Made by a program: the position numbers and the translations under genes. The notes under the pieces are model-generated. The model did no database searches, was not told the DNA's origin, and worked only from the letters and a program-made list of their open reading frames with translations. A stretch of 64,000 bases of DNA from an uncultured Kiloniellaceae bacterium (GTDB lineage: Bacteria > Pseudomonadota > Alphaproteobacteria > Kiloniellales > Kiloniellaceae): contig CANLSF010000005.1 of assembly GCA_947493695.1 (NCBI GenBank), positions 124,001 to 188,000 of the forward strand. The letters are read 5' to 3'. This document shows positions 1-64,000 of the stretch, in pieces (positions within the stretch are counted from its first letter, which is position 1; each line of letters starts with the position of its first letter).

Positions 1-271
1 GCTTTTGATCGAAAATCTGCACCACCAGGCGTCCGGACTCGGAGTCACGGTACGTCGCGAGGCCCGATACTTTCGAGACAATCGGCGCAACCTGCTGCGA
101 CGCGGGCTGCTTGGCAGTTGTGTCAACAGCAGCGGCAGCACGCGCCTCCATCCCACCTTCCGAGCGCGAAGGCGCAGGAACGGTAGCCTGTGGTTTCGGG
201 GCTGCCGCCGGCGCAACAGACGCGGAAGCAGTACTCGTTTTACCCGTAGGGTTAATTGAGGTGTCGACCAT
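1..271 (-). CDS. flaG: FlaG family flagellar protein, 3' end cut off by the window edge
   Basis: The first 90 codons of a minus-strand gene are visible and the rest lies beyond the left edge. The N-terminal ~60 residues are Ala/Thr/Pro-rich and low in complexity, as is usual for FlaG. They are followed by RDSESGRLVVQIFDQK, which matches the FlaG core where a conserved acidic-Ser-Gly turn precedes a hydrophobic VVQI strand. FlaG proteins are small and lie next to flagellins. They affect filament length or assembly, but their mechanism is poorly known. The ATG at 271 is preceded by GAAGGA about 12 bases upstream. The gene lies 76 bp downstream of the mini-flagellin on the same strand, so the two are probably co-transcribed. 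Confidence 0.8.
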   Translation of the reverse strand, partial: MVDTSINPTGKTSTASASVAPAAAPKPQATVPAPSRSEGGMEARAAAAVDTTAKQPASQQVAPIVSKVSGLATYRDSESGRLVVQIFDQK

Positions 272-308
272 TTTTCACGACATCCTTCACTGGGTTAATA
301 AATCGGCA

Positions 309-339
309 GGAGGCAAGTTCATTCTGCTGAACCACCTCC
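309..339 (-). other. Intercistronic hairpin between mini-flagellin and flaG
   Basis: On the minus strand GGAGG and CCTCC flank an inner pair GTTCA/TGAAC with a six-base loop. The hairpin starts nine bases after the mini-flagellin stop codon. There is no clean T-run after it, so it is more likely a partial terminator or an RNA-stabilising hairpin than a full stop to transcription. Confidence 0.45.
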
Positions 340-347
340 CAAACCAT

Positions 348-530
348 CTATTGAAGAATTCGCATGAATAACTGCGGCATCCGGTTGGCCTGGGACAAAT
401 CCGAGGCAGAAACCCGCACGGGGTGCGCACCGTTGGCAGATGTACCAACGTGAGATGAAGCCGTAGCGGCAGTATTATTCAGAAAGCGTCCGGACGTACC
501 GGCGGCGATAGGTGATGCAACTACAGGCAT
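348..530 (-). CDS. 60-residue mini-flagellin (flagellin N- and C-terminal ends fused)
   Basis: Residues 1-40 align without gaps to the first 40 residues of the full-length flagellins at 46-50 kb (MPVVA start, RFLNN, ASS.VG, then VR.S). The last ~24 residues align without gaps to the flagellin C-terminus (LSQAN..PQ...R.LQ, ending exactly at the terminal Gln). About 215 internal residues, the whole D1 region and the rest of both terminal helices, are missing. Only the outermost pieces of ND0 and CD0 remain. The frame is open, substitutions are spread over both halves, and a sigma-54 promoter (655-669) and the three-hairpin flagellin leader (540-608) are intact. It could be a decayed deletion copy, but the intact control region argues that it is expressed. 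Its function is unknown. A leader-controlled decoy, a cap or export regulator, and a short filament component are all possible. Confidence 0.7.
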   Translation of the reverse strand: MPVVASPIAAGTSGRFLNNTAATASSHVGTSANGAHPVRVSASDLSQANRMPQLFMRILQ

Positions 531-539
531 GCTAAAATC

Positions 540-608
540 CTTCTACTTGAAGCTAGATACCCTTCCATCCTGGAAAGGCCCTAATGAGATCACCTACTTG
601 GCGATCTC
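540..608 (-). promoter_or_regulatory. Three-hairpin flagellin-type 5' leader of the mini-flagellin
   Basis: In the transcript, H1 (608-586) pairs GAGATCGCC with GGTGATCTC around the loop AAGTA. H2 (578-560) pairs CCTTTCCA with TGGAAGGG around the loop GGA. H3 (552-540) pairs CTTC with GAAG around AAGTA again. The Shine-Dalgarno GAAGGA begins in the 3' arm of H3. The same arrangement precedes the four full-length MPVVA-type flagellins. Confidence 0.75.
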
Positions 609-654
609 AGCGCCATCAGTTCAAATTCAAACTTTTGACACCAGGTTAGCCGTC

Positions 655-669
655 GCAAATTCGATGCCA
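655..669 (-). promoter_or_regulatory. Sigma-54 promoter of the mini-flagellin
   Basis: The minus strand reads TGGCAT-N5-TTGC with exact -24/-12 spacing. It lies about 125 bases upstream of the start codon, the same distance as in the full-length flagellin genes. Confidence 0.75.
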
Positions 670-1143
670 AATTTTGCCCTGTGTCGGAAAAAATTTTTCG
701 TATGTATTTCAACGTTTTAAACGTACGCGTATTTGATGTGGGTAAAAATTGCCGGGTGCAGTCAGGAATATTTTGCCTACTTACGGGGAAAACCGGCAGT
801 TTTTGCCGTGCACATCCAAGCTCACCGTCGTAAATACCAAATCAATGGAAATAATAAAAGCACGTAAAAATCAAACACATAGAATATTTTTATTTTAAAT
901 TTTATATAAATAAATAACAAATTATTTTTATAATCGGAAATTAATGATTTTTTGATTTTTTATTCAGCGCAACGCATATTTTTGACAAAAATCGAAGTCT
1001 TTTCGAACTCATTGCTTCACAAATTTACACCCTCACACCCAGCCAACGATTCCGTGAGCGAAAATAGCCCCGCTCATCACAGCTATGTGTCCGCCACGTG
1101 CGTTGATCCTTGCTATGAATGTCGCCAAATCTGCACCACAAGT
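670..1143. other. AT-rich intergenic region, no gene seen
   Basis: About 470 bp separate the divergent mini-flagellin promoter and the buf operon promoter. The part from 860 to 960 is strongly AT-rich with A/T runs and would be an obvious place for enhancer or IHF/NtrC-type activator binding, but no specific site was identified. No open frame here has a ribosome-binding site or a recognisable product. Confidence 0.5.
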
Positions 1144-1149
1144 TATAAT
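1144..1149 (+). promoter_or_regulatory. Possible -10 element of the bufferin operon
   Basis: TATAAT lies about 31 bases upstream of the YHS gene start. No good -35 hexamer is present 17 bases upstream (the sequence there is GTCGCC), so transcription may use an alternative or activated sigma factor. Known buf operons can be ECF-sigma controlled. Confidence 0.3.
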
Positions 1150-1179
1150 CGATTACCGCCCAACCTACTGGAGGATTAC

Positions 1180-1722
1180 ATGTTTCGTTCCCTGATGCTT
1201 TCGTCCGCCTTTGCTGTCATGGCAGCAGGTTCCGCATTTGCCGGTCAGCAGTATGTCGACGAATCCAAATACGCGCTCAGCGGTTATGATCCAGTCGCCT
1301 ACTTCGATCTCGAGCAGGTAGCGGTCGGACAGAAGCAGCCCGAAGCCGTTCCGGGTAAAGCCAGCATCACCGCTGACTATAATGGCTCCAAATGGGCTTT
1401 CTCGTCTGAGGCAAACCGCGACAAGTTCCTTTCAGATCCCGCTAAGTACGCCCCGCAGTTTGACGGCCATTGCGCCTACGGTATCGCGCAGGGCGGCAAA
1501 GTTCCGGGCAATCCTAACCTCTGGCGCATTGTCGACGGCAAGCTCTTCCTGAACATTACGCCGAATGTGGTTGGTTTCTGGGAAGAGGACATCAAAGGTC
1601 ATATCTCTTCCGCAGGCACCAAATGGACCGATCTTGAAGCCCAGGATGCCTCTGAAAAAAGCTGGAAGTCGATCAGCGCCAACGACGGCACTTACTCGAC
1701 GCCTGCTCCTAAAGGCAGCTAA
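1180..1722 (+). CDS. Exported YHS-domain protein, first gene of the bufferin operon
   Basis: The protein has 180 residues. Residues 1-22 form a signal peptide ending SAFAG, so it is periplasmic. It carries the family motif GYDPVAYF near residue 35, the W-F-SS-NRDKF stretch and C-AYG near residue 100, as in proteins labelled 'YHS domain-containing (seleno)protein'. YHS domains are small treble-clef-like folds thought to bind metal ions, including copper. The ATG at 1180 was chosen because GGAGG lies six bases upstream and the signal peptide follows at once; the frame is open further upstream but without a start signal. It is 56 bp from bufA and shares its direction, which suggests a role in copper handling together with the bufferin. 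Confidence 0.75.
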   Translation: MFRSLMLSSAFAVMAAGSAFAGQQYVDESKYALSGYDPVAYFDLEQVAVGQKQPEAVPGKASITADYNGSKWAFSSEANRDKFLSDPAKYAPQFDGHCAYGIAQGGKVPGNPNLWRIVDGKLFLNITPNVVGFWEEDIKGHISSAGTKWTDLEAQDASEKSWKSISANDGTYSTPAPKGS

Positions 1723-1778
1723 AAAGACGATTTCGTCACCCTAATCTTTGTCAAACCACAGATAAATGGATGTAAAAA

Positions 1779-2108
1779 ATGAGTGCAAAAACAAACGTTA
1801 TGTCATCGGCAATGGTTGCTGGTGCAGTAGCTGTAGCCCTGTCCGTTTCAGTCTCTGCCCCTGCAAGCGCCGCAGGTAAGGAAAAATGCTACGGCGTTTC
1901 ACTTGCAGGTCAGAACGATTGCGCCGCAGGTCCAGGCACAACCTGTGCCGGCACCTCGACCATCGACTACCAGGGCAATGCCTGGACGCTTGTCCCTAAG
2001 GGCGATTGCGTGAAGTACGGTGTCGAATCACAGGAAGCGAAATTCGAGCTTCCCGGTGACCGCCAGGGCTCCCTTGAAGCCATCGACCGCGATCTGCCAA
2101 CCGGCTGA
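1779..2108 (+). CDS. bufA1: Bufferin precursor peptide, DUF2282 (BufA1)
   Basis: The protein has 109 residues. An N-terminal signal sequence (hydrophobic to about residue 28, ending ASAAG) is followed by the DUF2282 core with four cysteines at residues 37, 48, 56 and 77. The spacing (KCYG, NDC, C-GTS, W-VP-GDC) is typical of BufA1. In characterised bufferins a DUF692 enzyme modifies the cysteines to heterocycles and the exported peptide binds copper. The acidic tail after residue 82 is not part of the core. The next genes are bufB, bufC and a DoxX-like gene, the standard operon. A strong hairpin directly after the stop codon could let the precursor be made in excess over the enzymes. Confidence 0.9.
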
Positions 2109-2134
2109 TCTCCGGTTTCAGGCTGGAAGTGGTG

Positions 2135-2159
2135 GAGGACCGGCAATTGGCCGGTCCTC
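2135..2159 (+). other. Strong hairpin between bufA and bufB
   Basis: GAGGACCGGC and GCCGGTCCTC form a perfect 10-bp stem around AATTG, followed by a C/T-rich tract rather than a T-run. It lies 27 bases after the bufA stop. It may be an attenuator or an mRNA-stabilising end that sets precursor-to-enzyme ratio. Confidence 0.6.
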
Positions 2160-2199
2160 TCCCCCCTTCCCTCCCATTCCTCTCTATTGAGAGCCGCTC

Positions 2200-3078
2200 A
2201 TGGATAATTCGGCAAAGATATCGCCCGTCATCCCCAAAAGAGCGGGCGTCGGCCTGAAAGCCGCACATTACGACAGAATCCTCCAGGATCGGCCGGACAT
2301 CGGCTGGTTCGAGGTTCATGCAGAAAACTACATGGGTGCCGGCGGCCTGCCGCACCGTACACTCGAAACGATCCGCCAGAGTTATCCACTCTCGCTTCAC
2401 GGCGTCGGGCTCTCTATTGGCGGGGACAAACCTCTCGATCTCGCGCACCTCGCACGCTTGCGGGATCTGAACCAACGCTATGAACCCGGCCTCTTCAGTG
2501 AGCATCTTGCCTGGTCAACGCACGACGACTTCTTCTTCAATGACCTACTGCCCGTTCCTTACACTCAGGAAGCGCTGACGCGTTGCAGTGATCACATCGA
2601 TCAGGTTCAGGAAAGCCTGGGCCGTCAGATGCTGCTGGAAAACCCCTCGACTTATGTCGCCTTCGCCGAGAGCAGCATGAGTGAAATCGAATTCCTCAAG
2701 ACCCTGACCGCGCGCACCGGCTGCGGACTGCTTCTGGACGTCAACAACGTGTTTGTTTCGGCCACCAATCATGACTATTCGCCAGAGGATTACATCGACG
2801 CATTTCCGATTGAACACGTAGGTGAAATCCATCTCGGCGGACATGCCAGAGATCAGGACGATCATGGTGCTCCCCTGCTGATCGACGCGCACGACCGTGC
2901 TGTCGCAGATCCGGTATGGGCGCTCTACGAGCGGACAATCGCGCGCACAGGTAATCTGCCCACCCTCATCGAGTGGGATAACGAACTGCCCGATTGGCAG
3001 GAACTTTTCGCCGAAGCGCAGAGCGCGGATGCCATCCTGGTTCGAAACCAGACGGAGCCTGATCGTGTCGCTCGCTGA
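2200..3078 (+). CDS. bufB: MNIO-type bufferin-modifying enzyme, DUF692 (BufB)
   Basis: The protein has 292 residues, the usual length. It is a TIM-barrel multinuclear non-heme iron oxidative enzyme. Family signatures are visible in order: G-GLK near residue 13, EVHAENYM near 40, [11 protein letters not shown] near 65, SEHLAW near 100, LLENPSTY near 145, LLLDVNN near 180, EIHLGGHA near 212 and [11 protein letters not shown] near 255. These hold the His, Asp and Glu residues that ligate the irons. The expected reaction is oxidative conversion of BufA cysteines to thiooxazole or oxazolone/thioamide groups, with BufC as partner. Its stop overlaps the bufC start by 14 bp, which indicates translational coupling. 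Confidence 0.92.
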
Positions 3079-3835
3079 TCTGCAGTCGGGTTTCATTGCC
3101 CATTTACGCGCGCCAGCCGCACCGCCGCCGGATTCGCTCGTGGCGTCTGGTGGAACCCCTCCGAACCGGCGCTTTAACGTGTACCGCAACAACGTCGTCG
3201 CAAGCCTGATTGAAGCTCTGCGAGCGAGCTTCCCCGTGGTCGAACGTCTTGTCGGTGAGGAGTTTTTCAAGGCCACGGCCCGCGCCTACATTGACCATGA
3301 GCCTCCAAAGTCGCCGCTCATGTTCCTGTACGGCGAGACCTTCGGTGCGTTTCTGGATGCCTTTCCACCGGCGGCTTCTGTCCCCTATCTGGGCGACGTT
3401 GCCCGGCTTGAGTTTGCACGACTGACCGCTTTTCACGCCGTAGACAAAGCCCCGATTACCATCGATCACCTCTCTCGCTTGCCGCAGGACCAGCTTGGCG
3501 AAACAGAGTTTCAATTACACCCTTCGCTGACACTGCTTGCGTCGCGTTGGCCGCTCTTTTCTCTCTGGGCCGCAAGCTCCGGCGAGCAGTCTGGAGAAGA
3601 AGTCAATCTGGATAACGCCGAGGAAGTGATCGTCGTCCGCCCTCACTATGACGTCGACACCCGGCGCCTGCCTGGTGGCGGAGATAGCTTCATAAAAGCC
3701 CTCGCCGAGGGACTGTCACTGGGCGAAGCGGCCGGACTCGCAACAGCCGCTTCCGAGCAGTTTGATCTCGCCCAACATCTCAACGGGTTATTCGATCTCG
3801 GCGCGGTAACTGCCGTCGATATCGCTCATTCATAA
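3065..3835 (+). CDS. bufC: Bufferin-modification partner protein, DUF2063 (BufC)
   Basis: The protein has 256 residues. The GTG at 3065 was chosen because it sits inside the end of bufB and gives the normal DUF2063 N-terminus ([13 protein letters not shown]). The N-terminal ~100 residues form the DUF2063 domain with the RFNVYRNNV and F-V-LVGEEFF stretches. The C-terminal part is the less conserved domain thought to bind the precursor peptide. In bufferin and related systems this partner presents the precursor to the DUF692 enzyme. No catalytic residues are expected. Confidence 0.88.
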
Positions 3836-3866
3836 TACGGACAACCACGCGGAAGGATTACGCGCT

Positions 3867-4469
3867 ATGATTTCCCAACTTGCCGGATGGTACAATCTCA
3901 TCTTCGAAAAGCTTCAAAGCGCTCTCGAAGACTGGTTTCTGGGTCTGGCTGCACGCTTTGTATTTGCAGGCGTGCTGTTGGTCTATCTCTACAACTCGGC
4001 CCTGACAAAGGTCGGTGAGGGTGTCCTTGGCTTCTTCACGATCCAGGACAATGCATATTTCCAGATCCTGCCCAGCGTCGTCGAACACTATGACTACGAT
4101 GCGTCACAGGTCCCCTTCTTCCCCTATGACATCATCGTCGCCGCAGGCACCTACAGCGAGTTCATTCTGCCGGCGCTGATTGTTCTGGGTCTCTTCACCC
4201 GCGTAGCCGCACTGGGCATGATCGGCTTCGTCGCGGTGCAGAGCTTCGTAGATGTCGCTTTTCATGGCGCTGACGCGAAGACCACCGGGGCACTGTTCGA
4301 TCGCTTCTCGGATTCACTCATCGTTGACCAGCGCAGCCTTTGGGTCTTTCTGCTGATCTATCTGGTTATCCGGGGACCAGGACTCCTATCCCTCGACAGC
4401 CTATGGACCCGCAAGACTGCTAAGGCACATAGTGCCAGTCACACCGAGCGGAATGCATTGGCAGGCTGA
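3867..4469 (+). CDS. bufD: DoxX-family membrane protein of the bufferin operon (BufD)
   Basis: The protein has 200 residues and about four transmembrane segments (near residues 28-48, 90-112, 118-136 and 155-172), with the DoxX arrangement of a long loop after the first segment. DoxX-like proteins are the fourth standard gene of buf operons, and their exact role there is unsettled; a redox or quinone-linked role at the membrane has been proposed. It lies 31 bp after bufC. Its TGA abuts the TGA of the convergent methyltransferase gene with no base between them. Confidence 0.85.
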   Translation: MISQLAGWYNLIFEKLQSALEDWFLGLAARFVFAGVLLVYLYNSALTKVGEGVLGFFTIQDNAYFQILPSVVEHYDYDASQVPFFPYDIIVAAGTYSEFILPALIVLGLFTRVAALGMIGFVAVQSFVDVAFHGADAKTTGALFDRFSDSLIVDQRSLWVFLLIYLVIRGPGLLSLDSLWTRKTAKAHSASHTERNALAG

Positions 4470-5303
4470 TCAGCCGGCTTTGCGTGCGATAATTTCGATG
4501 GGCGCGACCCGGTTTGAGGCAATGTTGGCAACCAGATTGCCAAGCTTTTCTCCGGTGTTCTCGCCCATCACGACATGAAGACTGAGAGGCGGCGGCCCGC
4601 CAGCGGCTGCCGCCTTTGCCTTTTGCTTTTCGAAAAACTCCAGCGCGAAGTCTCGACGGTTGCGTTCGGCAGTAATCGTAAAACCGGCCGCCTCCAGGTC
4701 GGTCTTGTATGCCTCCGCACTGCGCACGAAACTGGTTTCGGCAAGAGAGGACCATGGGACGGGAAGAACCAGCTCGCCCGGCCCCGTCTGCATCACATCG
4801 TATATCCCGAAGCAGCCTCCCGGGCGCAGCAACCTGTGAATCTCGGAGCAGAGCCCCGCTTTGTCCTCAATATTCATCCCCACATGTATCATGTAGGCCT
4901 GATCGAAGCTCGCGTCGGCCATGGGCATCTTTAGAGCACTGCCCTGCAGGAGCGTGACCCTGTCCGTCAGGTCGGTCCAGTCGCTGAGCGCTTGTCCCGT
5001 TGAAATGTACTCTGCCGTCAGATCGACTCCTGTAACGTTACAGCCATAGTGGTCTGCAACGAACCGCGCGGGTCCGCCGAGGCCGCATCCGACGTCGAGA
5101 ACCTGCTGGCCCGCATCCAGGTTCATTTGATCGAGAAACGCAACTGAAGCCTGGCGACCACCGATGTGGAACTCATCGACAGCTGCAAGGTCGTTCAGAG
5201 AGACAGTCTCAACTGTCTTTCCAAGGGCCTCGACACCCCGCACTATCGAAGCGAGTAAGTCGCCGTGATCGTAATGCCGCGTAAGTGCATCTGCGTCAGT
5301 CAT
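4470..5303 (-). CDS. SAM-dependent methyltransferase, class I
   Basis: The protein has 277 residues. Motif I is VLDVGCGLGGPAR near residue 68, an acidic residue ends motif II (VTGVDLT), and the RLLRPGG post-motif lies near residue 160, as in Methyltransf_11 / sarcosine-dimethylglycine or gamma-tocopherol-like enzymes. The N-terminal ~60 residues with HYDHGDL resemble glycine/sarcosine N-methyltransferase-like proteins, but no substrate can be assigned. The C-terminus is Ala/Lys-rich. It is a single gene, convergent with the buf operon and divergent from the AraC regulator, which might control it. Confidence 0.75.
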   Translation of the reverse strand: MTDADALTRHYDHGDLLASIVRGVEALGKTVETVSLNDLAAVDEFHIGGRQASVAFLDQMNLDAGQQVLDVGCGLGGPARFVADHYGCNVTGVDLTAEYISTGQALSDWTDLTDRVTLLQGSALKMPMADASFDQAYMIHVGMNIEDKAGLCSEIHRLLRPGGCFGIYDVMQTGPGELVLPVPWSSLAETSFVRSAEAYKTDLEAAGFTITAERNRRDFALEFFEKQKAKAAAAGGPPPLSLHVVMGENTGEKLGNLVANIASNRVAPIEIIARKAG

Positions 5304-5556
5304 GATGTGTGTCCCTGATCGAGAAGGCTGAGCATGGGTTATTTTTTGGAAGCAAAGTCCTGCTCATTTCGCCAAGCCCCCGATTACGACGCTATCAAAC
5401 ATCGCCAGGCAAGGCCATCCGCCTTATGTCCTGACCATGAACTCTGCATTGATCATGAAGCCGCTTGCCCCAGCACGCCAAGTCCGCAAGATTTGTCAAA
5501 TCGACCTGTGGTTATGTCCCTTCCGCACGTTGAAGAGACTGTAAGGCAAAGAAACC

Positions 5557-6399
5557 GTGAACCTGCAAAACAACTATGAAGACCGGCTCAACCGGGTGAT
5601 CGCCTATATCTATGATCATCTTGATGATGAGATTGATCTGCAAAAACTGGCGGATATCGCCTGCATGTCGCCCTATCACTGGCATCGGGTCTATCATGCG
5701 GTCAGAGGCGAGACGATTACCTCGACGGTCAAACGTCTGCGTCTGCATCGCTCGGCGGGCTACCTGGCGCAGACCCAGATACCCATTGAGGAAGTTGCTC
5801 AGCGCAGCGGTTACCCGAACCTGCAATCCTTCACGCGCATTTTCAAATCCGTCTATGGCCTACCCCCGGCAGAGTACCGAAAGAACGGCGGCCATAAACG
5901 CTTCAGCAATGCAATGCCGGAAAGGATGCATATCATGTACGACGTCGAGTTCAGAACCCTCCCTGCCATGACCGCGGCAACCATTAAGCACACCGGATCC
6001 TATATGGAGGTCGGCAAAGCCTTCGACAGGCTCTTCGGATGGTTGGCTTCGCAGAACCTCATGAACGATATGACCCGGACAATCGGGATCTATTACGACG
6101 ATCCGGATTCAGTGCCCGAAGCCGATCTACAATCACGCGCCGGCGCCGTATTATCATCTTCGCCTGAGCTTCAAGATCCCATCGAATACACTGGCATCGA
6201 AGGCGGAAAATATGCGGTGCTTCAACACAAGGGTCCCTACGCCGAAATGAAATCCGCGTATCAGTGGTTTTACGGGACCTGGCTCCCCCAATCCGGTCGT
6301 GAAGCGGCAGACGCGCCTTGCTTCGAGGAATACCTGAACAATCCGCGCGACACCGCTCCGCAGGATCTCGTGACTGAGATCCATATGCCGTTGAAGTAG
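5557..6399 (+). CDS. AraC-family regulator with GyrI-like effector domain
   Basis: The protein has 280 residues. The AraC/XylS DNA-binding domain comes first (residues 8-108: two helix-turn-helices, MSPYHWHRVYHAVRGE and the second ending in IFKSVYGLPPAEYR). The GyrI-like/effector-binding domain occupies residues ~125-280 (YKGPYAEM-like HKGPYAEM near 228). This order is that of Rob/SoxS-relative and BmrR-style small-molecule sensors. The start is a GTG at 5557, placing the domain at the usual distance from the N-terminus. It is divergent from the methyltransferase at 4470-5303, and the 250 bp between them hold the promoters. The ligand is unknown. Confidence 0.85.
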   Translation: MNLQNNYEDRLNRVIAYIYDHLDDEIDLQKLADIACMSPYHWHRVYHAVRGETITSTVKRLRLHRSAGYLAQTQIPIEEVAQRSGYPNLQSFTRIFKSVYGLPPAEYRKNGGHKRFSNAMPERMHIMYDVEFRTLPAMTAATIKHTGSYMEVGKAFDRLFGWLASQNLMNDMTRTIGIYYDDPDSVPEADLQSRAGAVLSSSPELQDPIEYTGIEGGKYAVLQHKGPYAEMKSAYQWFYGTWLPQSGREAADAPCFEEYLNNPRDTAPQDLVTEIHMPLK

Positions 6400-6439
6400 C
6401 GCGTTACCAGTCAGGTCACACAATCCTGCTTAAGGCAGG

Positions 6440-7147
6440 TCAAAACGCGGCGGTGGCGCGAGATTTCGGCTTCACCGCCGCCAAAGGACTCAAATTCAGC
6501 CAATCACTGAGTTTCCGCCTTGCCGCCGCAGTTCCGTGTGCCTCCAGACGCTCGTCAGCAATTGCCTTTGAGAGCGGCAGGTCGCCCCGCAGAATATAGA
6601 TCATATCGGGCAAGCTGCACGCCAGGTGAAGATCGACGTCGAACCCAGGGTCATGCAGACAAAGCTCGCAAGCACTGTTCTCATTGACGAACCACCAGAG
6701 ATCTTTTCCGGTAGGCTGGTCAGTGAAATTCAGGTGCACGACGCTGCGCTTCTTCCCGAAGGCGTCCGCTTTTACACTGCGCTCCAATGACCAGATCAAA
6801 AGCCCCAAATCAATTTCATGTTCAGCGAGTTGACGGCGCGCCCAGCGCTGCCCCCAGGTGCCTAACCCCACGACCAGGGGGACGAATTCCGCACCAGCTT
6901 CGGTCAGGTGATAGCGCGGACTTCTTTCTTTCGGACCGGCGGGCGCACTACGCTCGACAATCCCCTCTGCCTCCAGCTTCTTAAGCCGTGTTGAAAGCAG
7001 GGTTGGCGACATGAGAGGAACTCCCCGCCGGAGTTCCGAAAACCGGGTCGCGCCTGCAGCGAGGTCGCGAAGAATGAGTGCCGTCCAGCGTTCGCAAAAG
7101 AGCTCCGCAGCCTTGGCGACCGGGCAAAACTGTCCATAAGACTTCAT
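6440..7147 (-). CDS. HxlR-family winged-helix transcriptional regulator
   Basis: The protein has 235 residues. It begins MKSYGQFCPVAKAAE, with the early Cys of HxlR proteins, then the HTH (ERWTALILRDL, F-ELRRGVP-MSPTLLSTRLK) and a wing to residue ~95. The C-terminal ~120 residues form an extra SCP2-like domain seen in longer HxlR proteins. The ATG at 7147 was chosen over an upstream in-frame ATG because AGGAGAG precedes it by nine bases. It is divergent from the methyltransferase at 7299, its likely target. Confidence 0.85.
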   Translation of the reverse strand: MKSYGQFCPVAKAAELFCERWTALILRDLAAGATRFSELRRGVPLMSPTLLSTRLKKLEAEGIVERSAPAGPKERSPRYHLTEAGAEFVPLVVGLGTWGQRWARRQLAEHEIDLGLLIWSLERSVKADAFGKKRSVVHLNFTDQPTGKDLWWFVNENSACELCLHDPGFDVDLHLACSLPDMIYILRGDLPLSKAIADERLEAHGTAAARRKLSDWLNLSPLAAVKPKSRATAAF

Positions 7148-7298
7148 TGCCTCTCTCCTTTTCTGATCAAGCCTAGCGCTTCCCGGCCTCAAACCGAAGT
7201 CCAGAATCTGGACTAGGCCATCAGATTAGGTTGCTGTTAGATCATTTTCATTTTTTCCGCAGCCCCTATCAGGCGCGAAGAACGTGAGGAGATTTGTC

Positions 7299-8099
7299 AT
7301 GGAACATAATCTGATGGGTCAGGTGCCCAAGACTGCCGCCGAAATCTATGAAGAGTTTTTCCTGCCTGCCCTGTTCCGGGAATGGGCACCACGGGTTGCC
7401 GAGGCCGCGGCTGTGGGGCCAGGGAACCATGTCCTCGATGTTGCCTGCGGGACCGGCGTGCTTCTATGCGCTTGCGCAGAAAGAGTTAAACCCGATGGCG
7501 AGGCCACAGGCCTTGATCGGAATGAAGGCATGCTTGCGGTCGCGAAACGAAAACTCCCGGAGGCCGTCTGGAAACTGGGCATGGCTGAGGAACTCCCCTT
7601 TCAAGACCAGTCCTTTGACCGGGTCGTCAGTCAGTTCGGGCTCATGTTCTTCGAGGACCGGGTGACGGCGCTCAACGAGATGTGGCGCGTCCTGCGTCCC
7701 GGCGGGCGCATTGCAGTTGCCGTCTGGGGCAGTCTGGAGGACACACCCGGTTACGCCGCGATGACCAATTTACTACGAAGTCTTTTCGGTGCGGAAACCG
7801 CACGAGAGCTGGAGGCGCCTTATGTGCTGGGCAAGCGCGAAGAACTGCTTGCAGTCTTTAAAGACACTATGCTTCCAGAAGTTACGATCGAGACAATTGA
7901 GGGGACAGCCCAATTCGCCTCGATCGAAGCCTGGGTCTATACGGATATCAAAGGCTGGACTCTGGCCGACCTCATCGACGACACCCAGTATCAACGCCTT
8001 CTGACTGAGGCACAGAAACAGCTTCAGCATCTCGTTGCAGCAGATGGCAGCGTGCGCTTCCCGGCGCCGGCTCATATCGTCAGCGCCGTGAAAGCTTGA
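7299..8099 (+). CDS. UbiE-like SAM-dependent methyltransferase
   Basis: The protein has 266 residues. Motif I is VLDVACGTGVL near residue 45, with TGLDRNEGML (motif post-I), AEELPF and RVLRPGG following, as in Methyltransf_11/UbiE-type enzymes. The ATG at 7299 has AGGAG eight bases upstream; a GTG at 7284 in the same frame is less likely. The methyl acceptor cannot be told from sequence. The gene is divergent from the HxlR regulator with 151 bp between. Confidence 0.78.
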   Translation: MEHNLMGQVPKTAAEIYEEFFLPALFREWAPRVAEAAAVGPGNHVLDVACGTGVLLCACAERVKPDGEATGLDRNEGMLAVAKRKLPEAVWKLGMAEELPFQDQSFDRVVSQFGLMFFEDRVTALNEMWRVLRPGGRIAVAVWGSLEDTPGYAAMTNLLRSLFGAETARELEAPYVLGKREELLAVFKDTMLPEVTIETIEGTAQFASIEAWVYTDIKGWTLADLIDDTQYQRLLTEAQKQLQHLVAADGSVRFPAPAHIVSAVKA

Positions 8100-8112
8100 G
8101 GCTGTATCTCCT

Positions 8113-9183
8113 CTACACCCCGATATGCTTCAGAATAGCCTCGCCACAAATTTCCGTGTTCGCTGTCCCTCCGAGGTCCTTCGTCCGCGACGCCGGGTCC
8201 GACAAGACTGCCTCCATGGCCGTTTCCAGGGTCTGCGCCGCATCCCTCTCACCCAGGTGATCGAGCATCATGGCTGCGGTCCAGACTGCGGCAATGGGGT
8301 TAGCGATTCCCTGCCCCGCGATATCGGGTGCGGATCCATGGACCGGCTCAAACATGGAAGGATAGATCCCTTCCGGATTGATATTGGCTGCCGGGGCAAT
8401 TCCGATGGATCCGGCAACAGCCGGTCCCAGGTCGGAGAGAATATCTCCGAAAAGATTTGAACCAACCACCACATCGAACCAATCCGGATGCTGCACGAAA
8501 TGAGCTGTCAGGATGTCGATATGGAACTGGGCCGTGTCCACATCAGGGTATTTCTTCGCCATCTCGGCAAAACGCTCGTCCCAGAATGGCATGGTGTGCA
8601 CGATCCCGTTGGACTTGGTCGCAGAGGTCACATGCTTGCGCTTACGGTTCTGCGCCAGCTTGAAGGCGTAATCCATAATCCGGTCCGTACCGCGTCGGGT
8701 GAAGACCGCCTGCTGTGAGACCATCTCCTGATCCGTACCGCTATACATCCGTCCGCCAATCTCGGAGTACTCGCCCTCGACATTCTCGCGCACGACGATG
8801 AAATCGATGTCCTCCGGCCCGCGCCCGGCCAGCGGTGAGGTGACGCCCTTCAACAAACGCACCGGACGCACGTTGGCGTAGAGATCCAGTTCGCGGCGTA
8901 GAGGAATCAGCAGCCCCCAGAGTGAGACATGGTCGGCGACGCCGGGCCAGCCGACAGCGCCCAGATAAATCGCATCGAACGCCTTCATAGTTTCAACGCC
9001 ATCATCCGGCATCATCTTGCCCGTCTCGGCGTAGCGTTCGCAGGACCAGTCAAACGCCGTCCACTGGATGGAGAAGCCGTGCTTCGCAGCAGCGGCATCC
9101 GCCGCTCTCTGACCCACCGGAATGACTTCGGTCCCGATACCATCACCGGGAATTGATGCGATCTTATAGGGTGCTTTTGTCAC
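8113..9183 (-). CDS. ttuC: Tartrate dehydrogenase/decarboxylase (D-malate dehydrogenase family)
   Basis: The protein has 356 residues, full length for the isopropylmalate/isocitrate dehydrogenase superfamily. It has IPGDGIGTEV at the N-terminus, substrate arginines in LDLYANVRPVR, the VRENVEGEYS block, TSATKSNG, the metal-binding aspartates in GDILSDLG and the NAD loop EPVHGSAPDIAG. The ENVEGEYSEIGGR form is that of tartrate/D-malate dehydrogenases, which oxidise and often decarboxylate 2-hydroxy diacids with NAD and Mn/Mg. Its ATG overlaps the TGA of the dehalogenase gene upstream by 4 bp, so the two are translationally coupled. Confidence 0.85.
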   Translation of the reverse strand: MTKAPYKIASIPGDGIGTEVIPVGQRAADAAAAKHGFSIQWTAFDWSCERYAETGKMMPDDGVETMKAFDAIYLGAVGWPGVADHVSLWGLLIPLRRELDLYANVRPVRLLKGVTSPLAGRGPEDIDFIVVRENVEGEYSEIGGRMYSGTDQEMVSQQAVFTRRGTDRIMDYAFKLAQNRKRKHVTSATKSNGIVHTMPFWDERFAEMAKKYPDVDTAQFHIDILTAHFVQHPDWFDVVVGSNLFGDILSDLGPAVAGSIGIAPAANINPEGIYPSMFEPVHGSAPDIAGQGIANPIAAVWTAAMMLDHLGERDAAQTLETAMEAVLSDPASRTKDLGGTANTEICGEAILKHIGV

Positions 9184-10064
9184 AGACTTGAGTCCTCGGA
9201 AAAGAAGTCGATAAAGTTTTGTGCCACCAGACCAGGCAGCTCTTCAGCCAGATAGTGTCCACCCGGCAGCGCATGACCGCGCACATCCTCAGCACGCTGA
9301 CGCCAGAGCGCGAGACAGTCAAAATGCGCTTCAATAGCGCCGGTTTCGGCCCAGAGCGCCAGAAGTGGACAGGCGATCTTACGTTCGCCATCCGCATCGT
9401 CATGAGCAATATCAATCGTCGCAGCCGCGCGATAATCCTCGCAGGAAGCACGAACCACCTCTGGATCTGCGAAAGCCTCAAGGTACGCCTGCAGAGCATC
9501 TTCAGTAAAAGGAGTAAGCCCTGCCGAACCTGAACCGCATTTTTTAAGCCAGAAGGCCCTCGCGTCAGCTTCAATCATCTGCTCTGGGAAGGGTGCCTTC
9601 TGGATCAGAAAAAACCAGTGCCAATAGGCCCGTGCAAAGCCATCGCTCGTGTTGGCATACATCTCGCGGGTCGGTGCGATATCCAGGACTGCGAGGCGCG
9701 CAACACGCTCCGGCCAATCCAATGCCATACGATGGCCGACCCGCGCACCCCGGTCGTGGGCGCCGACAAGAAACCGCTCGAACCCGAGTTCCTGCATGAC
9801 CTTGACCATATCACCGGCCATGGCCCGCTTAGAGTAGGTGGCGTGATCCGCGACAGTGGGGGGCTTTGAAGAGCGGCCATAACCTCGCAGGTCAGCGGCA
9901 ACGACCGTAAAGTGTTCCGCCAGTATCGGCGCAACCTTGTGCCAGAGGACGTGGGTCTGAGGATAACCGTGCAGCAATAGAAGCGCCGGCCCCTGCCCGC
10001 CCGTCACGCCATGGATGGTTGCACCATCGCCTTCAATATCAAAAGAAGTAAATTTTTTGAACAT
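9180..10064 (-). CDS. Alpha/beta hydrolase of the haloacetate (fluoroacetate) dehalogenase type
   Basis: The protein has 294 residues. The nucleophile elbow is GAHDRGARV with Asp104 in place of the usual Ser, the acid is Asp128 (VLDIAPT), and the base is His270 (GGHYLAEE). The two arginines after the nucleophile and the H149/W150 and Y211 positions match the fluoride/carboxylate pocket known from fluoroacetate dehalogenase. The expected reaction is hydrolysis of haloacetate to glycolate and halide through an aspartyl ester. Some epoxide hydrolases share the Asp nucleophile, but the HDRGAR context favours a dehalogenase. It is first of a two-gene operon with the tartrate dehydrogenase. Confidence 0.8.
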   Translation of the reverse strand: MFKKFTSFDIEGDGATIHGVTGGQGPALLLLHGYPQTHVLWHKVAPILAEHFTVVAADLRGYGRSSKPPTVADHATYSKRAMAGDMVKVMQELGFERFLVGAHDRGARVGHRMALDWPERVARLAVLDIAPTREMYANTSDGFARAYWHWFFLIQKAPFPEQMIEADARAFWLKKCGSGSAGLTPFTEDALQAYLEAFADPEVVRASCEDYRAAATIDIAHDDADGERKIACPLLALWAETGAIEAHFDCLALWRQRAEDVRGHALPGGHYLAEELPGLVAQNFIDFFSEDSSL

Positions 10065-10130
10065 GCATTGTTGTTAAGTCACCGAGGCGCCTAGGTCCAA
10101 CCTTACTTGCTGAATTCCACATACCTGAAC

Positions 10131-10730
10131 TCATATGAAGAGCATCCCCGCAAAGACAATAAGCAGAGCGCCCATGCCACGGTCAAACCAACGTTTACGG
10201 GTTCCCACAGCAAGCAAACGAGTTAAGCCGATCCCCATGAAGGCCCAGATCAAAAGGCAAGCAGTGGGGATTACAAAAAACATGAGCATCAATGCAAAGT
10301 GATCCACCACCGCAGGAAGTTGCCTGGCGTGCGCGGCAGTGGCGGTCAGCACCAGGACCCAGCTTTTCGGATTGAGGAACTGAAAAAGAACGAGCCCACC
10401 AAATGAGGTAAAAGCTGCATTTAGGGAGTCCGTACCCTCTTCCAACATAGAGAAGCTGAGCCAGATCACCTGTAGACCGAGCCACAGGAGATACCCCGCG
10501 CCGGCAATGGTAAAAAGCAGCTGCAAACGAGGTTCCTGCGCAATCAGCACACCGACACCAAGCCACACGACAAGCAGAAGAAGTTGAGTGCCTGTCACCA
10601 CACCGGCAATAGCAGGCGCCGCCGCCCGCCATCCGCCGTGCAGAGCCTGCTTCAGAACAATGAAATTGTTGGGGCCGGGCGTAATTACGGCAACAGTGAT
10701 CAAACCGGCAACAGCAAGCTGAACCTCCAT
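10131..10730 (-). CDS. LysE/RhtB-family amino acid exporter
   Basis: The protein has 199 residues with about six transmembrane segments. The family signature ITPGPNNF lies near residue 15, and PK-W near residue 125 in FLNPKSWVL. These inner-membrane proteins export amino acids or related small molecules, and the substrate is not predictable here. The ATG at 10730 gives the normal LysE N-terminus and lies 4 bp after the stop of the glutathionyl-hydroquinone reductase gene, so the two form an operon. Confidence 0.88.
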   Translation of the reverse strand: MEVQLAVAGLITVAVITPGPNNFIVLKQALHGGWRAAAPAIAGVVTGTQLLLLVVWLGVGVLIAQEPRLQLLFTIAGAGYLLWLGLQVIWLSFSMLEEGTDSLNAAFTSFGGLVLFQFLNPKSWVLVLTATAAHARQLPAVVDHFALMLMFFVIPTACLLIWAFMGIGLTRLLAVGTRKRWFDRGMGALLIVFAGMLFI

Positions 10731-10734
10731 CCCC

Positions 10735-11766
10735 TTACGCCTCGCCGATATGCAGCAACCGGACAGGATCGATGCTGAATATCTCCTCATTGCGAGACGT
10801 GACACAAGCGGATGACAAGGCATCACGTCCATGAGGCTCCAACCAGTCAATCTCCGGCGCGACGGGGATGATCCCATAGGGATTCCCGTCCCCGTCGTTC
10901 AGAAAATAGCCTGACCGGATCGCCTGGAAATCTGTCGTCTCCTCGACACCCCGCCAACTGTATAGATCGCGAGTATAGGCCCAGAGATTGGGATAGTCGG
11001 TCAAGCGTTTGCGGCTGCACCTGAAGTAACCGTGATAGACACTATCGAACCTCAAAAGGCTGGGCAGCAGGCGCAGGTCTGCCTCCGTCAACAGCGCCCC
11101 GAAAAGATAACGCTGCCTGGAGAGACGAAGCTCCAGCTCCTCAAGCATTGAGAAAACCTCCTCGACCGCCACTTCGTAGACATCCTGCCTCCGCGCCAGT
11201 CCGGCCCTATAAACAGCATTGCAGAGTTCACTATGGATCCGCTGGCTGAAATCATCGATTTCCTGCGCCAGCTTACGTGGCAGCAAGGTGAAATCGGGCG
11301 CTCCCTCAAGTGCCGGAACCAAGTCCAGAAGCCGAATGATCCTGGCGGACTCATTGCTCAGAATACGCTGGCTGGCGCTATCCCAAAGCACAGGCACAGT
11401 TACGCGACCCGTATAGCGTGGGTCGGCGAGACTGTAGAGCTCATGCATGTTAACGATCCCCTGCCCGCTGCCCGGAACTTCCCAGGCTGCTCCACCGTTT
11501 ACGGCATAACCTTCAAGTCGCGGGCCGTGGGCGATCTGCAGGGGCAGTACTTCCTCCAGGCGCTTGAGTGCCCGTACCAGCAGGGTCCGCTGCGACCAGG
11601 GGCAACTCTGGGATGCGATCAGATGATATCGCCCAGGCTCCGTTCGGATCGAAGCGGCGAGTTCGGCATCGAGCGGATGGTCGAACACACTCGCTTGTCG
11701 TTTAAAATCTCCATCCTGATAGATCCGATCTTCCTGAACCCACTGGCCGTCGATCAGCATTCCCAT
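10735..11766 (-). CDS. yqjG: Glutathionyl-hydroquinone reductase (Xi-class glutathione transferase)
   Basis: The protein has 343 residues. The Xi-class active site SQSCPWSQR holds the catalytic Cys55, the thioredoxin-like domain covers residues ~45-160, and the all-helical domain follows with Y-D-LYSWRGVEET near residue 280. These cytoplasmic enzymes reduce glutathionyl-hydroquinones to hydroquinones with release of GSSG. It is followed 4 bp later by a LysE exporter. It is divergent from a LysR regulator at 11868 that probably controls it. Confidence 0.9.
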   Translation of the reverse strand: MGMLIDGQWVQEDRIYQDGDFKRQASVFDHPLDAELAASIRTEPGRYHLIASQSCPWSQRTLLVRALKRLEEVLPLQIAHGPRLEGYAVNGGAAWEVPGSGQGIVNMHELYSLADPRYTGRVTVPVLWDSASQRILSNESARIIRLLDLVPALEGAPDFTLLPRKLAQEIDDFSQRIHSELCNAVYRAGLARRQDVYEVAVEEVFSMLEELELRLSRQRYLFGALLTEADLRLLPSLLRFDSVYHGYFRCSRKRLTDYPNLWAYTRDLYSWRGVEETTDFQAIRSGYFLNDGDGNPYGIIPVAPEIDWLEPHGRDALSSACVTSRNEEIFSIDPVRLLHIGEA

Positions 11767-11867
11767 TTCTTCGCTCCTTCCATTCCCGGGTGATGAGGCG
11801 AAGGTTAGAGATCTTCTTTCAAATTGACTGTTCGCAAATTATCTTATTTTGGTCTAATATTTCGACC

Positions 11868-12776
11868 ATGAAAGACTTACCTTTAAATGCGCTCAGGGCC
11901 TTCGCGGTCGTTTACGAGACCGGCGGAGTCCGCCCCGCCGCGCGGTTGCTTGAAATCGCACACTCTTCGGTAAGCCGCCACCTGAACGAACTCGAAGCCT
12001 GGTTGGGTGTCGAGCTTCTTGATAAAACCAATGGGCAGCGACGGATCGCCTTTACCTCGGCGGGCGAGGCTCTGGGAAGTGCCTCTCTCTCCAGCCTCCA
12101 AGAGTTGAGCGCAGCGGTCGCTGCCTTGCGCGAGCAACGCCGGGGCAATGGGATCACCATCGAGACCACTCCCTCCATTGCCGCCAGATGGCTGCTTCCC
12201 CGCCTCCCGGCGCTTGAGGCTGCACATGCCTGGATCGAGGTTTCCGTCGTTGTCGAACAAAAGCTGACCAACCTGACCAGCGGCGCCGTGGACTTCTCCA
12301 TTCGAATGGGAAAAGGGCCCTGGCGGGATTTTCACTGTGAGCCGCTAATGGACGACGTGCTCTATCCGGTGGTCGGTCGAGATCTCTGGGACAAGCACGC
12401 AAAAGCACTCGCGGATGGAAAGGCCGGCAACATTCGCCTTATTCATGATCGCGACCCTCATGCAGCCTGGCAGATCTGGCAGGATCGATATCCACTGAAG
12501 AATATCAATCTGCGCGCCGGTCCACGCTTCGCCTCCTCGGATCTGGTGCTGCGGGCCGCCGGACAGAACCAGGGAATGGCGCTCGCCCGAGACCGTTTAG
12601 CCCGCGACGACATCGCCTCCGGCGCACTGATACGTCCCTTTGAAGAGAATTGCATCGAGCTTCCCGACGCATACTGGATTCTTCGCGCCCCGCATGCAGC
12701 AGAGCGCGTGGCCGTGACAACCGCGATTGAGTGGCTAAAAGAGGAAGCCGCTGCTCAAGTTATCCAGTCTACGTGA
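11868..12776 (+). CDS. LysR-family regulator (GcvA-like)
   Basis: The protein has 302 residues. The N-terminal winged helix-turn-helix reads PLNALRAFAVVYETGG then the recognition helix SSVSRHLNELE; the substrate-binding domain runs from ~90 to the end (TTPSIAARWLLPRLP). The PLNALRAF start is typical of the GcvA subgroup. The ATG at 11868 starts this conserved sequence directly, although no strong ribosome-binding site is seen. It is divergent from yqjG. Its last 8 bases overlap the convergent cupin gene. Confidence 0.88.
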   Translation: MKDLPLNALRAFAVVYETGGVRPAARLLEIAHSSVSRHLNELEAWLGVELLDKTNGQRRIAFTSAGEALGSASLSSLQELSAAVAALREQRRGNGITIETTPSIAARWLLPRLPALEAAHAWIEVSVVVEQKLTNLTSGAVDFSIRMGKGPWRDFHCEPLMDDVLYPVVGRDLWDKHAKALADGKAGNIRLIHDRDPHAAWQIWQDRYPLKNINLRAGPRFASSDLVLRAAGQNQGMALARDRLARDDIASGALIRPFEENCIELPDAYWILRAPHAAERVAVTTAIEWLKEEAAAQVIQST

Positions 12777-13098
12777 TTGGAACAAAGTCATAGGTGCCGA
12801 CGCCCTGAATAATCACAAAGCGACAGGCGCCGCCACCCGCTCCACTCACGCGATGGGCTGTGCGCGCCGGAACTTCACAGCGTTCACCAGCCGCAAGCAA
12901 ATAGTCATGGTGTGGCGCTCTGGTCTCAACGCGCATCGGGCCATCCAGGCAGACAAAGCTGTCGGTTATCCCGTTATGATAATGCCAGGGAACCTCTTCG
13001 CCTTCAGCCAGAGTCAGAATTTGAACCCGTAACTCCGGCGTTTCGGCAATCATCTGCCGCCCTTCGATCCGATAGGACGAACTTTTCGATCCACTCAT
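12769..13098 (-). CDS. Small cupin-domain protein
   Basis: The protein has 109 residues, a single cupin_2 barrel. Motif 1 reads PWHYHNGITDSFVCLDG (two His, one Glu replaced by Asp/Ser region), and motif 2 reads P-R-AHRVSGAG with one His. A metal site built from HYH and AH is plausible. The ATG at 13098 has GGAGG ten bases upstream. The substrate is unknown. The short form is common for small-molecule isomerase or dioxygenase relatives and for sensors. Confidence 0.75.
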   Translation of the reverse strand: MSGSKSSSYRIEGRQMIAETPELRVQILTLAEGEEVPWHYHNGITDSFVCLDGPMRVETRAPHHDYLLAAGERCEVPARTAHRVSGAGGGACRFVIIQGVGTYDFVPIT

Positions 13099-13225
13099 GG
13101 GTAGGATGCCTCCTGGATTGAGCCGCGCGGGCATCCTATCAGAGCAACCTCCAATGCACATCAGCATTGGAGGCCGTAATTTGAACGGAAGTCCGTTCCT
13201 TGACGACAGAAAGCGTCAGTTTGGT

Positions 13226-14152
13226 CTACTTCCAGTCTTTTGGAAGAGCCCCAATCTCCATAAGCAAATCCTCAGCCATATCGCGCCTGAACGTCCGGAT
13301 CTCTTTAAAGTTCTCCCCACGCGCGTAGAGAGTGTAAACCAACGGAGCCTGATCCGGCCGATCAACCCATCCTGCGAACCAGCCTTCAAAATCACCCTGA
13401 AAGTTGCTCAGATCGACTGGCCCGGCACCCGTCTTGCCATGAAGAACGATGCCGTCTTTGGCATTTGTGATAGACGCTTCCTTGAGCGCGTCGATACTGC
13501 GTTCAGAGATCTCAAGCTTTCCAGCTAAGAGCGTGCTCAAAAAGTTGACCTGTTCGATCGGCGAAATATGGAGCGGCTCACCAAGCCAGAATTCATCCAA
13601 CTCACCCGAAACCTGACTGTTGCCATAGCGAAAACCGGCAAGATCCTTGCGGTAGCGCTCAAAGCCGACTTCCAGCGCAATCTCCTTGAAATACCACACG
13701 ACCGAGTGCTTGAAAGCGGAACGGAGCGTGTGATCCTCGCGCCAGGCCTTCGGCCAGTAATCCCGTGGAGGGTGCTTGTCTTGGTCCCAAGCCTTTTTGT
13801 GATCCAGGTTCTCGGCAACACCGCTCTCCAACGCAATCAGCAGGTTCGGAATCTTGAATGTGGACCAGGGCGAGTGGCGGTCATGGATTCTGTCGCGCTG
13901 AACGACGTAGGCCTGACCATTCGCCTGATCCTGTGCAAAAAAGACAACATCGCGATTGCCGATCTTTTCGTTCAGGGAACTGGTATCAATATCGATATAT
14001 TTCGGCGTGACAATCGCGGACCATGCATCAGGCGCGATTGCAAGCGAAGTACCTGCGGCCAGACCGGCCAAACCTGCCTGCCGCAAAAAAGCACGGCGGG
14101 ACTTCTCACAGCGTCGAACGGCAACACCCTTGGCGTTCTCCGGTTCTCTCAT
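13226..14152 (-). CDS. Class D (OXA-type) beta-lactamase with a Tat signal peptide
   Basis: The protein has 308 residues. All four class D motifs are present in order: S97-T-F-K (nucleophile Ser and carboxylated Lys), S150-V-V, Y176-G-N and K240-T-G. SVVWYFKE after the second motif is as in OXA enzymes. The N-terminus has SRRAFLRQ followed by a hydrophobic, Ala/Gly-rich stretch, a twin-arginine signal, so the folded enzyme goes to the periplasm. Sec signals are more usual for OXA enzymes. The ATG at 14152 has GAAGG nine bases upstream. The role may be housekeeping peptidoglycan-related or intrinsic beta-lactam resistance. Confidence 0.88.
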   Translation of the reverse strand: MREPENAKGVAVRRCEKSRRAFLRQAGLAGLAAGTSLAIAPDAWSAIVTPKYIDIDTSSLNEKIGNRDVVFFAQDQANGQAYVVQRDRIHDRHSPWSTFKIPNLLIALESGVAENLDHKKAWDQDKHPPRDYWPKAWREDHTLRSAFKHSVVWYFKEIALEVGFERYRKDLAGFRYGNSQVSGELDEFWLGEPLHISPIEQVNFLSTLLAGKLEISERSIDALKEASITNAKDGIVLHGKTGAGPVDLSNFQGDFEGWFAGWVDRPDQAPLVYTLYARGENFKEIRTFRRDMAEDLLMEIGALPKDWK

Positions 14153-14279
14153 CGTTAGCACCCTTCACTCAATAATTTTTCAGCTTCGTTCGTGCCTACT
14201 CAAAGCAGTAATTCGTGACGAAACTATGGCGTTTCAAGATGAGCGTTGGGAGCTGCGGCAAGTTGTTGCAGTTTATGGA

Positions 14280-14870
14280 TTATTGCCAGCCTGGAACCTG
14301 TGACATATCCGGCAAACGATGGGCGATTCCCTTGTGGCAATCGATACAGGTTTTCTCCCCCGTGAAGAGAAAACGCTCGTGCGATTCTGCGGCGCGGACG
14401 CTTTGGCGTGTGATGTCCATGGACTCGTCACTATGGCAGTTCCGACATTCCAGTGAATCGTTCGCCTTCAAGCGGGTCCATTCGTGAATTGCCAGATCGA
14501 TCCGCTTCTCCTCAAACTTCTCGCGCGTATCGATAGTGCCGAAAAGATGCCCCCAGACCTCCTTGCTCGCCTGCATCTTGCGGGCAATTTTCCGGGTCCA
14601 TTCATGCGGCACATGGCAATCCGGACAGGTCGCACGCACGCCGGAACGGTTCGTAAAGTGGATGGTGGTCTGGAGCTCGACAAAAACGTTGTCGCGCATC
14701 TCGTGGCAGCTGGTGCAGAAAGCTTCTGTATTGGTCACTTCCAGCGCCGTGTTGAAGCCACCCCAGAAAATAATGCCCGCAACAAAGCCGCCGATCGTGA
14801 GAACACCGAGACTGATACTGGTGCTCGGCCTGACCAGAGCCTGCCAGTATCTACGGAGAAAATTCAGCAT
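14280..14870 (-). CDS. napC: NapC tetraheme cytochrome c (quinol oxidase for Nap)
   Basis: The protein has 196 residues with one N-terminal membrane anchor (residues 20-40) and four heme motifs: CTSCH, CPDCH, CRNCH and CIDCH. It belongs to the NapC/NirT family, which oxidises quinol at the membrane and passes electrons to NapB and NapA in the periplasm. It is the last gene of napEFDABC, 21 bp after napB. Confidence 0.95.
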
Positions 14871-14891
14871 CTGCCTGCCTTTCCGGCTTGG

Positions 14892-15380
14892 TTACTGTTG
14901 TTTCGCCCGTTCGAGCAGCAAGGTGTCCACGTCAATGAAACTATTCTCGACCAGCGGCTTCACCTCGCGTTGCGATACATGACACTGACTGCAGAAGTAG
15001 CGGCGCGGCGAGACTGAGGCGCGAAACTGGCCGTCACGGTCCATGAAATGAGTGATCGAGACCATTGGCGCCTGACTCTCTCCGGTGCGCGAACGCGCAT
15101 GACACGACAGGCACTTGTTGCTGTTCAGATCGACAATGTAGCCGTCCGTTTTATGGGGGATGACAGGCGGTTGCTCCGGATAGTTTCGAACTTCCCGAAT
15201 ATCATTATTGTTGAAGGGCATCATCCGTGGCGCCTCTTCCTGTTCGATCAAAGGCGCCGGGCCACGCAAGGTCGCGATATTGTCCGCCGCGACCCGGTCC
15301 AAACCAAAAAACAGTAACGCAATTGCAACGAAGAATGAGAATGCGATCGAGTGCCTGAGCATCTGTCTTGTCCTTCTCAT
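14892..15380 (-). CDS. napB: NapB diheme cytochrome c, small subunit of periplasmic nitrate reductase
   Basis: The protein has 162 residues with a signal peptide (to about residue 32, DRVAA) and two heme motifs, CLSCH and CSQCH. The IPHKTDGYIVDLN stretch and the FMDRDG stretch near residue 110 are NapB features; a His of each supplies a distal heme ligand. The ATG at 15380 lies 5 bp after the napA stop; an upstream in-frame start inside napA is less likely. Confidence 0.93.
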   Translation of the reverse strand: MRRTRQMLRHSIAFSFFVAIALLFFGLDRVAADNIATLRGPAPLIEQEEAPRMMPFNNNDIREVRNYPEQPPVIPHKTDGYIVDLNSNKCLSCHARSRTGESQAPMVSITHFMDRDGQFRASVSPRRYFCSQCHVSQREVKPLVENSFIDVDTLLLERAKQQ

Positions 15381-15385
15381 GGTGA

Positions 15386-17893
15386 TCACACCTTCGCCAA
15401 CTTGACAGCACATTTTTTGAAGTCAGTCTGTTTCGAAATCGGATCGGTGGCGTCCAGTGTGACCTTATTGATCAACTGGCTGGCATCGAACCAGGGCACG
15501 AAGATCAGGCCTTGCGGCGGTTTGTTCCGACCGCGCGTCTCCACGCGGGTCTGAATTTCACCGCGGCGTGAGATGACACGAACCTCATCGCCTCTGCGCA
15601 ATCCTTGCGCTTTGGCATCCTCAGGATGGATAAAGCAAACAGCGTCCGGGAAAGACTTGTAGAGCTCAGGCACACGCTGGGTCATGCTGCCGGAATGCCA
15701 GTGCTCCAGGACGCGTCCGGTGCAAAGCCAGAATGCGTATTCGTCGTCCGGCGCTTCTGCAGCCGGTTCGTAAGGCAGGGCGAAAATACGCGCCTTGCCG
15801 TCCTTGTGACCGTAGAACTCCAGTCCACTGCCGGCTTTGACATAGGGGTCCGAGCCTTCACGGAATCGCCACTTGGTCTCTTTGCCGTCAACAACCGGCC
15901 ATCGCAGCCCACGTACCTCATGATAAACGTCGAAGGGTGCGAGATCGTGCGCATGCCCGCGACCGAAGGCGGCGTATTCCTCGAAGAGTCCTTTTTGAAG
16001 ATAGAAACCAAAGTCATCTGCCTCATGGTTGGCGTAACCCTCGGCAATGTCAGAGGTTGGAAAAGCATCGACCTGCCCGTTGCGGTAAAGCACATCGTAG
16101 AGTGTCTTGCCACGATACTCCGGCTTCTTCGCAATCAAGTCTTCAGACCATACCTCCTCCACTTTGAAGCGCTTGGAAAACTCGACCAATTGCCAGAGAT
16201 CGGATTTCGCCTCGCCAGGTGCCGGCACCAGCTCGTGCCACATCTGGGTGCGCCGTTCCGCATTCCCGTAAGCGCCCTCTTTTTCCACCCACATGGCCGT
16301 CGGCAGGATCAGATCCGCTGCCTGCGCGGTTACGGTCGGATAGGCGTCGGAGACCACGATGAAGTTATCCGGATTGCGGTAGCCCGGATAGGTTTCCTCA
16401 TTCATGTTGGGCGCGGCCTGCAGGTTGTTGTTCACCTGGATCCAGTAGGCATTCAGCTTGCCGTCTTTGAGCATCCGGTTTTGAAGCACGGCATGATAAC
16501 CTGGTTTTGGCGGAATCGTTCCTTCCGGCAGCTTCCAGATCTTCTCTGCGATGTCCCGGTGTTCCTTTTTGGCGACCAGCATGTCTGCGGGCAGACGGTG
16601 CGAAAAGGTCCCGACCTCACGCGCCGTCCCGCAGGCCGAGGGCTGGCCGGTCAGTGAGAAAGGCGAGTTACCGGCCTCGGAAATTTTGCCCACCAGCAAA
16701 TGAATGTTGTAGATCAGGTTGTTGCACCAGACACCACGGGTGTGCTGGTTGAATCCCATGGTCCAGAAGGAGGTCACCTTCCTGTTCGGATCCGCGTAAA
16801 GTTCGGCAAGAGCCTCCAGGCGGTTCTTCGGCACGCCGGAAAGCTCATGGACACTTTCGAGCGTATAGTCCTTTACGAAGTTTGCGAATTCCTCAAAACT
16901 CATTTCTGTCGAACCGCCCGCCTTAAGCCGGTTCTTCGCATCCTTTTCACGGGGGTGCTCGGGCCGAAGGCCGTAACCGATATCGTCATTGCCGCGCCGG
17001 AAATTGACGTGCTTTGAAACGAAGTCCTTATTCACCTTGTCATTCTGGATGATGTAATTGGCGATGTAATTCAGGATCGCCAGATCGGTCTGCGGCGTGA
17101 AGACCATCTTGATATCGGCCAGATCGAAACAGCGGTGTTCGTAGGTCGAGAGCACCGCGACCTTCACATGCGGCGCGCTCAAACGCCGGTCGGTCAGTCT
17201 GGTCCAGAGGATCGGATGCATCTCGGCCATGTTCGAGCCCCAGAGCACGAAGGCGTCCGCAGCCTCCAGGTCGTCGTAACACCCCATGGGCTCGTCAATC
17301 CCAAAGGTGCGCATGAAGCCGCCGACCGCCGAGGCCATGCAGTGACGCGCGTTGGGATCAATGTTGTTTGAACGGAATCCGGCTTTCATCAGTTTCGAGG
17401 CCGCATAGCCTTCCCAGACTGTCCACTGCCCGGATCCGAACATCCCCACCGACGTCGGCCCTTTCTCGTTCAGGGCTTTTTTGAATTTCTCGGCCATGGT
17501 GTCGAAAGCTTCATCCCACGACACCGGCGTAAACTCTCCCTCTTTGTCGTATACGCCGTTGGTCTTGCGCAGTAAGGGCTGGGTCAGCCGGTCTTCCCCG
17601 TAAAGGATCTTCGACAGGAAATAGCCTTTCACGCAGTTCAGACCTTTGTTGACTTCCGAGAGAATGTCACCGTGAGTCGCGACCACCCGTTCATCCTTGG
17701 TCGCGACCATGACGCTGCAGCCGGTGCCGCAGAAACGACAAGCGGCCTTAGACCACTTCAGCTCGGTCTCCTTGCTCTCTGTCACCAGATTGGCTGCAGA
17801 CGCCGGTCCGGAAATACCAGCCGCTGCTGCCGCAAGCGTGGCGGCTTTGATTTTGATTGCATCGCGCCGTGAGATTTCAGTTTTACCGGTCAT
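15386..17893 (-). CDS. napA: NapA, catalytic subunit of periplasmic nitrate reductase
   Basis: The protein has 835 residues, full length. A Tat signal ([12 protein letters not shown]) spans residues 1-33. The [4Fe-4S] ligands are Cys52, Cys55, Cys59 and Cys87 (CRFCGTGC ... CVKG). The molybdenum ligand Cys lies in [10 protein letters not shown] near residue 185. The bis-MGD domains continue to the C-terminus ([16 protein letters not shown]). It reduces nitrate to nitrite in the periplasm with electrons from NapB/NapC. AAGGAT lies eight bases before the ATG. NapD, needed for its maturation, is encoded just upstream. Confidence 0.97.
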
Positions 17894-17904
17894 TTTTTAA
17901 ATCC

Positions 17905-18186
17905 TTAGCACTGCAGAACCAGGGCATCTCTCGAAGCATCAGAGGCTTCTTCAACGTGATGAAAAACCAGCGACGCACTCAATACACCGGCCATTTTCTG
18001 AATTTGATCCATTCGCTCGGAAAGCGCGGCCGTGCTCTCAACGTCCAGAACAACGACGAGTTTACCGAGTTCACTCTGCGCATGAACTTCAGCGCCCGGC
18101 AGCGCGGCGATGGCCCCTGAGATCATCAGGAGGGAGCTCGGACGCGCCTGAACGACCAGACTGGAAATGTGGAGTTCGTTACCCAT
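17905..18186 (-). CDS. napD: NapD chaperone for NapA
   Basis: The protein has 93 residues with the ferredoxin-like NapD fold: HISSLVVQARP at the start, GAEVHA in the middle and a GV-SASLVFHHVE strand near the end. NapD binds the NapA Tat signal peptide and blocks export until the cofactor is inserted. The ATG at 18186 overlaps the napF end by 8 bp, and napA starts 11 bp after its stop. Confidence 0.93.
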   Translation of the reverse strand: MGNELHISSLVVQARPSSLLMISGAIAALPGAEVHAQSELGKLVVVLDVESTAALSERMDQIQKMAGVLSASLVFHHVEEASDASRDALVLQC

Positions 18187-18739
18187 AACTGTTCCCAAGT
18201 GTTGTTGCAGGCTCAAGGGATGTGGCGCCAACCGGACAAGCCGAGACACAGGCACCGCAACCGCTGCAGTCCTGCTGTTCGAACCAGATCTCCGCCGCGC
18301 CGCCGATCTTCGCCTGAAAGGTAATCGCAGCTTCTGCGCAGGCATCGCCACAGCTTCGGCAATAGGTCCCCGATGCCGCGAGACAGCTCGCAGAGATCCT
18401 CAGCGATAGCTGCCAGGGCGTGTCTTGTCTGAGACCAAAAACCGGTTCGGGGCACGCGGCCCGGCAGTCCCCGCAAAGGCTGCACTCTCGCGCCGAAAAA
18501 TCGACCTGCGGCGTTCCGGACGCAGTGAGTGAGATGATGTCCTGCGGGCAGGCGCGGCTGCAGTCGCCGCAGCCCGTACAAGAGTCTGCGATCCGCTGTT
18601 CGTTCGTCCAGGGCGGGCGCACGACAATCGGCACTGGGGCTTCATTGAAACGCCCGCGCAGAAAACTGCGTCGTTCCAACGCCACTGCCGTGCGCGGTGC
18701 TGTCACCAGCTCTGGCGACACCTCTGTCGGAGTTTTCAC
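18179..18739 (-). CDS. napF: NapF ferredoxin-like protein
   Basis: The protein has 186 residues with cysteine clusters of the CxxCxxCxxxCP type: CTGCGDCSRACP, CSLCGDCRAACP and CSGCGACVSACP, plus a degenerate CRSCGDAC. It thus carries three to four [4Fe-4S] sites. It is cytoplasmic and is thought to help insert or activate the iron-sulfur cluster of NapA. The N-terminal ERRSFLRGRF stretch is typical. It overlaps napE by 4 bp and napD by 8 bp. Confidence 0.93.
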   Translation of the reverse strand: MKTPTEVSPELVTAPRTAVALERRSFLRGRFNEAPVPIVVRPPWTNEQRIADSCTGCGDCSRACPQDIISLTASGTPQVDFSARECSLCGDCRAACPEPVFGLRQDTPWQLSLRISASCLAASGTYCRSCGDACAEAAITFQAKIGGAAEIWFEQQDCSGCGACVSACPVGATSLEPATTLGNSYG

Positions 18740-18924
18740 GCGGGAGGTCCCGGTGGGCCAGCTATCGCCTGAAAGATCCAGATCGCAAACCCCAGACCGC
18801 CGACAATGGCCACCGACAAAGCGGGTGCAAGCACAACGGTCAGGAAAAGGAACATCCGGATTTCGAGTTTACGCAGATTCTCCGCGGGTACAGCTGCGCT
18901 TCCGTCATCACCAATATCTGCCAC
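18736..18924 (-). CDS. napE: NapE small membrane protein
   Basis: The protein has 62 residues and one transmembrane helix (about residues 24-54), preceded by ENLRKLEIRMFLFL, the NapE/TorE signature. Its function is not known, though it is common as the first gene of nap operons. The TGA overlaps the napF ATG by 4 bp. Confidence 0.88.
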   Translation of the reverse strand: MADIGDDGSAAVPAENLRKLEIRMFLFLTVVLAPALSVAIVGGLGFAIWIFQAIAGPPGPPA

Positions 18925-18962
18925 CTTCTCACCTCAAGAAGTTGCTCGACGTCGTATGACTA

Positions 18963-18978
18963 CTCAATGCAGATTGAG
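18963..18978. promoter_or_regulatory. Inverted repeat upstream of the nap operon
   Basis: CTCAAT-N4-ATTGAG is a perfect 6-bp inverted repeat 39-54 bp upstream of napE. It has the size of a dimeric regulator site but is not an FNR box (TTGAT-N4-ATCAA). It may be a NapR-like or other operator. Confidence 0.35.
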
Positions 18979-19079
18979 GATAACATATTTCAATGGCCCT
19001 GTGGTTGTATTGATTTTACCAAAGCGTCGGCGTGCGAGATCCTTGCCCGGTCACTCGGCGAAAAACCGCCGCGGAAACT

Positions 19080-19892
19080 TCAGCGGCTGTCGCCTGCGCA
19101 GCGGAAGCCGACCATATCCAGTCCGATATCAGGCGGATTTCCGTGACGGTAAGCAGCGCGCAGACAATAGGGATTATTGCCCCAACCGCCGCCGCGCAGG
19201 ATCCGTTCTACCGGCTTGCCTGGAAAGCTGCTCGACGTCCACTCCCAGACGTTTCCGGCCATATCAAAAAGTCCAAATGGCGAGCGGCCCGCTGGAAAGC
19301 TGCCGACCGGCGCAGTGCGTTCGTAGCCATCACCGCCCTCCGGACCACAGCAGGCGATGGTGCCCGCATTGGTCAGTTTTTCCGATGGGGATAAGGGCGC
19401 GTTGTCGCCCCAGGGGAAGCGGCGAGCATCGCTGCCGCGCGCGGAATACTCCCATTCCTCATCGCTGGGCAGGCGCAGGCCGTAGTGACGGCAGAAGGCA
19501 TCGGCGTCCTGGGCTGAAACCTGGACGACCGGGTGATCTTCCTTGCCCTGAACGCCACTGTCTGGACCTTGCGGATGTTGCCAGTCGGCACCAGAGACGG
19601 ATTGCCAGCGGCGCCACCAGGTGTAGCCTTCGCCCTGCCGCTCGACGTCTGTCTTGTAGCCGCTTTCCATAACGAAACTGCGGAACTGTGCGTTGGTCAC
19701 TTCGAAGCGCATCATGCGAAAGGCAGGCAGATCCAGCGTCCTCACGACCTCGTTGTCATCTCCCTGTGCATCACCGAGCTGAGCCCGTCCCGCCGGAATA
19801 TCGACCAGATCGAATGACTCACCGGCCATCGCAAAAAGGGGATAAGCGAAAATGAAAAGCCATACAAATGTCACAGAAAAGGATTTCGGCAT
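19080..19892 (-). CDS. Exported SUMF1/FGE-fold protein (NirV-like)
   Basis: The protein has 270 residues. Residues 1-22 form a signal peptide (FAMAGE), and the rest is one SUMF1 (formylglycine-generating-enzyme fold) domain: FEVTNAQF, LRLPSDEEWEYSARG, FGLFDMAGNVWEWT and GFRCAGD. In true FGEs two cysteines flank the tunnel in GG-x-x-x-C-x-x-x-x-C. Here the segment is GGGWGNNPYC and the first Cys is missing, so formylglycine formation is unlikely. Periplasmic SUMF1 proteins such as NirV occur beside denitrification genes with unknown role. It lies 155 bp upstream of napE on the same strand. The ATG at 19892 has GGAG seven bases upstream. Confidence 0.75.
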   Translation of the reverse strand: MPKSFSVTFVWLFIFAYPLFAMAGESFDLVDIPAGRAQLGDAQGDDNEVVRTLDLPAFRMMRFEVTNAQFRSFVMESGYKTDVERQGEGYTWWRRWQSVSGADWQHPQGPDSGVQGKEDHPVVQVSAQDADAFCRHYGLRLPSDEEWEYSARGSDARRFPWGDNAPLSPSEKLTNAGTIACCGPEGGDGYERTAPVGSFPAGRSPFGLFDMAGNVWEWTSSSFPGKPVERILRGGGWGNNPYCLRAAYRHGNPPDIGLDMVGFRCAGDSR

Positions 19893-20019
19893 GTCGTGCT
19901 CCATATGGACGGGAGCGAAGTATGACCTATGTAGAAATATCCTGCTGCAAGGTCGCGGAATCTTGATCGAAGGCGACACGCGTTTCTGGCAAGATGAGCC
20001 TCCAAGATAAAGGTGAGCA

Positions 20020-20970
20020 ATGAGCAAGAAGACAGTCATGAAGGATATGAGCCGACGGAGTCTTTTGGCGACGGGCACAGCGCTCGCCGGACAAGCACTG
20101 GCCAGTCGCGTCCTCCCCAACCCGGTTCTTGCAGCCCAACCCGCACTGTTGACGAGGCCGATCCCGGCCAGTGGCGAGCAGATCCCTCAGCTTGGGATGG
20201 GAACCTGGATCACCTTCAATGTCGGCTCCGACGAAAGCTTGCGCGCGCAGCGGGCTGAAGTGCTCAGCGCGTTCTTCGAGGCGGGCGGCACAATGGTCGA
20301 CTCCTCACCCATGTACGGCTCGGCGGAGGAAGTGGTCGGCGACTGTTTGAAGCGGATCGATGGCCACGACCGCCTCTTCTCGGCGACAAAGGTCTGGACG
20401 GTTTCGAAGTGGCTCGGGGTGAGCCAGATGGAGGAGTCCGAAGAACTCTGGGGTGAGAAACAGTTCGATCTGATGCAGATCCACAACCTGCTCGATTGGG
20501 AAGCCCATCTGGAAACACTGACAGACTGGAAGTCCCAGGACCGTCTGCGCTACAGCGGCATCACGACCTCCCACGGACGCCGCCATGAAGAGCTCGCGGA
20601 GATCATCGTCAAGCAACCCTTCGACTTCGTGCAGCTGACCTACAACGTCCGTGATCGGGAAGCCGAAGAGCGCCTCCTGCCGCTGGCCCTGGACAATGGC
20701 CGGGCGGTGATCGTCAATCGGCCCTTCCGCCGCGGTGAGTTGCCGCAGGAACTGGCAAAGCACCCCCTGCCCGGCTGGGCCGCCGAGATCGGCTGCACGA
20801 CCTGGGCACAGGTCCTGCTAAAATTCGTCATCTCACATCCCGCGGTGACCTGCGCAATCCCCGCCACTTCGAAGGTCGGGCACATGCGCGAGAACATGGC
20901 CGCCTGTCAGGGCCCCTTACCCGACGCGGCCCTGCGCAAGCGCATGATCACCGATATCGAGGCGCTTTGA
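20020..20970 (+). CDS. Tat-exported aldo/keto reductase
   Basis: The protein has 316 residues. Residues 1-39 form a Tat signal (MSRRSLLATG, ending VLAAQ). The AKR barrel follows: LGMGTW, the catalytic Asp/Tyr in DSSPMYGSAE, the Lys in SATKVW, and the His in QIHNLLDW. The NADPH-binding C-terminus holds IPATSKVGHMREN. AKRs are normally cytoplasmic, so a folded, cofactor-loaded export form is notable although known in proteobacteria. AAGG lies six bases upstream of the ATG. It is divergent from the SUMF1 gene. Confidence 0.85.
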   Translation: MSKKTVMKDMSRRSLLATGTALAGQALASRVLPNPVLAAQPALLTRPIPASGEQIPQLGMGTWITFNVGSDESLRAQRAEVLSAFFEAGGTMVDSSPMYGSAEEVVGDCLKRIDGHDRLFSATKVWTVSKWLGVSQMEESEELWGEKQFDLMQIHNLLDWEAHLETLTDWKSQDRLRYSGITTSHGRRHEELAEIIVKQPFDFVQLTYNVRDREAEERLLPLALDNGRAVIVNRPFRRGELPQELAKHPLPGWAAEIGCTTWAQVLLKFVISHPAVTCAIPATSKVGHMRENMAACQGPLPDAALRKRMITDIEAL

Positions 20971-21021
20971 CGCAATTTGAGCAAATTCGTTTTTCGATCA
21001 CCCGCGTCGGTCTGCACAGCC

Positions 21022-22080
21022 TCAGATCACGCAGCCCCGTGCGGCGACACGACGTTCACCTTCAATGGCCATACCGCGGTGCAGGGTCACGCGGTCAACC
21101 ATATTGCTGACCACACAACAGTGATTGGGAATGATCCTGACCCGGTCACCGACATTCAGTCGGGTTGCGCCGTCCGCTGAGGCGACAGTGCCGTGTTCTT
21201 CGGAAAGCACACGCACGGAAAGATCAGCCCGATCAAGAACATGCCCGTGACCCTGCAGACCGAGCAAATCAGACGTCAGAATCTTCGAGCCGGCGTCTAT
21301 AATCGCCCGCTCCGGAGTGGGTGTACTGACCACTGTCGCCAGAACCGAAAGGGCGCAGTCTTTCCAATCGCAGACCCCGGCCTCCACCAAGGAACGGTCA
21401 TTGTAGATGTAAGTACCGACCCGATACTCGGTAACTGCGGGCGCGACATGCGCCGACCACATATCAGGCGAGCCGCCACTGGAAACGACCGCGCACTCAG
21501 GTCCCGCCGCTTCACTTCGGACAATGGCCTCGCGCATCCAATGCTCGACGCTCGTGCTCCCGCCGACAGCAGGGTAAGTCATCAGGCCACCGAATGTGAG
21601 GCCGGGTGCGTTCTCGACCGCCTGCGCCAGGGTGGCGGCTTCAGATGGTGTAGTGACGCCGCAGCGACGGGCCCCGGTATCACACTCGATCAGCACAGTC
21701 AGAGGCTGTCGTGCATCCGCAAAAGTCCGACTGAGGCTTTTGATCACGACCTCGTTGTCGGCAGTGACCGACAACTTGATCCGCTCGGCAAGCGCACGAA
21801 GACGCTTAAGTTTAGCCTCGCCGATAATGTTGTAAGTGATCAGGATGTCATCGAGGCCGGCGTCGGCCATGACTTCCGCTTCGCCTATCTTTTGACAGGT
21901 AATACCGACTGCACCGGCCTCGATCTGCCGCCGGGCGAACTCCGGCATCTTGTGAGTCTTGATATGCGGACGCAGTCTGATCCCATGCAGGTTGCAGTAA
22001 TCCTGATAGCGGTCGATGTTGCGCTCGGCGATCTCAATATCGACCAGAACAGCCGGAGTTTCGACGTCATCGAATGTCAT
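21022..22080 (-). CDS. Fold-type III PLP enzyme, D-serine dehydratase / D-threo-hydroxyaspartate dehydratase-like
   Basis: The protein has 352 residues with an alanine-racemase-type barrel and the DSD1/D-threonine aldolase C-terminal domain. PLP-Lys is Lys41 in RPHIKTHK. The metal pair near the C-terminus is His320-x-Cys322, the form recalled for eukaryotic D-serine dehydratase and bacterial D-threo-3-hydroxyaspartate dehydratase; D-threonine aldolases have His-x-Asp. A dehydratase that releases an enamine fits with the nearby ridA gene. It overlaps the M81 peptidase gene by 4 bp as the last gene of the TRAP operon. Confidence 0.8.
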   Translation of the reverse strand: MTFDDVETPAVLVDIEIAERNIDRYQDYCNLHGIRLRPHIKTHKMPEFARRQIEAGAVGITCQKIGEAEVMADAGLDDILITYNIIGEAKLKRLRALAERIKLSVTADNEVVIKSLSRTFADARQPLTVLIECDTGARRCGVTTPSEAATLAQAVENAPGLTFGGLMTYPAVGGSTSVEHWMREAIVRSEAAGPECAVVSSGGSPDMWSAHVAPAVTEYRVGTYIYNDRSLVEAGVCDWKDCALSVLATVVSTPTPERAIIDAGSKILTSDLLGLQGHGHVLDRADLSVRVLSEEHGTVASADGATRLNVGDRVRIIPNHCCVVSNMVDRVTLHRGMAIEGERRVAARGCVI

Positions 22081-23561
22081 GCGGATTCCAATTCGCCATG
22101 AGGGTTCTCGACAATCGGCCAGACCGGACGGCTCAGCTTGGTGTAGCCATTGGTCAAGGGATTGTTCGGATAAAGGCCTTCAATTGAGGCGTAGAGTATT
22201 TCCGCCGCAATCGCTGCGAACGCACCGCGGAAGTGGTTTGTCGACTTGACGATCAGTATTTTGCGTGTCGCCGGATCGATCCCGAGGTTGGAAAAGAGGT
22301 CAGGCGAAAAAGCCTGACTGCGGACCGAATTCAGGACAACCTCGAGCCCGTCAACACGGATCGCCACCGCATCGCCCAGCGGCACGCGGCTGTCGCCAAA
22401 ACTCTGTTCAGCGTTGCGCACGGCCTTGAGCACCTCGACCTCCGCATCGATGGGCGCACCAGCGGTGGCCGAAGTTTTACCCCCGAATCTTAGGGACATC
22501 CGCGCGCCCTCACCCGCCGAAATACAAAGTCGGACCGCCATAGGGTCCCAGATGCTGCCAACCGCGAGCGAGGTCATGCCGCGTTCCAGTGCAAGCCGGG
22601 TGAGGATGGTCGAATCGCCGGGGACGCCACCGCCGGGATTGTCCCAGATATCAGCGATCACCACAGGGCCCTTGTGCGACGCATTGGCGTGAAACCCGGT
22701 CGCGTGGTCGAGCGCTTCTTCCGCACTCATGAGCGTCGGTTTGGTCCGGCCGCGAAAGCCGAAAAGCTGCAGACCAAGATCCTCTGCCAGCCTTGCGCCT
22801 TCCAACGGGCGATTGTCGGTAATCACCAGAATGCGGGCGCCGACTTCGGAAACATCAGCGGCCATGAAGCCGTGGATGATGGAGATAGACAGAACGCCGT
22901 CCTGTCGCTCACACGTCTTGATCCGATCAACGAAGCCGCGCATCGGATCGTTGTTGGTCGGCATGACCTCGATCATGCGGCAATCGAAGGCCGAGAGGCA
23001 GGGATTCACTTCACCCCGTGCCGCACGCAAAACAAGGTCGACACAGGCGTCGGCGCATTCAACGAAATCGGTGTGGGGGAATTCCTTGAAAGCGATAAGA
23101 ACATTCGCGGCCTCAAGCCGTTTGGGCGTCAGATGGCTATGCGGATCGAGGGTCGCCCCGATGACAGCATCCGGGCCGACGATCTGACGCATTCGTGTAA
23201 GCAGGTCGCCTTCGCAGTCGTCATAACCCTCTGCGACCATGGCACCGTGCAGGCCGAGCACCACGGCATCGACCGGCATCGCGGCGCGCGCCTGCTCCAG
23301 AATTTCGTCACGCAGACTTTCCCAGGTAGACCGGTTGATAAGTCCGCCGGGTTCCGCCCAGGTGGCCGTGCCTTCGATCAATGTCCAGCCTTCAGCGCTG
23401 GCGCGCCGGCGGCAAACCGGAAACACCGCACTGCAGAGCGTCGGCGTTTCGGGGTGTTCGCCCGGGCGGGCGTAAAAACTCTCGCTGAAGTCGGTCATAT
23501 CCGTCCTCAGCGGGGAAAAGGTGTTGGTCTCAGTCGCCAGAGAAGCGCAAAAAATGCGCAT
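22077..23561 (-). CDS. M81-family metallopeptidase (MlrC-like)
   Basis: The protein has 494 residues. The DUF1485/MlrC N-terminal domain starts RIFCASLATETNTFSPL, with metal ligands expected in LGLHGAMV-EGYDDCEGD near residue 105 and DPHSH near 135. The MlrC C-terminal domain follows (DNPGGGVPGDST near residue 305). MlrC of sphingomonads opens linearised microcystin fragments. Relatives in TRAP operons probably act on small amides or non-standard amino acids. Between it and dctP lie 118 bp with a hairpin. Confidence 0.85.
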   Translation of the reverse strand: MRIFCASLATETNTFSPLRTDMTDFSESFYARPGEHPETPTLCSAVFPVCRRRASAEGWTLIEGTATWAEPGGLINRSTWESLRDEILEQARAAMPVDAVVLGLHGAMVAEGYDDCEGDLLTRMRQIVGPDAVIGATLDPHSHLTPKRLEAANVLIAFKEFPHTDFVECADACVDLVLRAARGEVNPCLSAFDCRMIEVMPTNNDPMRGFVDRIKTCERQDGVLSISIIHGFMAADVSEVGARILVITDNRPLEGARLAEDLGLQLFGFRGRTKPTLMSAEEALDHATGFHANASHKGPVVIADIWDNPGGGVPGDSTILTRLALERGMTSLAVGSIWDPMAVRLCISAGEGARMSLRFGGKTSATAGAPIDAEVEVLKAVRNAEQSFGDSRVPLGDAVAIRVDGLEVVLNSVRSQAFSPDLFSNLGIDPATRKILIVKSTNHFRGAFAAIAAEILYASIEGLYPNNPLTNGYTKLSRPVWPIVENPHGELESA

Positions 23562-23621
23562 TTGAGGTCCTCGTTGCTATCGTAAAAAAACGGTGGATCA
23601 GATCATCCAGGGCTGAAAATG

Positions 23622-23662
23622 GACGACGGTCTCCGGAAATTCACTGCCCGAACACCGTCGTC
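23622..23662 (-). other. Hairpin between dctP and the M81 gene
   Basis: GACGACGGT and ACCGTCGTC form a 9-bp stem with a 23-base loop that can fold further, followed on the minus strand by CATTTTC. It may partly terminate or stabilise mRNA so that the binding protein is made in excess over the enzymes downstream. Confidence 0.5.
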
Positions 23663-23679
23663 GTTTCAGGGATGATCCC

Positions 23680-24735
23680 TCAGTCCAGGTACAGCTTGTC
23701 GTTGGCTTTACCGACTTCCGTCTTGAAGAGTTCAAGCAGGGCAACGCCGTCTTTTCCGAGCGTCTCCTCGACGTGTTTGAGAACAACCGGCTGGGCGGCA
23801 GTCTTGAACTTTGCGCGATCACCGGATGACAGAGCGGAAACCTCAATCTTGTCCATCAGCCCGGCCAGGCCCCGGTCGGAGCTTTCGATGATACGGCTCA
23901 ATCCCCGGCTTGCGGTGACACAGGACTCAGCAGCGTAACGAATGGTGCGCTGCTCACTCTCCGTCAGGCCGTCCCAGAAGGCCTTCGACAGCATCAGGGT
24001 ATAGGGAGAAAAGAGGTGGTTGGTCAGCGTCATGTACTTCTGAACTTCGGCAAACTTCGCAAAGGCAATGATCGGCACCGGGTTCATCTGACCGTCGATC
24101 ACGCCGGTCTGCAGACCGGAATAGACCTCCCCCCAGGCAAGCGGATAGGCTTCGCCACCCAGAGACTGAATGATCTTCTGGTGCGACGGCAGGGTCATGG
24201 TGCGAATGCGGACACCTTCAAAGTCTTCCAGAGTTTTAATCGGCCGCTTTGAATTGGTGACCGCGAAGAACCCACCCGTGTCAGGGAAGCCGGCAACAAC
24301 CACGTCGCCCAGTTCGGCTTCAATATCGCGCGCCAACGCATTGCCGAAGGGGCCATCGAAAACGTCGTAGGTGGCGGCATTATGATCGAACGCGAAAGCC
24401 AGATTCAGGACATCAATGCGTGGGTAGTAGGACGCAATCGCGCCGGTCGAGCTCAGTGTCGCCTGGATGACATCGTCGCGGACCATCTGAACGTGTTCCT
24501 TGGCCGAGCCGAGCTGGTTCGACGGAAACACCTCAACCTTAACGGAGCCATTCGTGTCGGCTTCGACAATGTTGGCGAATACCGCCGTGCAGGCATGAGC
24601 CGGGTTCTCGAATGCATCGGCCTTATTGTCATGGCCGAATTTCAGAGTTTTGGTTTGCGCGAAAACGGAACCGGTTCCGGCGGCGAGCAAGGCAGAGACC
24701 GCGAAGGCCGTGCCGAGGAGTCTAATGGGTTTCAT
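23680..24735 (-). CDS. dctP: TRAP transporter solute-binding protein (DctP family)
   Basis: The protein has 351 residues with a Sec signal peptide (to about residue 26, VFAQT). DctP-type features are FGHDNKADAFENPAH, the carboxylate-binding Arg in the RIRTM segment near residue 175, and LAWGEVYSGLQTGVIDGQMNP near 200. It binds an organic acid in the periplasm and hands it to DctQM. The following catabolic genes suggest a D-hydroxy amino acid or a related amide as substrate. Confidence 0.9.
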   Translation of the reverse strand: MKPIRLLGTAFAVSALLAAGTGSVFAQTKTLKFGHDNKADAFENPAHACTAVFANIVEADTNGSVKVEVFPSNQLGSAKEHVQMVRDDVIQATLSSTGAIASYYPRIDVLNLAFAFDHNAATYDVFDGPFGNALARDIEAELGDVVVAGFPDTGGFFAVTNSKRPIKTLEDFEGVRIRTMTLPSHQKIIQSLGGEAYPLAWGEVYSGLQTGVIDGQMNPVPIIAFAKFAEVQKYMTLTNHLFSPYTLMLSKAFWDGLTESEQRTIRYAAESCVTASRGLSRIIESSDRGLAGLMDKIEVSALSSGDRAKFKTAAQPVVLKHVEETLGKDGVALLELFKTEVGKANDKLYLD

Positions 24736-24835
24736 GGTACACCTCCTGTTTGAGTGTTTCTTGTTTGCGGCGTTTCGAAAGCCATACTTCCAAAGGAGCA
24801 GGCCTTCCCGGGGTACGCCACCGGGATTAAATTGT

Positions 24836-24856
24836 GGGCGCCTGGGCCCGGGCGCT
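24836..24856 (-). other. GC-rich hairpin between dctM and dctP
   Basis: GCGCC and GGCGC arms flank a GC-rich loop in the 133-bp gap between dctM and dctP. No T-run follows. Such intercistronic hairpins often protect the downstream binding-protein message. Confidence 0.4.
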
Positions 24857-24868
24857 TCTCAATCGCGA

Positions 24869-26155
24869 TCACCATGGTGCAAAGCCCAGAAGGCGCGGAA
24901 CCAGCAACGCCATATCTTCCCACAGGGCAAAAATGAAAAGGATGGCAACCTCGGCAATGAGGAAGGGCCAGAGCTTGGACGCGATCCGTTCCAGCCGTTC
25001 ACCCGTCACCGAAGACAGCACGAACAGGCAGGCGCCGACCGGTGGTGTCATCAGCGATATATTGAGGGCCAGAATGATCATGATCCCGGCGTGGATCGGA
25101 CTCATTCCGATCTGCTCGGTCAGGGGTACCAGAACCGGGGCCAGGATAATCAGAATTGCCGTGATATCCATCACCATGCCGATGAGCAGCAGCAATCCGA
25201 CAACCAGCGCGATGATGATGTAGGGATTGTCTGCGAAGATCAAAAAGGTCTGAGCTACCTGCTGCGGTATCTGGTTGAAGCTGAGCCACCAGCCCAGGAT
25301 CGAGGCAAAAGCGATAATGACGAAGATCACGCCGGTGACCCGCGCGGTGCGGATCAGCATCCGGATAAAATCGTCCACGGTAATTTTGCGGTAGACAAAG
25401 GTACCGATGAAAAGCGCATAGGCGACGGCGATAGAGGCGGCCTCAGTCGGGGTCACAATGCCACCCAGAATACCGCCCAATATGATGACGGGCATCATCA
25501 GTGCCAGCAGCGACTCGCGAAATATCCGGCCAAGTTCGCGAAGGTTCGCACGCTTCTCGCTTTTCGGCAGGTTGTTGGCGGTTGCCCCGATAGCAATAAC
25601 AACCATACAGGCGATGCAGATCAGAAGGCCAGGCAGGATACCAGCGGCAAAGAGCCCACCGATGGAAACACCCATCAGAGACCCGTAGATCACCATCAGA
25701 CCGGACGGCGGGATGGTCGGACCGATGATCGAACCCGCGGCGGTCACCGCGCAGGCGTAGTCGCGTTTGTAACCGCGCTCGACCATGGCAGGCACCAGGG
25801 TTCTGCCAAAGGCGGCCGCATCGGCTGTCGCCGCGCCGGTCAAGCCGGCAAAGAAAACCGAGGCCAGCATATTGGTGTGCGCCAGCCCGCCGCGAAAGTG
25901 TCCGACAAGTGCCTGCGCGAGATGAACAAGGCGGCTGGTGATCCCGGTGTGGTTCATGATCTCGCCCGCCAGAATGAAAAACGGCATAGCAAGGAAGGGA
26001 AAGATGTTCAGCCCGTTGAAGATCTTGCTCGGGCCGAGCGCAAGAAACTTGTCCCCGCCCATCTCGAACAGACCAACGACCCCTGCCGCGCCAATGGCAA
26101 AACCGATTGGCAGACCGAGAAGAATGAGACCGACGAAGGCGAGTGCAACCAGCAT
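24869..26155 (-). CDS. dctM: TRAP transporter large permease (DctM)
   Basis: The protein has 428 residues with about 12 transmembrane segments. It starts with LLGLPIGFAIGAAG and has the DctM signature SGLTGAATADAAAFGRTLVP near residue 110 and IIGPTIPPS near 150, followed by repeated glycine-rich hairpins. It is the ion-coupled channel subunit of a tripartite transporter. It starts 2 bp after the dctQ stop. Confidence 0.93.
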   Translation of the reverse strand: MLVALAFVGLILLGLPIGFAIGAAGVVGLFEMGGDKFLALGPSKIFNGLNIFPFLAMPFFILAGEIMNHTGITSRLVHLAQALVGHFRGGLAHTNMLASVFFAGLTGAATADAAAFGRTLVPAMVERGYKRDYACAVTAAGSIIGPTIPPSGLMVIYGSLMGVSIGGLFAAGILPGLLICIACMVVIAIGATANNLPKSEKRANLRELGRIFRESLLALMMPVIILGGILGGIVTPTEAASIAVAYALFIGTFVYRKITVDDFIRMLIRTARVTGVIFVIIAFASILGWWLSFNQIPQQVAQTFLIFADNPYIIIALVVGLLLLIGMVMDITAILIILAPVLVPLTEQIGMSPIHAGIMIILALNISLMTPPVGACLFVLSSVTGERLERIASKLWPFLIAEVAILFIFALWEDMALLVPRLLGFAPW

Positions 26156-26157
26156 GA

Positions 26158-26658
26158 TCAGGCCTCCGCTTGTCCGGAGAGCTTCTGGTTGCCGAGATCG
26201 CGTAGAGCGGTCAGAAGCAACTGAACCATGGCCAGTCCCGCAGAAACAGGGACAGCGGCGAAAGGCAACGCCAGCGTCATTCCAAAGATCATTGCCTGCC
26301 GGGACGCGCCGCCGGCGGCAAAGCCGATGCCGAACCAGGCAATGTAGAGGAACAGCAGGAACGCGACACCGTCCATGGCAACCAGAGTGGTCCGCCGCAG
26401 GTTTACGGGCAGGCGTTCAATCAGGATGGAAAGGCCGATATGTTCACGGCGGGCGATGCCGCAGGAGACCGCCAGAAGAGCGGCCCAGATCATCAGGTAG
26501 CGTGCGAAAACCTCAGGCCAGGGAAGCTGCCAATGCATCAGATAGCGATCGACAACCCCCAACCAGACATCGAGAACCAACAGCAGCATGAGCGCAGCAA
26601 CGATCCGCTCAATCGCCCAATTCAGGCGCTCACTTAAATGCCCCGCAAGCTCGCTCAT
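26158..26658 (-). CDS. dctQ: TRAP transporter small permease (DctQ)
   Basis: The protein has 166 residues with four transmembrane segments. The DctQ pattern is visible: W-E-FARYLMIWAALLAVSCGIARREHI at residues ~50-75. It is the first gene of the operon dctQ-dctM-dctP-M81-dehydratase. The ATG at 26658 gives the usual short cytoplasmic start; the ribosome-binding site (AAGGC) is weak. Two TGTAG-N5-CTACA palindromes lie upstream. Confidence 0.88.
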   Translation of the reverse strand: MSELAGHLSERLNWAIERIVAALMLLLVLDVWLGVVDRYLMHWQLPWPEVFARYLMIWAALLAVSCGIARREHIGLSILIERLPVNLRRTTLVAMDGVAFLLFLYIAWFGIGFAAGGASRQAMIFGMTLALPFAAVPVSAGLAMVQLLLTALRDLGNQKLSGQAEA

Positions 26659-26823
26659 ATGCCTTGCCCCTGTTCTAACATCGGTCCGACTTGGCCGTTG
26701 GTCTGCTTTTTCCAACCAGCCAACTGAACCGAATGCCCCATCTGGCCTGCCGCGCGATCTGACGCTGGCTCAGGCCCGCGGCGGATAACCTGTTTGCAAC
26801 ATCACTTGTGTGATCATTTGAAT

Positions 26824-26838
26824 TGTAGTTTTTCTACA
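26824..26838. promoter_or_regulatory. Palindromic operator 1, probably for the RpiR regulator
   Basis: TGTAG-TTTTT-CTACA is a perfect 5-bp inverted repeat in the divergent dctQ/ridA promoter region. It has the same half-sites and spacing as the second copy at 26940. Confidence 0.65.
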
Positions 26839-26939
26839 TTAGTGTGACGCACAACAACATGTCCAGCGAGAAATATGCCGAAAAACGAAGAGTTATCTGG
26901 ACTCTCACCCGGAACAATGGCTTGCCTGGATAACAAACA

Positions 26940-26954
26940 TGTAGTTTAACTACA
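26940..26954. promoter_or_regulatory. Palindromic operator 2, probably for the RpiR regulator
   Basis: TGTAG-TTTAA-CTACA lies 33 bp upstream of the ridA start. A matching site 116 bp away and a regulator gene two genes downstream point to autoregulation and control of the TRAP operon. Confidence 0.68.
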
Positions 26955-26987
26955 ATATTGGCTTCACAAAAAAATAAGAGAGACGAC

Positions 26988-27377
26988 ATGACAGTTGAGT
27001 TTATCGGCGCCGAAGGCAGCGGTGCCGGCGGCCAGTCCCTGCCCTTCTCGCCCGCCGTGCGCGCAGGCGATTTCGTATACATCTCCGGCCAGGTCGCCAT
27101 GGATGAAAACGGCGAAATCGTGCCCGGAGGAATCGAAGCGCAGACCCGTCAGACACTGGAAAACGTCCAGAAGGTTCTGGCGATGGCGGACTGCAGCCTG
27201 AAGGATGTCATCAAAGTCAATGTCTGGCTCGACGACACCCGCGATTTCTGGACATTCAACCGAGTCTATGCATCGTACTTTCCGGAAAATAAACCAGCGC
27301 GCTCAACGGTGCGCTCGCAACTCATGGTCGACGGTAAGATCGAGATCGACGTCGTCGCCTACAAGCCCGTAGGCTGA
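26988..27377 (+). CDS. RidA-family enamine/imine deaminase
   Basis: The protein has 129 residues of the YjgF/YER057c/RidA fold: P-SPAVRAGDFVYISGQVA, QTRQTLENVQKVL, KVNVWLDD and a terminal RS-L-VDGKIEIDVVAY. The catalytic Arg of RidA (in AR-T/S-V) is present in PARSTVRSQL. It hydrolyses reactive enamines released by PLP dehydratases, which suits the dehydratase-like gene at the end of the divergent TRAP operon. The ATG at 26988 gives the usual family start; the upstream GAGAG is a modest ribosome-binding site. Confidence 0.9.
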   Translation: MTVEFIGAEGSGAGGQSLPFSPAVRAGDFVYISGQVAMDENGEIVPGGIEAQTRQTLENVQKVLAMADCSLKDVIKVNVWLDDTRDFWTFNRVYASYFPENKPARSTVRSQLMVDGKIEIDVVAYKPVG

Positions 27378-27399
27378 AGGAAAAAGAGATGGCGGCACG

Positions 27400-28305
27400 A
27401 TGAGCGAGGAACATACGGCGGCAAGATCAGGTCGTCCGATAGATATCATCCTCAAACTGCGAACTCTGGTGGACAGTCTGTCCGCAAGCGAGAAGCAAGT
27501 CGCCGCCTTCATCCTCGACGATCTCGAGCGGGCCACACACTCGACCCTGTCGGATGTGTCCGAAGCGGTCGGGGTCAGCGAACCCACCGTGATCCGGTTC
27601 TGCCGCAGTCTCGGCTGCGAGGGGTTCAAGGACTTCAAAATCAGGCTGGCGCGTAATCTCGCCGTCAGCCTGCAATACATAACGGGTGGAACACCCGCGG
27701 AGAACGACCGGCCGCCATTTTCGGATCTGGTCTTCGGATCGCTGGTCGAGACCTTGCAGGAAGCACGGCATCAGTTGGACGCCCCAACCATCGATAAAGC
27801 GGCAATTGCCATCGACGACGCACGCCAGGTCACGTTTTACGGCGTCGGCGGGGGCTCCTCGATCGTGGCGCAGGATGCGGCTAATCGCTTTTTCCGGCTC
27901 GGCATTCCTGCGACATCTCATTGCGACGGTTACCTTCAACGCATGCAGGCCTCAACTCTGGGCAAAGGGGATGTCGTGGTCGGAATTTCTGCAACGGGTC
28001 GACCGCGCGAACTGATCGACAGCCTGAGCATCGCCAAGCAGTATGGTGCAACCACAATCGTGCTGACCAAACCCGGAACACCGTTGACCGAAGTTGCCGA
28101 TGTGGTGGTCGGGCTCGATCTTCCCGAACATCCCGATATCTTCAAACCAACAGCGACACGATTGGTTTTTCTCTGCGTCATTGATGTGCTGGCGACACAG
28201 GTCGGCTATATGCGCAGCGAGCATGTCAGAGAAACCCTTCGACGTATCCGGGCCTCGCTCTCGTCCCTACACGAAACGGTCGGCCCGCAGCCGATCGGCG
28301 ACTGA
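27400..28305 (+). CDS. RpiR/MurR-family transcriptional regulator
   Basis: The protein has 301 residues. The N-terminal HTH_6 domain (residues ~15-90) has LSASEKQVAAFIL and VGVSEPTVIRFCRSLGCEGFKDFK. A SIS sugar-isomerase fold follows, with FYGVGGGSSIVAQDA, GISATGRPRELIDSLSIAK and LTKPGTPLTEVADVVV. SIS domains usually bind phosphosugars, but RpiR proteins next to TRAP operons may sense other acids. It is 22 bp after ridA, and the TGTAG-N5-CTACA sites are its likely operators. Confidence 0.92.
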   Translation: MSEEHTAARSGRPIDIILKLRTLVDSLSASEKQVAAFILDDLERATHSTLSDVSEAVGVSEPTVIRFCRSLGCEGFKDFKIRLARNLAVSLQYITGGTPAENDRPPFSDLVFGSLVETLQEARHQLDAPTIDKAAIAIDDARQVTFYGVGGGSSIVAQDAANRFFRLGIPATSHCDGYLQRMQASTLGKGDVVVGISATGRPRELIDSLSIAKQYGATTIVLTKPGTPLTEVADVVVGLDLPEHPDIFKPTATRLVFLCVIDVLATQVGYMRSEHVRETLRRIRASLSSLHETVGPQPIGD

Positions 28306-28645
28306 TTTCTTGCGGGAGCCGCCGGTTCTTGCAGACAACAGAACCACAAGGAGCCGTCTGAGAGCGGGTCCCTGTTCGTGCGGCGGCACCGAGCCATAAT
28401 TCCCGGGAAGTTTGCGAGTGCAGCAGATAATGACACGAAGTAACGACACGAACCCGGCGCCTGCCCTCACATCCATACAGTCCTCAGGCTTTTCGAATTT
28501 ACGATCAACGACCCGGCCTCTTTTTCTTCCCAGGCCTTCTTAAACTTCTGGCGCAACACAGCACGGCAATCTGGCCGACGCCGCCCGGTGAAAATGTGTG
28601 ATCACAGACACCCGGGCTTGTGAGCGTCCGTAGAAGACCGAACCT
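28306..28645. other. Intergenic region with no intact gene
   Basis: This 340-bp gap separates the convergent ends of the RpiR gene and the sulfatase gene. Besides the DUF6064 gene fragment at 28531-28583, only a GC-rich stretch of no recognisable coding content was seen. No clear terminator with a T-run was found. Confidence 0.5.
28531..28583 (+). pseudogene. Fragment of a DUF6064 gene (5' region), frameshifted
   Basis: These bases match the start of the intact DUF6064 gene at about 34289-34333. CGGCAATCTGGCCGACGC is identical in both, and the preceding ~30 bases differ at a handful of sites with one base missing. The one-base gap breaks the frame and nothing else of the gene is present, so it is a relic of a duplicated or transferred copy. 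Confidence 0.55.
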
Positions 28646-30217
28646 CTATGCCCGGTAAGCCGGAAGCGGCGCACGGTCCTGCAGATCAATAAGACGACGC
28701 AGCATCTTCTCGGTCAGGTCGTGACGAATGTTTGCGCTGGCCGGATCGTCATAGAGGTTTTTCATTTCCTGCGGGTCCTCTTGCAGATCATAGAGTTCGT
28801 GCCAGTCCTCGCCGTGGCGCAACGACATGCGATAGCGCTCCGTTACAAGGGTGCGGACCCGCTGAGGTCGGTCGAAGCCTGTCATCGGGCGCTGGCTGTC
28901 TTCCTCCACGACAACGCAGTCGGGTGGCGGCGTCGCGCGGAGATCGCGCCCCTGCATGCCATTGAAGGCCTGTATTCCGGCACGGGCGAGGATCGTCGCC
29001 GAGATATCGATGCTGGAGGCAAGCCCCCTGTCCACAGCGCCAGAACCCGGGCTTATAGGGTCGTGCCAGATGAAGGGAGAGCGGATGGTGCCCTGGTAAT
29101 GCAGCAAGAGCTTCAGCATGAGCCCGTGGTCGCCCATGTAGTCGCCGTGATCGGTGGTGAAGATCACCACTGTATTCTCCGCCAGCCCCACGGCATCCAG
29201 GTGGGCGAGAACCCGCCCAATGGCATCGTCAATCATGGTGATCGAACCGTAGGTCAAGGCGATGAGAGCCCGCGCCTCCTCCTCGGTCACCGTAAAGGGG
29301 TTTTGGTTATCGCGCGGGTCGCTTCCCTTTTCCATTGCCTCCCGCATTGCTCTGATTGGCGGCAAATCCCCCTTGCCGAAGGAAGCCGGCAAAGGAATCT
29401 CCCTGGGGTCGTACATGTCCCAATAGCTGCCGGGCGGTGTGAAGGGATGATGCGGATCGGGAAACGACATCTGCAAAAAGAACGGCCCATCCTCCGACGC
29501 ACGCTCGCCGAGCCAGGCCTGGGAGCGTTCGGCGATCCAACTGGTCGAATAGAGTTCCTCCGGAACAGCGGTGCGCCAGGCCTGCGGGGCCTTGATGCGG
29601 TTGTCAGGAAGTGCATTTTCCGGACCGACCAGACTATCGAAATCCGGTCTTTGCTGCCGGGCCCAAAGCAGGTAATCGCCCGACGCCTTATCGGCGTGGT
29701 CGGCGGCGACTTCGACATCTTCAAAGCCGTAGAAGTCTTCATTCAAGCGCTCGGCCAAGGGACGATCCCATTGAGGGGCAAGTTCCAGGTCGTAGTCCCT
29801 GGAATGGCGGTTGTCCTTGTAGGCGTCCCGCAGCTCCTTGCATGGGGTATGGAGATCGGGATCAGGTTCGTAGCGATTGGTCGCAGGCAGACCGGTGAAG
29901 CTTTGCAGATGCGACTTACCGATCAGGCCTGTTCGATAGCCCGCATCCTTGAGCAGCTCGACAAAGGTCGTGTGGTTGCGTGACAAGGGGATGCCGTTGT
30001 GGCGCGCGCCATGCAGGGACGACATGCGCCCGGTCATAATCGACGCCCGGTTCGGCATACAGATGGGATTGGCGACGTAAAAGCGTTCCCAGCGTGTTCC
30101 TTTGGCCGCAATAGCATCGATGTGGGGCGTTTTGACAATGTCGTTGCCGTAACAGCCCAGATGATCGGCACGATGCTGGTCCGTGACGATGAAGAGGAAA
30201 TTCGGCTGTTGTTTCAT
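28646..30217 (-). CDS. Cys-type sulfatase / phosphonate monoesterase family hydrolase
   Basis: The protein has 523 residues of the alkaline phosphatase superfamily. Metal ligands are in FIVTDQHRADHLGCYG at the start and in FTTDHGDYMGDHG near residue 330. The formylglycine site is C53-M-P-N-R within CMPNRASIMTGR, which needs a formylglycine-generating enzyme; no functional one is in this window. No signal peptide is seen, so it is cytoplasmic. Its ATG overlaps the stop of the TRAP permease gene, so the transporter probably imports its substrate, a sulfate ester or phosphonate monoester. Confidence 0.87.
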   Translation of the reverse strand: MKQQPNFLFIVTDQHRADHLGCYGNDIVKTPHIDAIAAKGTRWERFYVANPICMPNRASIMTGRMSSLHGARHNGIPLSRNHTTFVELLKDAGYRTGLIGKSHLQSFTGLPATNRYEPDPDLHTPCKELRDAYKDNRHSRDYDLELAPQWDRPLAERLNEDFYGFEDVEVAADHADKASGDYLLWARQQRPDFDSLVGPENALPDNRIKAPQAWRTAVPEELYSTSWIAERSQAWLGERASEDGPFFLQMSFPDPHHPFTPPGSYWDMYDPREIPLPASFGKGDLPPIRAMREAMEKGSDPRDNQNPFTVTEEEARALIALTYGSITMIDDAIGRVLAHLDAVGLAENTVVIFTTDHGDYMGDHGLMLKLLLHYQGTIRSPFIWHDPISPGSGAVDRGLASSIDISATILARAGIQAFNGMQGRDLRATPPPDCVVVEEDSQRPMTGFDRPQRVRTLVTERYRMSLRHGEDWHELYDLQEDPQEMKNLYDDPASANIRHDLTEKMLRRLIDLQDRAPLPAYRA

Positions 30218-32145
30218 ACTGAACTCTCCAGTTCCGGGCCACTGCTTTTCCCGCGCCGCAAATCCCACAGGATCAAGGCGACACCCAGCGCCAGGGCCGG
30301 CAGGTAATACACGGGATCAAGCGCGAGTACCGCAAAGGCGGCAAGGAAGCGCAACACGACCTCAGGCCACGACAATCTGCCCCGGTCAAAAGCTGAGAGC
30401 GCAGAGGAGAACAGCCATATGCAAAAGAGTGTGCGCGCAAGAATCCAGACGAATGTGAGGAGATGAAACTCCTCGACGATCAGCAGCGTGGGGTAAAAGG
30501 CGAAGATGAACGGGATGATGAATTTCGCCATGCCCAGCCGGAAGGACATGAAAGACGTCATTAGAGGGTTGGACCCGGCGATGGGCGCCGCGGCATAAGC
30601 TGCTATAGCGACCGGCGGTGTCAGAGACGACGCGACACCGTAGTAGAAGACGAACATATGCGCCGTCAGCATGGAGATGCCCAGTGCCTGGATCGCCGGG
30701 CCCATGACCAGGATGATGATCAGATAGGCCGGCAGGGTCGGCATTCCCATGCCCAGAACCAGCGCACCGACCATAGCCACGGCAAGTGCCGAGAAGAGGC
30801 TTTCACCGCGCACCGAGGCGATCACATTGGCGAGTTTCAATCCGAGGCCCGTGGTATCCAGAGCCCCGACCAGAATGCCGATGGCGGCAATCGCAATCAG
30901 GAGCGTTGCCCCCGATTTGCTGCCGTTTATGAAGGATCGCCAGACCCGCTTGGGATCCGCGCGGACTTCCGGATTGATGATCGAAAGCGTCAGCAGCACG
31001 ATCACCGCATAGAAGCCGGCAGCGGAGGTGGAGAGCCCCAGCAGCAAAGATCCGACCACCGTTGCGATGGGCCCCAGGAACAGAACCGAATTGATCATAT
31101 CCACCCGGGTGATCTTATCGTCGATCGTCAGCGGCTGGACCTCGATACCCTGGCGTCTGGATTCCACCGTGACCGCGGCGAAAAGGCTGAAGTAGTAGAA
31201 CAGCGCCGGTATCAAGGCCGCAACGATGATGTTGAGGTAGCCGACACCGGTAAGGTCCGCCATCACCAGCGCCGCCGCCCCCATGATGGGCGGCATGATC
31301 TGTCCGCCCGAAGACGCGGTCGCCTCGATTCCTGCCGCAAAGGTGGGCGAGAAACCGCGCTTCTTGATCATGGGAATGGTGAAGGTGCCCGTGCCCACGA
31401 TGTTGGCAACTGTGCTGCCGGACATGGTGCCGAACAACGACGAGGCCAGGATCGCGGCATGAGCCGGTCCGCCCCGGGTCCGGCGTGTTGCCAAAAAGGC
31501 AAACTTCAAAAGCGTGTCACCGGCGCCGGTGCCCTCCAGCAAGGCCCCGAAGATGATGAAGATGAACACCGTGGAGAGCACGATGTTCGTGATCGATCCG
31601 AAAACACCTTTATTGGTGTTGTACCAAAGCGCTTCCGACACCTCCTTCAGGGAAAAGCCGGAGTGTTCCATAATGCCGGGCAGGTTCTGACCGAAGAGCA
31701 GGTAAAGCACGGCCAACGCGCCGACCGAAAAAAGCCCCCATCCCCAGAGACGGCGGGAGAGTTCCAGAAATACCACCAGACCCGCCAAAGCCGGCCAGGC
31801 ATCGGCATTGGTCACATCGTAAAGGGCCGTCTCCATCTCGGTCTGCACGAAGTGAAACGCCCAGATGGACCAGAACCCAGCCAGAAGCAGCACCGCATCC
31901 AGCAGAACATGTAGGGAGGATGGCCGGTGGCCCGCTTCCACTGCGCTGCGCTCGCGTGTGGCGGCCGCCACGGCAACACCGGCGATCAGGGCCAGCGCAA
32001 AGCCGCCCGCACGGTGCAGCTTGGGATCAAGCAGCCCGATGCCGGAGCTGTAGAGCGCCATAACACCGAGCGCTGCGCAGGCCAGAATGGACGCGAAGGA
32101 CAGCGCCCTCGTCGAGATGCCAGGGAAACGAATGGGATCGGTCAT
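30214..32145 (-). CDS. TRAP transporter fused permease (4TM/12TM, TAXI type)
   Basis: The protein has 643 residues with about 16-18 membrane segments. The N-terminal quarter corresponds to DctQ. The DctM half has SSLFGTMSGSTVANIVGTGTFTIP near residue 235 and the ASSGGQIMPPIMGAAA stretch near 270. Fused permeases pair with TAXI binding proteins, and such a gene lies just upstream (32223-33227). The stop codon overlaps the sulfatase start. Confidence 0.92.
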   Translation of the reverse strand: MTDPIRFPGISTRALSFASILACAALGVMALYSSGIGLLDPKLHRAGGFALALIAGVAVAAATRERSAVEAGHRPSSLHVLLDAVLLLAGFWSIWAFHFVQTEMETALYDVTNADAWPALAGLVVFLELSRRLWGWGLFSVGALAVLYLLFGQNLPGIMEHSGFSLKEVSEALWYNTNKGVFGSITNIVLSTVFIFIIFGALLEGTGAGDTLLKFAFLATRRTRGGPAHAAILASSLFGTMSGSTVANIVGTGTFTIPMIKKRGFSPTFAAGIEATASSGGQIMPPIMGAAALVMADLTGVGYLNIIVAALIPALFYYFSLFAAVTVESRRQGIEVQPLTIDDKITRVDMINSVLFLGPIATVVGSLLLGLSTSAAGFYAVIVLLTLSIINPEVRADPKRVWRSFINGSKSGATLLIAIAAIGILVGALDTTGLGLKLANVIASVRGESLFSALAVAMVGALVLGMGMPTLPAYLIIILVMGPAIQALGISMLTAHMFVFYYGVASSLTPPVAIAAYAAAPIAGSNPLMTSFMSFRLGMAKFIIPFIFAFYPTLLIVEEFHLLTFVWILARTLFCIWLFSSALSAFDRGRLSWPEVVLRFLAAFAVLALDPVYYLPALALGVALILWDLRRGKSSGPELESSV

Positions 32146-32222
32146 GGCCGTCGTCCTTGTTCTGGATCAGGAAAGGGTTGGGTCGACGTCGCAACGCCGA
32201 CCCGCACGCGAACCCGTCCGTT

Positions 32223-33227
32223 TCAGGGACGCAAGGCGTCAGGAACGCTAAACCCGGCTTCGTCGTAGTAGCGAAGCGCGCCGGGGTGCAGCGGCACGTT
32301 GATTGCCGTAAAGGCAGTTTCCTTGGTGACTTCTTTCAGGAAGAAGGCCGTGGCCTGCACTTCCCCGATGTTTTCCCAAAAAGCCTTCGTTGCTTCATAG
32401 ACAACATCGTCGCTGACGCCCGCGTGCGTGCCGACGAACTGGAAAAAGCCCAGCGCCGTGATATCGCCGCTGGTCAGCTGGCCTTTGTAGATGCCGCCGT
32501 CAAAGCTGGCCATGCCGCGCCCCGGACGCCCAAAGAGCGCCTTCATAGCGTCGCTGTCCCGCGCGCTGTCCGGGATGGAGAGGACGCGGAATTCGCCCGA
32601 GAGGCCGAACTGTTCGATATTGGCGGACCCTACTTCGGCGGGGCGCACCATCATGTCGATCTTGCCGTCAGAGAGCGCAGCGTATCCTTCGCCCCAGGAG
32701 AGACGCACGGCCTTGTAGTCCGATCCGGCTTCGTAACCTGTGATGATCTTGATCAGCGCTTCAGAGGTCGCCGAGGCCGAACCGGCAGGAGGGCCGGTAA
32801 AGACCGTTTTGCCTTTGATGTCTTCCCAGCTTTCGATACCCGATCCCGCCAGGGTGACCGGATGATAGGCCCCGGCCTTGAAACCCAAAATCGCGCGCAG
32901 GTTTTTGGAGAGCTCCGGCGCAGCGTCGATTTTCTTGTACATGCGTTTCTGACCGGCCATCAGATTGACCAGCGAGGGGACGGAGGAGAAGAAGGCGATA
33001 TCGCCCTTGGCCCCCTTCAGCATCGATTTGGTCAGGGTCTGACCCGCATTTACCTGAATCGTCACATCGGCTTTTCCGGCCTGATTGGCAAAAGCCACGA
33101 ACATGGTGTGAACCGGATCGCCGACACCGGCGGTTTCGCCCTTAAGAACCTCGGCACTGGCATTTGACGCCAACAGCAGCGAAACACCTGCGGCAAGCTG
33201 AAAGGCCGCCTTTCCGAACTTGAACAT
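32223..33227 (-). CDS. TAXI-family TRAP solute-binding protein
   Basis: The protein has 334 residues with a signal peptide (to about residue 25, NASAE). The TAXI fold features are visible: GDPVHTMFVAFANQ, QVNAGQTLTKSMLKGAKGDIAFFSS, GAYHPVTLAGSGI and KTVFTGPPAGSASATSEALI. TAXI proteins bind glutamate-like acids or other small solutes. The ATG at 33227 has GGAGG six bases upstream. It is first of the operon TAXI-permease-sulfatase and divergent from the LysR gene. Confidence 0.9.
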   Translation of the reverse strand: MFKFGKAAFQLAAGVSLLLASNASAEVLKGETAGVGDPVHTMFVAFANQAGKADVTIQVNAGQTLTKSMLKGAKGDIAFFSSVPSLVNLMAGQKRMYKKIDAAPELSKNLRAILGFKAGAYHPVTLAGSGIESWEDIKGKTVFTGPPAGSASATSEALIKIITGYEAGSDYKAVRLSWGEGYAALSDGKIDMMVRPAEVGSANIEQFGLSGEFRVLSIPDSARDSDAMKALFGRPGRGMASFDGGIYKGQLTSGDITALGFFQFVGTHAGVSDDVVYEATKAFWENIGEVQATAFFLKEVTKETAFTAINVPLHPGALRYYDEAGFSVPDALRP

Positions 33228-33318
33228 TTTTTCCTCCCTCACCTTTGTTTTGGTCAGAATAGGTCATTAGTTTGATAAAAAATAATGCCATTTACAGTTT
33301 CATACATTACAATTTGAT

Positions 33319-34206
33319 ATGAATATCGATCCCCGTCATCTCACCCAACTCTCCATGATCGTTGAATCAGGATCCTTTCAGACCGCCGCCGACCGGCTCG
33401 GCCTCAGCCAGCCTGCCCTCAGCCGGAACATCAGATCACTTGAGCAGAGGATCGGCGCACCGGTTTTTGACCGCAGTGCGCGCAAGGCCGTGCCCACCGA
33501 CCTGGGGCTGCGGCTCGCCCAAAGCGGCCTGACAATCCGTGTCGCGGAAGAACAGGCCCAGGCCTATTCGCAACTGGTGTCGACCGGCGCGGCGGGCGAG
33601 CTGCGCATCGGCGCACCGCCCATCATCGCAGGCCAGTTCCTGACCCGCCACATCGCAAGCTTTGTGAGTGAGCGCCCCGACTGCAAGGTCGAGCTGCGTG
33701 TCGGGCTGGTTCACGAGCTGCGGACCATGCTGGAGCGCGCGCAGATTGATCTGGTGATTGGCCCCCGGGACCTGACCGATTCCGTCGCAGATTCCGTGTT
33801 TGTGCCCCTCGTGGACGACCGGGTTGGTATTCTTTGCCGCCAGGGACATCCCCTTTTGGAGAAACCCCAGCTCAGTGCGCAGGATTTCGCCGGCCAGTCC
33901 TGGGTCGCTCATTCCCGCGGCAGCATGTTGCGTCGCCAGACAGAAGGCGCGCTGATCGCCATGGGCCTGGAGCAAATTCACATTACCATCGAGACGGACT
34001 CGATACGTTCCGTGCTGGAGATCGTGAGCTCGACGGACCTGATCTCCACCATGCCCAGGGAGACAACACGGCCCTATCTCTCAACGCGATTACGCTTCGC
34101 CGATTTCGATCACCCGCAGTTCCAGCGTCCCATCGGCGCCATCCGTCGTAAAACGGCGCCTGCAAATGCAATTGTTGATGCCTTTCTGAAGTTGTTGGTA
34201 CCCTGA
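33319..34206 (+). CDS. LysR-family regulator divergent from the TAXI-TRAP operon
   Basis: The protein has 295 residues. The HTH at the N-terminus reads HLTQLSMIVESGSFQTAADRLG then QPALSRNIRSLE; the effector domain follows (ELRIGAPPIIAGQFL at ~95). The 91-bp divergent gap with the TAXI operon makes that operon the probable target. The ATG at 33319 starts the conserved DPRHLTQL sequence directly. Confidence 0.9.
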   Translation: MNIDPRHLTQLSMIVESGSFQTAADRLGLSQPALSRNIRSLEQRIGAPVFDRSARKAVPTDLGLRLAQSGLTIRVAEEQAQAYSQLVSTGAAGELRIGAPPIIAGQFLTRHIASFVSERPDCKVELRVGLVHELRTMLERAQIDLVIGPRDLTDSVADSVFVPLVDDRVGILCRQGHPLLEKPQLSAQDFAGQSWVAHSRGSMLRRQTEGALIAMGLEQIHITIETDSIRSVLEIVSSTDLISTMPRETTRPYLSTRLRFADFDHPQFQRPIGAIRRKTAPANAIVDAFLKLLVP

Positions 34207-34264
34207 TTGGCAGATTTCGAGTGCGATCCAAGTCTCGATAAACATTGAATGGACGATCCTCCCT

Positions 34265-34900
34265 GTGATCCCCTTTTCCGCCGACGTCTTCTTCAGTTTT
34301 CTGGCTCAATACAACGCGGCAATCTGGCCGACGCAGATTGTCACGAGCCTCATGGCGCTGAGTGTCGTTTATCTGGCACTCAGGCCAGCCCGGCACTCCG
34401 GACGGATCATCTCCGGTATGCTGGCGGTCTTATGGCTGTGGACCGGCGGGGTCTATCATCTGAGTTTCTTCGCCAGAATAAATTTTTGGGACCTGGGCTT
34501 TGGTGTGCTCTTCATCATTCAGAGTCTTCTGCTGATCTGGAGCGGTGTCGTCCGCGACCGCCTGGCGCCAGCGAAGATAGTGACCACGACTGTCTCGACC
34601 CTGGGACTTGCCACTCTTGCCGTCGCCTTCATTTTCTATCCGCTTCTGTCGGCGATCTTGGGACGGACATTGGCGGAAATTGCCTGGGTCGGCAGTGCCC
34701 CTGCCCCGACCGTTATTCTGACATTAGGTCTGCTCTGCCTCTGCGGCACCGCGCGCCTCTGGGGACTGGCGGTTATTCCACTCCTTCTGTGCCTGACCGG
34801 CAGTCTTGTCGCCTATTTACTGCCGCTGCCGCAGGACTGGCTTCTGCTGCCGGTTGCGCTCGGGACGCTCGCAGCGTTTATGATCAAGAGGAAGGCGTGA
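34265..34900 (+). CDS. DUF6064-family membrane protein
   Basis: The protein has 211 residues with about six to seven transmembrane segments. The N-terminus (FFSFLAQYNAAIWPTQIV) and GGVYHLSFFARIN near residue 60 are features of DUF6064. Its function is unknown. The start is a GTG at 34265. A frameshifted fragment of the same kind of gene lies at 28531-28583. It may form an operon with the DUF457-like gene 70 bp downstream. Confidence 0.75.
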   Translation: MIPFSADVFFSFLAQYNAAIWPTQIVTSLMALSVVYLALRPARHSGRIISGMLAVLWLWTGGVYHLSFFARINFWDLGFGVLFIIQSLLLIWSGVVRDRLAPAKIVTTTVSTLGLATLAVAFIFYPLLSAILGRTLAEIAWVGSAPAPTVILTLGLLCLCGTARLWGLAVIPLLLCLTGSLVAYLLPLPQDWLLLPVALGTLAAFMIKRKA

Positions 34901-34970
34901 CAAAGGGTGATCGCGCACTATATGTCCAATGACCCACGGCCTTGAAATTTCCTAAGCGCGCAAAGACTTT

Positions 34971-36059
34971 ATGGATTCCCTGACACAGTTCGCACTCGGC
35001 TCCGGCATTGGCCTCGCGGTTCTCGGCCGCAAAATCGGCCCGCGCAAAGCGGCAATCACCGGTGGGCTTCTGGGGACCGTGCCGGACCTGGATGTCTTCT
35101 ATCCCTTCGATGACCCCATCGACTCCTTCATCCTGCATCGGGGCGCAACCCATTCCCTGGTCCTGCAGGCCCTGGTGACGCCGCTCTTCGGTGAAGGCCT
35201 GATGCGCCTCTTCAAGGGGCTGCGCGATCAGCGGGTTCTGACCTACCTTGCGGTTTACCTCATCTTCGCTACCCATGCTTTGATAGACGCCGCGACTATC
35301 TACGGGACCAAACTCTTCTGGCCGATCTGGAAAGAACCGCTGGGCACCGGGTCGAGTTTTATTATCGATCCACTCTATACGATTCCCCTGCTGATCGTTG
35401 TGGTCTGGGCCCTTTGTGTCAGCACCTGGTCAAACAGCCTGAAGCGCGCTGTCACCTTCGCGCTCGCCATCTCGACAGCCTATTTAGGCTGGGGCCTGGT
35501 CGCGCAGCAGATCGCCCTCTCAAAAGCGGAAGCAGTACTCGCCCGTCAAGGGATCATGCCCGAGCGCATCATCGCGACAGCAGGACCTTTCAATACCATT
35601 TTCTGGAAGGCGACCGCGATCGAAGGCGATCGCTATTTCAATCTCTATATTCCGCTGTTGGGCGACGAGGAGAGCATCACTGCCTACGCCCATCCGCGTG
35701 GCACCGCGGCTGCGGGCTGTCTCGATGACGCAGAGAGCCTGCGCAAGCTGGCGGATTTCAGTAAAGGTTTTTACCGGATCGACCAGGAAGACGGCCAAGT
35801 CGTGGTCTCTGATCTGCGCATGGGCCTCACCCCTGCCTACGTCTTCCGCTTCGCCATCGCAGAGGAAACCGCAAGCGGTCTGAAGGCCATCTTTCCCGAG
35901 CGGCGACCCAGCAACCGCGCCAGTGACGAAGACTTCGAATGGCTGTTTGCCAATCTTCGGGGTGACTATGTGTTAAGGCCCGCGGAAGCCGACATGGCCC
36001 TGCTGCAAAACCGTGAGTGGCGCTTTGCGTCTGTAGCGACGCAGGTTACTGCTTGTTGA
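34971..36059 (+). CDS. Membrane-bound metal-dependent hydrolase (DUF457/YdjM-like)
   Basis: The protein has 362 residues. The N-terminal membrane part holds the family metal motif: DSLTQFALG at residues 2-10, GTVPDLDVFYP near 35 and HRGATHSLV near 56, with a further His in ATHALIDA near 103. These are conserved His/Asp ligands. Four to five membrane helices follow, then a soluble C-terminal domain of ~190 residues. In E. coli the relatives are weakly linked to the SOS response; the substrate is not known. Confidence 0.82.
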   Translation: MDSLTQFALGSGIGLAVLGRKIGPRKAAITGGLLGTVPDLDVFYPFDDPIDSFILHRGATHSLVLQALVTPLFGEGLMRLFKGLRDQRVLTYLAVYLIFATHALIDAATIYGTKLFWPIWKEPLGTGSSFIIDPLYTIPLLIVVVWALCVSTWSNSLKRAVTFALAISTAYLGWGLVAQQIALSKAEAVLARQGIMPERIIATAGPFNTIFWKATAIEGDRYFNLYIPLLGDEESITAYAHPRGTAAAGCLDDAESLRKLADFSKGFYRIDQEDGQVVVSDLRMGLTPAYVFRFAIAEETASGLKAIFPERRPSNRASDEDFEWLFANLRGDYVLRPAEADMALLQNREWRFASVATQVTAC

Positions 36060-36088
36060 GAGTGTAAAAATGCCCTTGAGCCACCCCC

Positions 36089-36865
36089 ATGCAACACGCC
36101 TCTGAAACTTCTGCCCCAACCGAAGCCGCCGCAAGCGTCGCGCAGTTTCGGGCCAATCTGGATGCGGTCCAAAAACGGATCGACAAGGCCTGCGCAAACA
36201 GCAACCGCGAACTGAGCGAGGTCCGTCTCTTGCCGGTCAGCAAGACCGTGCCGGAAGAACGTATCCGGATGGCCTATGCCGCCGGCTGCCGCTTTCTCGG
36301 TGAGAACAAGGTCCAGGAAGCCCTGGAGAAATCCGAGGCCATGGCGGATCTCACGGATCTGAAATGGTCGGTGATCGGTCATCTGCAGAGCAACAAGGCC
36401 AAATTCGTCGCGCGTTTTGCCGATGAGTTCCAGGCGCTGGATTCCCTCAAGCTGGCGGGTGCGCTGGACCGCCGCCTGCAGATCGAAGGGCGCAGTCTGG
36501 ATGTCTTCGTTCAGGTCAATTCCTCCGGCGAGGACAGCAAGTTCGGCCTGCCGCCGGAAGCCGTTCTAGAGTTCGTCCAGCAGCTCCCCGCCTTCAGTTC
36601 CCTCCACGTGCGCGGCCTCATGACCCTCGCACTTTTCTCGGCCGACGAAGCGCGCGTTCGGCCCTGCTTCGAGCGGATGCGAGACTTACAGGAAGTGCTG
36701 CGCCAGGATGCACCGGAGAGCCTCTCCTTCGACGAACTCTCCATGGGCATGTCGGGCGATTTCGAGCTGGCGATTGAGGAAGGTGCGACGGTCGTGCGGG
36801 TTGGACAGGCAATCTTCGGACCACGCGCGGTTCCGGACAGCCACTATTGGCCGGGCACGAGTTAA
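36089..36865 (+). CDS. yggS: YggS/PLPBP-family pyridoxal phosphate homeostasis protein
   Basis: The protein has 258 residues. PLP-Lys is Lys52 in LLPVSKTVP. Also present are FLGENKVQEAL, WSVIGHLQSNKAK, VQVNSSGEDSKFGL and the C-terminal LSMGMSGDFELAIEEGATVVRVG, all hallmarks of the family. It is a single-domain fold-type III barrel without known catalysis that buffers PLP and amino acid balance. The N-terminal ~20 residues are an unusual Ala/Thr-rich extension. Confidence 0.95.
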   Translation: MQHASETSAPTEAAASVAQFRANLDAVQKRIDKACANSNRELSEVRLLPVSKTVPEERIRMAYAAGCRFLGENKVQEALEKSEAMADLTDLKWSVIGHLQSNKAKFVARFADEFQALDSLKLAGALDRRLQIEGRSLDVFVQVNSSGEDSKFGLPPEAVLEFVQQLPAFSSLHVRGLMTLALFSADEARVRPCFERMRDLQEVLRQDAPESLSFDELSMGMSGDFELAIEEGATVVRVGQAIFGPRAVPDSHYWPGTS

Positions 36866-36957
36866 GTTCTCCTGCACCCCTGCTCCATAAATCGAAGTAG
36901 CTGTTCACTCCCCTCTCAGGTTACTCTCCAGCATATATAACCCATTAGCAGGTAAAG

Positions 36958-37431
36958 GTGATGGTCCCCCGCTGGCGACAACTCGCACAGGCTCTGCTCC
37001 CCGAGGTCTACGGGGAAGAACGGCCGGACACGCTCTATTCCTTCTTCTTCACGCTGAGCCCGCGTGGTCATGATGCCCTTAAATCCGACAACACCGACGA
37101 GTTGGCTCGGATCCACGCCTTTACGGAATGGTGCGTCTGTCATGAGCAGAGATACATCTGGAACGCAGCCGGCGTAGCATTCTACGAACATCTGTTTGAC
37201 AGCGATGTAGCTGTTGAACGCGTGGTTCCCTGGTTGTCGGCGGAGGTTTATGCCCGGGTCAAAGGTCTGCTGGAGTGGCGACTGGGTGCTGACATGGCTG
37301 CCGAAATAGAACACGCGATGCAGCGCCGCAAGACTTCCCATGGAGCCTTAATCAGATCGACTCTTGACCTGCATCTCGACCAACTGCGTGAAGATTACAA
37401 AACCCAAGCAGCTGGCTCGGCCCCTGCCTAA
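36958..37431 (+). CDS. Hypothetical protein, 157 residues
   Basis: I do not recognise the family. The protein is soluble, acidic to neutral, and has a mainly helical look with W-C-V-C and several aromatic clusters (TLYSFFFTLSP, IWNAAGVAFYEHLF). No signal peptide or membrane segment is seen. The coding frame is clean and an AGGT-containing site precedes the start, so it is probably real. Its last bases overlap the btuC-like gene fragment on the opposite strand. Confidence 0.55.
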   Translation: MMVPRWRQLAQALLPEVYGEERPDTLYSFFFTLSPRGHDALKSDNTDELARIHAFTEWCVCHEQRYIWNAAGVAFYEHLFDSDVAVERVVPWLSAEVYARVKGLLEWRLGADMAAEIEHAMQRRKTSHGALIRSTLDLHLDQLREDYKTQAAGSAPA

Positions 37432-37490
37432 GTCCTCCTACGCCGCAGTAAAAAGATAAAGAACAGTCCCCCGACGAAGCCGGTAGGATA
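37428..37490 (-). pseudogene. Relic of an ABC permease 3' end (copy of the btuC-like gene end)
   Basis: Read on the minus strand this encodes TGFVGGLFFIFLLRRRRT and a stop, nearly the same as the end of the permease at 38688-39743 (TGFVGGLFFIFLLGRRRA). The DNA matches in about 54 of 63 bases with one deleted base, after which similarity ends. It is a decayed partial duplication. Confidence 0.6.
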
Positions 37491-37557
37491 TCCTCTTCCG
37501 CAGGACAGCGTATCCACCCACCTCCAAGAGACGATGCCATACCCTCTAACGTGCACC

Positions 37558-37586
37558 GACACCATCAGCCCGAAGCTGATGGTGTC
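37558..37586. terminator. Perfect 12-bp hairpin downstream of the 37612-38058 gene
   Basis: GACACCATCAGC and GCTGATGGTGTC flank CCGAA. No T-run follows on either strand, so it may be a transcript end-protection hairpin or a Rho-independent terminator remnant. It lies just after the stop of the convergent-side minus-strand gene. Confidence 0.5.
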
Positions 37587-37611
37587 TAGAAAGACGGCAC
37601 ACCCGAGTGCC

Positions 37612-38058
37612 CTATTTTGGCTGCCAGGCCAGGGAAGTTTCAAGATCCGGAAAGTACCCGACCTTGAAACGAAGCTCCGGCGGAAGGCCCGGCAGTTCTC
37701 CCGGGGCGTTCGGATCGCCGGTGGCAACGGCGAGACCGGTAATGCCCGCATCATGATAGAGCGGCACAATCTCCCGGCCCCACCAGCTGTTGTAGTCTTC
37801 CACTTCACTTTCGGCCGCGTGAGAGCGCAGCCAGGCGACGGCTGGACTGTTCTGGTCGAGAGCGCTGGCGTTGATCACCGCGTAGCTTGGTTTATGCGCT
37901 TTGCAGCGCCGGGCGAAATCCGTGATCCCGCTTTGGAAAAGCGCGACGCTGAGGCCTGGTACATGATACCAAGTGAACAAAAGTACCTTTCCATCCTCTG
38001 TTAGATTGAAGCCATAAGCCTCATTCCGTTCAAGCTCTCTTACTTCTGCCCCTGTCAT
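37612..38058 (-). CDS. Hypothetical protein, 148 residues
   Basis: The family is not recognised. The protein is soluble with alternating strands and helices (GKVLLFTWYHV, SYAVINASALD, DYNSWWGREIVPLYHDAGITGLAVATGD), an arrangement reminiscent of the small STAS-like 'SpoIIAA-like' proteins. There is no cysteine in a catalytic-looking motif. The codon use looks like that of its neighbours. It is divergent from soxR with 141 bp between them, so the two may share regulation. Confidence 0.6.
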   Translation of the reverse strand: MTGAEVRELERNEAYGFNLTEDGKVLLFTWYHVPGLSVALFQSGITDFARRCKAHKPSYAVINASALDQNSPAVAWLRSHAAESEVEDYNSWWGREIVPLYHDAGITGLAVATGDPNAPGELPGLPPELRFKVGYFPDLETSLAWQPK

Positions 38059-38199
38059 CTGCTGTTCCTTTTCTCTCTTTAAAATACGCGAGTGCGCCCT
38101 GATGAGACCCTGGTCCGGAGACCGCAGTCACGATGTTGCACGACGCTACAAGTTAAAGTGAACTTGAAGTAAAGGGAAAAATGTGATTGTTTCGCCAGC

Positions 38200-38631
38200 A
38201 TGGAAACTGTCCTGACAATCAGCGAGATTTCCCGGCGCAGCGGCGTCGCCTCCTCGGCCCTTCGCTTTTACGAGGAGCGCGGCCTCATCGCCTCGGAACG
38301 GGCGGGCTCCGGACACCGCCGCTTTCAAAGATCGGTGTTACGGCGTATCGCGTTCATCGTGTTTGCACAACGCATCGGGCTAACACTGGAAGAAATCGGC
38401 GAAGAGCTGGCAAAACTTCCTGTCGACCGCACACCCACCCGCCGGGACTGGTCGCGCCTTTCAGGCAAGTGGCTGAAGCGGATCGATGAGCGGATTGCTG
38501 AGATGCAGCGCCTCAGAGAAGGGCTGACAAACTGCATCGGTTGCGGGTGTCTCTCCTTCGATCATTGCCGCTTCGCCAATCCGGAAGACAGCATCGGACG
38601 CAAGGGGCCCGGCCCGCGCTATTGGATGTAG
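38200..38631 (+). CDS. soxR: SoxR, redox-sensing MerR-family activator
   Basis: The protein has 143 residues. The MerR HTH is at the N-terminus (LTISEISRRSGVASSALRFYEERGLI). The [2Fe-2S] ligands are Cys112, Cys115, Cys117 and Cys123 (CIGCGCLSFDHC), the exact SoxR spacing. Oxidation or redox-cycling drugs switch the cluster and unwind target promoters. Target genes outside enterics are usually efflux pumps or reductases; no soxS is seen here. Confidence 0.95.
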   Translation: METVLTISEISRRSGVASSALRFYEERGLIASERAGSGHRRFQRSVLRRIAFIVFAQRIGLTLEEIGEELAKLPVDRTPTRRDWSRLSGKWLKRIDERIAEMQRLREGLTNCIGCGCLSFDHCRFANPEDSIGRKGPGPRYWM

Positions 38632-38687
38632 TCGTCAGTTGCCACGATAAATGACTGCTGTTCAAAGGATGAAGCACCGGGCTTCTT

Positions 38688-39743
38688 CTAAGCTCTCCTG
38701 CGCCCCAGCAAAAAGATAAAAAACAGTCCTCCGACGAAACCGGTCAGGATGCCGATGGGCATGTCTTCGGGAGCTAGGATCAGGCGGGAGAAGACATCAG
38801 CCCAGACCAGGAAGATAGCGCCGGTCAAGGCCGCGAGCGGCAGGACGCGGGCGTTGTCGCCACCGACCAGAAAGCGGACGATGTGCGGCACCATCAGGCC
38901 AACGAAACCGATGGTGCCGGAAAAGGCCACCAGCACACCGGTCAGCAAAGCTGTGCAGATAAAAACGCCCAGGCGAAAGCGCGTCACCTGAATGCCCAGA
39001 GTGGTGGCGGTCTCGTCGCCGATGGTCATGGCGTTGAGTGCGCCGGCGTGAAACTGCAGGTATGCACCGCAGAGGATGACAGCCGTCAGGGGATAGAGAA
39101 GATGGCTCCACTGCGCCAAACCGAGACCGCCAAGCATCCAGAAGACGACCGTATGGGTGGCCTTGGGATCGCCCAGGAAGATCAACAGATTGGCCAGCGC
39201 CATGATCACGAAAGACACTGCCACCCCGGCCAGCACCAGACGTCCGACGCTGGTCGCATCGGTTACGCGGGTGACCAGGACAACAATCGCCGTCGCCGCC
39301 AGAGCACCGAGGAACGCGAAGAGCGGTACGGTGGCCAGTCCCAAAAACAGACCGGTGTGCAGCAACGCCAGGATCGCCCCGAAAGCGGCACCGGAGGAAA
39401 TGCCCAGCAGGTGCGGATCAGCCAGCGGGTTGCGGGTAATCGACTGCAAAGCCGCCCCGACCATGCCGAGCCCGGCCCCGACCAGTGCCGCGAGCAATGC
39501 CCGGGGAAAACGGATCTCCCAGATAATATTCTCGCGGCCACGGGACCAGGTAACTTCAAAAATGCCGGGCGAGAGTTTGTTGGCGACGATCGACCAGACG
39601 GTTTCAAGCGGGATCGTCACCGCCCCCAGACTGACGGCGACCAGCACGGACACCGCCAGAAGAAGAAACCCCAAGCCAAAGAGGCCGAGACCCGACAGGC
39701 CGCGTCTCGGCTCCACGCGCACGGCCTCTGACTGAGAATTCAC
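38688..39743 (-). CDS. ABC transporter permease, FecCD/BtuC family (probable cobalamin)
   Basis: The protein has 351 residues with about ten membrane helices. The FecCD family features are FPRALLAALVGAGLGMVGAALQSITRNPLADPHLLGISSGA near residues 75-115 and GFVGLMVPHIVRFLVG near 275, the ATPase contact. A riboswitch upstream of the operon points to cobalamin rather than iron chelates. It is the last gene of the operon, 18 bp after the binding protein gene. Confidence 0.85.
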   Translation of the reverse strand: MNSQSEAVRVEPRRGLSGLGLFGLGFLLLAVSVLVAVSLGAVTIPLETVWSIVANKLSPGIFEVTWSRGRENIIWEIRFPRALLAALVGAGLGMVGAALQSITRNPLADPHLLGISSGAAFGAILALLHTGLFLGLATVPLFAFLGALAATAIVVLVTRVTDATSVGRLVLAGVAVSFVIMALANLLIFLGDPKATHTVVFWMLGGLGLAQWSHLLYPLTAVILCGAYLQFHAGALNAMTIGDETATTLGIQVTRFRLGVFICTALLTGVLVAFSGTIGFVGLMVPHIVRFLVGGDNARVLPLAALTGAIFLVWADVFSRLILAPEDMPIGILTGFVGGLFFIFLLGRRRA

Positions 39744-39761
39744 CTGCTACAATACTTTGCG

Positions 39762-40733
39762 CTAGAACATTTCGGGATGGAACGCAGCGCCAAGACGCTT
39801 GATGGCATCAATGTTGCGCGGTCCCGGTGTCGCTTCGACATATTCCAGCGTGACGAAGCGGTCGTTCTTGACGGCTTCGATGTCCTTGAAGGCCGGGTTG
39901 TTCATCATGAAGGCGCGCTTCTGTTCCGCCGTGACCTTGCCGTAGTTGACGATGACGATCACTTCAGGATTGCGTTCGACCACCGCTTCCCAGCCGATCT
40001 TGACCCAGCTGGCCTCGACGTCATCGACGATATTCCGGCCCCCGGCGGCTTCGATCATCGCCGTGGGGATGCCGAAGCGTCCCGAGGTGAAGACCTGATC
40101 TTCGCCGGAATCATAGACGAAAACCCGTACCGGCTCGGCCTTGGCACCAAGCTTGGACGTGAAGTCCGCCAGATCGGCCTTGTAACCGATCACCAGTTCT
40201 TCAGCACGGTCACGCACGTCGAAGATGGCACCGAGATTGAGTAGATCGGCGTACATATCCTCCATGGAAGCCTTGTCTTTTTCCATGATGTGGATACAGG
40301 ATTCGGTCAGCTCGTAGACCTTGATCCCGAAGGGCTCCAAGGTCTCAGGCGTGACCTCGCCGCCCACCTTCATGCCGTAGTTCCAACCGGCAAAATAGAA
40401 GTCCGCATCGGCACCGAGCAGCACTTCCTTGGAAGGGTATTTCGGTGAGAGCTCCGGCAGTTCCTTCACGCCCTCGCGCAGCTTTTCATCCAGGGTCTTC
40501 CATCCGGAAACGCCACTATAACCAACCATGCGATCCTGCAGTTTCAGGGCCAACATCATCTCCGTCAGGTTGACATCATTGGAGACCGCACGCTTTGGCG
40601 GGGCGTCGAAGACGACCTCCCGGTTACAGCTCTGAACGGTGACGGGATCCGCAATTGCGCTGGCGGCGGGCAGCATCGCCGCGGCAAAACCACTGGTCAG
40701 TGCGAGAGTGAGCGAGGGGAGAACTCGATACAT
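39762..40733 (-). CDS. ABC transporter substrate-binding protein (BtuF/FepB-like)
   Basis: The protein has 323 residues with a signal peptide (ending near residue 28, SAIAD). The periplasmic-binding fold of the TroA/BtuF type shows in KRAVSNDVNLTEMMLALKLQDRMVGYSG, ADFYFAGWNYG and W--VVERNPEVIVIVNYG. It lies 12 bp downstream of the ATPase gene. The ligand is inferred from the cobalamin riboswitch; the sequence alone would equally suit a siderophore. Confidence 0.82.
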   Translation of the reverse strand: MYRVLPSLTLALTSGFAAAMLPAASAIADPVTVQSCNREVVFDAPPKRAVSNDVNLTEMMLALKLQDRMVGYSGVSGWKTLDEKLREGVKELPELSPKYPSKEVLLGADADFYFAGWNYGMKVGGEVTPETLEPFGIKVYELTESCIHIMEKDKASMEDMYADLLNLGAIFDVRDRAEELVIGYKADLADFTSKLGAKAEPVRVFVYDSGEDQVFTSGRFGIPTAMIEAAGGRNIVDDVEASWVKIGWEAVVERNPEVIVIVNYGKVTAEQKRAFMMNNPAFKDIEAVKNDRFVTLEYVEATPGPRNIDAIKRLGAAFHPEMF

Positions 40734-40745
40734 CTGTTTCTTCCT

Positions 40746-41525
40746 TCAGATTTCGTTGGGAAGTTGAAAAGTGAAACGCGGGGCGCCGGTCGCAGGCTCC
40801 ACGTCGATAAAGCTCTGGACCTTGAAGGCCTCGTGAATACGTTCCGCGCTCAGTACCTCGGCAGGCGTCCCGGTGCCGAGCACCTGCCCGCCGGCGAGCA
40901 GCAGGACACGGTCGGCGAAGGCCGACGCGAGGTTCAGGTCATGCAGGCTTGCAATCACCGTCGGCCCCAGGCCGCGCATCAGGGTCAGCAGTTCCAATTG
41001 ATGGCGGATGTCCAGATGATTGGTCGGTTCGTCCAGAATGATCACGTCGGGTTCCTGCGCCAAAGCCCGGGCGATCATGACCCGCTGCTTTTCGCCGCCG
41101 GAAAGTGAAGCGAGGTGACGCCCGGTCAGCCCGGTGAGGTTCATACGCTCGATGGCGGTGTCCATCATGGCGCGATCTCCTGCCCCGATTGCAGACAGAC
41201 CCTTGCGGTAGGGTGTCCGACCGAGGGCGACAATATCCCGGACCGTCAGGCCGAAGTCGGCGGGCTGTTCCTGCAGCACCGTGGCGATCTTGCGGGCGCA
41301 GTCACGCGCAGCCAGCGACCAGATCTCTTCACCGTCGATCCGGATAGATCCTGCGCTGGGTTTCAGGTAGCGGTAGAGGCAGCGCAGAAGCGTCGACTTT
41401 CCGGCACCGTTGGGTCCGACCACAGCCAGGGTTTCGCCGGGTGACACCGAAAAGGAGACATCCGAGATGATGGCCTTCTCACCAGCGTGCCAGGACAGCC
41501 CCTGAACTTCGAGCCCCGCCGCCAT
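40746..41525 (-). CDS. ABC transporter ATPase (BtuD/FecE-like)
   Basis: The protein has 259 residues. Walker A is GPNGAGKST near residue 37, the signature motif is LSGGEKQRV near 140, Walker B is VIILDEPTNHLD near 160 and the H-loop is SLHDLNLA near 195. The family is the iron-chelate/cobalamin ATPases. It overlaps the DUF1636 gene stop by 1 bp. Confidence 0.92.
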   Translation of the reverse strand: MAAGLEVQGLSWHAGEKAIISDVSFSVSPGETLAVVGPNGAGKSTLLRCLYRYLKPSAGSIRIDGEEIWSLAARDCARKIATVLQEQPADFGLTVRDIVALGRTPYRKGLSAIGAGDRAMMDTAIERMNLTGLTGRHLASLSGGEKQRVMIARALAQEPDVIILDEPTNHLDIRHQLELLTLMRGLGPTVIASLHDLNLASAFADRVLLLAGGQVLGTGTPAEVLSAERIHEAFKVQSFIDVEPATGAPRFTFQLPNEI

Positions 41526-42004
41526 CAGGCATTCGCCGCGGCAAGAACAATAGGTGCCTCTTCGTTTTCACGAAGCGCGGTAAAGGCCGGGATGCGGGCG
41601 AGAGTCTTGGAGCGCAAAGCATCCGGGCGCTCAGTCGAGTTGGACCAGCCGTCCGAGCGTGCGCGATAGAGCCGGGCAAACTCCATCAGACCCGGGACAT
41701 CGCGCGCCGGATCGAGCTTACCAAAAAGATAGAAAGCCTTGTCTTCCGCCTGGAAAGCGACGGTGCAGGGATTTCCGCAGCCTGCCATGCAGGCCACCCC
41801 GGTCACCTCAAAGCCCTCGCCGCTGTTTGTTCTGTTGTTCAGCCCGGGTGATTCCTGCCCCGCGTCTTTCAGCGCGGCACGCAGCTCGGCAATCAGTTGC
41901 CGCCCCGGACGGCTTTCAGGCCTTGCCCCCTTGCAGCTTGTGCAGACGAGAATCCGATGGCGCTGTCGCACCTGACCAGACGTTGCCGACCCTGACGTTT
42001 CCAT
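41525..42004 (-). CDS. DUF1636 small metal-binding protein
   Basis: The protein has 159 residues. It has VCTSCKGARPESRPGRQL at ~20 and VTGVACMAGCGNPCTVAF at ~70, that is, a CxxC and a CxxxCxxxC group likely to bind a [2Fe-2S] or other metal site, as in thioredoxin-like ferredoxins. DUF1636 genes occur beside cobalamin transport or cobW genes. The ATG at 42004 has GGAGG six bases upstream. It is the first gene after the cobalamin riboswitch. Confidence 0.78.
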   Translation of the reverse strand: METSGSATSGQVRQRHRILVCTSCKGARPESRPGRQLIAELRAALKDAGQESPGLNNRTNSGEGFEVTGVACMAGCGNPCTVAFQAEDKAFYLFGKLDPARDVPGLMEFARLYRARSDGWSNSTERPDALRSKTLARIPAFTALRENEEAPIVLAAANA

Positions 42005-42117
42005 TCACACCTCCGCGACACCGCAGAGTGATACTGGAGAACTGACAAAGCTTTGGAGGGATCAGGGACCCGATCTTGCTCGTCGTTCCACCGGCACACC
42101 CCGTCCGGGTCGAATTG

Positions 42118-42310
42118 AACATGCGACGGCAGGTCTCCTGGCTCACGGCTTTCATTCTTCCGTACCTTCCCAACCGGATTAACGCCGGCCAGTGGCTTAG
42201 ACGGAAAAACACACCGCTTACAGTTGCGGGGGCAGCCACGGTTTTGGTCCCTGATGGGTACGCCTCACCGTGTTCCCTTTTAATCCCAGAGGCAGCTTCA
42301 GACTCCGAGA
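42118..42310 (-). ncRNA. Cobalamin riboswitch
   Basis: The minus strand holds the B12 box AGCCAGGAGACCTGCC (42128-42143), the conserved GCCCCCGCAACTGTAAG core, GCCACTG, GGGAAGG and an upstream GGGAA-ACGGTGAGG element in the right order. This is the classical adenosylcobalamin aptamer. It ends about 115 bases before the DUF1636 start and would repress the btu-like operon when cobalamin is plentiful. The 5' boundary is approximate. Confidence 0.93.
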
Positions 42311-42503
42311 ACCATCGCACACAGAAAGCGATAAAGCCGGGGGGCTTGTCAAGTTTGCAGTGCAGAGGTGACAACGAACCGAACAGGCGTCGCAAGTGCA
42401 GACTCTCTCCTGCTCGATGTTTCCATCAGCTATTGCTGAAAATCAAAAGCAATCCCCAAACGGCTAGCCAACCGGGTTTTCAGGCCAATCGCGTTGCATG
42501 TAT

Positions 42504-42518
42504 TGTTATAACATAACA
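42504..42518. promoter_or_regulatory. Zur-like palindrome upstream of the cobalamin riboswitch
   Basis: TGTTATAACATAACA differs at one base from the Zur-type palindrome TGTTATANTATAACA and is embedded in AT-rich sequence. It lies about 195 bases upstream of the riboswitch 5' end, near the expected promoter of the btu-like operon. Zur control would tie cobalamin uptake to zinc shortage. The match could be chance, as it is in an AT-rich spot. Confidence 0.45.
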
Positions 42519-42897
42519 TATTGCTAAGTCAAACCGCGCAACAACAATCGTCACAATGGCAGAGTTGGTCATATTTGCTGCGATAACGGCATCGCTTCGC
42601 GCGATGACGCCAACGGTCAAACTGGCGATATTACGATGATGATCGCGGCGACGACAGCAGTCGCGGCTGTAGCGGTGGATGAGACAGTATCGGTGAACGC
42701 TGCGCTGGCGGCGCGGGTGACGCCGGTACCGGTGAGTTGCCCCGTGTCCATGAGAAGAAGGAGAACCTGCTGTTCTTAATGCGAACGGTCCTTTCCTTTG
42801 CCCATTGCCGAAGCTATCAGCACTCTTGGCGATCTCTTTTCAGAGCCGGAATCACTACGATAGCAAGCAACGAACCGAACCGTCGCCCCACCCTCCC
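42519..42897. other. Intergenic region with no supported gene
   Basis: This stretch between the Zur-like palindrome and the end of dpaL contains imperfect GCG/GAC-rich repeats (42640-42720) that can be read as Ala/Thr-rich peptide on the minus strand, with no ribosome-binding site. It may be a relic of a gene end. No terminator with a clean T-run was seen. Confidence 0.4.
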
Positions 42898-44082
42898 CTA
42901 GGCTGCGGCTGTCATCTCATTGAAAGACGCGCGGTCTGTCACGCCCTCTGAACCGATCAGCAAGACCCGAGACGTCTTGTCGAGACCGATTTTCCGACGG
43001 AGTACATTTTGTGTCGCGGCGCAGATCAGCCCGGCCAGTCCTGCAACCGCACTCTCCCCCGCTTCAATGGCAGGATCATCATCGAACGGCGTTGCCATCA
43101 GGCGGACAGCGGGCGCCACGACGCTCTCGGGAATGGCCAAAAAGTCGGACGCTTCTTCCGCAAGGATCTGCCACGCGATCTGCGATGGTTCTGCGCAGGA
43201 CAGGCCCGCCATAAGGGTTTCACGGAAGATCGGCGCCACCGTGAGCTTTCCGGTTTTCGAACTCGCCATCAGGCAGGGTGCCAGTTTGGGTTCCACGACG
43301 ATGACCCTTGGGCTCTTGGTCCCCCAGTGCTGACGGAGCGCCGCCGTTACGGCAGCGGCAAGGCCTCCGACGCCAGCCTGCAGGAACACATGAGTCGGCG
43401 CGCGGTCGAGCTTGTTATTGATTTCATGAACCATGACCCCGTAACCGGCCATGACGTCCCGGGGCGTGTCGCTGTAACCCGGCCAGGAGGTATCGGAGAC
43501 AATGAACCAGTCGTTTGCCTCCGCCTCCGCCCTGGTCACTGCGAGCGACGCATCGTAATTGCCGTCGACGCGGATGACCTCTGCGCCATAGTCACGTATC
43601 GCCTGGGCACGTTCCTCGGCGACTTCCGCATGAATGTAAATTCGACAGGGCATCCCCAGACGTTGCGCCCCCCAGGCAAGCGCGCGCCCGTGATTGCCGT
43701 CAGTTGCGGAAACAACGGTGGTTTGTGATGCTAAGTCCGAGAACTTCGCGTCGCTGATTTCCTTTAGAGGCACCGTATAGCCCAGTGACTTCGAAAGCGC
43801 CCGCTGCAGGACCCGGAAAGCCGCATAGGAACCGCCCAACGCCTTGAAGCTGCCAATCCCGAAGCGCGGCCCTTCGTGTTTGTAAAACACACTGTCGACC
43901 GAGAGTTTCTCCGCCAGGCTTCCAAACGCTAAAAGTGGGGTGGGTGTGTAGCCGGGCCAGGTGCTAATCTCCATTCTCGCAGCATCGAAATCCATCGGCG
44001 TGATCACGCTTTTGGCGGCCTGCCCGAAATGACGGGGGCCTTTGGAGTGGGCGACTGCCGCGGTTTCGAAACTACTCAACAT
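42898..44082 (-). CDS. dpaL: Diaminopropionate ammonia-lyase
   Basis: The protein has 394 residues, fold-type II PLP. PLP-Lys is Lys80 in FGIGSFKALGG, and TDGNHGRALAWGA near residue 130 and EVI-VDGNYD-S near 180 match the DpaL family. It splits 2,3-diaminopropionate into pyruvate and two ammonia. It is divergent from an Lrp/AsnC regulator gene that probably controls it. Confidence 0.9.
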   Translation of the reverse strand: MLSSFETAAVAHSKGPRHFGQAAKSVITPMDFDAARMEISTWPGYTPTPLLAFGSLAEKLSVDSVFYKHEGPRFGIGSFKALGGSYAAFRVLQRALSKSLGYTVPLKEISDAKFSDLASQTTVVSATDGNHGRALAWGAQRLGMPCRIYIHAEVAEERAQAIRDYGAEVIRVDGNYDASLAVTRAEAEANDWFIVSDTSWPGYSDTPRDVMAGYGVMVHEINNKLDRAPTHVFLQAGVGGLAAAVTAALRQHWGTKSPRVIVVEPKLAPCLMASSKTGKLTVAPIFRETLMAGLSCAEPSQIAWQILAEEASDFLAIPESVVAPAVRLMATPFDDDPAIEAGESAVAGLAGLICAATQNVLRRKIGLDKTSRVLLIGSEGVTDRASFNEMTAAA

Positions 44083-44183
44083 GGTCCGGTGTCCTGATCC
44101 CTAAAACAGATGATGATGTATATTTATTGCAAAACGACCGGTTTGTTTGCTCTATAACTGACCTTGTTGTGCAAGTTTTGTTC

Positions 44184-44675
44184 ATGGAGGGACGTGACTT
44201 GAAAGAAAACACCAGTGTCGTGTTGGATGCATTTGATCTGGCCATTCTGCGGATCCTGCAGAGGGACAATGCGGTTCCGCATCGCGTGATTGGAGAGGAG
44301 GTGAACCTCTCCGCCCCTTCCGTTCAGCGACGTATCAGGCGCATGGAGAAGTCCGGCGTCATCGCGGCCAACGTCGCGCTTGTCGACCCCGCGCGCGTCG
44401 AACTTCCCATTACGATTGTCGTTGAAGTCGAGCTGGTGAGCGAAACGGCCGAAGGAATAGACGCGATCAAGACACTCTTCTGCGAAACTCCGCAAATACA
44501 GCAGTGTTACTACGTGACAGGCGAGGTTGACTTCATGCTGGTGATGGTTGTCGGAAGCATGACCGAATACGAAGAACTGACGCGGAGTCTGTTTTTTGAG
44601 AACGAGATCGTGCGCAAGTTTCGCACCTTTGTTTCAATGGATCGCGTGAAGGCAAATATGGAGCTGCGGCTGTAA
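44184..44675 (+). CDS. Lrp/AsnC-family regulator
   Basis: The protein has 163 residues. The N-terminal HTH reads LDAFDLAILRILQRDNAVPHRVIGEEVNLSAPSVQRRIRRME; the RAM ligand domain follows (ITIVVEVELVSE, QCYYVTGEVDFMLVMVV). The start is uncertain: the ATG at 44184 lies in the GGAGG ribosome-binding site of a TTG at 44199 that would also suit the family length. It is divergent from dpaL with 101 bp between. Confidence 0.85.
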   Translation: MEGRDLKENTSVVLDAFDLAILRILQRDNAVPHRVIGEEVNLSAPSVQRRIRRMEKSGVIAANVALVDPARVELPITIVVEVELVSETAEGIDAIKTLFCETPQIQQCYYVTGEVDFMLVMVVGSMTEYEELTRSLFFENEIVRKFRTFVSMDRVKANMELRL

Positions 44676-44825
44676 CAGACGGGTGTTGTCGCGCGAAGCC
44701 TTTGCATTCGGGCCGGAAACAGAGCGAGGCGATCACCTGCTCCACCCTAAGCAGCATTGTAATTCTCCGGTGAGGGTGCAAGCCTAAGGCCTACAAAAAA
44801 AACAAATATAAATCGGGAGGCTGTT

Positions 44826-45893
44826 ATGGGAATTCCGACAGAGGCAATCGGCAGTGTGCCGCGCCCGGCTTATCTTCTCGAAGCCATGCAAAAGCATGCT
44901 GAGGGAAGCCTGGACGATGCCGGCTTTGCAGCGGTCACGGACCGGGCCGTTGCTGAAACACTCGGTGAAATGGAAGCGACCGGCTCGCAGATCATTACAG
45001 ACGGAGAGCAGTCGAAACCCAGCTTTATCTCCTACCCGCTGACCGGTCTTGACAATCTGGCAAGCGACGGCGTTGTCATTCCCTTTGAAGACGGTCATAC
45101 TCGTCAGCTTCCGCGCCTGACCAAAGGGCCCTTTCGTTATGGCATCTATACTGGCAACTACGTCAGACAGGCGCGTAAACATAGCCATAAAATGATCAAA
45201 CAGGCCGTTATTGCCCCCTCGGCACTCAGCCTGATCTACCCACCGGACGGGATAGAGGGCTACAGCCGCGACGCCTTTATCAAGGACCTGATCGACGAAT
45301 GCGCCAAGGACATCCGCTCGGCAATTGACGCCGGTGCGCTGAGTGTTCAGATCGATTTCACCGAAGGCCGGCTCTCCTGCAAGCTCGACCCTTCGCGCGG
45401 GTTACTGCGCGATTTCGTGGCGCTGAACAACGCCGTGATCGATCGTTTTTCCGAGGAGGAAAAATCTATGATCGGCGTACACACCTGCCCCGGTGGCGAT
45501 CATGATTCGACCCACTCCGCCGATGTCGACTATGCGGAACTGCTGCCCGATCTCTTCGCAATCAATGCAGGCCGCTTCTTCATTCAGATGGCAAGCGAAC
45601 CCGACAAACCGAGGGTTCTGGACATAATTGCGCGGGAACGCCGTGCGGGCCAGAAGATCTATATCGGGGTGATCGATCCGATCAATGAGACGGTTGAATC
45701 CGCCGAGACCGTTTGCGAGAGGACACTGCAGGCCGCTGAGCACATCGGCGTAAATAACCTGGGAACCACGGACGATTGCGGGTTTTCGCCGTTCGGTGAT
45801 GACATCGTGACGGCGCGTGCGACAGCATTTGCGAAGATCAAAGCCCGGATCGCAGGAACCAGACTGGCAAGTGAACGCTTAGGAGTAACGTAA
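44826..45893 (+). CDS. MetE-C-terminal-domain-type methyltransferase
   Basis: The protein has 355 residues, only the catalytic domain of cobalamin-independent methionine synthase. It has GSVPRP at the N-terminus and the zinc ligands expected as His/Cys in GVHTCPGG near residue 222, Glu in MASEPD near 260 and Cys in TTDDCGFSP near 317. Such short MetE relatives act on varied thiols or methyl donors, including methylcobalamin-type and epoxide-CoM-like reactions. The role here is unclear. It is separated by 150 bp from the Lrp gene and may be under its control. Confidence 0.78.
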   Translation: MGIPTEAIGSVPRPAYLLEAMQKHAEGSLDDAGFAAVTDRAVAETLGEMEATGSQIITDGEQSKPSFISYPLTGLDNLASDGVVIPFEDGHTRQLPRLTKGPFRYGIYTGNYVRQARKHSHKMIKQAVIAPSALSLIYPPDGIEGYSRDAFIKDLIDECAKDIRSAIDAGALSVQIDFTEGRLSCKLDPSRGLLRDFVALNNAVIDRFSEEEKSMIGVHTCPGGDHDSTHSADVDYAELLPDLFAINAGRFFIQMASEPDKPRVLDIIARERRAGQKIYIGVIDPINETVESAETVCERTLQAAEHIGVNNLGTTDDCGFSPFGDDIVTARATAFAKIKARIAGTRLASERLGVT

Positions 45894-45920
45894 GACTGCC
45901 GCAGCAACAGGAGAATCAGA

Positions 45921-45949
45921 AAGGGCGGTGTGAAGATCACACCACCCTT
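45921..45949. terminator. Terminator of the three-gene flagellin operon (bidirectional)
   Basis: AAGGGCGGTGTG and CACACCACCCTT flank AAGAT, with a single mismatch. On the minus strand TTTCTG follows; on the plus strand it could also end the MetE-like transcript. Confidence 0.75.
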
Positions 45950-45974
45950 CCCGTTTAAAACGCCGAAACGCTTT

Positions 45975-46808
45975 CTACTGAAGAACTCGCAGGAGTGACT
46001 GCGGGATCTGGTTGGCCTGGGACAGAGCCGAAACCGCTGCCTGCACAAGAACCTGTGAAGACACCAGCTTGGCCTGTTCAGCCGCCAGATCCACATCCGA
46101 GATAGCCGATTCTGCGGCCTGGATGTTTTCAGTGGAGGTCGCAATCTGCTGACCGCGGAACTCAAAACGCGAGATAAATGCACCCGCATTCGCCCGTGCT
46201 TCCGAGATCTCGTCAATTGCTGTATCAACCTGACCCATAGCCGTTGCCGCATTTGCTGCGGTGGTAACGTCTGCGGTCAGAAGCAGAGTGGCCGCCGTAA
46301 AGTTGGTCACGCCGCCAAGGTTAGAGAAGTCAATGTCGATGGTATCGTTTGCATCTGTACCGACAAAGAACTCAACGGCACCCGTGCCGGTTCCGTCCAA
46401 GAGGGAATCGCCGTTAAAGCGGGTTGTGGCCGCGATACCGTCGATTTCATTGGAGAGTTCCTGATACTCGGCGTCGATGAAGGCACGTTCGTTATTGGTT
46501 GGAACACCCGACAGCGAGGCAGCCGCCAGGGCTTTCATTCGCTGAAGAACGTCACCGATACGTCCCAGACCGCCATCTGCAACCTGAACCATCGAAGCGC
46601 CCTGAGAGGCGTTGATGGAAGCCTGCTGAAGAGCAACGACGTCCGAATTCAGACGGGCTGCAATCGCCAGACCCGCGGCATCGTCCGAAGCCCGCACAAT
46701 ACGCGAACCCGAGGCTAGCTTGCCAACGGAAGACGCAGCCATATTGGTGTTGTTATTCAGAAAACGTGTGGCCGTATTAGCAGCCGTATTTGTAGCAACT
46801 ACTGGCAT
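45975..46808 (-). CDS. Flagellin, MPVVA type (third gene of the operon)
   Basis: The protein has 277 residues. ND0/ND1 helices (residues 1-~140) carry MPVVATNTAANTATRFLNNN, LASGSRIVRASDDAAGLAIAARLNSDV and ATTRFNGDSLLDG. The short central part is only ~50 residues (DANDTIDIDFSNLGG), with no D2/D3 domains. CD1/CD0 carry ARANAGAFISRFEFRGQQI and end SQANQIPQSLLRVLQ. It is the farthest gene from the promoter at 48780, but it has its own leader. It differs from its neighbours mainly in residues 150-200. Confidence 0.95.
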   Translation of the reverse strand: MPVVATNTAANTATRFLNNNTNMAASSVGKLASGSRIVRASDDAAGLAIAARLNSDVVALQQASINASQGASMVQVADGGLGRIGDVLQRMKALAAASLSGVPTNNERAFIDAEYQELSNEIDGIAATTRFNGDSLLDGTGTGAVEFFVGTDANDTIDIDFSNLGGVTNFTAATLLLTADVTTAANAATAMGQVDTAIDEISEARANAGAFISRFEFRGQQIATSTENIQAAESAISDVDLAAEQAKLVSSQVLVQAAVSALSQANQIPQSLLRVLQ

Positions 46809-46817
46809 GTTTAGATC

Positions 46818-46885
46818 CTTCTACTTGAAGTCGAAACCTCTCCATCCTGGAAAGGCGAAGATGAAATCGCTTACGTAGCGATCTC
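46818..46885 (-). promoter_or_regulatory. Three-hairpin leader before the flagellin at 45975-46808
   Basis: H1 is 46885-46863 (GAGATCGCT / AGCGATTTC around ACGTA). H2 is 46855-46837 (CCTTTCCA / TGGAGAGG around GGA). H3 is 46830-46818 (CTTC / GAAG around AAGTA, overlapping the Shine-Dalgarno). No sigma-54 site is seen in this 83-bp gap, so the leader lies inside an operon transcript. Confidence 0.78.
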
Positions 46886-46891
46886 AGTCGT

Positions 46892-47737
46892 CTACTGAAG
46901 AACTCGCAGGAGTGACTGCGGGATCTGATTGGCCTGGGACAACGCCGAGACCGAGGCCTGCACAAGAACCTGTGAAGACACCAGCTTGGCCTGTTCGGCA
47001 GCCAAATCCACATCCGAGATAGCCGATTCTGCAGCCTGGATGTTTTCAGTAGAGGTTGCAATCTGCTGACCACGGAACTCAAAACGCGAGATAAACGCAC
47101 CCGCATTCGCCCGTGCTGACGAGATAATGTCGATCGCGGCATCAACCTGTGCCATTGCCGAAGCGGCATTGGCCGCTGTAGCAACTGTAGACGCCAGTCC
47201 GAGAGCCGCCGCACCAAAGGTCTGTGAAGCGGTACCGTTCGTGCTGCCCAGGGACGTAAAGTTGACCGAGATCAGATCGGCAGCATCGGTACCAACAAAG
47301 AAAGCTGCATTGGTCGTTGTGCCGCTGAGCAGTGAGTCGCCGTTAAAGCGAGTCGTATTCGCAATACCGGTGATTTCGTTGGAGAGTTCCGCATACTCGG
47401 CGTTGATGAAAGCACGTTCGTTATTGGTTGGAACACCGGACAGCGACGCAGCCGCCAGGGCTTTCATACGCTGAAGAACATCACCGATACGTCCCAGGCC
47501 ACCATCGGCAACCTGAACCATCGAAGCGCCCTGAGAGGCGTTGATGGAAGCCTGTTGAAGAGCAACAACGTCGGAATTCAGACGGGCTGCAATCGCCAGA
47601 CCTGCGGCATCGTCCGAAGCCCGCACGATACGCGAACCCGAGGCTAGCTTGCCAACGGAAGACGAAGCCATAGCGGTGTTGTTGTTCAGAAAACGTGTGG
47701 CCGTGTTGGCGGCCGTATTTGTAGCAACTACTGGCAT
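46892..47737 (-). CDS. Flagellin, MPVVA type (second gene of the operon)
   Basis: The protein has 281 residues. The terminal D0/D1 segments are almost identical to the other MPVVA flagellins; the central part differs (SGTTTNAAFFVGTDAADLI, with a longer Ala-rich loop near residue 175). The high similarity of the ends with a divergent middle suggests recombination or gene conversion between copies. It is 83 bp downstream of the first gene and shares its transcript. Confidence 0.95.
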   Translation of the reverse strand: MPVVATNTAANTATRFLNNNTAMASSSVGKLASGSRIVRASDDAAGLAIAARLNSDVVALQQASINASQGASMVQVADGGLGRIGDVLQRMKALAAASLSGVPTNNERAFINAEYAELSNEITGIANTTRFNGDSLLSGTTTNAAFFVGTDAADLISVNFTSLGSTNGTASQTFGAAALGLASTVATAANAASAMAQVDAAIDIISSARANAGAFISRFEFRGQQIATSTENIQAAESAISDVDLAAEQAKLVSSQVLVQASVSALSQANQIPQSLLRVLQ

Positions 47738-47746
47738 GTTTAGATC

Positions 47747-47814
47747 CTTCTACTTGAAGTCGAAACCTCTCCATCCTGGAAAGGCAAAGATGAAATCGCT
47801 TACGTAGCGATCTC
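47747..47814 (-). promoter_or_regulatory. Three-hairpin leader before the flagellin at 46892-47737
   Basis: It is almost identical to the leader at 46818-46885: H1 47814-47792, H2 47784-47766, H3 47759-47747. The near-identity means it adds no covariation evidence of its own. Confidence 0.78.
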
Positions 47815-47820
47815 AGTCGT

Positions 47821-48654
47821 CTACTGAAGAACTCGCAGGAGTGACTGCGGGATCTGATTGGCCTGGGACAACGCCGAGACCGAAGCCTGCACAAGAACCT
47901 GTGAAGACACCAGCTTGGCCTGTTCGGCAGCCAAATCCACATCCGAGATAGCCGATTCTGCGGCCTGGATGTTTTCAGTAGAAGTCGCAATCTGCTGACC
48001 ACGGAACTCAAAACGCGAGATAAAAGCACCCGCGTTCGCCCGCGCCTCAGAGATTTCGTCGATCGCAGCATCAACTTCGCCCATGGCCGTTGCGGCGTTC
48101 GCGGCCGTATCAACAGCCGTTGTCACACCCAAAGTACCAGAGGTAAAGTCCGCAGCCGTGGCGAGAGCGGCGAAGTTGACCGTAATAAGGTCGGCAGCAT
48201 CTGTGCCCACGAAAAAGGCAGCAGACGTTGTTCCGGTTCCGTCCAAGAGGGAATCGCCGTTAAAGCGGGTTGTGGCCGCGATACCGTCGATTTCGTTGGT
48301 CAGTTCCTGATACTCGGCGTCGATGAAGGCACGTTCGTTATTGGTTGGAACACCGGACAGCGACGCAGCCGCCAGGGCTTTCATACGCTGAAGAACGTCA
48401 CCGATACGGTTCAGACCGCCATCGGCAACCTGAACCATCGAAGCGCCCTGAGAGGCGTTGATGGAAGCCTGTTGAAGAGCAACAACGTCGGAATTCAGAC
48501 GGGCTGCAATCGCCAGACCGGCAGCATCGTCAGAAGCCCGCACGATACGCGAACCCGAGGCAAGCTTGCCAACGGAAGACGAAGCCATGTTGGTGTTGTT
48601 GTTCAGAAAACGTGTGGCCGTATTGGCGGCCGTATTTGTAGCAACTACTGGCAT
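47821..48654 (-). CDS. Flagellin, MPVVA type (first gene of the operon)
   Basis: The protein has 277 residues with the same architecture as its neighbours; the variable part is TSAAFFVGTDAADLITVNFAALATAADFTS. It is the promoter-proximal gene of a three-gene operon (this gene, then 46892-47737, then 45975-46808). A sigma-54 promoter lies 126 bp upstream. Confidence 0.95.
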   Translation of the reverse strand: MPVVATNTAANTATRFLNNNTNMASSSVGKLASGSRIVRASDDAAGLAIAARLNSDVVALQQASINASQGASMVQVADGGLNRIGDVLQRMKALAAASLSGVPTNNERAFIDAEYQELTNEIDGIAATTRFNGDSLLDGTGTTSAAFFVGTDAADLITVNFAALATAADFTSGTLGVTTAVDTAANAATAMGEVDAAIDEISEARANAGAFISRFEFRGQQIATSTENIQAAESAISDVDLAAEQAKLVSSQVLVQASVSALSQANQIPQSLLRVLQ

Positions 48655-48663
48655 GTTAATATC

Positions 48664-48732
48664 CTTCTACTTGAAGTCCGAAACCTCTCCGTCCTGGAAA
48701 GGCAACTAAGGGACCGCCTACTTGGCCATCCC
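48664..48732 (-). promoter_or_regulatory. Three-hairpin leader before the first flagellin of the operon
   Basis: H1 is 48732-48710 (GGGATGGCC / GGCGGTCCC around AAGTA, one mismatch), a different stem from the other leaders with the same loop. H2 is 48702-48684 (CCTTTCC / GGAGAGG around AGGAC). H3 is 48676-48664 (CTTC / GAAG around AAGTA). Confidence 0.78.
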
Positions 48733-48779
48733 AACGGCATAAAATTCAAATCAGAATCCATGCCGCCGCGTCATTCCAC

Positions 48780-48794
48780 GCAATTCCAATGCCA
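48780..48794 (-). promoter_or_regulatory. Sigma-54 promoter of the three-gene flagellin operon
   Basis: The minus strand reads TGGCAT-N5-TTGC with exact spacing, so transcription should start near 48768. The leader is then about 114 bases. Confidence 0.8.
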
Positions 48795-49547
48795 CTTTTT
48801 TGCCCGGAAATCGTTTGCCATGTAATGAATTATTTCAATTGGTTAGCTTACGATCTCTTTTTGACCCGGCAAAATCTGCCTGCTGGAGGTAGGAAATTTC
48901 TGCCTGATAGCCATCAAAGCGGCATTTTTTTCCCAGCGCGGGACCAGAACAGCGAAAAAATCGAGAAATAAGGGCTCAAAATTTAATTATTTTTATTGTT
49001 TTTCAATATCTTACAAGAATTAAGTGCGACTTCGGATAGCGTTCGCCCAGAATTCTCTCAGACCCAGAGGCTCTCGCTTGAGAACAGCTAATCCTCGACG
49101 GCCCTGATCATGTTTTGCGAGGATTTTTAGGCAGGAGATATCCCTAAGGTGCCCCCGCAGACCCGGTGGAAAGGGGCCGCCCCCATTAAGCGCTTGTAAA
49201 AGAACAAATTTATCAACATGGCCGGCAGGAGATATGCATCTTCAAATCGGTCTCGGTGCCTGGCAGAAAACGACCGTCACATTCCGGAGGTAGGAGTTAA
49301 GAGACAGCTACCGCGTTACGGCCGCATCAAGACAATCCCGCTCACCTGGCGGATAATACGCCAATTGCAGGTTTGGTCGCGGGGTTACGTCGCTCTCAGT
49401 TCATGATTTTACACTGCGAACTGAGCCACTGCGCGGTTGCGCTAAACCTGTGATCCTGATCCAGCGAAGATGGTCGAAACAGATATACACGCCCCTCTCT
49501 CAAAGATGCCATCCACGCCAGATCCTCTCCAAAATCGCAGAATCAAG
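48795..49547. other. Intergenic region, no supported gene
   Basis: The promoter-proximal 230 bp are AT-rich and probably hold enhancer sites for a sigma-54 activator, though no motif was identified. From 49050 to 49470 the base composition is more gene-like, and a short inverted repeat CAGTTC/GAACTG occurs at about 49397-49424, but no frame has a credible start or product. It may be degraded coding sequence. Confidence 0.45.
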
Positions 49548-49578
49548 AAGGGCGGCGTGAAAGACACGCCGCCCTTTT
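49548..49578. terminator. Terminator of the flagellin at 49647 (bidirectional)
   Basis: AAGGGCGGCGTG and CACGCCGCCCTT form a perfect 12-bp stem around AAAGA. On the plus strand it is followed by a run of T; on the minus strand CTTCTT follows. It is closely similar to the terminator at 45921, a conserved module of these flagellin units. Confidence 0.78.
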
Positions 49579-49646
49579 TTTCGAAAGTCTTTGAAACCGG
49601 GGCGTTCGTAACGAAAATCGTCAGGAACGGTCCGGCTTTTAAGCCT

Positions 49647-50465
49647 CTACTGAAGCACGCGCAGGAGTGACTGCGGGATCTGGTTTGCCTGAGACAAGGC
49701 CGAGACCGAGGCCTGCACAAGAACCTGTGAAGACACCAGCTTGGCCTGTTCAGCCGCCAGGTCGACGTCCGAAATCGCCGATTCCGCTGCCCCAATGTTC
49801 TCGATCGAAGTGGCGATCTGCTGACCACGGAATTCAAAACGTGACATCAGCGCACCGAAGGTGGCCCGCTGCTGAGAGATCGCGTCGATCGCATCATCAA
49901 CCTCGCCCATCGCTGTCGTGGCACCCGCCGTGGTGTCAACAACCGCAGCCAAGGCCAGTGTGCCGTTCGATTGGAAGTCTCCAGAAAAATCAACACTGAT
50001 GTTATCGCCGACTGCCGTACCTACGAAGAAGTCCTGTACCGCGCCCGAGCCATCCAGAAGCGAAGCACCATTAAAGCGGGTCGTCTCCGCGATACCGGTG
50101 ATTTCATCCCGCAACTGAGTAAACTCAGCATTGATGAAGCCACGTTCCGTATTGGTCGGCACACCCGACAGCGATGCAGCTGCCAGAGCTTTCATCCGCT
50201 GCAGAACATCCCCGATCCGTGACAAACCACCGTCAGCGACCTGAACCATGGAAGAACCCTGAGAGGCGTTGATGGAGGATTGTTGCAAAGCAACGACGTC
50301 GGAATTCAGACGGGCTGCAATCGCGAGGCCGGCGGCATCATCCGAAGCCCGCACGATACGCGAACCGGACGCAAGCTTGCCGACGGAAGACGAAGCCATA
50401 GAGGTGTTGTTGTTGAGGTAACGTGTGGCCGTGTTGGCGGCCGTATTTGTAGCTACTACTGGCAT
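49647..50465 (-). CDS. Flagellin, MPVVA type (single-gene unit)
   Basis: The protein has 272 residues, the shortest of the set. It has the same MPVVATN start and SLLRVLQ end, but a more divergent second half (EFTQLRDEITGIAETTRF, AVGDNISVDFSGDFQS, QQRATFGALMSRFEF). It stands as its own transcription unit with a sigma-54 promoter at 50593-50607 and a terminator at 49548-49578. It is thus separately expressible from the three-gene operon. Confidence 0.95.
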   Translation of the reverse strand: MPVVATNTAANTATRYLNNNTSMASSSVGKLASGSRIVRASDDAAGLAIAARLNSDVVALQQSSINASQGSSMVQVADGGLSRIGDVLQRMKALAAASLSGVPTNTERGFINAEFTQLRDEITGIAETTRFNGASLLDGSGAVQDFFVGTAVGDNISVDFSGDFQSNGTLALAAVVDTTAGATTAMGEVDDAIDAISQQRATFGALMSRFEFRGQQIATSIENIGAAESAISDVDLAAEQAKLVSSQVLVQASVSALSQANQIPQSLLRVLQ

Positions 50466-50474
50466 GACAAAATC

Positions 50475-50543
50475 CTTCTACTTGAAGTTTAAAACCTCCC
50501 CTTCATGGAAAGGTCTCAGTAAATGGCAACCTACTTGGCTGCC
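50475..50543 (-). promoter_or_regulatory. Three-hairpin leader before the flagellin at 49647-50465
   Basis: H1 is 50543-50525 (GGCAGCC / GGTTGCC around AAGTA), with a changed stem but the same loop. H2 is 50513-50495 (CCTTTCC / GGGGAGG around ATGAA), so its loop has lost the GGA. H3 is 50487-50475 (CTTC / GAAG around AAGTA, overlapping the Shine-Dalgarno). Confidence 0.77.
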
Positions 50544-50592
50544 TGTACACGAATATATCCAATTACGGATCATTCATAGCGGGGTTATGCTC

Positions 50593-50607
50593 GCAATTAT
50601 AGTGCCA
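50593..50607 (-). promoter_or_regulatory. Sigma-54 promoter of the flagellin at 49647
   Basis: TGGCAC-N5-TTGC on the minus strand is a perfect match to the -24/-12 consensus, 128 bp upstream of the start codon. Confidence 0.85.
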
Positions 50608-51997
50608 GTTTATTTTCCTAATTTGGAATATCACAGATCCTAACAACTTCAAGTAGTTAGTTAATTTCTAAAATGCTCTCTAGGTAATTCTTGCCGAGTG
50701 TTGCCAGGAAATTTTTGCCGACCAGGAGTTTTTTGGGAATATTTTGCCTATTTGTACACTGATAAGTAGTTTTATATGCAACCAAATAGTGTTTACTCAA
50801 ACATTTGCGTTAACACAAATATCCTTATTGCGTGAAAAATATTCAAACGTTTACCATTATTTGCCTACTTTTAATTGTATGAATATAAACCGAATTCATG
50901 TGCACAAAAATAATATTTCATGGCATTAATGCTTTGTTCATTCCGTGGACAATCATATCTGACATCAAAATCTCTTCGTTTAAAAATTTCTCTTTTTGCG
51001 TGATTATCTTACAGTTCTTGATGTGGCCGTGAAGCCAAAAGCAGGACATCCGCAGCTTGAGTTTTGCTGCGCATGTTCTTTCATCACAGAACACGCCAAT
51101 AGGCGCTGAGGCCGACCCGTCTCGTGATGCCGCGCAGCTTTAAGAGCACGGCCCATCATGATGCGCTGATGACGCCCCCCAGGGCGGGCCTGGGTCATCG
51201 ATCGCGCGTTCTTCAGACCCGCAGTTATGAGCCTCAAACCAACCTGCCTTACATCGCCGGAGAGACGCACAACACCAACCGGGTGAGAACCTGACTGTCC
51301 GCCCGTTGCATAGTTAAAAAAAACCGACCGGTTGAAGCCTTCAACCTGGCTCAGGCGGCAGATAAATTCAGGATGCAGATAGGTTCAGGATGCGGACAAA
51401 GGGCCCCAGGCGAGAACGCAGGGAGATCCGGGTCTCGCCCGACATCTGTCCAAAGCGAGGGAAAGACGGAGAGCCAAGGGACTCATGACCGACGTTGCTT
51501 GGAAGACTGGGTCGGGCAAGTTGACGCGATCCTGTTTCAAAGCCGTGCCTGACACGACGCGCCGTCGGCCCCGCGGCACTAGGTCAGAGTTTTGGCAAGG
51601 GACGTCTGCTTCCTGTGAAATGACGGAAACCGCACGTCAATCTCGCGGACTGCGCATGGAGCATGCGATCAAAATCAGAAAAGCCCGCGATCACAAAGCA
51701 AGCCGAGAGAGCTGAAATCTGTCAGAGATCAGCAACAGCGACTGCCATGAGCAGGTAAAACTGTCTTTGGTAAAAGGAGGGTCAAACGCTGTCTGGGTCG
51801 AAGGCTTTTAAACCGCGACGGTCTTAAAGCTAAAGACTGCAATATCCAGCGAGGCGGAAAGACCGGGGAGACCTGCGAGATCGGATGCCCACTATCCTTG
51901 GAATCATGAGGCGGGCGAAGCGACGCTGTTCAGGCATCATGTGTTTGCGGTCGGGGCCATGTCCACTGTCGATCCTGTTTCAAGACCTGTCGTCACG
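50608..51997. other. 1.4-kb gene desert between the two flagellin subfamilies
   Basis: From 50610 to 51000 the sequence is strongly AT-rich, which suits an enhancer or bent-DNA region for the promoter at 50593. From 51000 to 51997 it is GC-richer and contains open frames, but none has a recognisable product or clear ribosome-binding site. CGATCCTGTTTCAA occurs twice (about 51528 and 51969) and a TTCAGGATGC repeat occurs at about 51367 and 51385. It may be decayed mobile or duplicated DNA. Confidence 0.45.
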
Positions 51998-52031
51998 AGA
52001 AAAAAGAGTGGGATGCCAGAACACCCCACTC
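51998..52031 (-). terminator. Rho-independent terminator of the flagellin at 52059
   Basis: GAGTGGG and CCCACTC pair around a 12-base loop, followed on the minus strand by TTTTTTC. It lies 28 bases after the stop codon. Confidence 0.85.
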
Positions 52032-52058
52032 GCAGTGACAGTAACTTTAGGAGATGGC

Positions 52059-52889
52059 TTATTGCAGAAGCTGCAAGAGTGTTTGCGGTAACTGATTGGC
52101 CTGTGAGAGTGCCGAAACCGATGCCTGCACAAGGACCTGGGAGGAGACCAGCTTGCTCTGCTCTTCCGCCAGATCGACGTCCATGATGGCAGAACGCGCA
52201 GCGGAGACGTTCTCCAGCGCCGTCGTAATCTGCTGACCACGGAATTCAAAGCGTGAGAGGATAGCACCGACATTGGCTCGAGCTTCCGAAATCCGGTCGA
52301 TCGATAGATCCACCGCGGTCATTGCAGAGGTCGCATCAACAACGGTCGAAACACTTTCACCCGTGAGCGAGATGCCGCCCGTCGTGAAGCTGGCCGACCC
52401 GAAGCCGGTGAAATCCACGAGAATAACGTCTGCCGGGTCGGTACCGACGAAGTAGCTCTGCTGTGTGGTGGTTCCATCCAACAGAGAATCGCCGTTAAAG
52501 CGGGTCGTCTCCGCCATGCCGTCGATTTCTTCAAGCAGGCTCTGGAACTCGGCATCGATGAAGCCACGTTCCGTATTGGTCGGAACACCGGACAGGGACT
52601 GTGCCGCCAGGGCCTTCAAACGCTGCAGCACGTCCGCGATACGGGCCAGGCCACCGTCGGCAACGGACATGATCGATCCGCCCTGTGAAGCATTGATGGC
52701 GGACTGGCGCAACACGGTCACGTCCGAGTTAAGCCGCGTACCAATCGCCAGACCGGCAGCATCGTCCGATGCCTTCACGATCCGCGAGCCACTCGCCAGC
52801 TTTGACACCGAACTCCCGGACTGGGCGGAGTTGTAGTTTAGAAATCGTAGGGCCGAATTTGCTGCGGTGTTTGTCGTTACTGTCGGCAT
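52059..52889 (-). CDS. Flagellin, MPTVTTN type (copy 1)
   Basis: The protein has 276 residues. It begins MPTVTTNTAANSALRFLNYN, a distinct subfamily. It keeps the ND1 block LASGSRIVKASDDAAGLAIGTRLNSDV and the C-terminal LSQANQLPQTLLQLLQ, with a short centre (GFGSASFTTGGISLTGE). It is nearly identical to the copy at 53445-54275, differing at only a handful of residues. The ribosome-binding site TAAGGAGAT stands in the open rather than in a leader hairpin. Confidence 0.95.
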   Translation of the reverse strand: MPTVTTNTAANSALRFLNYNSAQSGSSVSKLASGSRIVKASDDAAGLAIGTRLNSDVTVLRQSAINASQGGSIMSVADGGLARIADVLQRLKALAAQSLSGVPTNTERGFIDAEFQSLLEEIDGMAETTRFNGDSLLDGTTTQQSYFVGTDPADVILVDFTGFGSASFTTGGISLTGESVSTVVDATSAMTAVDLSIDRISEARANVGAILSRFEFRGQQITTALENVSAARSAIMDVDLAEEQSKLVSSQVLVQASVSALSQANQLPQTLLQLLQ

Positions 52890-53007
52890 TCCGCATCTCC
52901 TTAGTTTTTCTGCTCGTCTCCGAGCGGTTGGCTATAACTCGATACCGGGTAGTCCTGAGCTTCTTGTCCCAGGGACACGGCATGGAATCTTCGTTGAATG
53001 CAATTGA

Positions 53008-53022
53008 GCAAACTACGTGCCA
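53008..53022 (-). promoter_or_regulatory. Sigma-54 promoter of flagellin MPTVTTN copy 1
   Basis: TGGCAC-N5-TTGC on the minus strand, 119 bp before the start codon. The leader has a different structure from the MPVVA type: a GCTCG/CGAGC hairpin at 52912-52925 and an unstructured TAAGGAGAT ribosome-binding site. Confidence 0.85.
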
Positions 53023-53444
53023 AACTTTAGATATTATTTTTTATTATTTATTTTCAATATCTTAGAAAGAAACAAGGGGCACTAAATCACCGAAACCATG
53101 CTTTCTTATGCCGTTCTGTTGGAGCAAAAAATACCCCTGCCCCGGCAAAGAATGCCGTCAAGCGGACAGATCTGCCCGTTCGAACGGCTTGAAGTATCAG
53201 GGAATAGACAGGTTGAGTTGCTGGATGTCGTGCTCCGGGCATGGGGACAGCGGAAACAAGTTGCGGAATCACCCCGGAAAAACACCAAGGATCGCCAGCG
53301 AAAGAACGCCGCTGCAACAGCATTCAATCGAAATGTGCCCTTCCGGTTCATACCCCCGCAAAAATCGAGACCCCCAACGCTCACCGGGAAAATCCGGCCA
53401 CGCCTCGTCCACGCGCAGCAACAGCTACAGAGTTGGGGAGCCGC
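53023..53444. other. Intergenic region between the two MPTVTTN flagellins
   Basis: An AT-rich stretch behind the copy-1 promoter is followed by ~350 bp with no credible gene. A long-range pair CCCCAAC / GTTGGGG (about 53380-53440), followed on the minus strand by TCTCGATTTTT, may end the copy-2 transcript, but the loop is long and the call is weak. Confidence 0.4.
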
Positions 53445-54275
53445 TTACTGCAGGAGTGACAAGAGGGTCTGCGGCAACTGATTGGCCTGGGAAAGTGCCG
53501 AGACCGACGCCTGCACAAGGACCTGTGAAGACACGAGCTTGCTCTGCTCTTCGGCCAGATCGACATCCATGATTGCAGAGCGGGCAGCGGAGACGTTCTC
53601 CAGTGCCGTCGTGATCTGCTGACCACGGAACTCAAAACGCGAGAGAATAGCACCCACGTTGGCACGAGCTTCCGAAATCCGGTCGATTGACAAGTCCACC
53701 GCCGTCATAGCGGAGGTCGCAAGAGCAACCGTCGAGACACTTTCACCCACGAGCGAGATTCCGCCGGTCGTAAAGCTGGCCGACCCGAAGCCGGTGAAAT
53801 CCACGAGAATAACGTCTGCCGGGTCGGTACCGACGAAGTAGCTCTGCTGTGTGGTGGTTCCATCCAACAGAGAATCGCCGTTAAAGCGGGTCGTCTCTGC
53901 CATGCCGTCGATTTCTTCAAGCAGGCTCTGGAACTCGGCATCGATGAAGCCACGTTCCGTATTGGTCGGAACACCGGACAGGGACTGTGCCGCCAGGGCC
54001 TTCAAACGCTGCAGCACGTCCGCGATACGGGCCAGGCCACCGTCGGCAACCGACATGATCGATCCGCCCTGCGAGGCGTTGATGGCGGACTGGCGCAACA
54101 CGGTCACATCAGAGTTAAGCCGCGTACCAATCGCCAGACCGGCAGCATCGTCCGATGCCTTCACGATCCGAGAGCCACTCGCCAGCTTTGACACCGAAGA
54201 CCCGGACTGGGCAGAGTTATAGTTTAGAAACCGTAGGGCCGAATTTGCTGCGGTGTTTGTCGTGACCGTCGGCAT
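53445..54275 (-). CDS. Flagellin, MPTVTTN type (copy 2)
   Basis: The protein has 276 residues, nearly identical to copy 1. The few differences include TGE/VGE and VVD/VAL in the centre and LLQ/LLS at the end. The DNA is also very similar over the coding region but not in the flanks, which points to a recent duplication or gene conversion limited to the gene. Confidence 0.95.
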   Translation of the reverse strand: MPTVTTNTAANSALRFLNYNSAQSGSSVSKLASGSRIVKASDDAAGLAIGTRLNSDVTVLRQSAINASQGGSIMSVADGGLARIADVLQRLKALAAQSLSGVPTNTERGFIDAEFQSLLEEIDGMAETTRFNGDSLLDGTTTQQSYFVGTDPADVILVDFTGFGSASFTTGGISLVGESVSTVALATSAMTAVDLSIDRISEARANVGAILSRFEFRGQQITTALENVSAARSAIMDVDLAEEQSKLVSSQVLVQASVSALSQANQLPQTLLSLLQ

Positions 54276-54392
54276 GCCACATCTCCTTAGTTTATCCGCT
54301 CGTTCCCAAGCGGTTTGTTATTCCCCGTGCTGCTTTACACTGATCCTCTTGATCCAGGTGCACAGCATGGAATTTCCGTTAGTGGCAAAAGC

Positions 54393-54407
54393 GCAAACTT
54401 CGTGCCA
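54393..54407 (-). promoter_or_regulatory. Sigma-54 promoter of flagellin MPTVTTN copy 2
   Basis: TGGCAC-N5-TTGC on the minus strand, 118 bp before the start codon. The leader hairpin is CCGCT/AGCGG at 54296-54313 and the ribosome-binding site is TAAGGAGAT. Confidence 0.85.
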
Positions 54408-54689
54408 AATTTTACGCATTTCGAATCATTGTTTAATTTCAAATACTTGAGTGCAGTTATTTGAATGCCGACACAAAATAGAGGGAAAACTCTGCTGGGC
54501 AAGTTATGCAAAAAAGGAACGTACCCCGGCAAAGACTGCCGATCACAGGCAGATCTGTCCGGTTGTTTCAGAGAAAAGCGGGAGGAAGAAATCAGCGGAG
54601 GGACGAAAACAGCTCATCGCCGGGACAGTGATTGCGCAGAAGCGATGGATCAGGTGCGCAGGAAGAGGCGGAAAATCGCTGGAAAGACT
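54408..54689. other. Intergenic region upstream of flagellin copy 2
   Basis: It is AT-rich near the promoter and purine-rich from 54570 to 54680. No gene or defined site was recognised. It separates the flagellin cluster from the glycan genes. Confidence 0.4.
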
Positions 54690-55877
54690 TTAACGAAGAA
54701 CTTCGGCAATCGCCTTTTTGACTCTGAGCATCTCTTCGGAAGTCATATCTATATAGAAGGGCAGACCGATAACTCTGTCGATGACCTGTTCGGATACCGG
54801 CAGGGCGTTCCTTGGGCAGGCGGCAAACGCCGGTTCGTTGTAACAGCCATCCCCCCACCAGCGCCGGGCCTGTATGCCACTTTGTGCCAGGGAAGCGATT
54901 AGGCTTTTTGAGCTTACAAGCTGGGTTTCGAAGTTGATGGTGGCGGAGGCCCAAGGCTCTCGCCCACCCGGCTGTGGCTTAAACCCCGGCAAATCCGCCA
55001 TAATCCACAGATACTCGTCCCTAAGTTTAAGGAACCGCGCGCGCGTGGCGGACCAATTGTCGAGCCCTGCCAAACCGACGGCTGCGGCATATTCACTCAT
55101 TTTCCCGTTGGTCCCGGGCAATTGTGCAGATCGGCTCTCGGCTGTTTCACCAGGTTTCAGGGAAAAACCGAAGCTTGAAAGGCTTCGTATACTTGAGATC
55201 ACTCCAGGATCACGTGACAGGATCAGACCGCCCTCGCCTACTCCGAACACCTTTGTCGCGTGCAGACTGATCATAACGGGCGACTGGCCCAACTCCGCCG
55301 CATCAAAACTCGCGGCTCCGTCAATAACAGCCGGAATTCCGGTATCTGCGGTAAATCTATCCCAGGCACCTGTGTTCACCGGCCGCCCGAAGACAGAGAC
55401 CGGCATAACAGCAGCCACCCGGCCTGGGGCGTGTTTCAAGAGATATTTTGCCTGCTCGGGCTCCAACGCCCAGGTTGCCGGATCCACATCCACAAACCAG
55501 GGCACCAGGCCAGCGGCGATCACCGCAGACGCCGAGGCAGTGAAGGTAAATCCGGGTAACATGCAAAGATCACCAGGCAAGGGCGCCACTGCCTGGAGCG
55601 CAAGGGTGAGGCCGATGGTTCCATTGGTAACAGCCAGAACCGAATCCATTCTACCGCCGAAACGGGCCGAAAGCCTCTTCTCGAAGCGGTCAGCCAATGG
55701 CCCGAAGTTCGAATACCAGCGATTCCCGTCGATTTCCTCAAGGTAAGGCGCGATCTGCGCGGCGGTCGGCAGCTTCGGGCGCATTACGGAGATCGGACTC
55801 ACTCTCGCCTGTTCTACAACTTCTGCAAAGTCAGCGCCGAAACTCAGTTCTCTCTGGGATTGTGGCACGATAATCAC
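54690..55877 (-). CDS. DegT/DnrJ/EryC1/StrS aminotransferase
   Basis: The protein has 395 residues. PLP-Lys is Lys209 in SLHATKVFGVGEGG. Other family features are the N-terminal RWYSNFGPL, TNGTIGLTLAL, GFTFTASASA and DGAASFDA blocks. It adds an amino group to a keto-sugar nucleotide. The start used is the GTG at 55877; an ATG at 55784 (residue 32, MRPKLPTA) would also give a normal family N-terminus. It is divergent from rfbA, which makes the dTDP-sugar such an enzyme would use. Confidence 0.85.
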   Translation of the reverse strand: MIIVPQSQRELSFGADFAEVVEQARVSPISVMRPKLPTAAQIAPYLEEIDGNRWYSNFGPLADRFEKRLSARFGGRMDSVLAVTNGTIGLTLALQAVAPLPGDLCMLPGFTFTASASAVIAAGLVPWFVDVDPATWALEPEQAKYLLKHAPGRVAAVMPVSVFGRPVNTGAWDRFTADTGIPAVIDGAASFDAAELGQSPVMISLHATKVFGVGEGGLILSRDPGVISSIRSLSSFGFSLKPGETAESRSAQLPGTNGKMSEYAAAVGLAGLDNWSATRARFLKLRDEYLWIMADLPGFKPQPGGREPWASATINFETQLVSSKSLIASLAQSGIQARRWWGDGCYNEPAFAACPRNALPVSEQVIDRVIGLPFYIDMTSEEMLRVKKAIAEVLR

Positions 55878-56066
55878 TCGACCGGCTATGTGTCATTTGA
55901 CGAAGAGACTGAAATTCCTCGTCTTTAAGACAGTTTTAAGCAGTAACGTTAATAATTCTACAGGATGAATGAAAACGGTCGGTTAACGCCTGGGGCAGAT
56001 TTGAGCGAGATTGTATCGCCACGGCAGATCAGATCCAGATGTAACCGGCGAACCTGACGAGTAGAT

Positions 56067-56963
56067 ATGGCAAAAGTCGATAAAGTGAGCCGCAAGGGCA
56101 TCATACTTGCCGGAGGTTCGGGCACCCGACTACATCCCCTGACCGTGTCCGTCAGCAAGCAGTTGCTGCCCGTCTATGACAAGCCGATGATCTACTATCC
56201 GCTCTCGAATCTGATGCTGGCCGGCATCGACGAGGTCCTGATTATCACGGCGCCGGACCAGCAGGATTTGTTTCGAAACCTGCTCGGTGACGGCAGTCAG
56301 TTCGGCATGCAACTGGAATACGCGATTCAGGACAATCCGGACGGTGTACCTCAGGCTTTCGTCATCGGAGCGGACTTTATCGGCGACGATCCGGTCACAC
56401 TGATCCTCGGCGACAACATTTTTTATGGCCAGGGGTTAGTGCAACAATTGCGTCAGGCGGTCTACTCAAATCACGGGGCAACCATCTTCGCTTACGTGGT
56501 CAGCGATCCGGAACGCTATGGCGTTGTCGCTTTCGACGAGGAAGGCAATCCAACCAGCATTGCGGAGAAGCCCAAGCGGCCGCGTTCCGACTACGCGGTC
56601 ACGGGCATGTATTTCTTTGATAACGATGTGATTGAGATTGCCCAGAACCTAACCCCCTCAAAACGAGGTGAAACAGAGATTATCGACGTGGTGCGTGCTT
56701 ATATGAAACGGGGAGATCTTTCGGTTGAGCGCATGGGCCGTGGGATCGCCTGGCTGGATGTCGGTACGCACGACGCACTCGCCGAAGCCGCCGCCTACAT
56801 TCAGGCGGTTGATCATCGTCAGGGTTTCAAGATCGCCTGCCTGGAAGAGATTGCCTGGCGGCAGCAGTGGATCGACGACGATCAGCTTCAGACCCTCTCG
56901 AAGAGCTACGGCAATTCGCCTTACGGCAACTATCTCTCAGGTCTGCTTGAACATCGACACTAA
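56067..56963 (+). CDS. rfbA: Glucose-1-phosphate thymidylyltransferase (RfbA)
   Basis: The protein has 298 residues, full length. The nucleotide-binding GGSGTRLHPLT is near residue 12, then KQLLPVYDKPMIYYPL, the metal site LGDNIFYG, and EKP near residue 170. It makes dTDP-glucose from dTTP and glucose-1-phosphate, the first step towards rhamnose and amino-deoxy sugars. The other rfb genes are not in this window. Confidence 0.95.
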   Translation: MAKVDKVSRKGIILAGGSGTRLHPLTVSVSKQLLPVYDKPMIYYPLSNLMLAGIDEVLIITAPDQQDLFRNLLGDGSQFGMQLEYAIQDNPDGVPQAFVIGADFIGDDPVTLILGDNIFYGQGLVQQLRQAVYSNHGATIFAYVVSDPERYGVVAFDEEGNPTSIAEKPKRPRSDYAVTGMYFFDNDVIEIAQNLTPSKRGETEIIDVVRAYMKRGDLSVERMGRGIAWLDVGTHDALAEAAAYIQAVDHRQGFKIACLEEIAWRQQWIDDDQLQTLSKSYGNSPYGNYLSGLLEHRH

Positions 56964-56985
56964 GCCCCAAGGTTGCTGACCGGAC

Positions 56986-57741
56986 TTAGCGGGTACAGAC
57001 CAGATACACGGTAGCGCAAAGATCCGGATAAACCTCGCCGAGCTTATAACAGCCCTCCAGAAACTCATCGTCGATCACGCCGAGCTCCTTCGCCTTGTCG
57101 ATTTGGAAATTCGCCAAAGGCTTGAAAAAAACGCCACCGCTGCTGGCCACATTGAGCCCAGCTTCGATCGCATCGCGTTGTAGCGTGTCCAGCGAATAGG
57201 TACAGCGATGACCATGTTCCGCCTCGGCCGGAGTGACGGCTGCGTTATGCGAAATAAGACCCATCTTCACGGCGATCTGACGCGAGGGCGCGTTGGCATT
57301 CGGACAAGCCAGGAACAATTGCCCCTCAGGCGTGAGCCACTCCCTGATCCGGCTGAGAACCAAATGCGGATCGTCGCAATGCTCCAATGTATGCATCAGA
57401 AAGATCGCGTCGAATTTGCCCTCCAGTTCAACGTCTTCAAACAGTCCGCAATGGATCTTCGCCTGTCCTGCAAAACGCTTTTCCAACTCTGCGGCCAGGG
57501 TCGGCGCCCCCTCGACCGCAGTGACGTCCTCAAACGCCTCGACCAGCAGGCGCGTAAACTCGCCCTTAAAGCAACCAAGCTCAAGCGCCCGCCCCTTAGG
57601 CGCATATTTTTTGAAACTGCGCATCATGAAGACCTTCATCAGGTCATCGAAAGCGTAAGCGTACTTGCGCGCATCACTATCGCCGAATTCGGCATCGAGA
57701 TCTCGGGCGGACGTTGAGCTGTTTGCCGGTGCCGCAGTCAT
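56986..57741 (-). CDS. Class I SAM-dependent methyltransferase (glycan cluster)
   Basis: The protein has 251 residues. Motif I reads ALELGCFKGEFT near residue 53, motif II VTAVEGAP near 73, and a FDAIFLMHTLEHCDDP motif near 108. It resembles Methyltransf_23-type enzymes that methylate sugars or glycan intermediates. It is the last gene of a same-strand cluster from 63436 down to 56986, overlapping the GNAT gene by 4 bp. Confidence 0.78.
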   Translation of the reverse strand: MTAAPANSSTSARDLDAEFGDSDARKYAYAFDDLMKVFMMRSFKKYAPKGRALELGCFKGEFTRLLVEAFEDVTAVEGAPTLAAELEKRFAGQAKIHCGLFEDVELEGKFDAIFLMHTLEHCDDPHLVLSRIREWLTPEGQLFLACPNANAPSRQIAVKMGLISHNAAVTPAEAEHGHRCTYSLDTLQRDAIEAGLNVASSGGVFFKPLANFQIDKAKELGVIDDEFLEGCYKLGEVYPDLCATVYLVCTR

Positions 57742-58226
57742 CGCGTACCTCCTGTCGATGGCTTGGGGTTTTCCAGAGTCAGGTTCAAACTCATCTGAAG
57801 CATTGCATTCTTTCTACCCTGAGCCTGGAAACCAAATTTCTCGTAAAAACGTATCGCACGTTGGTTCTCCTGCCCGACTTCAAGTTTCATCGTCGCGAAG
57901 CCGTCGTCACGCGCGCGCGTCAGGCAGCTCTCAAAGAGAACCGCAGCGACGTCCTTTCCCATGAGAACCGGCTCTACTGTAACATTGGTCACATAGCCGC
58001 TCTGCAAGGCCGGGTCATTGAGATAAGCCGCAACCAGGCCAACCAGGAACCCGTCCCGCCAAGCCTCGAAGGTGATCGCATTCTGGACAATCTTCTGCGC
58101 ATATTCATCAATATTCAGTCGTTCACTGAGCTTTGGAACGAAGGCCGTATCGCAAGCGCACAGATGTGAATTGACCTGGCTCGCTGAGGCCGTTGACTGC
58201 CGGTACAGCACACTCGCCGAGGTCAT
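57738..58226 (-). CDS. GNAT-family N-acetyltransferase
   Basis: The protein has 162 residues. The GNAT fold shows in VGLVAAYLND, YVTNVTVEPVLMGKDVAAVLFESCL and KLEVGQENQRAIRFYEKFGFQAQG; the acetyl-CoA loop is the MGKDVA region near residue 90. The cluster context suggests acetylation of an aminosugar, such as the amino group added by a DegT enzyme. It overlaps both neighbours by 4 bp. Confidence 0.82.
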   Translation of the reverse strand: MTSASVLYRQSTASASQVNSHLCACDTAFVPKLSERLNIDEYAQKIVQNAITFEAWRDGFLVGLVAAYLNDPALQSGYVTNVTVEPVLMGKDVAAVLFESCLTRARDDGFATMKLEVGQENQRAIRFYEKFGFQAQGRKNAMLQMSLNLTLENPKPSTGGTR

Positions 58227-59182
58227 TCCAACACCGCCAGACCAAAGCCCGCCCGCCCGAACTCATTACCGTTGTAGAGCATGTAGGTCTTGTCATCACA
58301 GGAGAAGACATGCGGATAGCACATCATGTCAGAATCCCAGCCACTCTCCGACAGCGCGATCCCCAGATTCTGATCGTCACGCGTCCAACGCTGAAGATCA
58401 TCCGAGTAAGCATGGCCAATCCGGTAACCCCGGTCGGCATTCGTTCGAAAGTCCGAGGAATGACGAAAGCAGAAGTACATGTGATATCGGCCACCGATCT
58501 TGATCACACTTGGCAGAGCCTGGCTTTCGTCTTCAGACAGACTGTCGCCAATGATCGCCACCGCCTCTTGTTTTTCCCAGCGAACGCCATCATCGGACAA
58601 AGCATGGCCGATCTTGTATATGCGTTCGGGAACATCTGAACCTTCGTAGCTCTTCCAGCCGGTGCCGAACATATACCACATGTGAAACCGACCATCGAAC
58701 ACCCGCACGAAGGCATCGCCGACGAGAAAAGGCTCCTGCAGAGATGCGCCCAGAATCGGTCCGCCAAGCCCTTTCCTATAGAAAGTCTCACCCTCATCAT
58801 CACTGAACACCAGACCAACACCCGTTTCGACCGAGACGGATACGCGCCGGCTCCAGCCACAGGTATAAGCCATGACCTGCCCTTCGTGGCGCAGGGGATT
58901 AATGGGGAAAATACCATGCTCATCAAAGCTGCCGAGGGCTCCCAAAGGAAGAACAGGCTTCTCTGACACGCGACGGATTCTGTCAAAATCTTTGTCGAAA
59001 TCGACGAAAGCAACGTGGCTCAAAAACTTTCCCGTCGCCTCGTCTCTTTGGCGTGTCGAGAAATAAATGCGGATATGATCTTCAAAAACCAGTGTCTGGG
59101 GCGACTGGGCGAATTCGACGCAACCGTTTGCAAGTTGGTGATCTCTTGGGTCAAATATCCGTCCGAGCTTGTGCCATTTCAT
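58223..59182 (-). CDS. Five-bladed beta-propeller glycosidase-like protein (copy 1)
   Basis: The protein has 319 residues. The family is the GH43/GH32/GH62-like five-bladed propeller ('glycosyl hydrolase-like, found in glycan clusters'). It starts MKWHKLGRIFDPRDHQLANG, and blade repeats GR-HMYFCFRHSSDF and GRFHMWYMFG recur. SGWDSDMMCYPHVF near residue 275 is shared with the next gene. Catalytic acids cannot be assigned from the sequence. It lacks a signal peptide, so it is cytoplasmic, where it may process a lipid- or nucleotide-linked sugar. The ATG overlaps the upstream gene stop by 4 bp. Confidence 0.72.
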   Translation of the reverse strand: MKWHKLGRIFDPRDHQLANGCVEFAQSPQTLVFEDHIRIYFSTRQRDEATGKFLSHVAFVDFDKDFDRIRRVSEKPVLPLGALGSFDEHGIFPINPLRHEGQVMAYTCGWSRRVSVSVETGVGLVFSDDEGETFYRKGLGGPILGASLQEPFLVGDAFVRVFDGRFHMWYMFGTGWKSYEGSDVPERIYKIGHALSDDGVRWEKQEAVAIIGDSLSEDESQALPSVIKIGGRYHMYFCFRHSSDFRTNADRGYRIGHAYSDDLQRWTRDDQNLGIALSESGWDSDMMCYPHVFSCDDKTYMLYNGNEFGRAGFGLAVLE

Positions 59183-60168
59183 CGTTTCGTCCCCGCAGCG
59201 TCCGGGTTCCCCAACGTTCCCTGCAGTTCCGCAAGGCCGAAACCAAACTTTCCGACACCATTGCCCAGGTAGAACATGTAAGTTTTGCCGTCCAATTCGA
59301 AGACATGAGGATAGCTGACCATCTCGGAATCCCAACCCGAATGGGATATGTCGAGCCCGGCTTTGCTGTCTTCCCGCACCCAGTTTTCCATGTCTGCCGA
59401 ATGGGCGTACCCGATACGATAGCCCTTCTCCTTGCCCCGATATCCAACGCTGTAACGATAACAAAAGAACATGTGATACCGACCGTCGCGATATATGACA
59501 TCGGGACTTGCCTGCGCTTCGTCTTCCTCAATCCGGCTTTCGATCAGATCGCGGTCCAGCTTCCGCCAGTTCACGCCGTCTTTCGAATGCGCCATGCGAA
59601 TTTTGTAAACGGGTTCCGCCCGTCCATCTGCGAGGATCCACTTCCGCCCGGCAATGTAGAAAAGATACAGCCGGTCGCCGAAACGCCGGATCTTGGGTCC
59701 ACTGAGCACAAAAGGTTCGTTCTCGCTGTAAGGCAGCATCGGCCCGGGGCCGCATCTGGTGAAGGAAACACCGTTGTCCTTGCTGCGTGCCATGCCGATA
59801 GCGACATTGAATGGCACCGACTCGCAACGGGTCCAGCCACCGTAATAGGCGAGAACATCGCTGCCATCTCTGATCACTGAAACCGGATAAGTGCCGAACT
59901 CGTCGAACGTCCCCTTCCCGCCCAACTCTAAAATCGGTTTTTCGCCCACAGTCAGAATCGAATGAAGGTCGTGCCGGTCAAGATCCACATAGGAGGAGTA
60001 ACTGACGGACTGGCCGTTTGCGTCCGGCGCGGGCCGGCAGGAGAAGTACACCCTTACAAAGTCGTCAAAGACAAGGGTTGCCGGTCCCTGAGCAAAGGCC
60101 TGCAGCCATTCTCTGTCTTGAATCTTGGTCGGATCAAACACACGACCACGTTTTTTCCACTCGAACAT
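59179..60168 (-). CDS. Five-bladed beta-propeller glycosidase-like protein (copy 2)
   Basis: The protein has 329 residues, clearly paralogous to copy 1: GRVFDPTK versus GRIFDPRD, FDEFGTYPVSV versus FDEHGIFPINP, GRYHMFFCYRYS versus GRYHMYFCFRHS and SGWDSEMVSYPHVFELDGKTYM versus SGWDSDMMCYPHVF. Two diverged copies in tandem suggest different linkage specificity or a heterodimer. The ATG at 60168 is preferred; the ribosome-binding site is weak, in keeping with the coupled arrangement. Confidence 0.72.
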   Translation of the reverse strand: MFEWKKRGRVFDPTKIQDREWLQAFAQGPATLVFDDFVRVYFSCRPAPDANGQSVSYSSYVDLDRHDLHSILTVGEKPILELGGKGTFDEFGTYPVSVIRDGSDVLAYYGGWTRCESVPFNVAIGMARSKDNGVSFTRCGPGPMLPYSENEPFVLSGPKIRRFGDRLYLFYIAGRKWILADGRAEPVYKIRMAHSKDGVNWRKLDRDLIESRIEEDEAQASPDVIYRDGRYHMFFCYRYSVGYRGKEKGYRIGYAHSADMENWVREDSKAGLDISHSGWDSEMVSYPHVFELDGKTYMFYLGNGVGKFGFGLAELQGTLGNPDAAGTKR

Positions 60169-60239
60169 CAAGAGTCTTTTCTAAAAAGGCCGTTCAACGA
60201 TCCGTGTTTTTGGCATTACGGTCCGTTGGCCAATGATTG

Positions 60240-60941
60240 TCATTGAAGTTGATAGCGCTGGAGAAAGTCACCGGAAATGCTTCGCTGATCGTTAAACATC
60301 GCCACATCGATAATCGACAAGCAGGCTATAAACTCGCCACCAAACTGCGAGTAAGTGACGTCACCACTCTGAAGAAAGCGAAGATCGAGCCCCCGATCCC
60401 GGAAGCCATCCTTCGCATAGAGCTCCTGTCCCCCGATAGGATTTATGTAGGTCTCAGCCTCCAGGGCCCGGCATATGGCGATGACTTTGTCCTGGCTCCT
60501 CAAACTATGATCGATCTTCACTTCAGACGATCTGACAATTTTGGTCCTTATATTCAAAAATTCGCAGATCTCAGCAACCGAGTGTTCGATATAAGCGAAG
60601 AGGTTTTGTTCGTTGCTCAGGAAAACGCGTTCCAGCAGCGGCAGTGTCTCGGCGAAAAAGGGTGCTTTCGCGTAGGCCCCTTTAATTCGGTTCAAGAGTT
60701 TCTGGCGATTGAAATCTTCTGCGACATACCGCTCCTCGACGTTCAGATGATCTGAGTCTTTTTTAATCGGTATCGAGAAAGTCGTCGCCGCACCGTTTGC
60801 CAGAAACCTGTTTCGATTTATCCAGCCCTTCTTCGTGTACTCTATATTGTCGTAAATAACGAAAACGTCGGCCGAATTGATCAGCTGAAAATAGCCGATG
60901 TAAGGGCAGAAATAGGGTTGCATGATCGCAATTGACGTCAC
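60240..60941 (-). CDS. WbqC-family protein
   Basis: The protein has 233 residues: MTSIAIMQPYFCPYIGYFQLI at the start with the WbqC DNIEYTKKGWINRNRF block and IPI near residue 55. WbqC proteins occur in O-antigen and aminosugar clusters, and a role in glycine or acyl transfer to aminosugars has been proposed but is not settled. It is the upstream gene of the glycosidase-like pair. Confidence 0.85.
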   Translation of the reverse strand: MTSIAIMQPYFCPYIGYFQLINSADVFVIYDNIEYTKKGWINRNRFLANGAATTFSIPIKKDSDHLNVEERYVAEDFNRQKLLNRIKGAYAKAPFFAETLPLLERVFLSNEQNLFAYIEHSVAEICEFLNIRTKIVRSSEVKIDHSLRSQDKVIAICRALEAETYINPIGGQELYAKDGFRDRGLDLRFLQSGDVTYSQFGGEFIACLSIIDVAMFNDQRSISGDFLQRYQLQ

Positions 60942-60994
60942 GGTGAGCTCGTCTTGACTATCGTTCGGCAGGAATTTTGTGTTTCAAACATCTC

Positions 60995-63436
60995 TCAAGC
61001 AGCGTTGCGCGTCGCACACCAGCGCTGCCACATGTCCCGGAAGGCATTCTCCAGATCCCGGGTCTGTGCCACATGATCGGTAATGCCGGTCGCCATGAAG
61101 CGTTCATGCAGGTTTCCACGCAGCTCCGCGAGCTTCTCCGGGTTCAGAGCGAAGTCGACGGCCTTGGCGACGTAGTCCTCTACCGAGGAGGCAATCAGAC
61201 TCTCTTCGCCGACAATGCGCAGGATTCCTGAACCATTGCGCGAAACCCAGGTGGAACCTTCCAATGACAAAAGCGGAACCCCGACATAGAGCGTATCCAA
61301 GGACGTTGTGCCGCCGTTGTATGGAAAGGGATCCAAGGCTAAGTCGATGTCGCTGTAGCGCGTCAGGTAAATGTGGTGTTCTGAAGGTCCTTCGCAGGTA
61401 ATTCGTTCCGGATCGACGCCGTGGGATTCAAACATTGCCTTACTGGCTGTCACCGTGACCTCATTCCGGAAAGCGTGAGCCTTCAGTAAGAGTTTGGAAT
61501 CAGGGACCGCCTTCAACACCTCGCTCCAGGCCTCAATCGCCGCCGGACCAGCCTTAATAACATTGTTGAAACACCCAAACGTGACATGACCGTTGGTTTC
61601 GAAAGGCGAACGACCGATATCGGGGCGTTCTGGCGCCTTGTAAGTGACCGGAACTCGAGGAAGGTTATAGACTTCCTCAGTGAAATCCGATTCTCCACCT
61701 TCAGGCAGGAAGTGAGATGTCATCAGGATGTAATCCATATTTCGCAAGCCAGTGGTGTTCGGATAGCCAATCCAGCTCACCTGTACAGGTGCAGGTTTCA
61801 ACGCAAATACCGGCAAGCGGTTGTTACCCGTATGGCCGGCCAAGTCGACCAGGATGTCGATCCCGTCATCACGAATTTGTTGTGCAATTTCATAGGAGTT
61901 TCGTTCAATCGTGTAACGCCAATGATCCATGTACCCTTTGACCTGTTCAGTCCTGTCGTCCGATTTGAAAACCTCGGCATAGGCGTAGAGCTCAACTTGA
62001 TCACGATCGTGATTTTTCAACATCTCCTCAATGAAAGTAAGAACAACGTGTTTACGAAAATCAGGAGAAACATAACCGATTTTTAGTTTGCGGTTAGGGT
62101 CAGGCGGGTTCGTAAAGGCGTTTTCATCATAGGGCTGGTCCCATAGCTCACCGAATGCAAAGTGTTCGCGCACAAGCTCCTCGTGCGGAAGGCTGGGCAT
62201 GTAGTTGAGCGAGAATAACTTGTTTGAATGGGCCAGGCTAAAAGTCGGTATCGCCTCGATCGCAGCATCAAAGCACTCCAATGCCTCGTCGAGCTCTCCC
62301 CTCATAACGTGGCACATGCCCAGGTTATTGTGCGCGATACCATCTTTGGGATCACAGCTGATGCCAAGCCGATAGGCTCTTATAGCAGCATCAATCTGAT
62401 TATTTTCCGATAGGGTTAAACCCATTTCCCGATAAGGTTCCGAAATATCAGGCGCAAGTCTGATTGCCTTGTTAAGTGCATCGATAGATTCCAGTGGCTT
62501 GTTCTTGCTCCGAAGAATCTTACCCAGAATACAATAGGCAGAGGGCGAATCCGGAGATAGCTCGATCCCCTTTTGAACTTCCGCCTCAGCCTCGTCCGTG
62601 TCGCCAAATGCATAGAGTACGGAGCCGATATTGTTGCGGGCATCGCCATAATCAGGCTTGATTTCCGTCGCCCTGGCAAAACAGCTGAACGCGTGATCGA
62701 CATAGCCATCGCGTTTCCATGCGACACCCATATTGTTATAGGCCTCAGCATTTTTCGGGTCGGACTCAAGCGCCTGCTGGAAGTATGTTTTGGCCTCCTC
62801 GCATTCGTTACTCTCGAGCAGAATCGCGCCAATATTCAAGTATGCATCCGCGTAGGAAGGGTTAATTTCCAGAGCGTGACGATAAGCGATCATGGCTTCG
62901 TCCTTATCGCCTTTCAGGCTCGACGCCCTTCCCAGGTTCAGATAAGCCTGATCCGATTTCGGGGAAAGCTTGATCAGTTTTCTGAAAACCGATGACGCCC
63001 GGTCGTACTGCTCCAGATCCATGTAGACGTTGCCCAGGTTGAGCTGGGCCGGGGCAAATTTTTTGTCACCTTTAATCGCTTGATTAAAACTCTTCGCAGC
63101 TTCTTTCAGCTTGTTCTGCGCTTGCAGAGCCACGCCGAGATTGAAGTGACCCTCCGCAAACTTCGGCTGCTTACGCAGAGCTTTGGTGATAAATTCCTCG
63201 GCGGCATCATGCACACCGTTCTGGAGATAGAGGACGCCAAGGTAATAAAGAGCATCGATCTGGCCAGGCAAGATGGCAAGTGCCTGCTGATACAGGCTTT
63301 CAGCCTCCTTAACTCGGCCGGCTTGATGATGATCGAAGGCCAGTTCAATCGACTGCTTAGCCAGTTGCGCGCGGTCAGGCGCGCCATTTGTGCCCGCCCC
63401 TGGTGTTGTCGCCGCACCCTGAAATTTTCCGGCCAT
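60995..63436 (-). CDS. TPR glycosyltransferase, GT41 (SPINDLY/OGT-like)
   Basis: The protein has 813 residues. Eleven or so TPRs occupy residues ~30-410 (repeats such as AYNNMGVAWKRDGYVDHAFSCF). The GT41 catalytic region follows: FGCFNNVIKAGPAAIEAWSEVL near residue 600, SKLLLKAHAF, and YSDIDLALDPFPYNGGTTSLDTLYVGVPLL near 710. It transfers a sugar to protein Ser/Thr in the cytoplasm; the donor in bacteria is not always GlcNAc. GAGGG precedes the ATG by five bases. Its position between the flagellin cluster and the flagellar gene at 63908 makes flagellin a possible acceptor. Confidence 0.9.
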   Translation of the reverse strand: MAGKFQGAATTPGAGTNGAPDRAQLAKQSIELAFDHHQAGRVKEAESLYQQALAILPGQIDALYYLGVLYLQNGVHDAAEEFITKALRKQPKFAEGHFNLGVALQAQNKLKEAAKSFNQAIKGDKKFAPAQLNLGNVYMDLEQYDRASSVFRKLIKLSPKSDQAYLNLGRASSLKGDKDEAMIAYRHALEINPSYADAYLNIGAILLESNECEEAKTYFQQALESDPKNAEAYNNMGVAWKRDGYVDHAFSCFARATEIKPDYGDARNNIGSVLYAFGDTDEAEAEVQKGIELSPDSPSAYCILGKILRSKNKPLESIDALNKAIRLAPDISEPYREMGLTLSENNQIDAAIRAYRLGISCDPKDGIAHNNLGMCHVMRGELDEALECFDAAIEAIPTFSLAHSNKLFSLNYMPSLPHEELVREHFAFGELWDQPYDENAFTNPPDPNRKLKIGYVSPDFRKHVVLTFIEEMLKNHDRDQVELYAYAEVFKSDDRTEQVKGYMDHWRYTIERNSYEIAQQIRDDGIDILVDLAGHTGNNRLPVFALKPAPVQVSWIGYPNTTGLRNMDYILMTSHFLPEGGESDFTEEVYNLPRVPVTYKAPERPDIGRSPFETNGHVTFGCFNNVIKAGPAAIEAWSEVLKAVPDSKLLLKAHAFRNEVTVTASKAMFESHGVDPERITCEGPSEHHIYLTRYSDIDLALDPFPYNGGTTSLDTLYVGVPLLSLEGSTWVSRNGSGILRIVGEESLIASSVEDYVAKAVDFALNPEKLAELRGNLHERFMATGITDHVAQTRDLENAFRDMWQRWCATRNAA

Positions 63437-63769
63437 TGATCCCTCTTCACAGACAAGAAGTGTTGTTGCGTCCTACTGCGGACCGCCGGTCCTGGAATAA
63501 AGGTGCCGGTATCTTCGCAATCATGGTGAAGAGAGTTTGACTAAACAGAGTTAATGAACGCTTTACCGGCATCAGGTTGTAGCCCGCAGAACGAAGTTGC
63601 ATTCACTTTCCATGGATTCCGGGCAGGTTCGCTTCGACGCACAAGGTCACGGAAATTTTTACCCCAAAGTCGGAGGCTGCTAGGAAAAGTCAGCCTAGCT
63701 CGGCGTGCCGGTCGCTATGTAAATAAATTTTCTCTATAAAAATCAATATATTACGAATTTTTCGATTCT
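63437..63769. other. Intergenic region between GT41 gene and the right-edge flagellar gene
   Basis: The divergent gap is AT-rich after 63700 with A/T runs. No gene was recognised. It should hold the promoter of the GT41 gene and an enhancer for the sigma-54 promoter at 63770. Confidence 0.45.
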
Positions 63770-63785
63770 TGGCCTGTGCTTTGCA
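63770..63785 (+). promoter_or_regulatory. Sigma-54 promoter of the right-edge gene
   Basis: TGGCCT-N5-TTGCA with exact -24/-12 spacing lies 123 bp before the ATG at 63908, the same distance as in the flagellin genes. Confidence 0.6.
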
Positions 63786-63907
63786 AAGACTTGGCCGAAC
63801 CAATCCGTCCCTGCTCTGGTAATGAGATTCGCCGGAACGCTTCGGAAAGGTATCGAAGGACGAACGCAGATCTTTCTGCCGGTCCGAGACAAGAATGGAG
63901 TAAAGCA

Positions 63908-64000
63908 ATGGCACTACCCGCTGCTCATACGAATTACGGCGAGATGATGGAATCCCGCCCCGGCCGCGCAATGGTCGAACTGCACGATGAAGCGATCAAC
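63908..64000 (+). CDS. N-terminal part of a possible FliS-like flagellar protein, cut by the window edge
   Basis: Thirty-one codons are visible. GGAG lies eight bases before the ATG. The pattern NYGEMMESRPGRAMVELHDE loosely follows the FliS start (Y-x6-S-P-x4-V-x-L-x-D-x-A), but this is weak. A sigma-54 promoter upstream and the glycan and flagellin neighbours support a flagellar role. Other small flagellar proteins are equally possible. Confidence 0.4.
   Translation, partial: MALPAAHTNYGEMMESRPGRAMVELHDEAIN

Follow-up and report, generated by a model that had tools for sequence, protein, structure and literature searches.

Three-hairpin leaders of the flagellin genes

The window, a stretch of 64,000 nucleotides from an uncultured Kiloniellaceae bacterium, contains four full-length flagellin genes of the MPVVA type, starting at 46808, 47737, 48654 and 50465, and a 60-aa mini-flagellin, all on the - strand. 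Each of the five is preceded by three hairpins in the order H1, H2, H3, ending at the start codon, which confirmed in all five cases the shared arrangement that an earlier note on this DNA had described. Leaders are named below by the start of the flagellin they precede.

45975..46808, - strand: MPVVA flagellin 46808, 277 aa
46818..46830, - strand: H3, leader of flagellin 46808, loop AAGUA
46837..46855, - strand: H2, leader of flagellin 46808, loop AGGAU, a GGA hairpin of the A(N)GGAX type
46863..46885, - strand: H1, leader of flagellin 46808, loop ACGUA
46892..47737, - strand: MPVVA flagellin 47737, 281 aa
47747..47759, - strand: H3, leader of flagellin 47737, loop AAGUA, with Shine-Dalgarno
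47766..47784, - strand: H2, leader of flagellin 47737, loop AGGAU
47792..47814, - strand: H1, leader of flagellin 47737, loop ACGUA
47821..48654, - strand: MPVVA flagellin 48654, 277 aa
48664..48676, - strand: H3, leader of flagellin 48654, loop AAGUA, with Shine-Dalgarno
48684..48702, - strand: H2, leader of flagellin 48654, loop AGGAC
48710..48732, - strand: H1, leader of flagellin 48654, loop AAGUA
49647..50465, - strand: MPVVA flagellin 50465, 272 aa
50475..50487, - strand: H3, leader of flagellin 50465, loop AAGUA, with Shine-Dalgarno
50495..50513, - strand: H2, leader of flagellin 50465, loop AUGAA, without GGA
50525..50543, - strand: H1, leader of flagellin 50465, loop AAGUA
348..530, - strand: mini-flagellin ORF, 60 aa
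540..552, - strand: H3, mini-flagellin leader, loop AAGUA, with Shine-Dalgarno
560..578, - strand: H2, mini-flagellin leader, loop AGGAU
586..608, - strand: H1, mini-flagellin leader, loop AAGUA
655..670, - strand: sigma54-like TTGGCA..TTGC upstream of the mini-flagellin leader

The Shine-Dalgarno sequence AAGGA of flagellin 46808 (46816-46820) is overlapped by the 3' arm of H3, and AAGGA offers a second GGA site in 5/5 window copies. The AAGUA loop of H3 and its Shine-Dalgarno overlap were found as described in the five window copies, and the GGA loop attributed to most copies of H2 was found in four of the five, the exception being 50465 (AUGAA). The H1 stems and their A(A/C)GUA loop also stood within the window, but the loop is not fixed across the family. 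At flagellins 46808 and 47737, the gap between cistrons is wholly taken up by the leader. The sequence CTTCAAGTAGAAGGA occurs exactly five times in the window, every copy ahead of a leader-bearing flagellin start.

The mini-flagellin start at 530 falls outside the segment 46818..50543 treated in the earlier note. In our own reading of its sequence, this ORF appears to consist of the N and C ends of a flagellin only; no Pfam match was obtained for it, and codon conservation was rejected as proof of a working protein, as no codon-position bias was seen among three species. The TTGGCA..TTGC element ahead of its leader, which is sigma54-like by its consensus, is preserved in two relatives; matches to the sigma54-type pattern over the window were not in excess (61 vs 70.9 expected).

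Covariation, folding and conservation in Kiloniellaceae

A total of 51 leaders (50 distinct) were found in 17 of the 61 genomes of the order, the host family being Kiloniellaceae; AAGGA is present in 50/50 distinct leaders, whose selection was by H3/Shine-Dalgarno sequence. Across H1 and H2, 9/21 pairs covaried significantly against a tree-based phylogenetic null (null mean 0.07), as measured with a script of our own modelled on R-scape, with E-values taken over the 21 proposed pairs, and sliding the register by -3 to +3 left 0 significant pairs in every shift. H1 and H2 are real helices. The covariation that the earlier note had proposed to look for exceeds the null, and its claim of a leader copy for each gene is supported. 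The top 25 column pairs included 10 structure pairs, among them the top 5, and unpaired columns also scored high. No covariation signal was obtained for H3 because it does not vary within the family; between families its second pair switches U-A/C-G.

RNAalifold on 23 leaders returned the three hairpins unprompted. Taken by itself, folding energy was no more than moderately low, with z from -1.8 to -3.0 in the five window copies and a mean of -2.0 across the 50 leaders. In the 50 leaders, H3 formed with a mean probability of 0.78 and the Shine-Dalgarno was mostly paired (mean unpaired 0.39). The three-hairpin leader is not a chance pattern.

Among the 50 distinct leaders, the H1 loop was AAGUA in 26, AAGAA in 11, ACGUA in 4 and others in 9; three copies in one genome (G047) had no clear H1 at the aligned place in our reading of the alignment. 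The H2 loop was AGGAX in 38/50, with X free (AGGAA 17, AGGAG 9, AGGAT 7, AGGAC 5), and lacked GGA in 12, seven of which were ANGAA (AAGAA 5, AUGAA 2). The H3 loop was AAGUA in 49/50 and AUGUA in one. GGA is absent from the H1 and H3 loops except for one H1 (AGGAA); in H3 it sits in and after the 3' arm, and not inside the loop as in the Shine-Dalgarno hairpin SL2 of C. jejuni. A CAGGANG loop is present in 39 leaders; in 38 of them the last such loop lies 28-35 nt from the GGA of the Shine-Dalgarno.

The earlier note had named unstructured leaders before the same flagellins in related species as evidence against its proposal. All MPVV-starting flagellins read in the family carry the leader, and the 33 leaderless family flagellins begin MPTV, MPVI or MPTI (Kiloniella MPTVN-type flagellins were excluded from the tallies).

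Regulator genes and distribution of the loop motif

The host genome encodes one CsrA (E=5.7e-21) and a FliW (PF02623, 62.9 bits), and both proteins are present in 17/17 leader genomes. At the search cut-off used, neither the host genome nor any of the 17 leader genomes or the 23 family genomes gave an FlbT match. Of the genes that the earlier note had suggested looking for, csrA is thus present, alongside FliW, and flbT gave no match in the host; of the regulator types it had suggested, the CsrA-like one is supported by the kind of site seen in H2, and the FlbT-like one is not supported for this genome. Alphaproteobacterial CsrA differs from the compared CsrA proteins of solved structure in segment 34-36 and residue 43, its binding segment having GFTFP and L43 in place of NAP and H43.

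Outside Kiloniellaceae, a Shine-Dalgarno hairpin with an ANGUA loop was found in 29/47 FliW genomes and 15 of the 28 families examined, compared with 1/23 genomes without FliW, 0/11 with FlbT and 0/2 with both FlbT and FliW, in a count made without a tree, so that related genomes are not independent. The sole FliW-less genome with the motif (G005) is 82% complete and congeneric with FliW carriers. The looser ANGWN form was missing from 10/28 FliW families examined. FlbT and CsrA status was determined within the order; CsrA was also found in FlbT genomes without the ANGUA motif, indicating that the association is with FliW and not with CsrA.

Because the motif formula was derived within the order, on Kiloniellaceae and further families, the counts there are partly circular; genomes of other orders were read after it was set. 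Among those parsed, the ANGUA hairpin occurred in 18/36 FliW genomes vs 0/21 without FliW, and the ANGWN hairpin in 22/36 vs 0/21. The 36 belong to a set of 48 FliW genomes; of 59 genomes lacking FliW, 32 bear flagellins, and the 21 belong to these. The sequence pattern used to select flagellins did not work on six FliW genomes (G017, G058, G074, G173, G394, G407) or on 9/30 loci of the FliW-less set; the sequence CCAAGTAGGAGG is nevertheless present in G058, one of the genomes left unparsed.

A similar leader layout is seen in the order's FlbT genomes, with a different Shine-Dalgarno loop, AGAAY, in 7/11; this loop was seen in 0/67 genomes of the two FliW groups (20 Kiloniellaceae, of which one, G053, had no FliW match, and 47 others). 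C[ANGWN]G hairpins were more numerous than in shuffles in these groups as well, although few in number: 2 vs 0.08 for FlbT genomes and 3 vs 0.24 for genomes without FliW. Among 99 distinct C[A.G..]G hairpins from Kiloniellaceae and other FliW leaders, 45 were ANG(A/C/U)A without GGA and none had the high-affinity CsrA pentaloop ANGGA. Across 146 leaders, only five distinct weak hairpins (stem of at least 4) had the high-affinity hexaloop ANGGAX, without a C-G closing pair in any of them. Other genes were rejected as targets, since a reversed-loop control was commoner than the true class outside flagellin leaders: with stems of at least 5, 2 of the 9 window matches lay outside them, as did 2 matches in 54 kb of flagellar DNA nearby, and the control gave 5 and 3, respectively.

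Proposed control by CsrA and FliW and relation to known systems

The leader is probably a CsrA-FliW translational control leader like that of Campylobacter flaA, with an unusual loop, and every MPVVA-type flagellin cistron would carry its own. With the Shine-Dalgarno already partly concealed by the 3' arm of H3, CsrA would dock on H2 (pentaloop AGGAX) and on AAGGA; flagellin translation would then stay off until the hook is complete, when free FliW would remove CsrA and relieve the repression. The ANGUA loops (ANGAA in H1) may join the same recognition by alphaproteobacterial CsrA, their shape being that of the CsrA pentaloop ANGGA with the second G replaced, a loop type common to H1 and H3. 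Some protein may plausibly recognise the AAGUA loop; a point in favour is the recurrence of ANGUA at the flagellin Shine-Dalgarno in other FliW-bearing alphaproteobacterial families. What looks unusual is the loop of H1 and H3, one that known CsrA proteins would not be predicted to recognise. Counted for the CsrA model were the covariation of H1 and H2, the AGGAX loops of H2, AAGGA with its spacing, the CsrA and FliW genes, the resemblance to C. jejuni flaA and the link of ANGUA with FliW. Counted against it were the lack of GGA in the H1 and H3 loops, the absence of ANGGA pentaloops and rarity of ANGGAX hexaloops, the FliW families lacking even ANGWN, the CsrA of FlbT genomes that have no ANGUA motif, the invariance of H3 in the family, the high-scoring unpaired columns and the GGA-less H2 of 50465.

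CsrA-FliW control of flagellin is known from Bacillus and Campylobacter, and the studied flagellin regulators in Alphaproteobacteria are FlbT and FlaF; the proposed reading, if true, would extend CsrA-FliW control to this class. Either CsrA would read a GGA-less loop, contrary to published structures, or a further RNA-binding protein would act at flagellin mRNAs. A wider and tentative possibility is a correspondence between loop sequence and regulator, with ANGUA/ANGAA/AGGAX on tandem hairpins, the Shine-Dalgarno one included, in many FliW lineages and AGAAY in FlbT lineages of the order. Under such a code, it is conceivable that the altered CsrA (GFTFP, L43) tolerates a non-G base at the central position of GGA or that another partner reads the loops, and AGAAY on the similar leader architecture might be an FlbT site, which would make these leaders a concrete candidate for the FlbT recognition target.

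Rather less probably, H1 and H3 with their ANGUA/ANGAA loops, and perhaps also H2, are read by a protein other than CsrA as a hairpin class C[ANGWA]G, with CsrA uninvolved or limited to the Shine-Dalgarno. The H1 and H3 loops without GGA (one H1 excepted) and the 45/99 GGA-less hairpins would fit such a protein, as would the 7/12 GGA-less H2 loops that are ANGAA, which point to free variation at position 2 with A1 and G3 retained; however, a free position 2 with A1, G3 and A5 kept also fits the CsrA loop ANGGA. No candidate protein was identified, and the motif tracks FliW, whose only RNA-linked partner in the consulted parts of PMC4894983 and PMC4347634 is CsrA.

It is improbable that H3 does no more than sequester the Shine-Dalgarno and that H1 and H2 protect the mRNA or space the cistrons with no dedicated regulator. 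The pairing of H3 and the Shine-Dalgarno in the 50 leaders and the filled gaps at 46808 and 47737 agree with it, but the loops are more conserved than the stems (H3 AAGUA 49/50, H2 AGGAX 38/50), and sequestration or protection alone would neither keep the loops nor tie them to FliW. FlbT-type control was rejected as highly unlikely despite the 5' UTR binding proposed in Caulobacter and Brucella (PMC4347634, consulted in part) and the similarly laid-out leaders of the order's FlbT genomes, since no FlbT was found in the host or the 23 family genomes and 7/11 FlbT genomes have AGAAY instead.

No known Rfam family was found to fit: the window's only gathering-level match was a cobalamin riboswitch, and nine loci searched up to E=1 gave only two matches, mir-341 and anti-hemB, both unrelated. 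The flg-Rhizobiales RNA (RF01736), likewise without a match here, resembles the leader in being a candidate structured RNA from Alphaproteobacteria and in its flagellar name, according to the consulted part of PMC2864571. In the open-licence PMC literature, no description of AAGUA/ANGUA loop recognition was found. The FlbT system of Caulobacter and Brucella resembles the present case in controlling flagellin mRNA through the 5' UTR in Alphaproteobacteria, and differs in that no FlbT was found here and the loops are unlike those of the order's FlbT genomes; in its consulted sections, the 2015 review treats the FlbT mechanism as unsettled and gives no recognition sequence (PMC4347634).

A(N)GGAX is a published CsrA/RsmE site class, in which N is omitted in Pseudomonas RsmZ SL3/SL4 and the A(N)GGAX bases are not substitutable in the structures, as described in the part of PMC4005645 consulted. 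H2 matches SL3/SL4 in having a pentaloop A-GGA-X, with X free, directly on the stem; RsmZ is a sponge sRNA, unlike a flagellin leader, and H1 and H3 fall outside the A-GGA-X formula. According to the sections consulted of PMC4894983, C. jejuni flaA is repressed by CsrA, antagonised in turn by FliW; its leader forms two hairpins, each with the CsrA motif in its loop, and the second covers the ribosome-binding site. Both leaders place hairpins sharing a CsrA-type loop before a flagellin, the last over the ribosome-binding site; in both, compensatory changes support the hairpins, and CsrA and FliW are present. They differ in the number and loops of the hairpins, flaA having two, both with ANGGA, and the present leader three (AGGAX in H2, ANGUA/ANGAA in the other two), and in that here each cistron of a tandem array has its own copy of the leader.

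Leader copies and their genes in the window

The six flagellins found in the 6.46-Mb source genome (G000) all lie on the minus strand within the window (contig C5, positions 124001-188000). All four MPVVA genes, and likewise the mini-flagellin, carry a common three-hairpin leader (H1, H2 and H3).

46808, 47737, 48654 and 50465, minus strand: starts of four flagellin genes beginning MPVVA
52889 and 54275, minus strand: starts of two flagellin genes beginning MPTVT
348-608, minus strand: mini-flagellin (60 aa, start at 530) including its leader

In each of the five leaders, CTTCAAGTAGAAGGA stops 7 bases short of the start codon. The leaders of 46808 and 47737 wholly take up the 83-nt gap behind the stop codon of the preceding flagellin; these cistrons therefore own separate copies, as the earlier note had proposed for each gene of the operon. 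The leaders of 52889 and 54275 differ from H1-H2-H3. In many relatives, MPTVT leaders contain sigma54-like TTGGCAC..TGC stretches, and also a hairpin loop (AGGAA, AGGCA or AAGCA) resembling the H1-H2-H3 loop class. The nearest named relatives of the queried flagellin were an uncultured Kiloniellaceae genome, Pelagibius, Denitrobaculum and Kiloniella, which places the source genome in Kiloniellaceae; it is grouped in one genus with genomes G036-G038. A cobalamin riboswitch (RF00174, E=5.5e-30; 42111-42331, minus strand) was detected upstream of minus-strand genes at 39-42 kb, whose ORFs we read as ABC importer-like.

The mini-flagellin appears to consist of the flagellin N and C ends with the middle missing, and had no Pfam match. 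Downstream of it, likewise on the minus strand, are flaG, an ORF read as fliD-like, and fliS. Among three species, 3-7 of 83 leader bases differ versus 18-45 of 180 bases of the ORF, whose length is constant (60 aa) and whose changes show no codon-position bias; thus, the RNA is better kept than the peptide. A sigma54-like promoter upstream of this leader (655-670) is also kept; this promoter and the MPTVT stretches are judged against the general sigma54 consensus.

Sampling and covariation of the leader

A covariance model built from the five window leaders was searched in 61 genomes of the order Kiloniellales and matched 17, all Kiloniellaceae. From the fetched regions of these genomes, 51 leaders (50 distinct) were read. 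Of these, 47 precede flagellin genes, some of which are truncated at a contig end, and 3 precede mini-flagellins; the remaining 1, in front of a 13-codon ORF, is an orphan H2-H3 part (L174:6454, plus strand) downstream of the flagellins of genome G047. The earlier note had considered relatives with unstructured leaders before the same flagellins; no MPVV-start flagellin without the leader was found in the fetched regions of the family, and the 33 flagellins without it started with MPTV (30), MPVI (2) or MPTI (1).

Covariation was analyzed with our own phylogeny-aware test, in which parsimony changes on a FastTree tree were re-dealt over branches and pairs were scored by an APC-corrected G statistic. 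At E<0.05, the test singled out 9 of the 21 pairs (three in H1, six in H2), against an average of 0.07 and a maximum of 1 in 300 null alignments, indicating covariation beyond the common ancestry of the copies, the point on which the earlier note had made the structure depend. No pair reached significance in any of the registers obtained by shifting the 3' partners by -3 to +3. An earlier run with 60 null alignments likewise returned 9/21; there, the five top-scoring column pairs overall were structure pairs, but 15 of the top 25 fell outside the structure. Run on 23 leaders, RNAalifold predicted all three hairpins unprompted, and 14/20 pairs kept pairing through two-sided change. Frequently broken pairs were in outer H1 (pair 9 in 27/46) and inner H2 (pairs 5 and 6 in 11/50 and 10/50).

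The H3 stem is identical in 50/50 Kiloniellaceae leaders, and covariation there is therefore uninformative on H3. When H3 sites were defined across families by loop and Shine-Dalgarno only, 36 sites outside Kiloniellaceae had C-G (27), U-A (6) or G-C (2) as the second pair, or no pair there (1). The 50 H3 sites within the family have U-A at this position; 7 further matches within the family were in MPTV and MPVI leaders. This switching may rest on few independent events. Predicted H3 pairing averages 0.78, with the Shine-Dalgarno on average 39% unpaired.

Loop sequences and their distribution with FliW and FlbT

In the 50 leaders, H3 loops were AAGUA (49) and AUGUA (1), H1 loops AAGUA (26), AAGAA (11), ACGUA (4) and others (9), and H2 loops AGGAX (38, X any base), AAGAA (5), AUGAA (2) and others (5). 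In Kiloniellaceae and other FliW genomes taken together, the leader part preceding the Shine-Dalgarno hairpin yielded 167 distinct C-G-closed pentaloop hairpins, 99 of them C[A.G..]G: AGGAX in 46, ANG(A/C/U)A without GGA in 45, others in 8 and ANGGA in none. Across 146 leaders, 5 distinct hairpins had the ANGGAX hexaloop, and none of them was C-G-closed. C[ANGWN]G hairpins (W, A or U) numbered 63 versus 0.9 in shuffled leaders for Kiloniellaceae, 28 versus 0.9 for other FliW genomes, 2 versus 0.08 for FlbT genomes and 3 versus 0.24 for genomes without FliW.

The ANGUA Shine-Dalgarno hairpin was present in 17/20 Kiloniellaceae genomes read. Outside the family, it was found in 29/47 FliW genomes (15/28 families), 1/23 genomes without FliW, 0/11 FlbT genomes and 0/2 with both; the sole carrier without FliW (G005) is 82% complete and congeneric with FliW carriers. 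The looser ANGWN gave 33/47 (18/28 families), 1/23, 1/11 and 0/2, respectively. Shuffling the last 40 bases yielded about 0.5 Shine-Dalgarno hairpin matches in 63 leaders.

An FlbT-like regulator, one of two suggested by the earlier note, is not supported here, since FlbT was found neither in the source genome nor in any of 23 family genomes. It occurs in 13/61 genomes of the order, where the leaders (L212, L213, L214, L215, L296-L305) have a similar tandem-hairpin layout with another loop, AGAAY. C-AGAAY-GGAG at the Shine-Dalgarno was found in 7/11 FlbT genomes and in no other group, and further upstream AGAAC/AGAAU made up 10/23 distinct pentaloop hairpins. The AGAAY Shine-Dalgarno hairpin is a candidate FlbT site; CsrA is also present in these genomes, so FlbT is not the sole candidate reader.

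CsrA and FliW as candidate regulators and comparison with known systems

The csrA gene sought by the earlier note is present as a single copy (C5:98125), 26 kb off the window edge, and fliW (C5:120960) lies 3 kb off the edge, after an ORF read as flgL-like. CsrA was found in 53/61 and FliW in 39/61 genomes of the order, and all 17 leader genomes had both and no FlbT hit. The source-genome CsrA has GFTFP at 33-37 and L43, unlike the five solved CsrA/RsmE chains compared (of 9 matched), which have V/I-N-A-P and H43. This segment, which we take to face the RNA, is GF(T/N)FP in 18/19 parsed CsrA proteins of the order (21 looked at; L019, L216-L235), FlbT genomes included, so that this difference alone does not account for the loops.

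CsrA-FliW control of flagellin is known from Bacillus (hag) and Campylobacter. In the open-licence PMC literature searched (including PMC4894983, PMC4347634, PMC7175107, PMC2864571 and PMC4005645), no description was found of CsrA or of this leader RNA at alphaproteobacterial flagellin leaders; marine magnetotactic bacteria are reported to carry fliW in their flagellar cluster (PMC7175107). In C. jejuni flaA (PMC4894983), ANGGA forms the loops of two hairpins, the second of which covers the ribosome-binding site; CsrA represses the gene and is itself antagonised by FliW. The flaA leader doubles as an RNA antagonist of CsrA. RsmE takes A-GGA-X pentaloops (N missing, X free) at lower affinity (PMC4005645), a formula that H2 matches, free X included. 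Because H2 fits A-GGA-X and a further GGA site is available some 30 nt downstream in the Shine-Dalgarno AAGGA, we infer that CsrA would hold both and block translation until FliW takes it off. Repression may be weaker for the 50465 copy, whose H2 lacks GGA. By analogy with the antagonist role of the flaA leader, the mini-flagellin copy may, speculatively, be a CsrA sponge, or else control flaG-fliD-fliS.

The N of the Shine-Dalgarno loop is its most variable base across families (AAGUA, AUGUA, AGGUA, ACGUA), and for this reason we think that ANGUA of H1 and H3, which falls outside the A-GGA-X formula, could be read by the same protein family, at odds with the published structures, according to which GGA is not substitutable (PMC4005645). 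Compared with the ANGGA loops of C. jejuni flaA, the ANGUA loops of H1 and H3 have the second G replaced.
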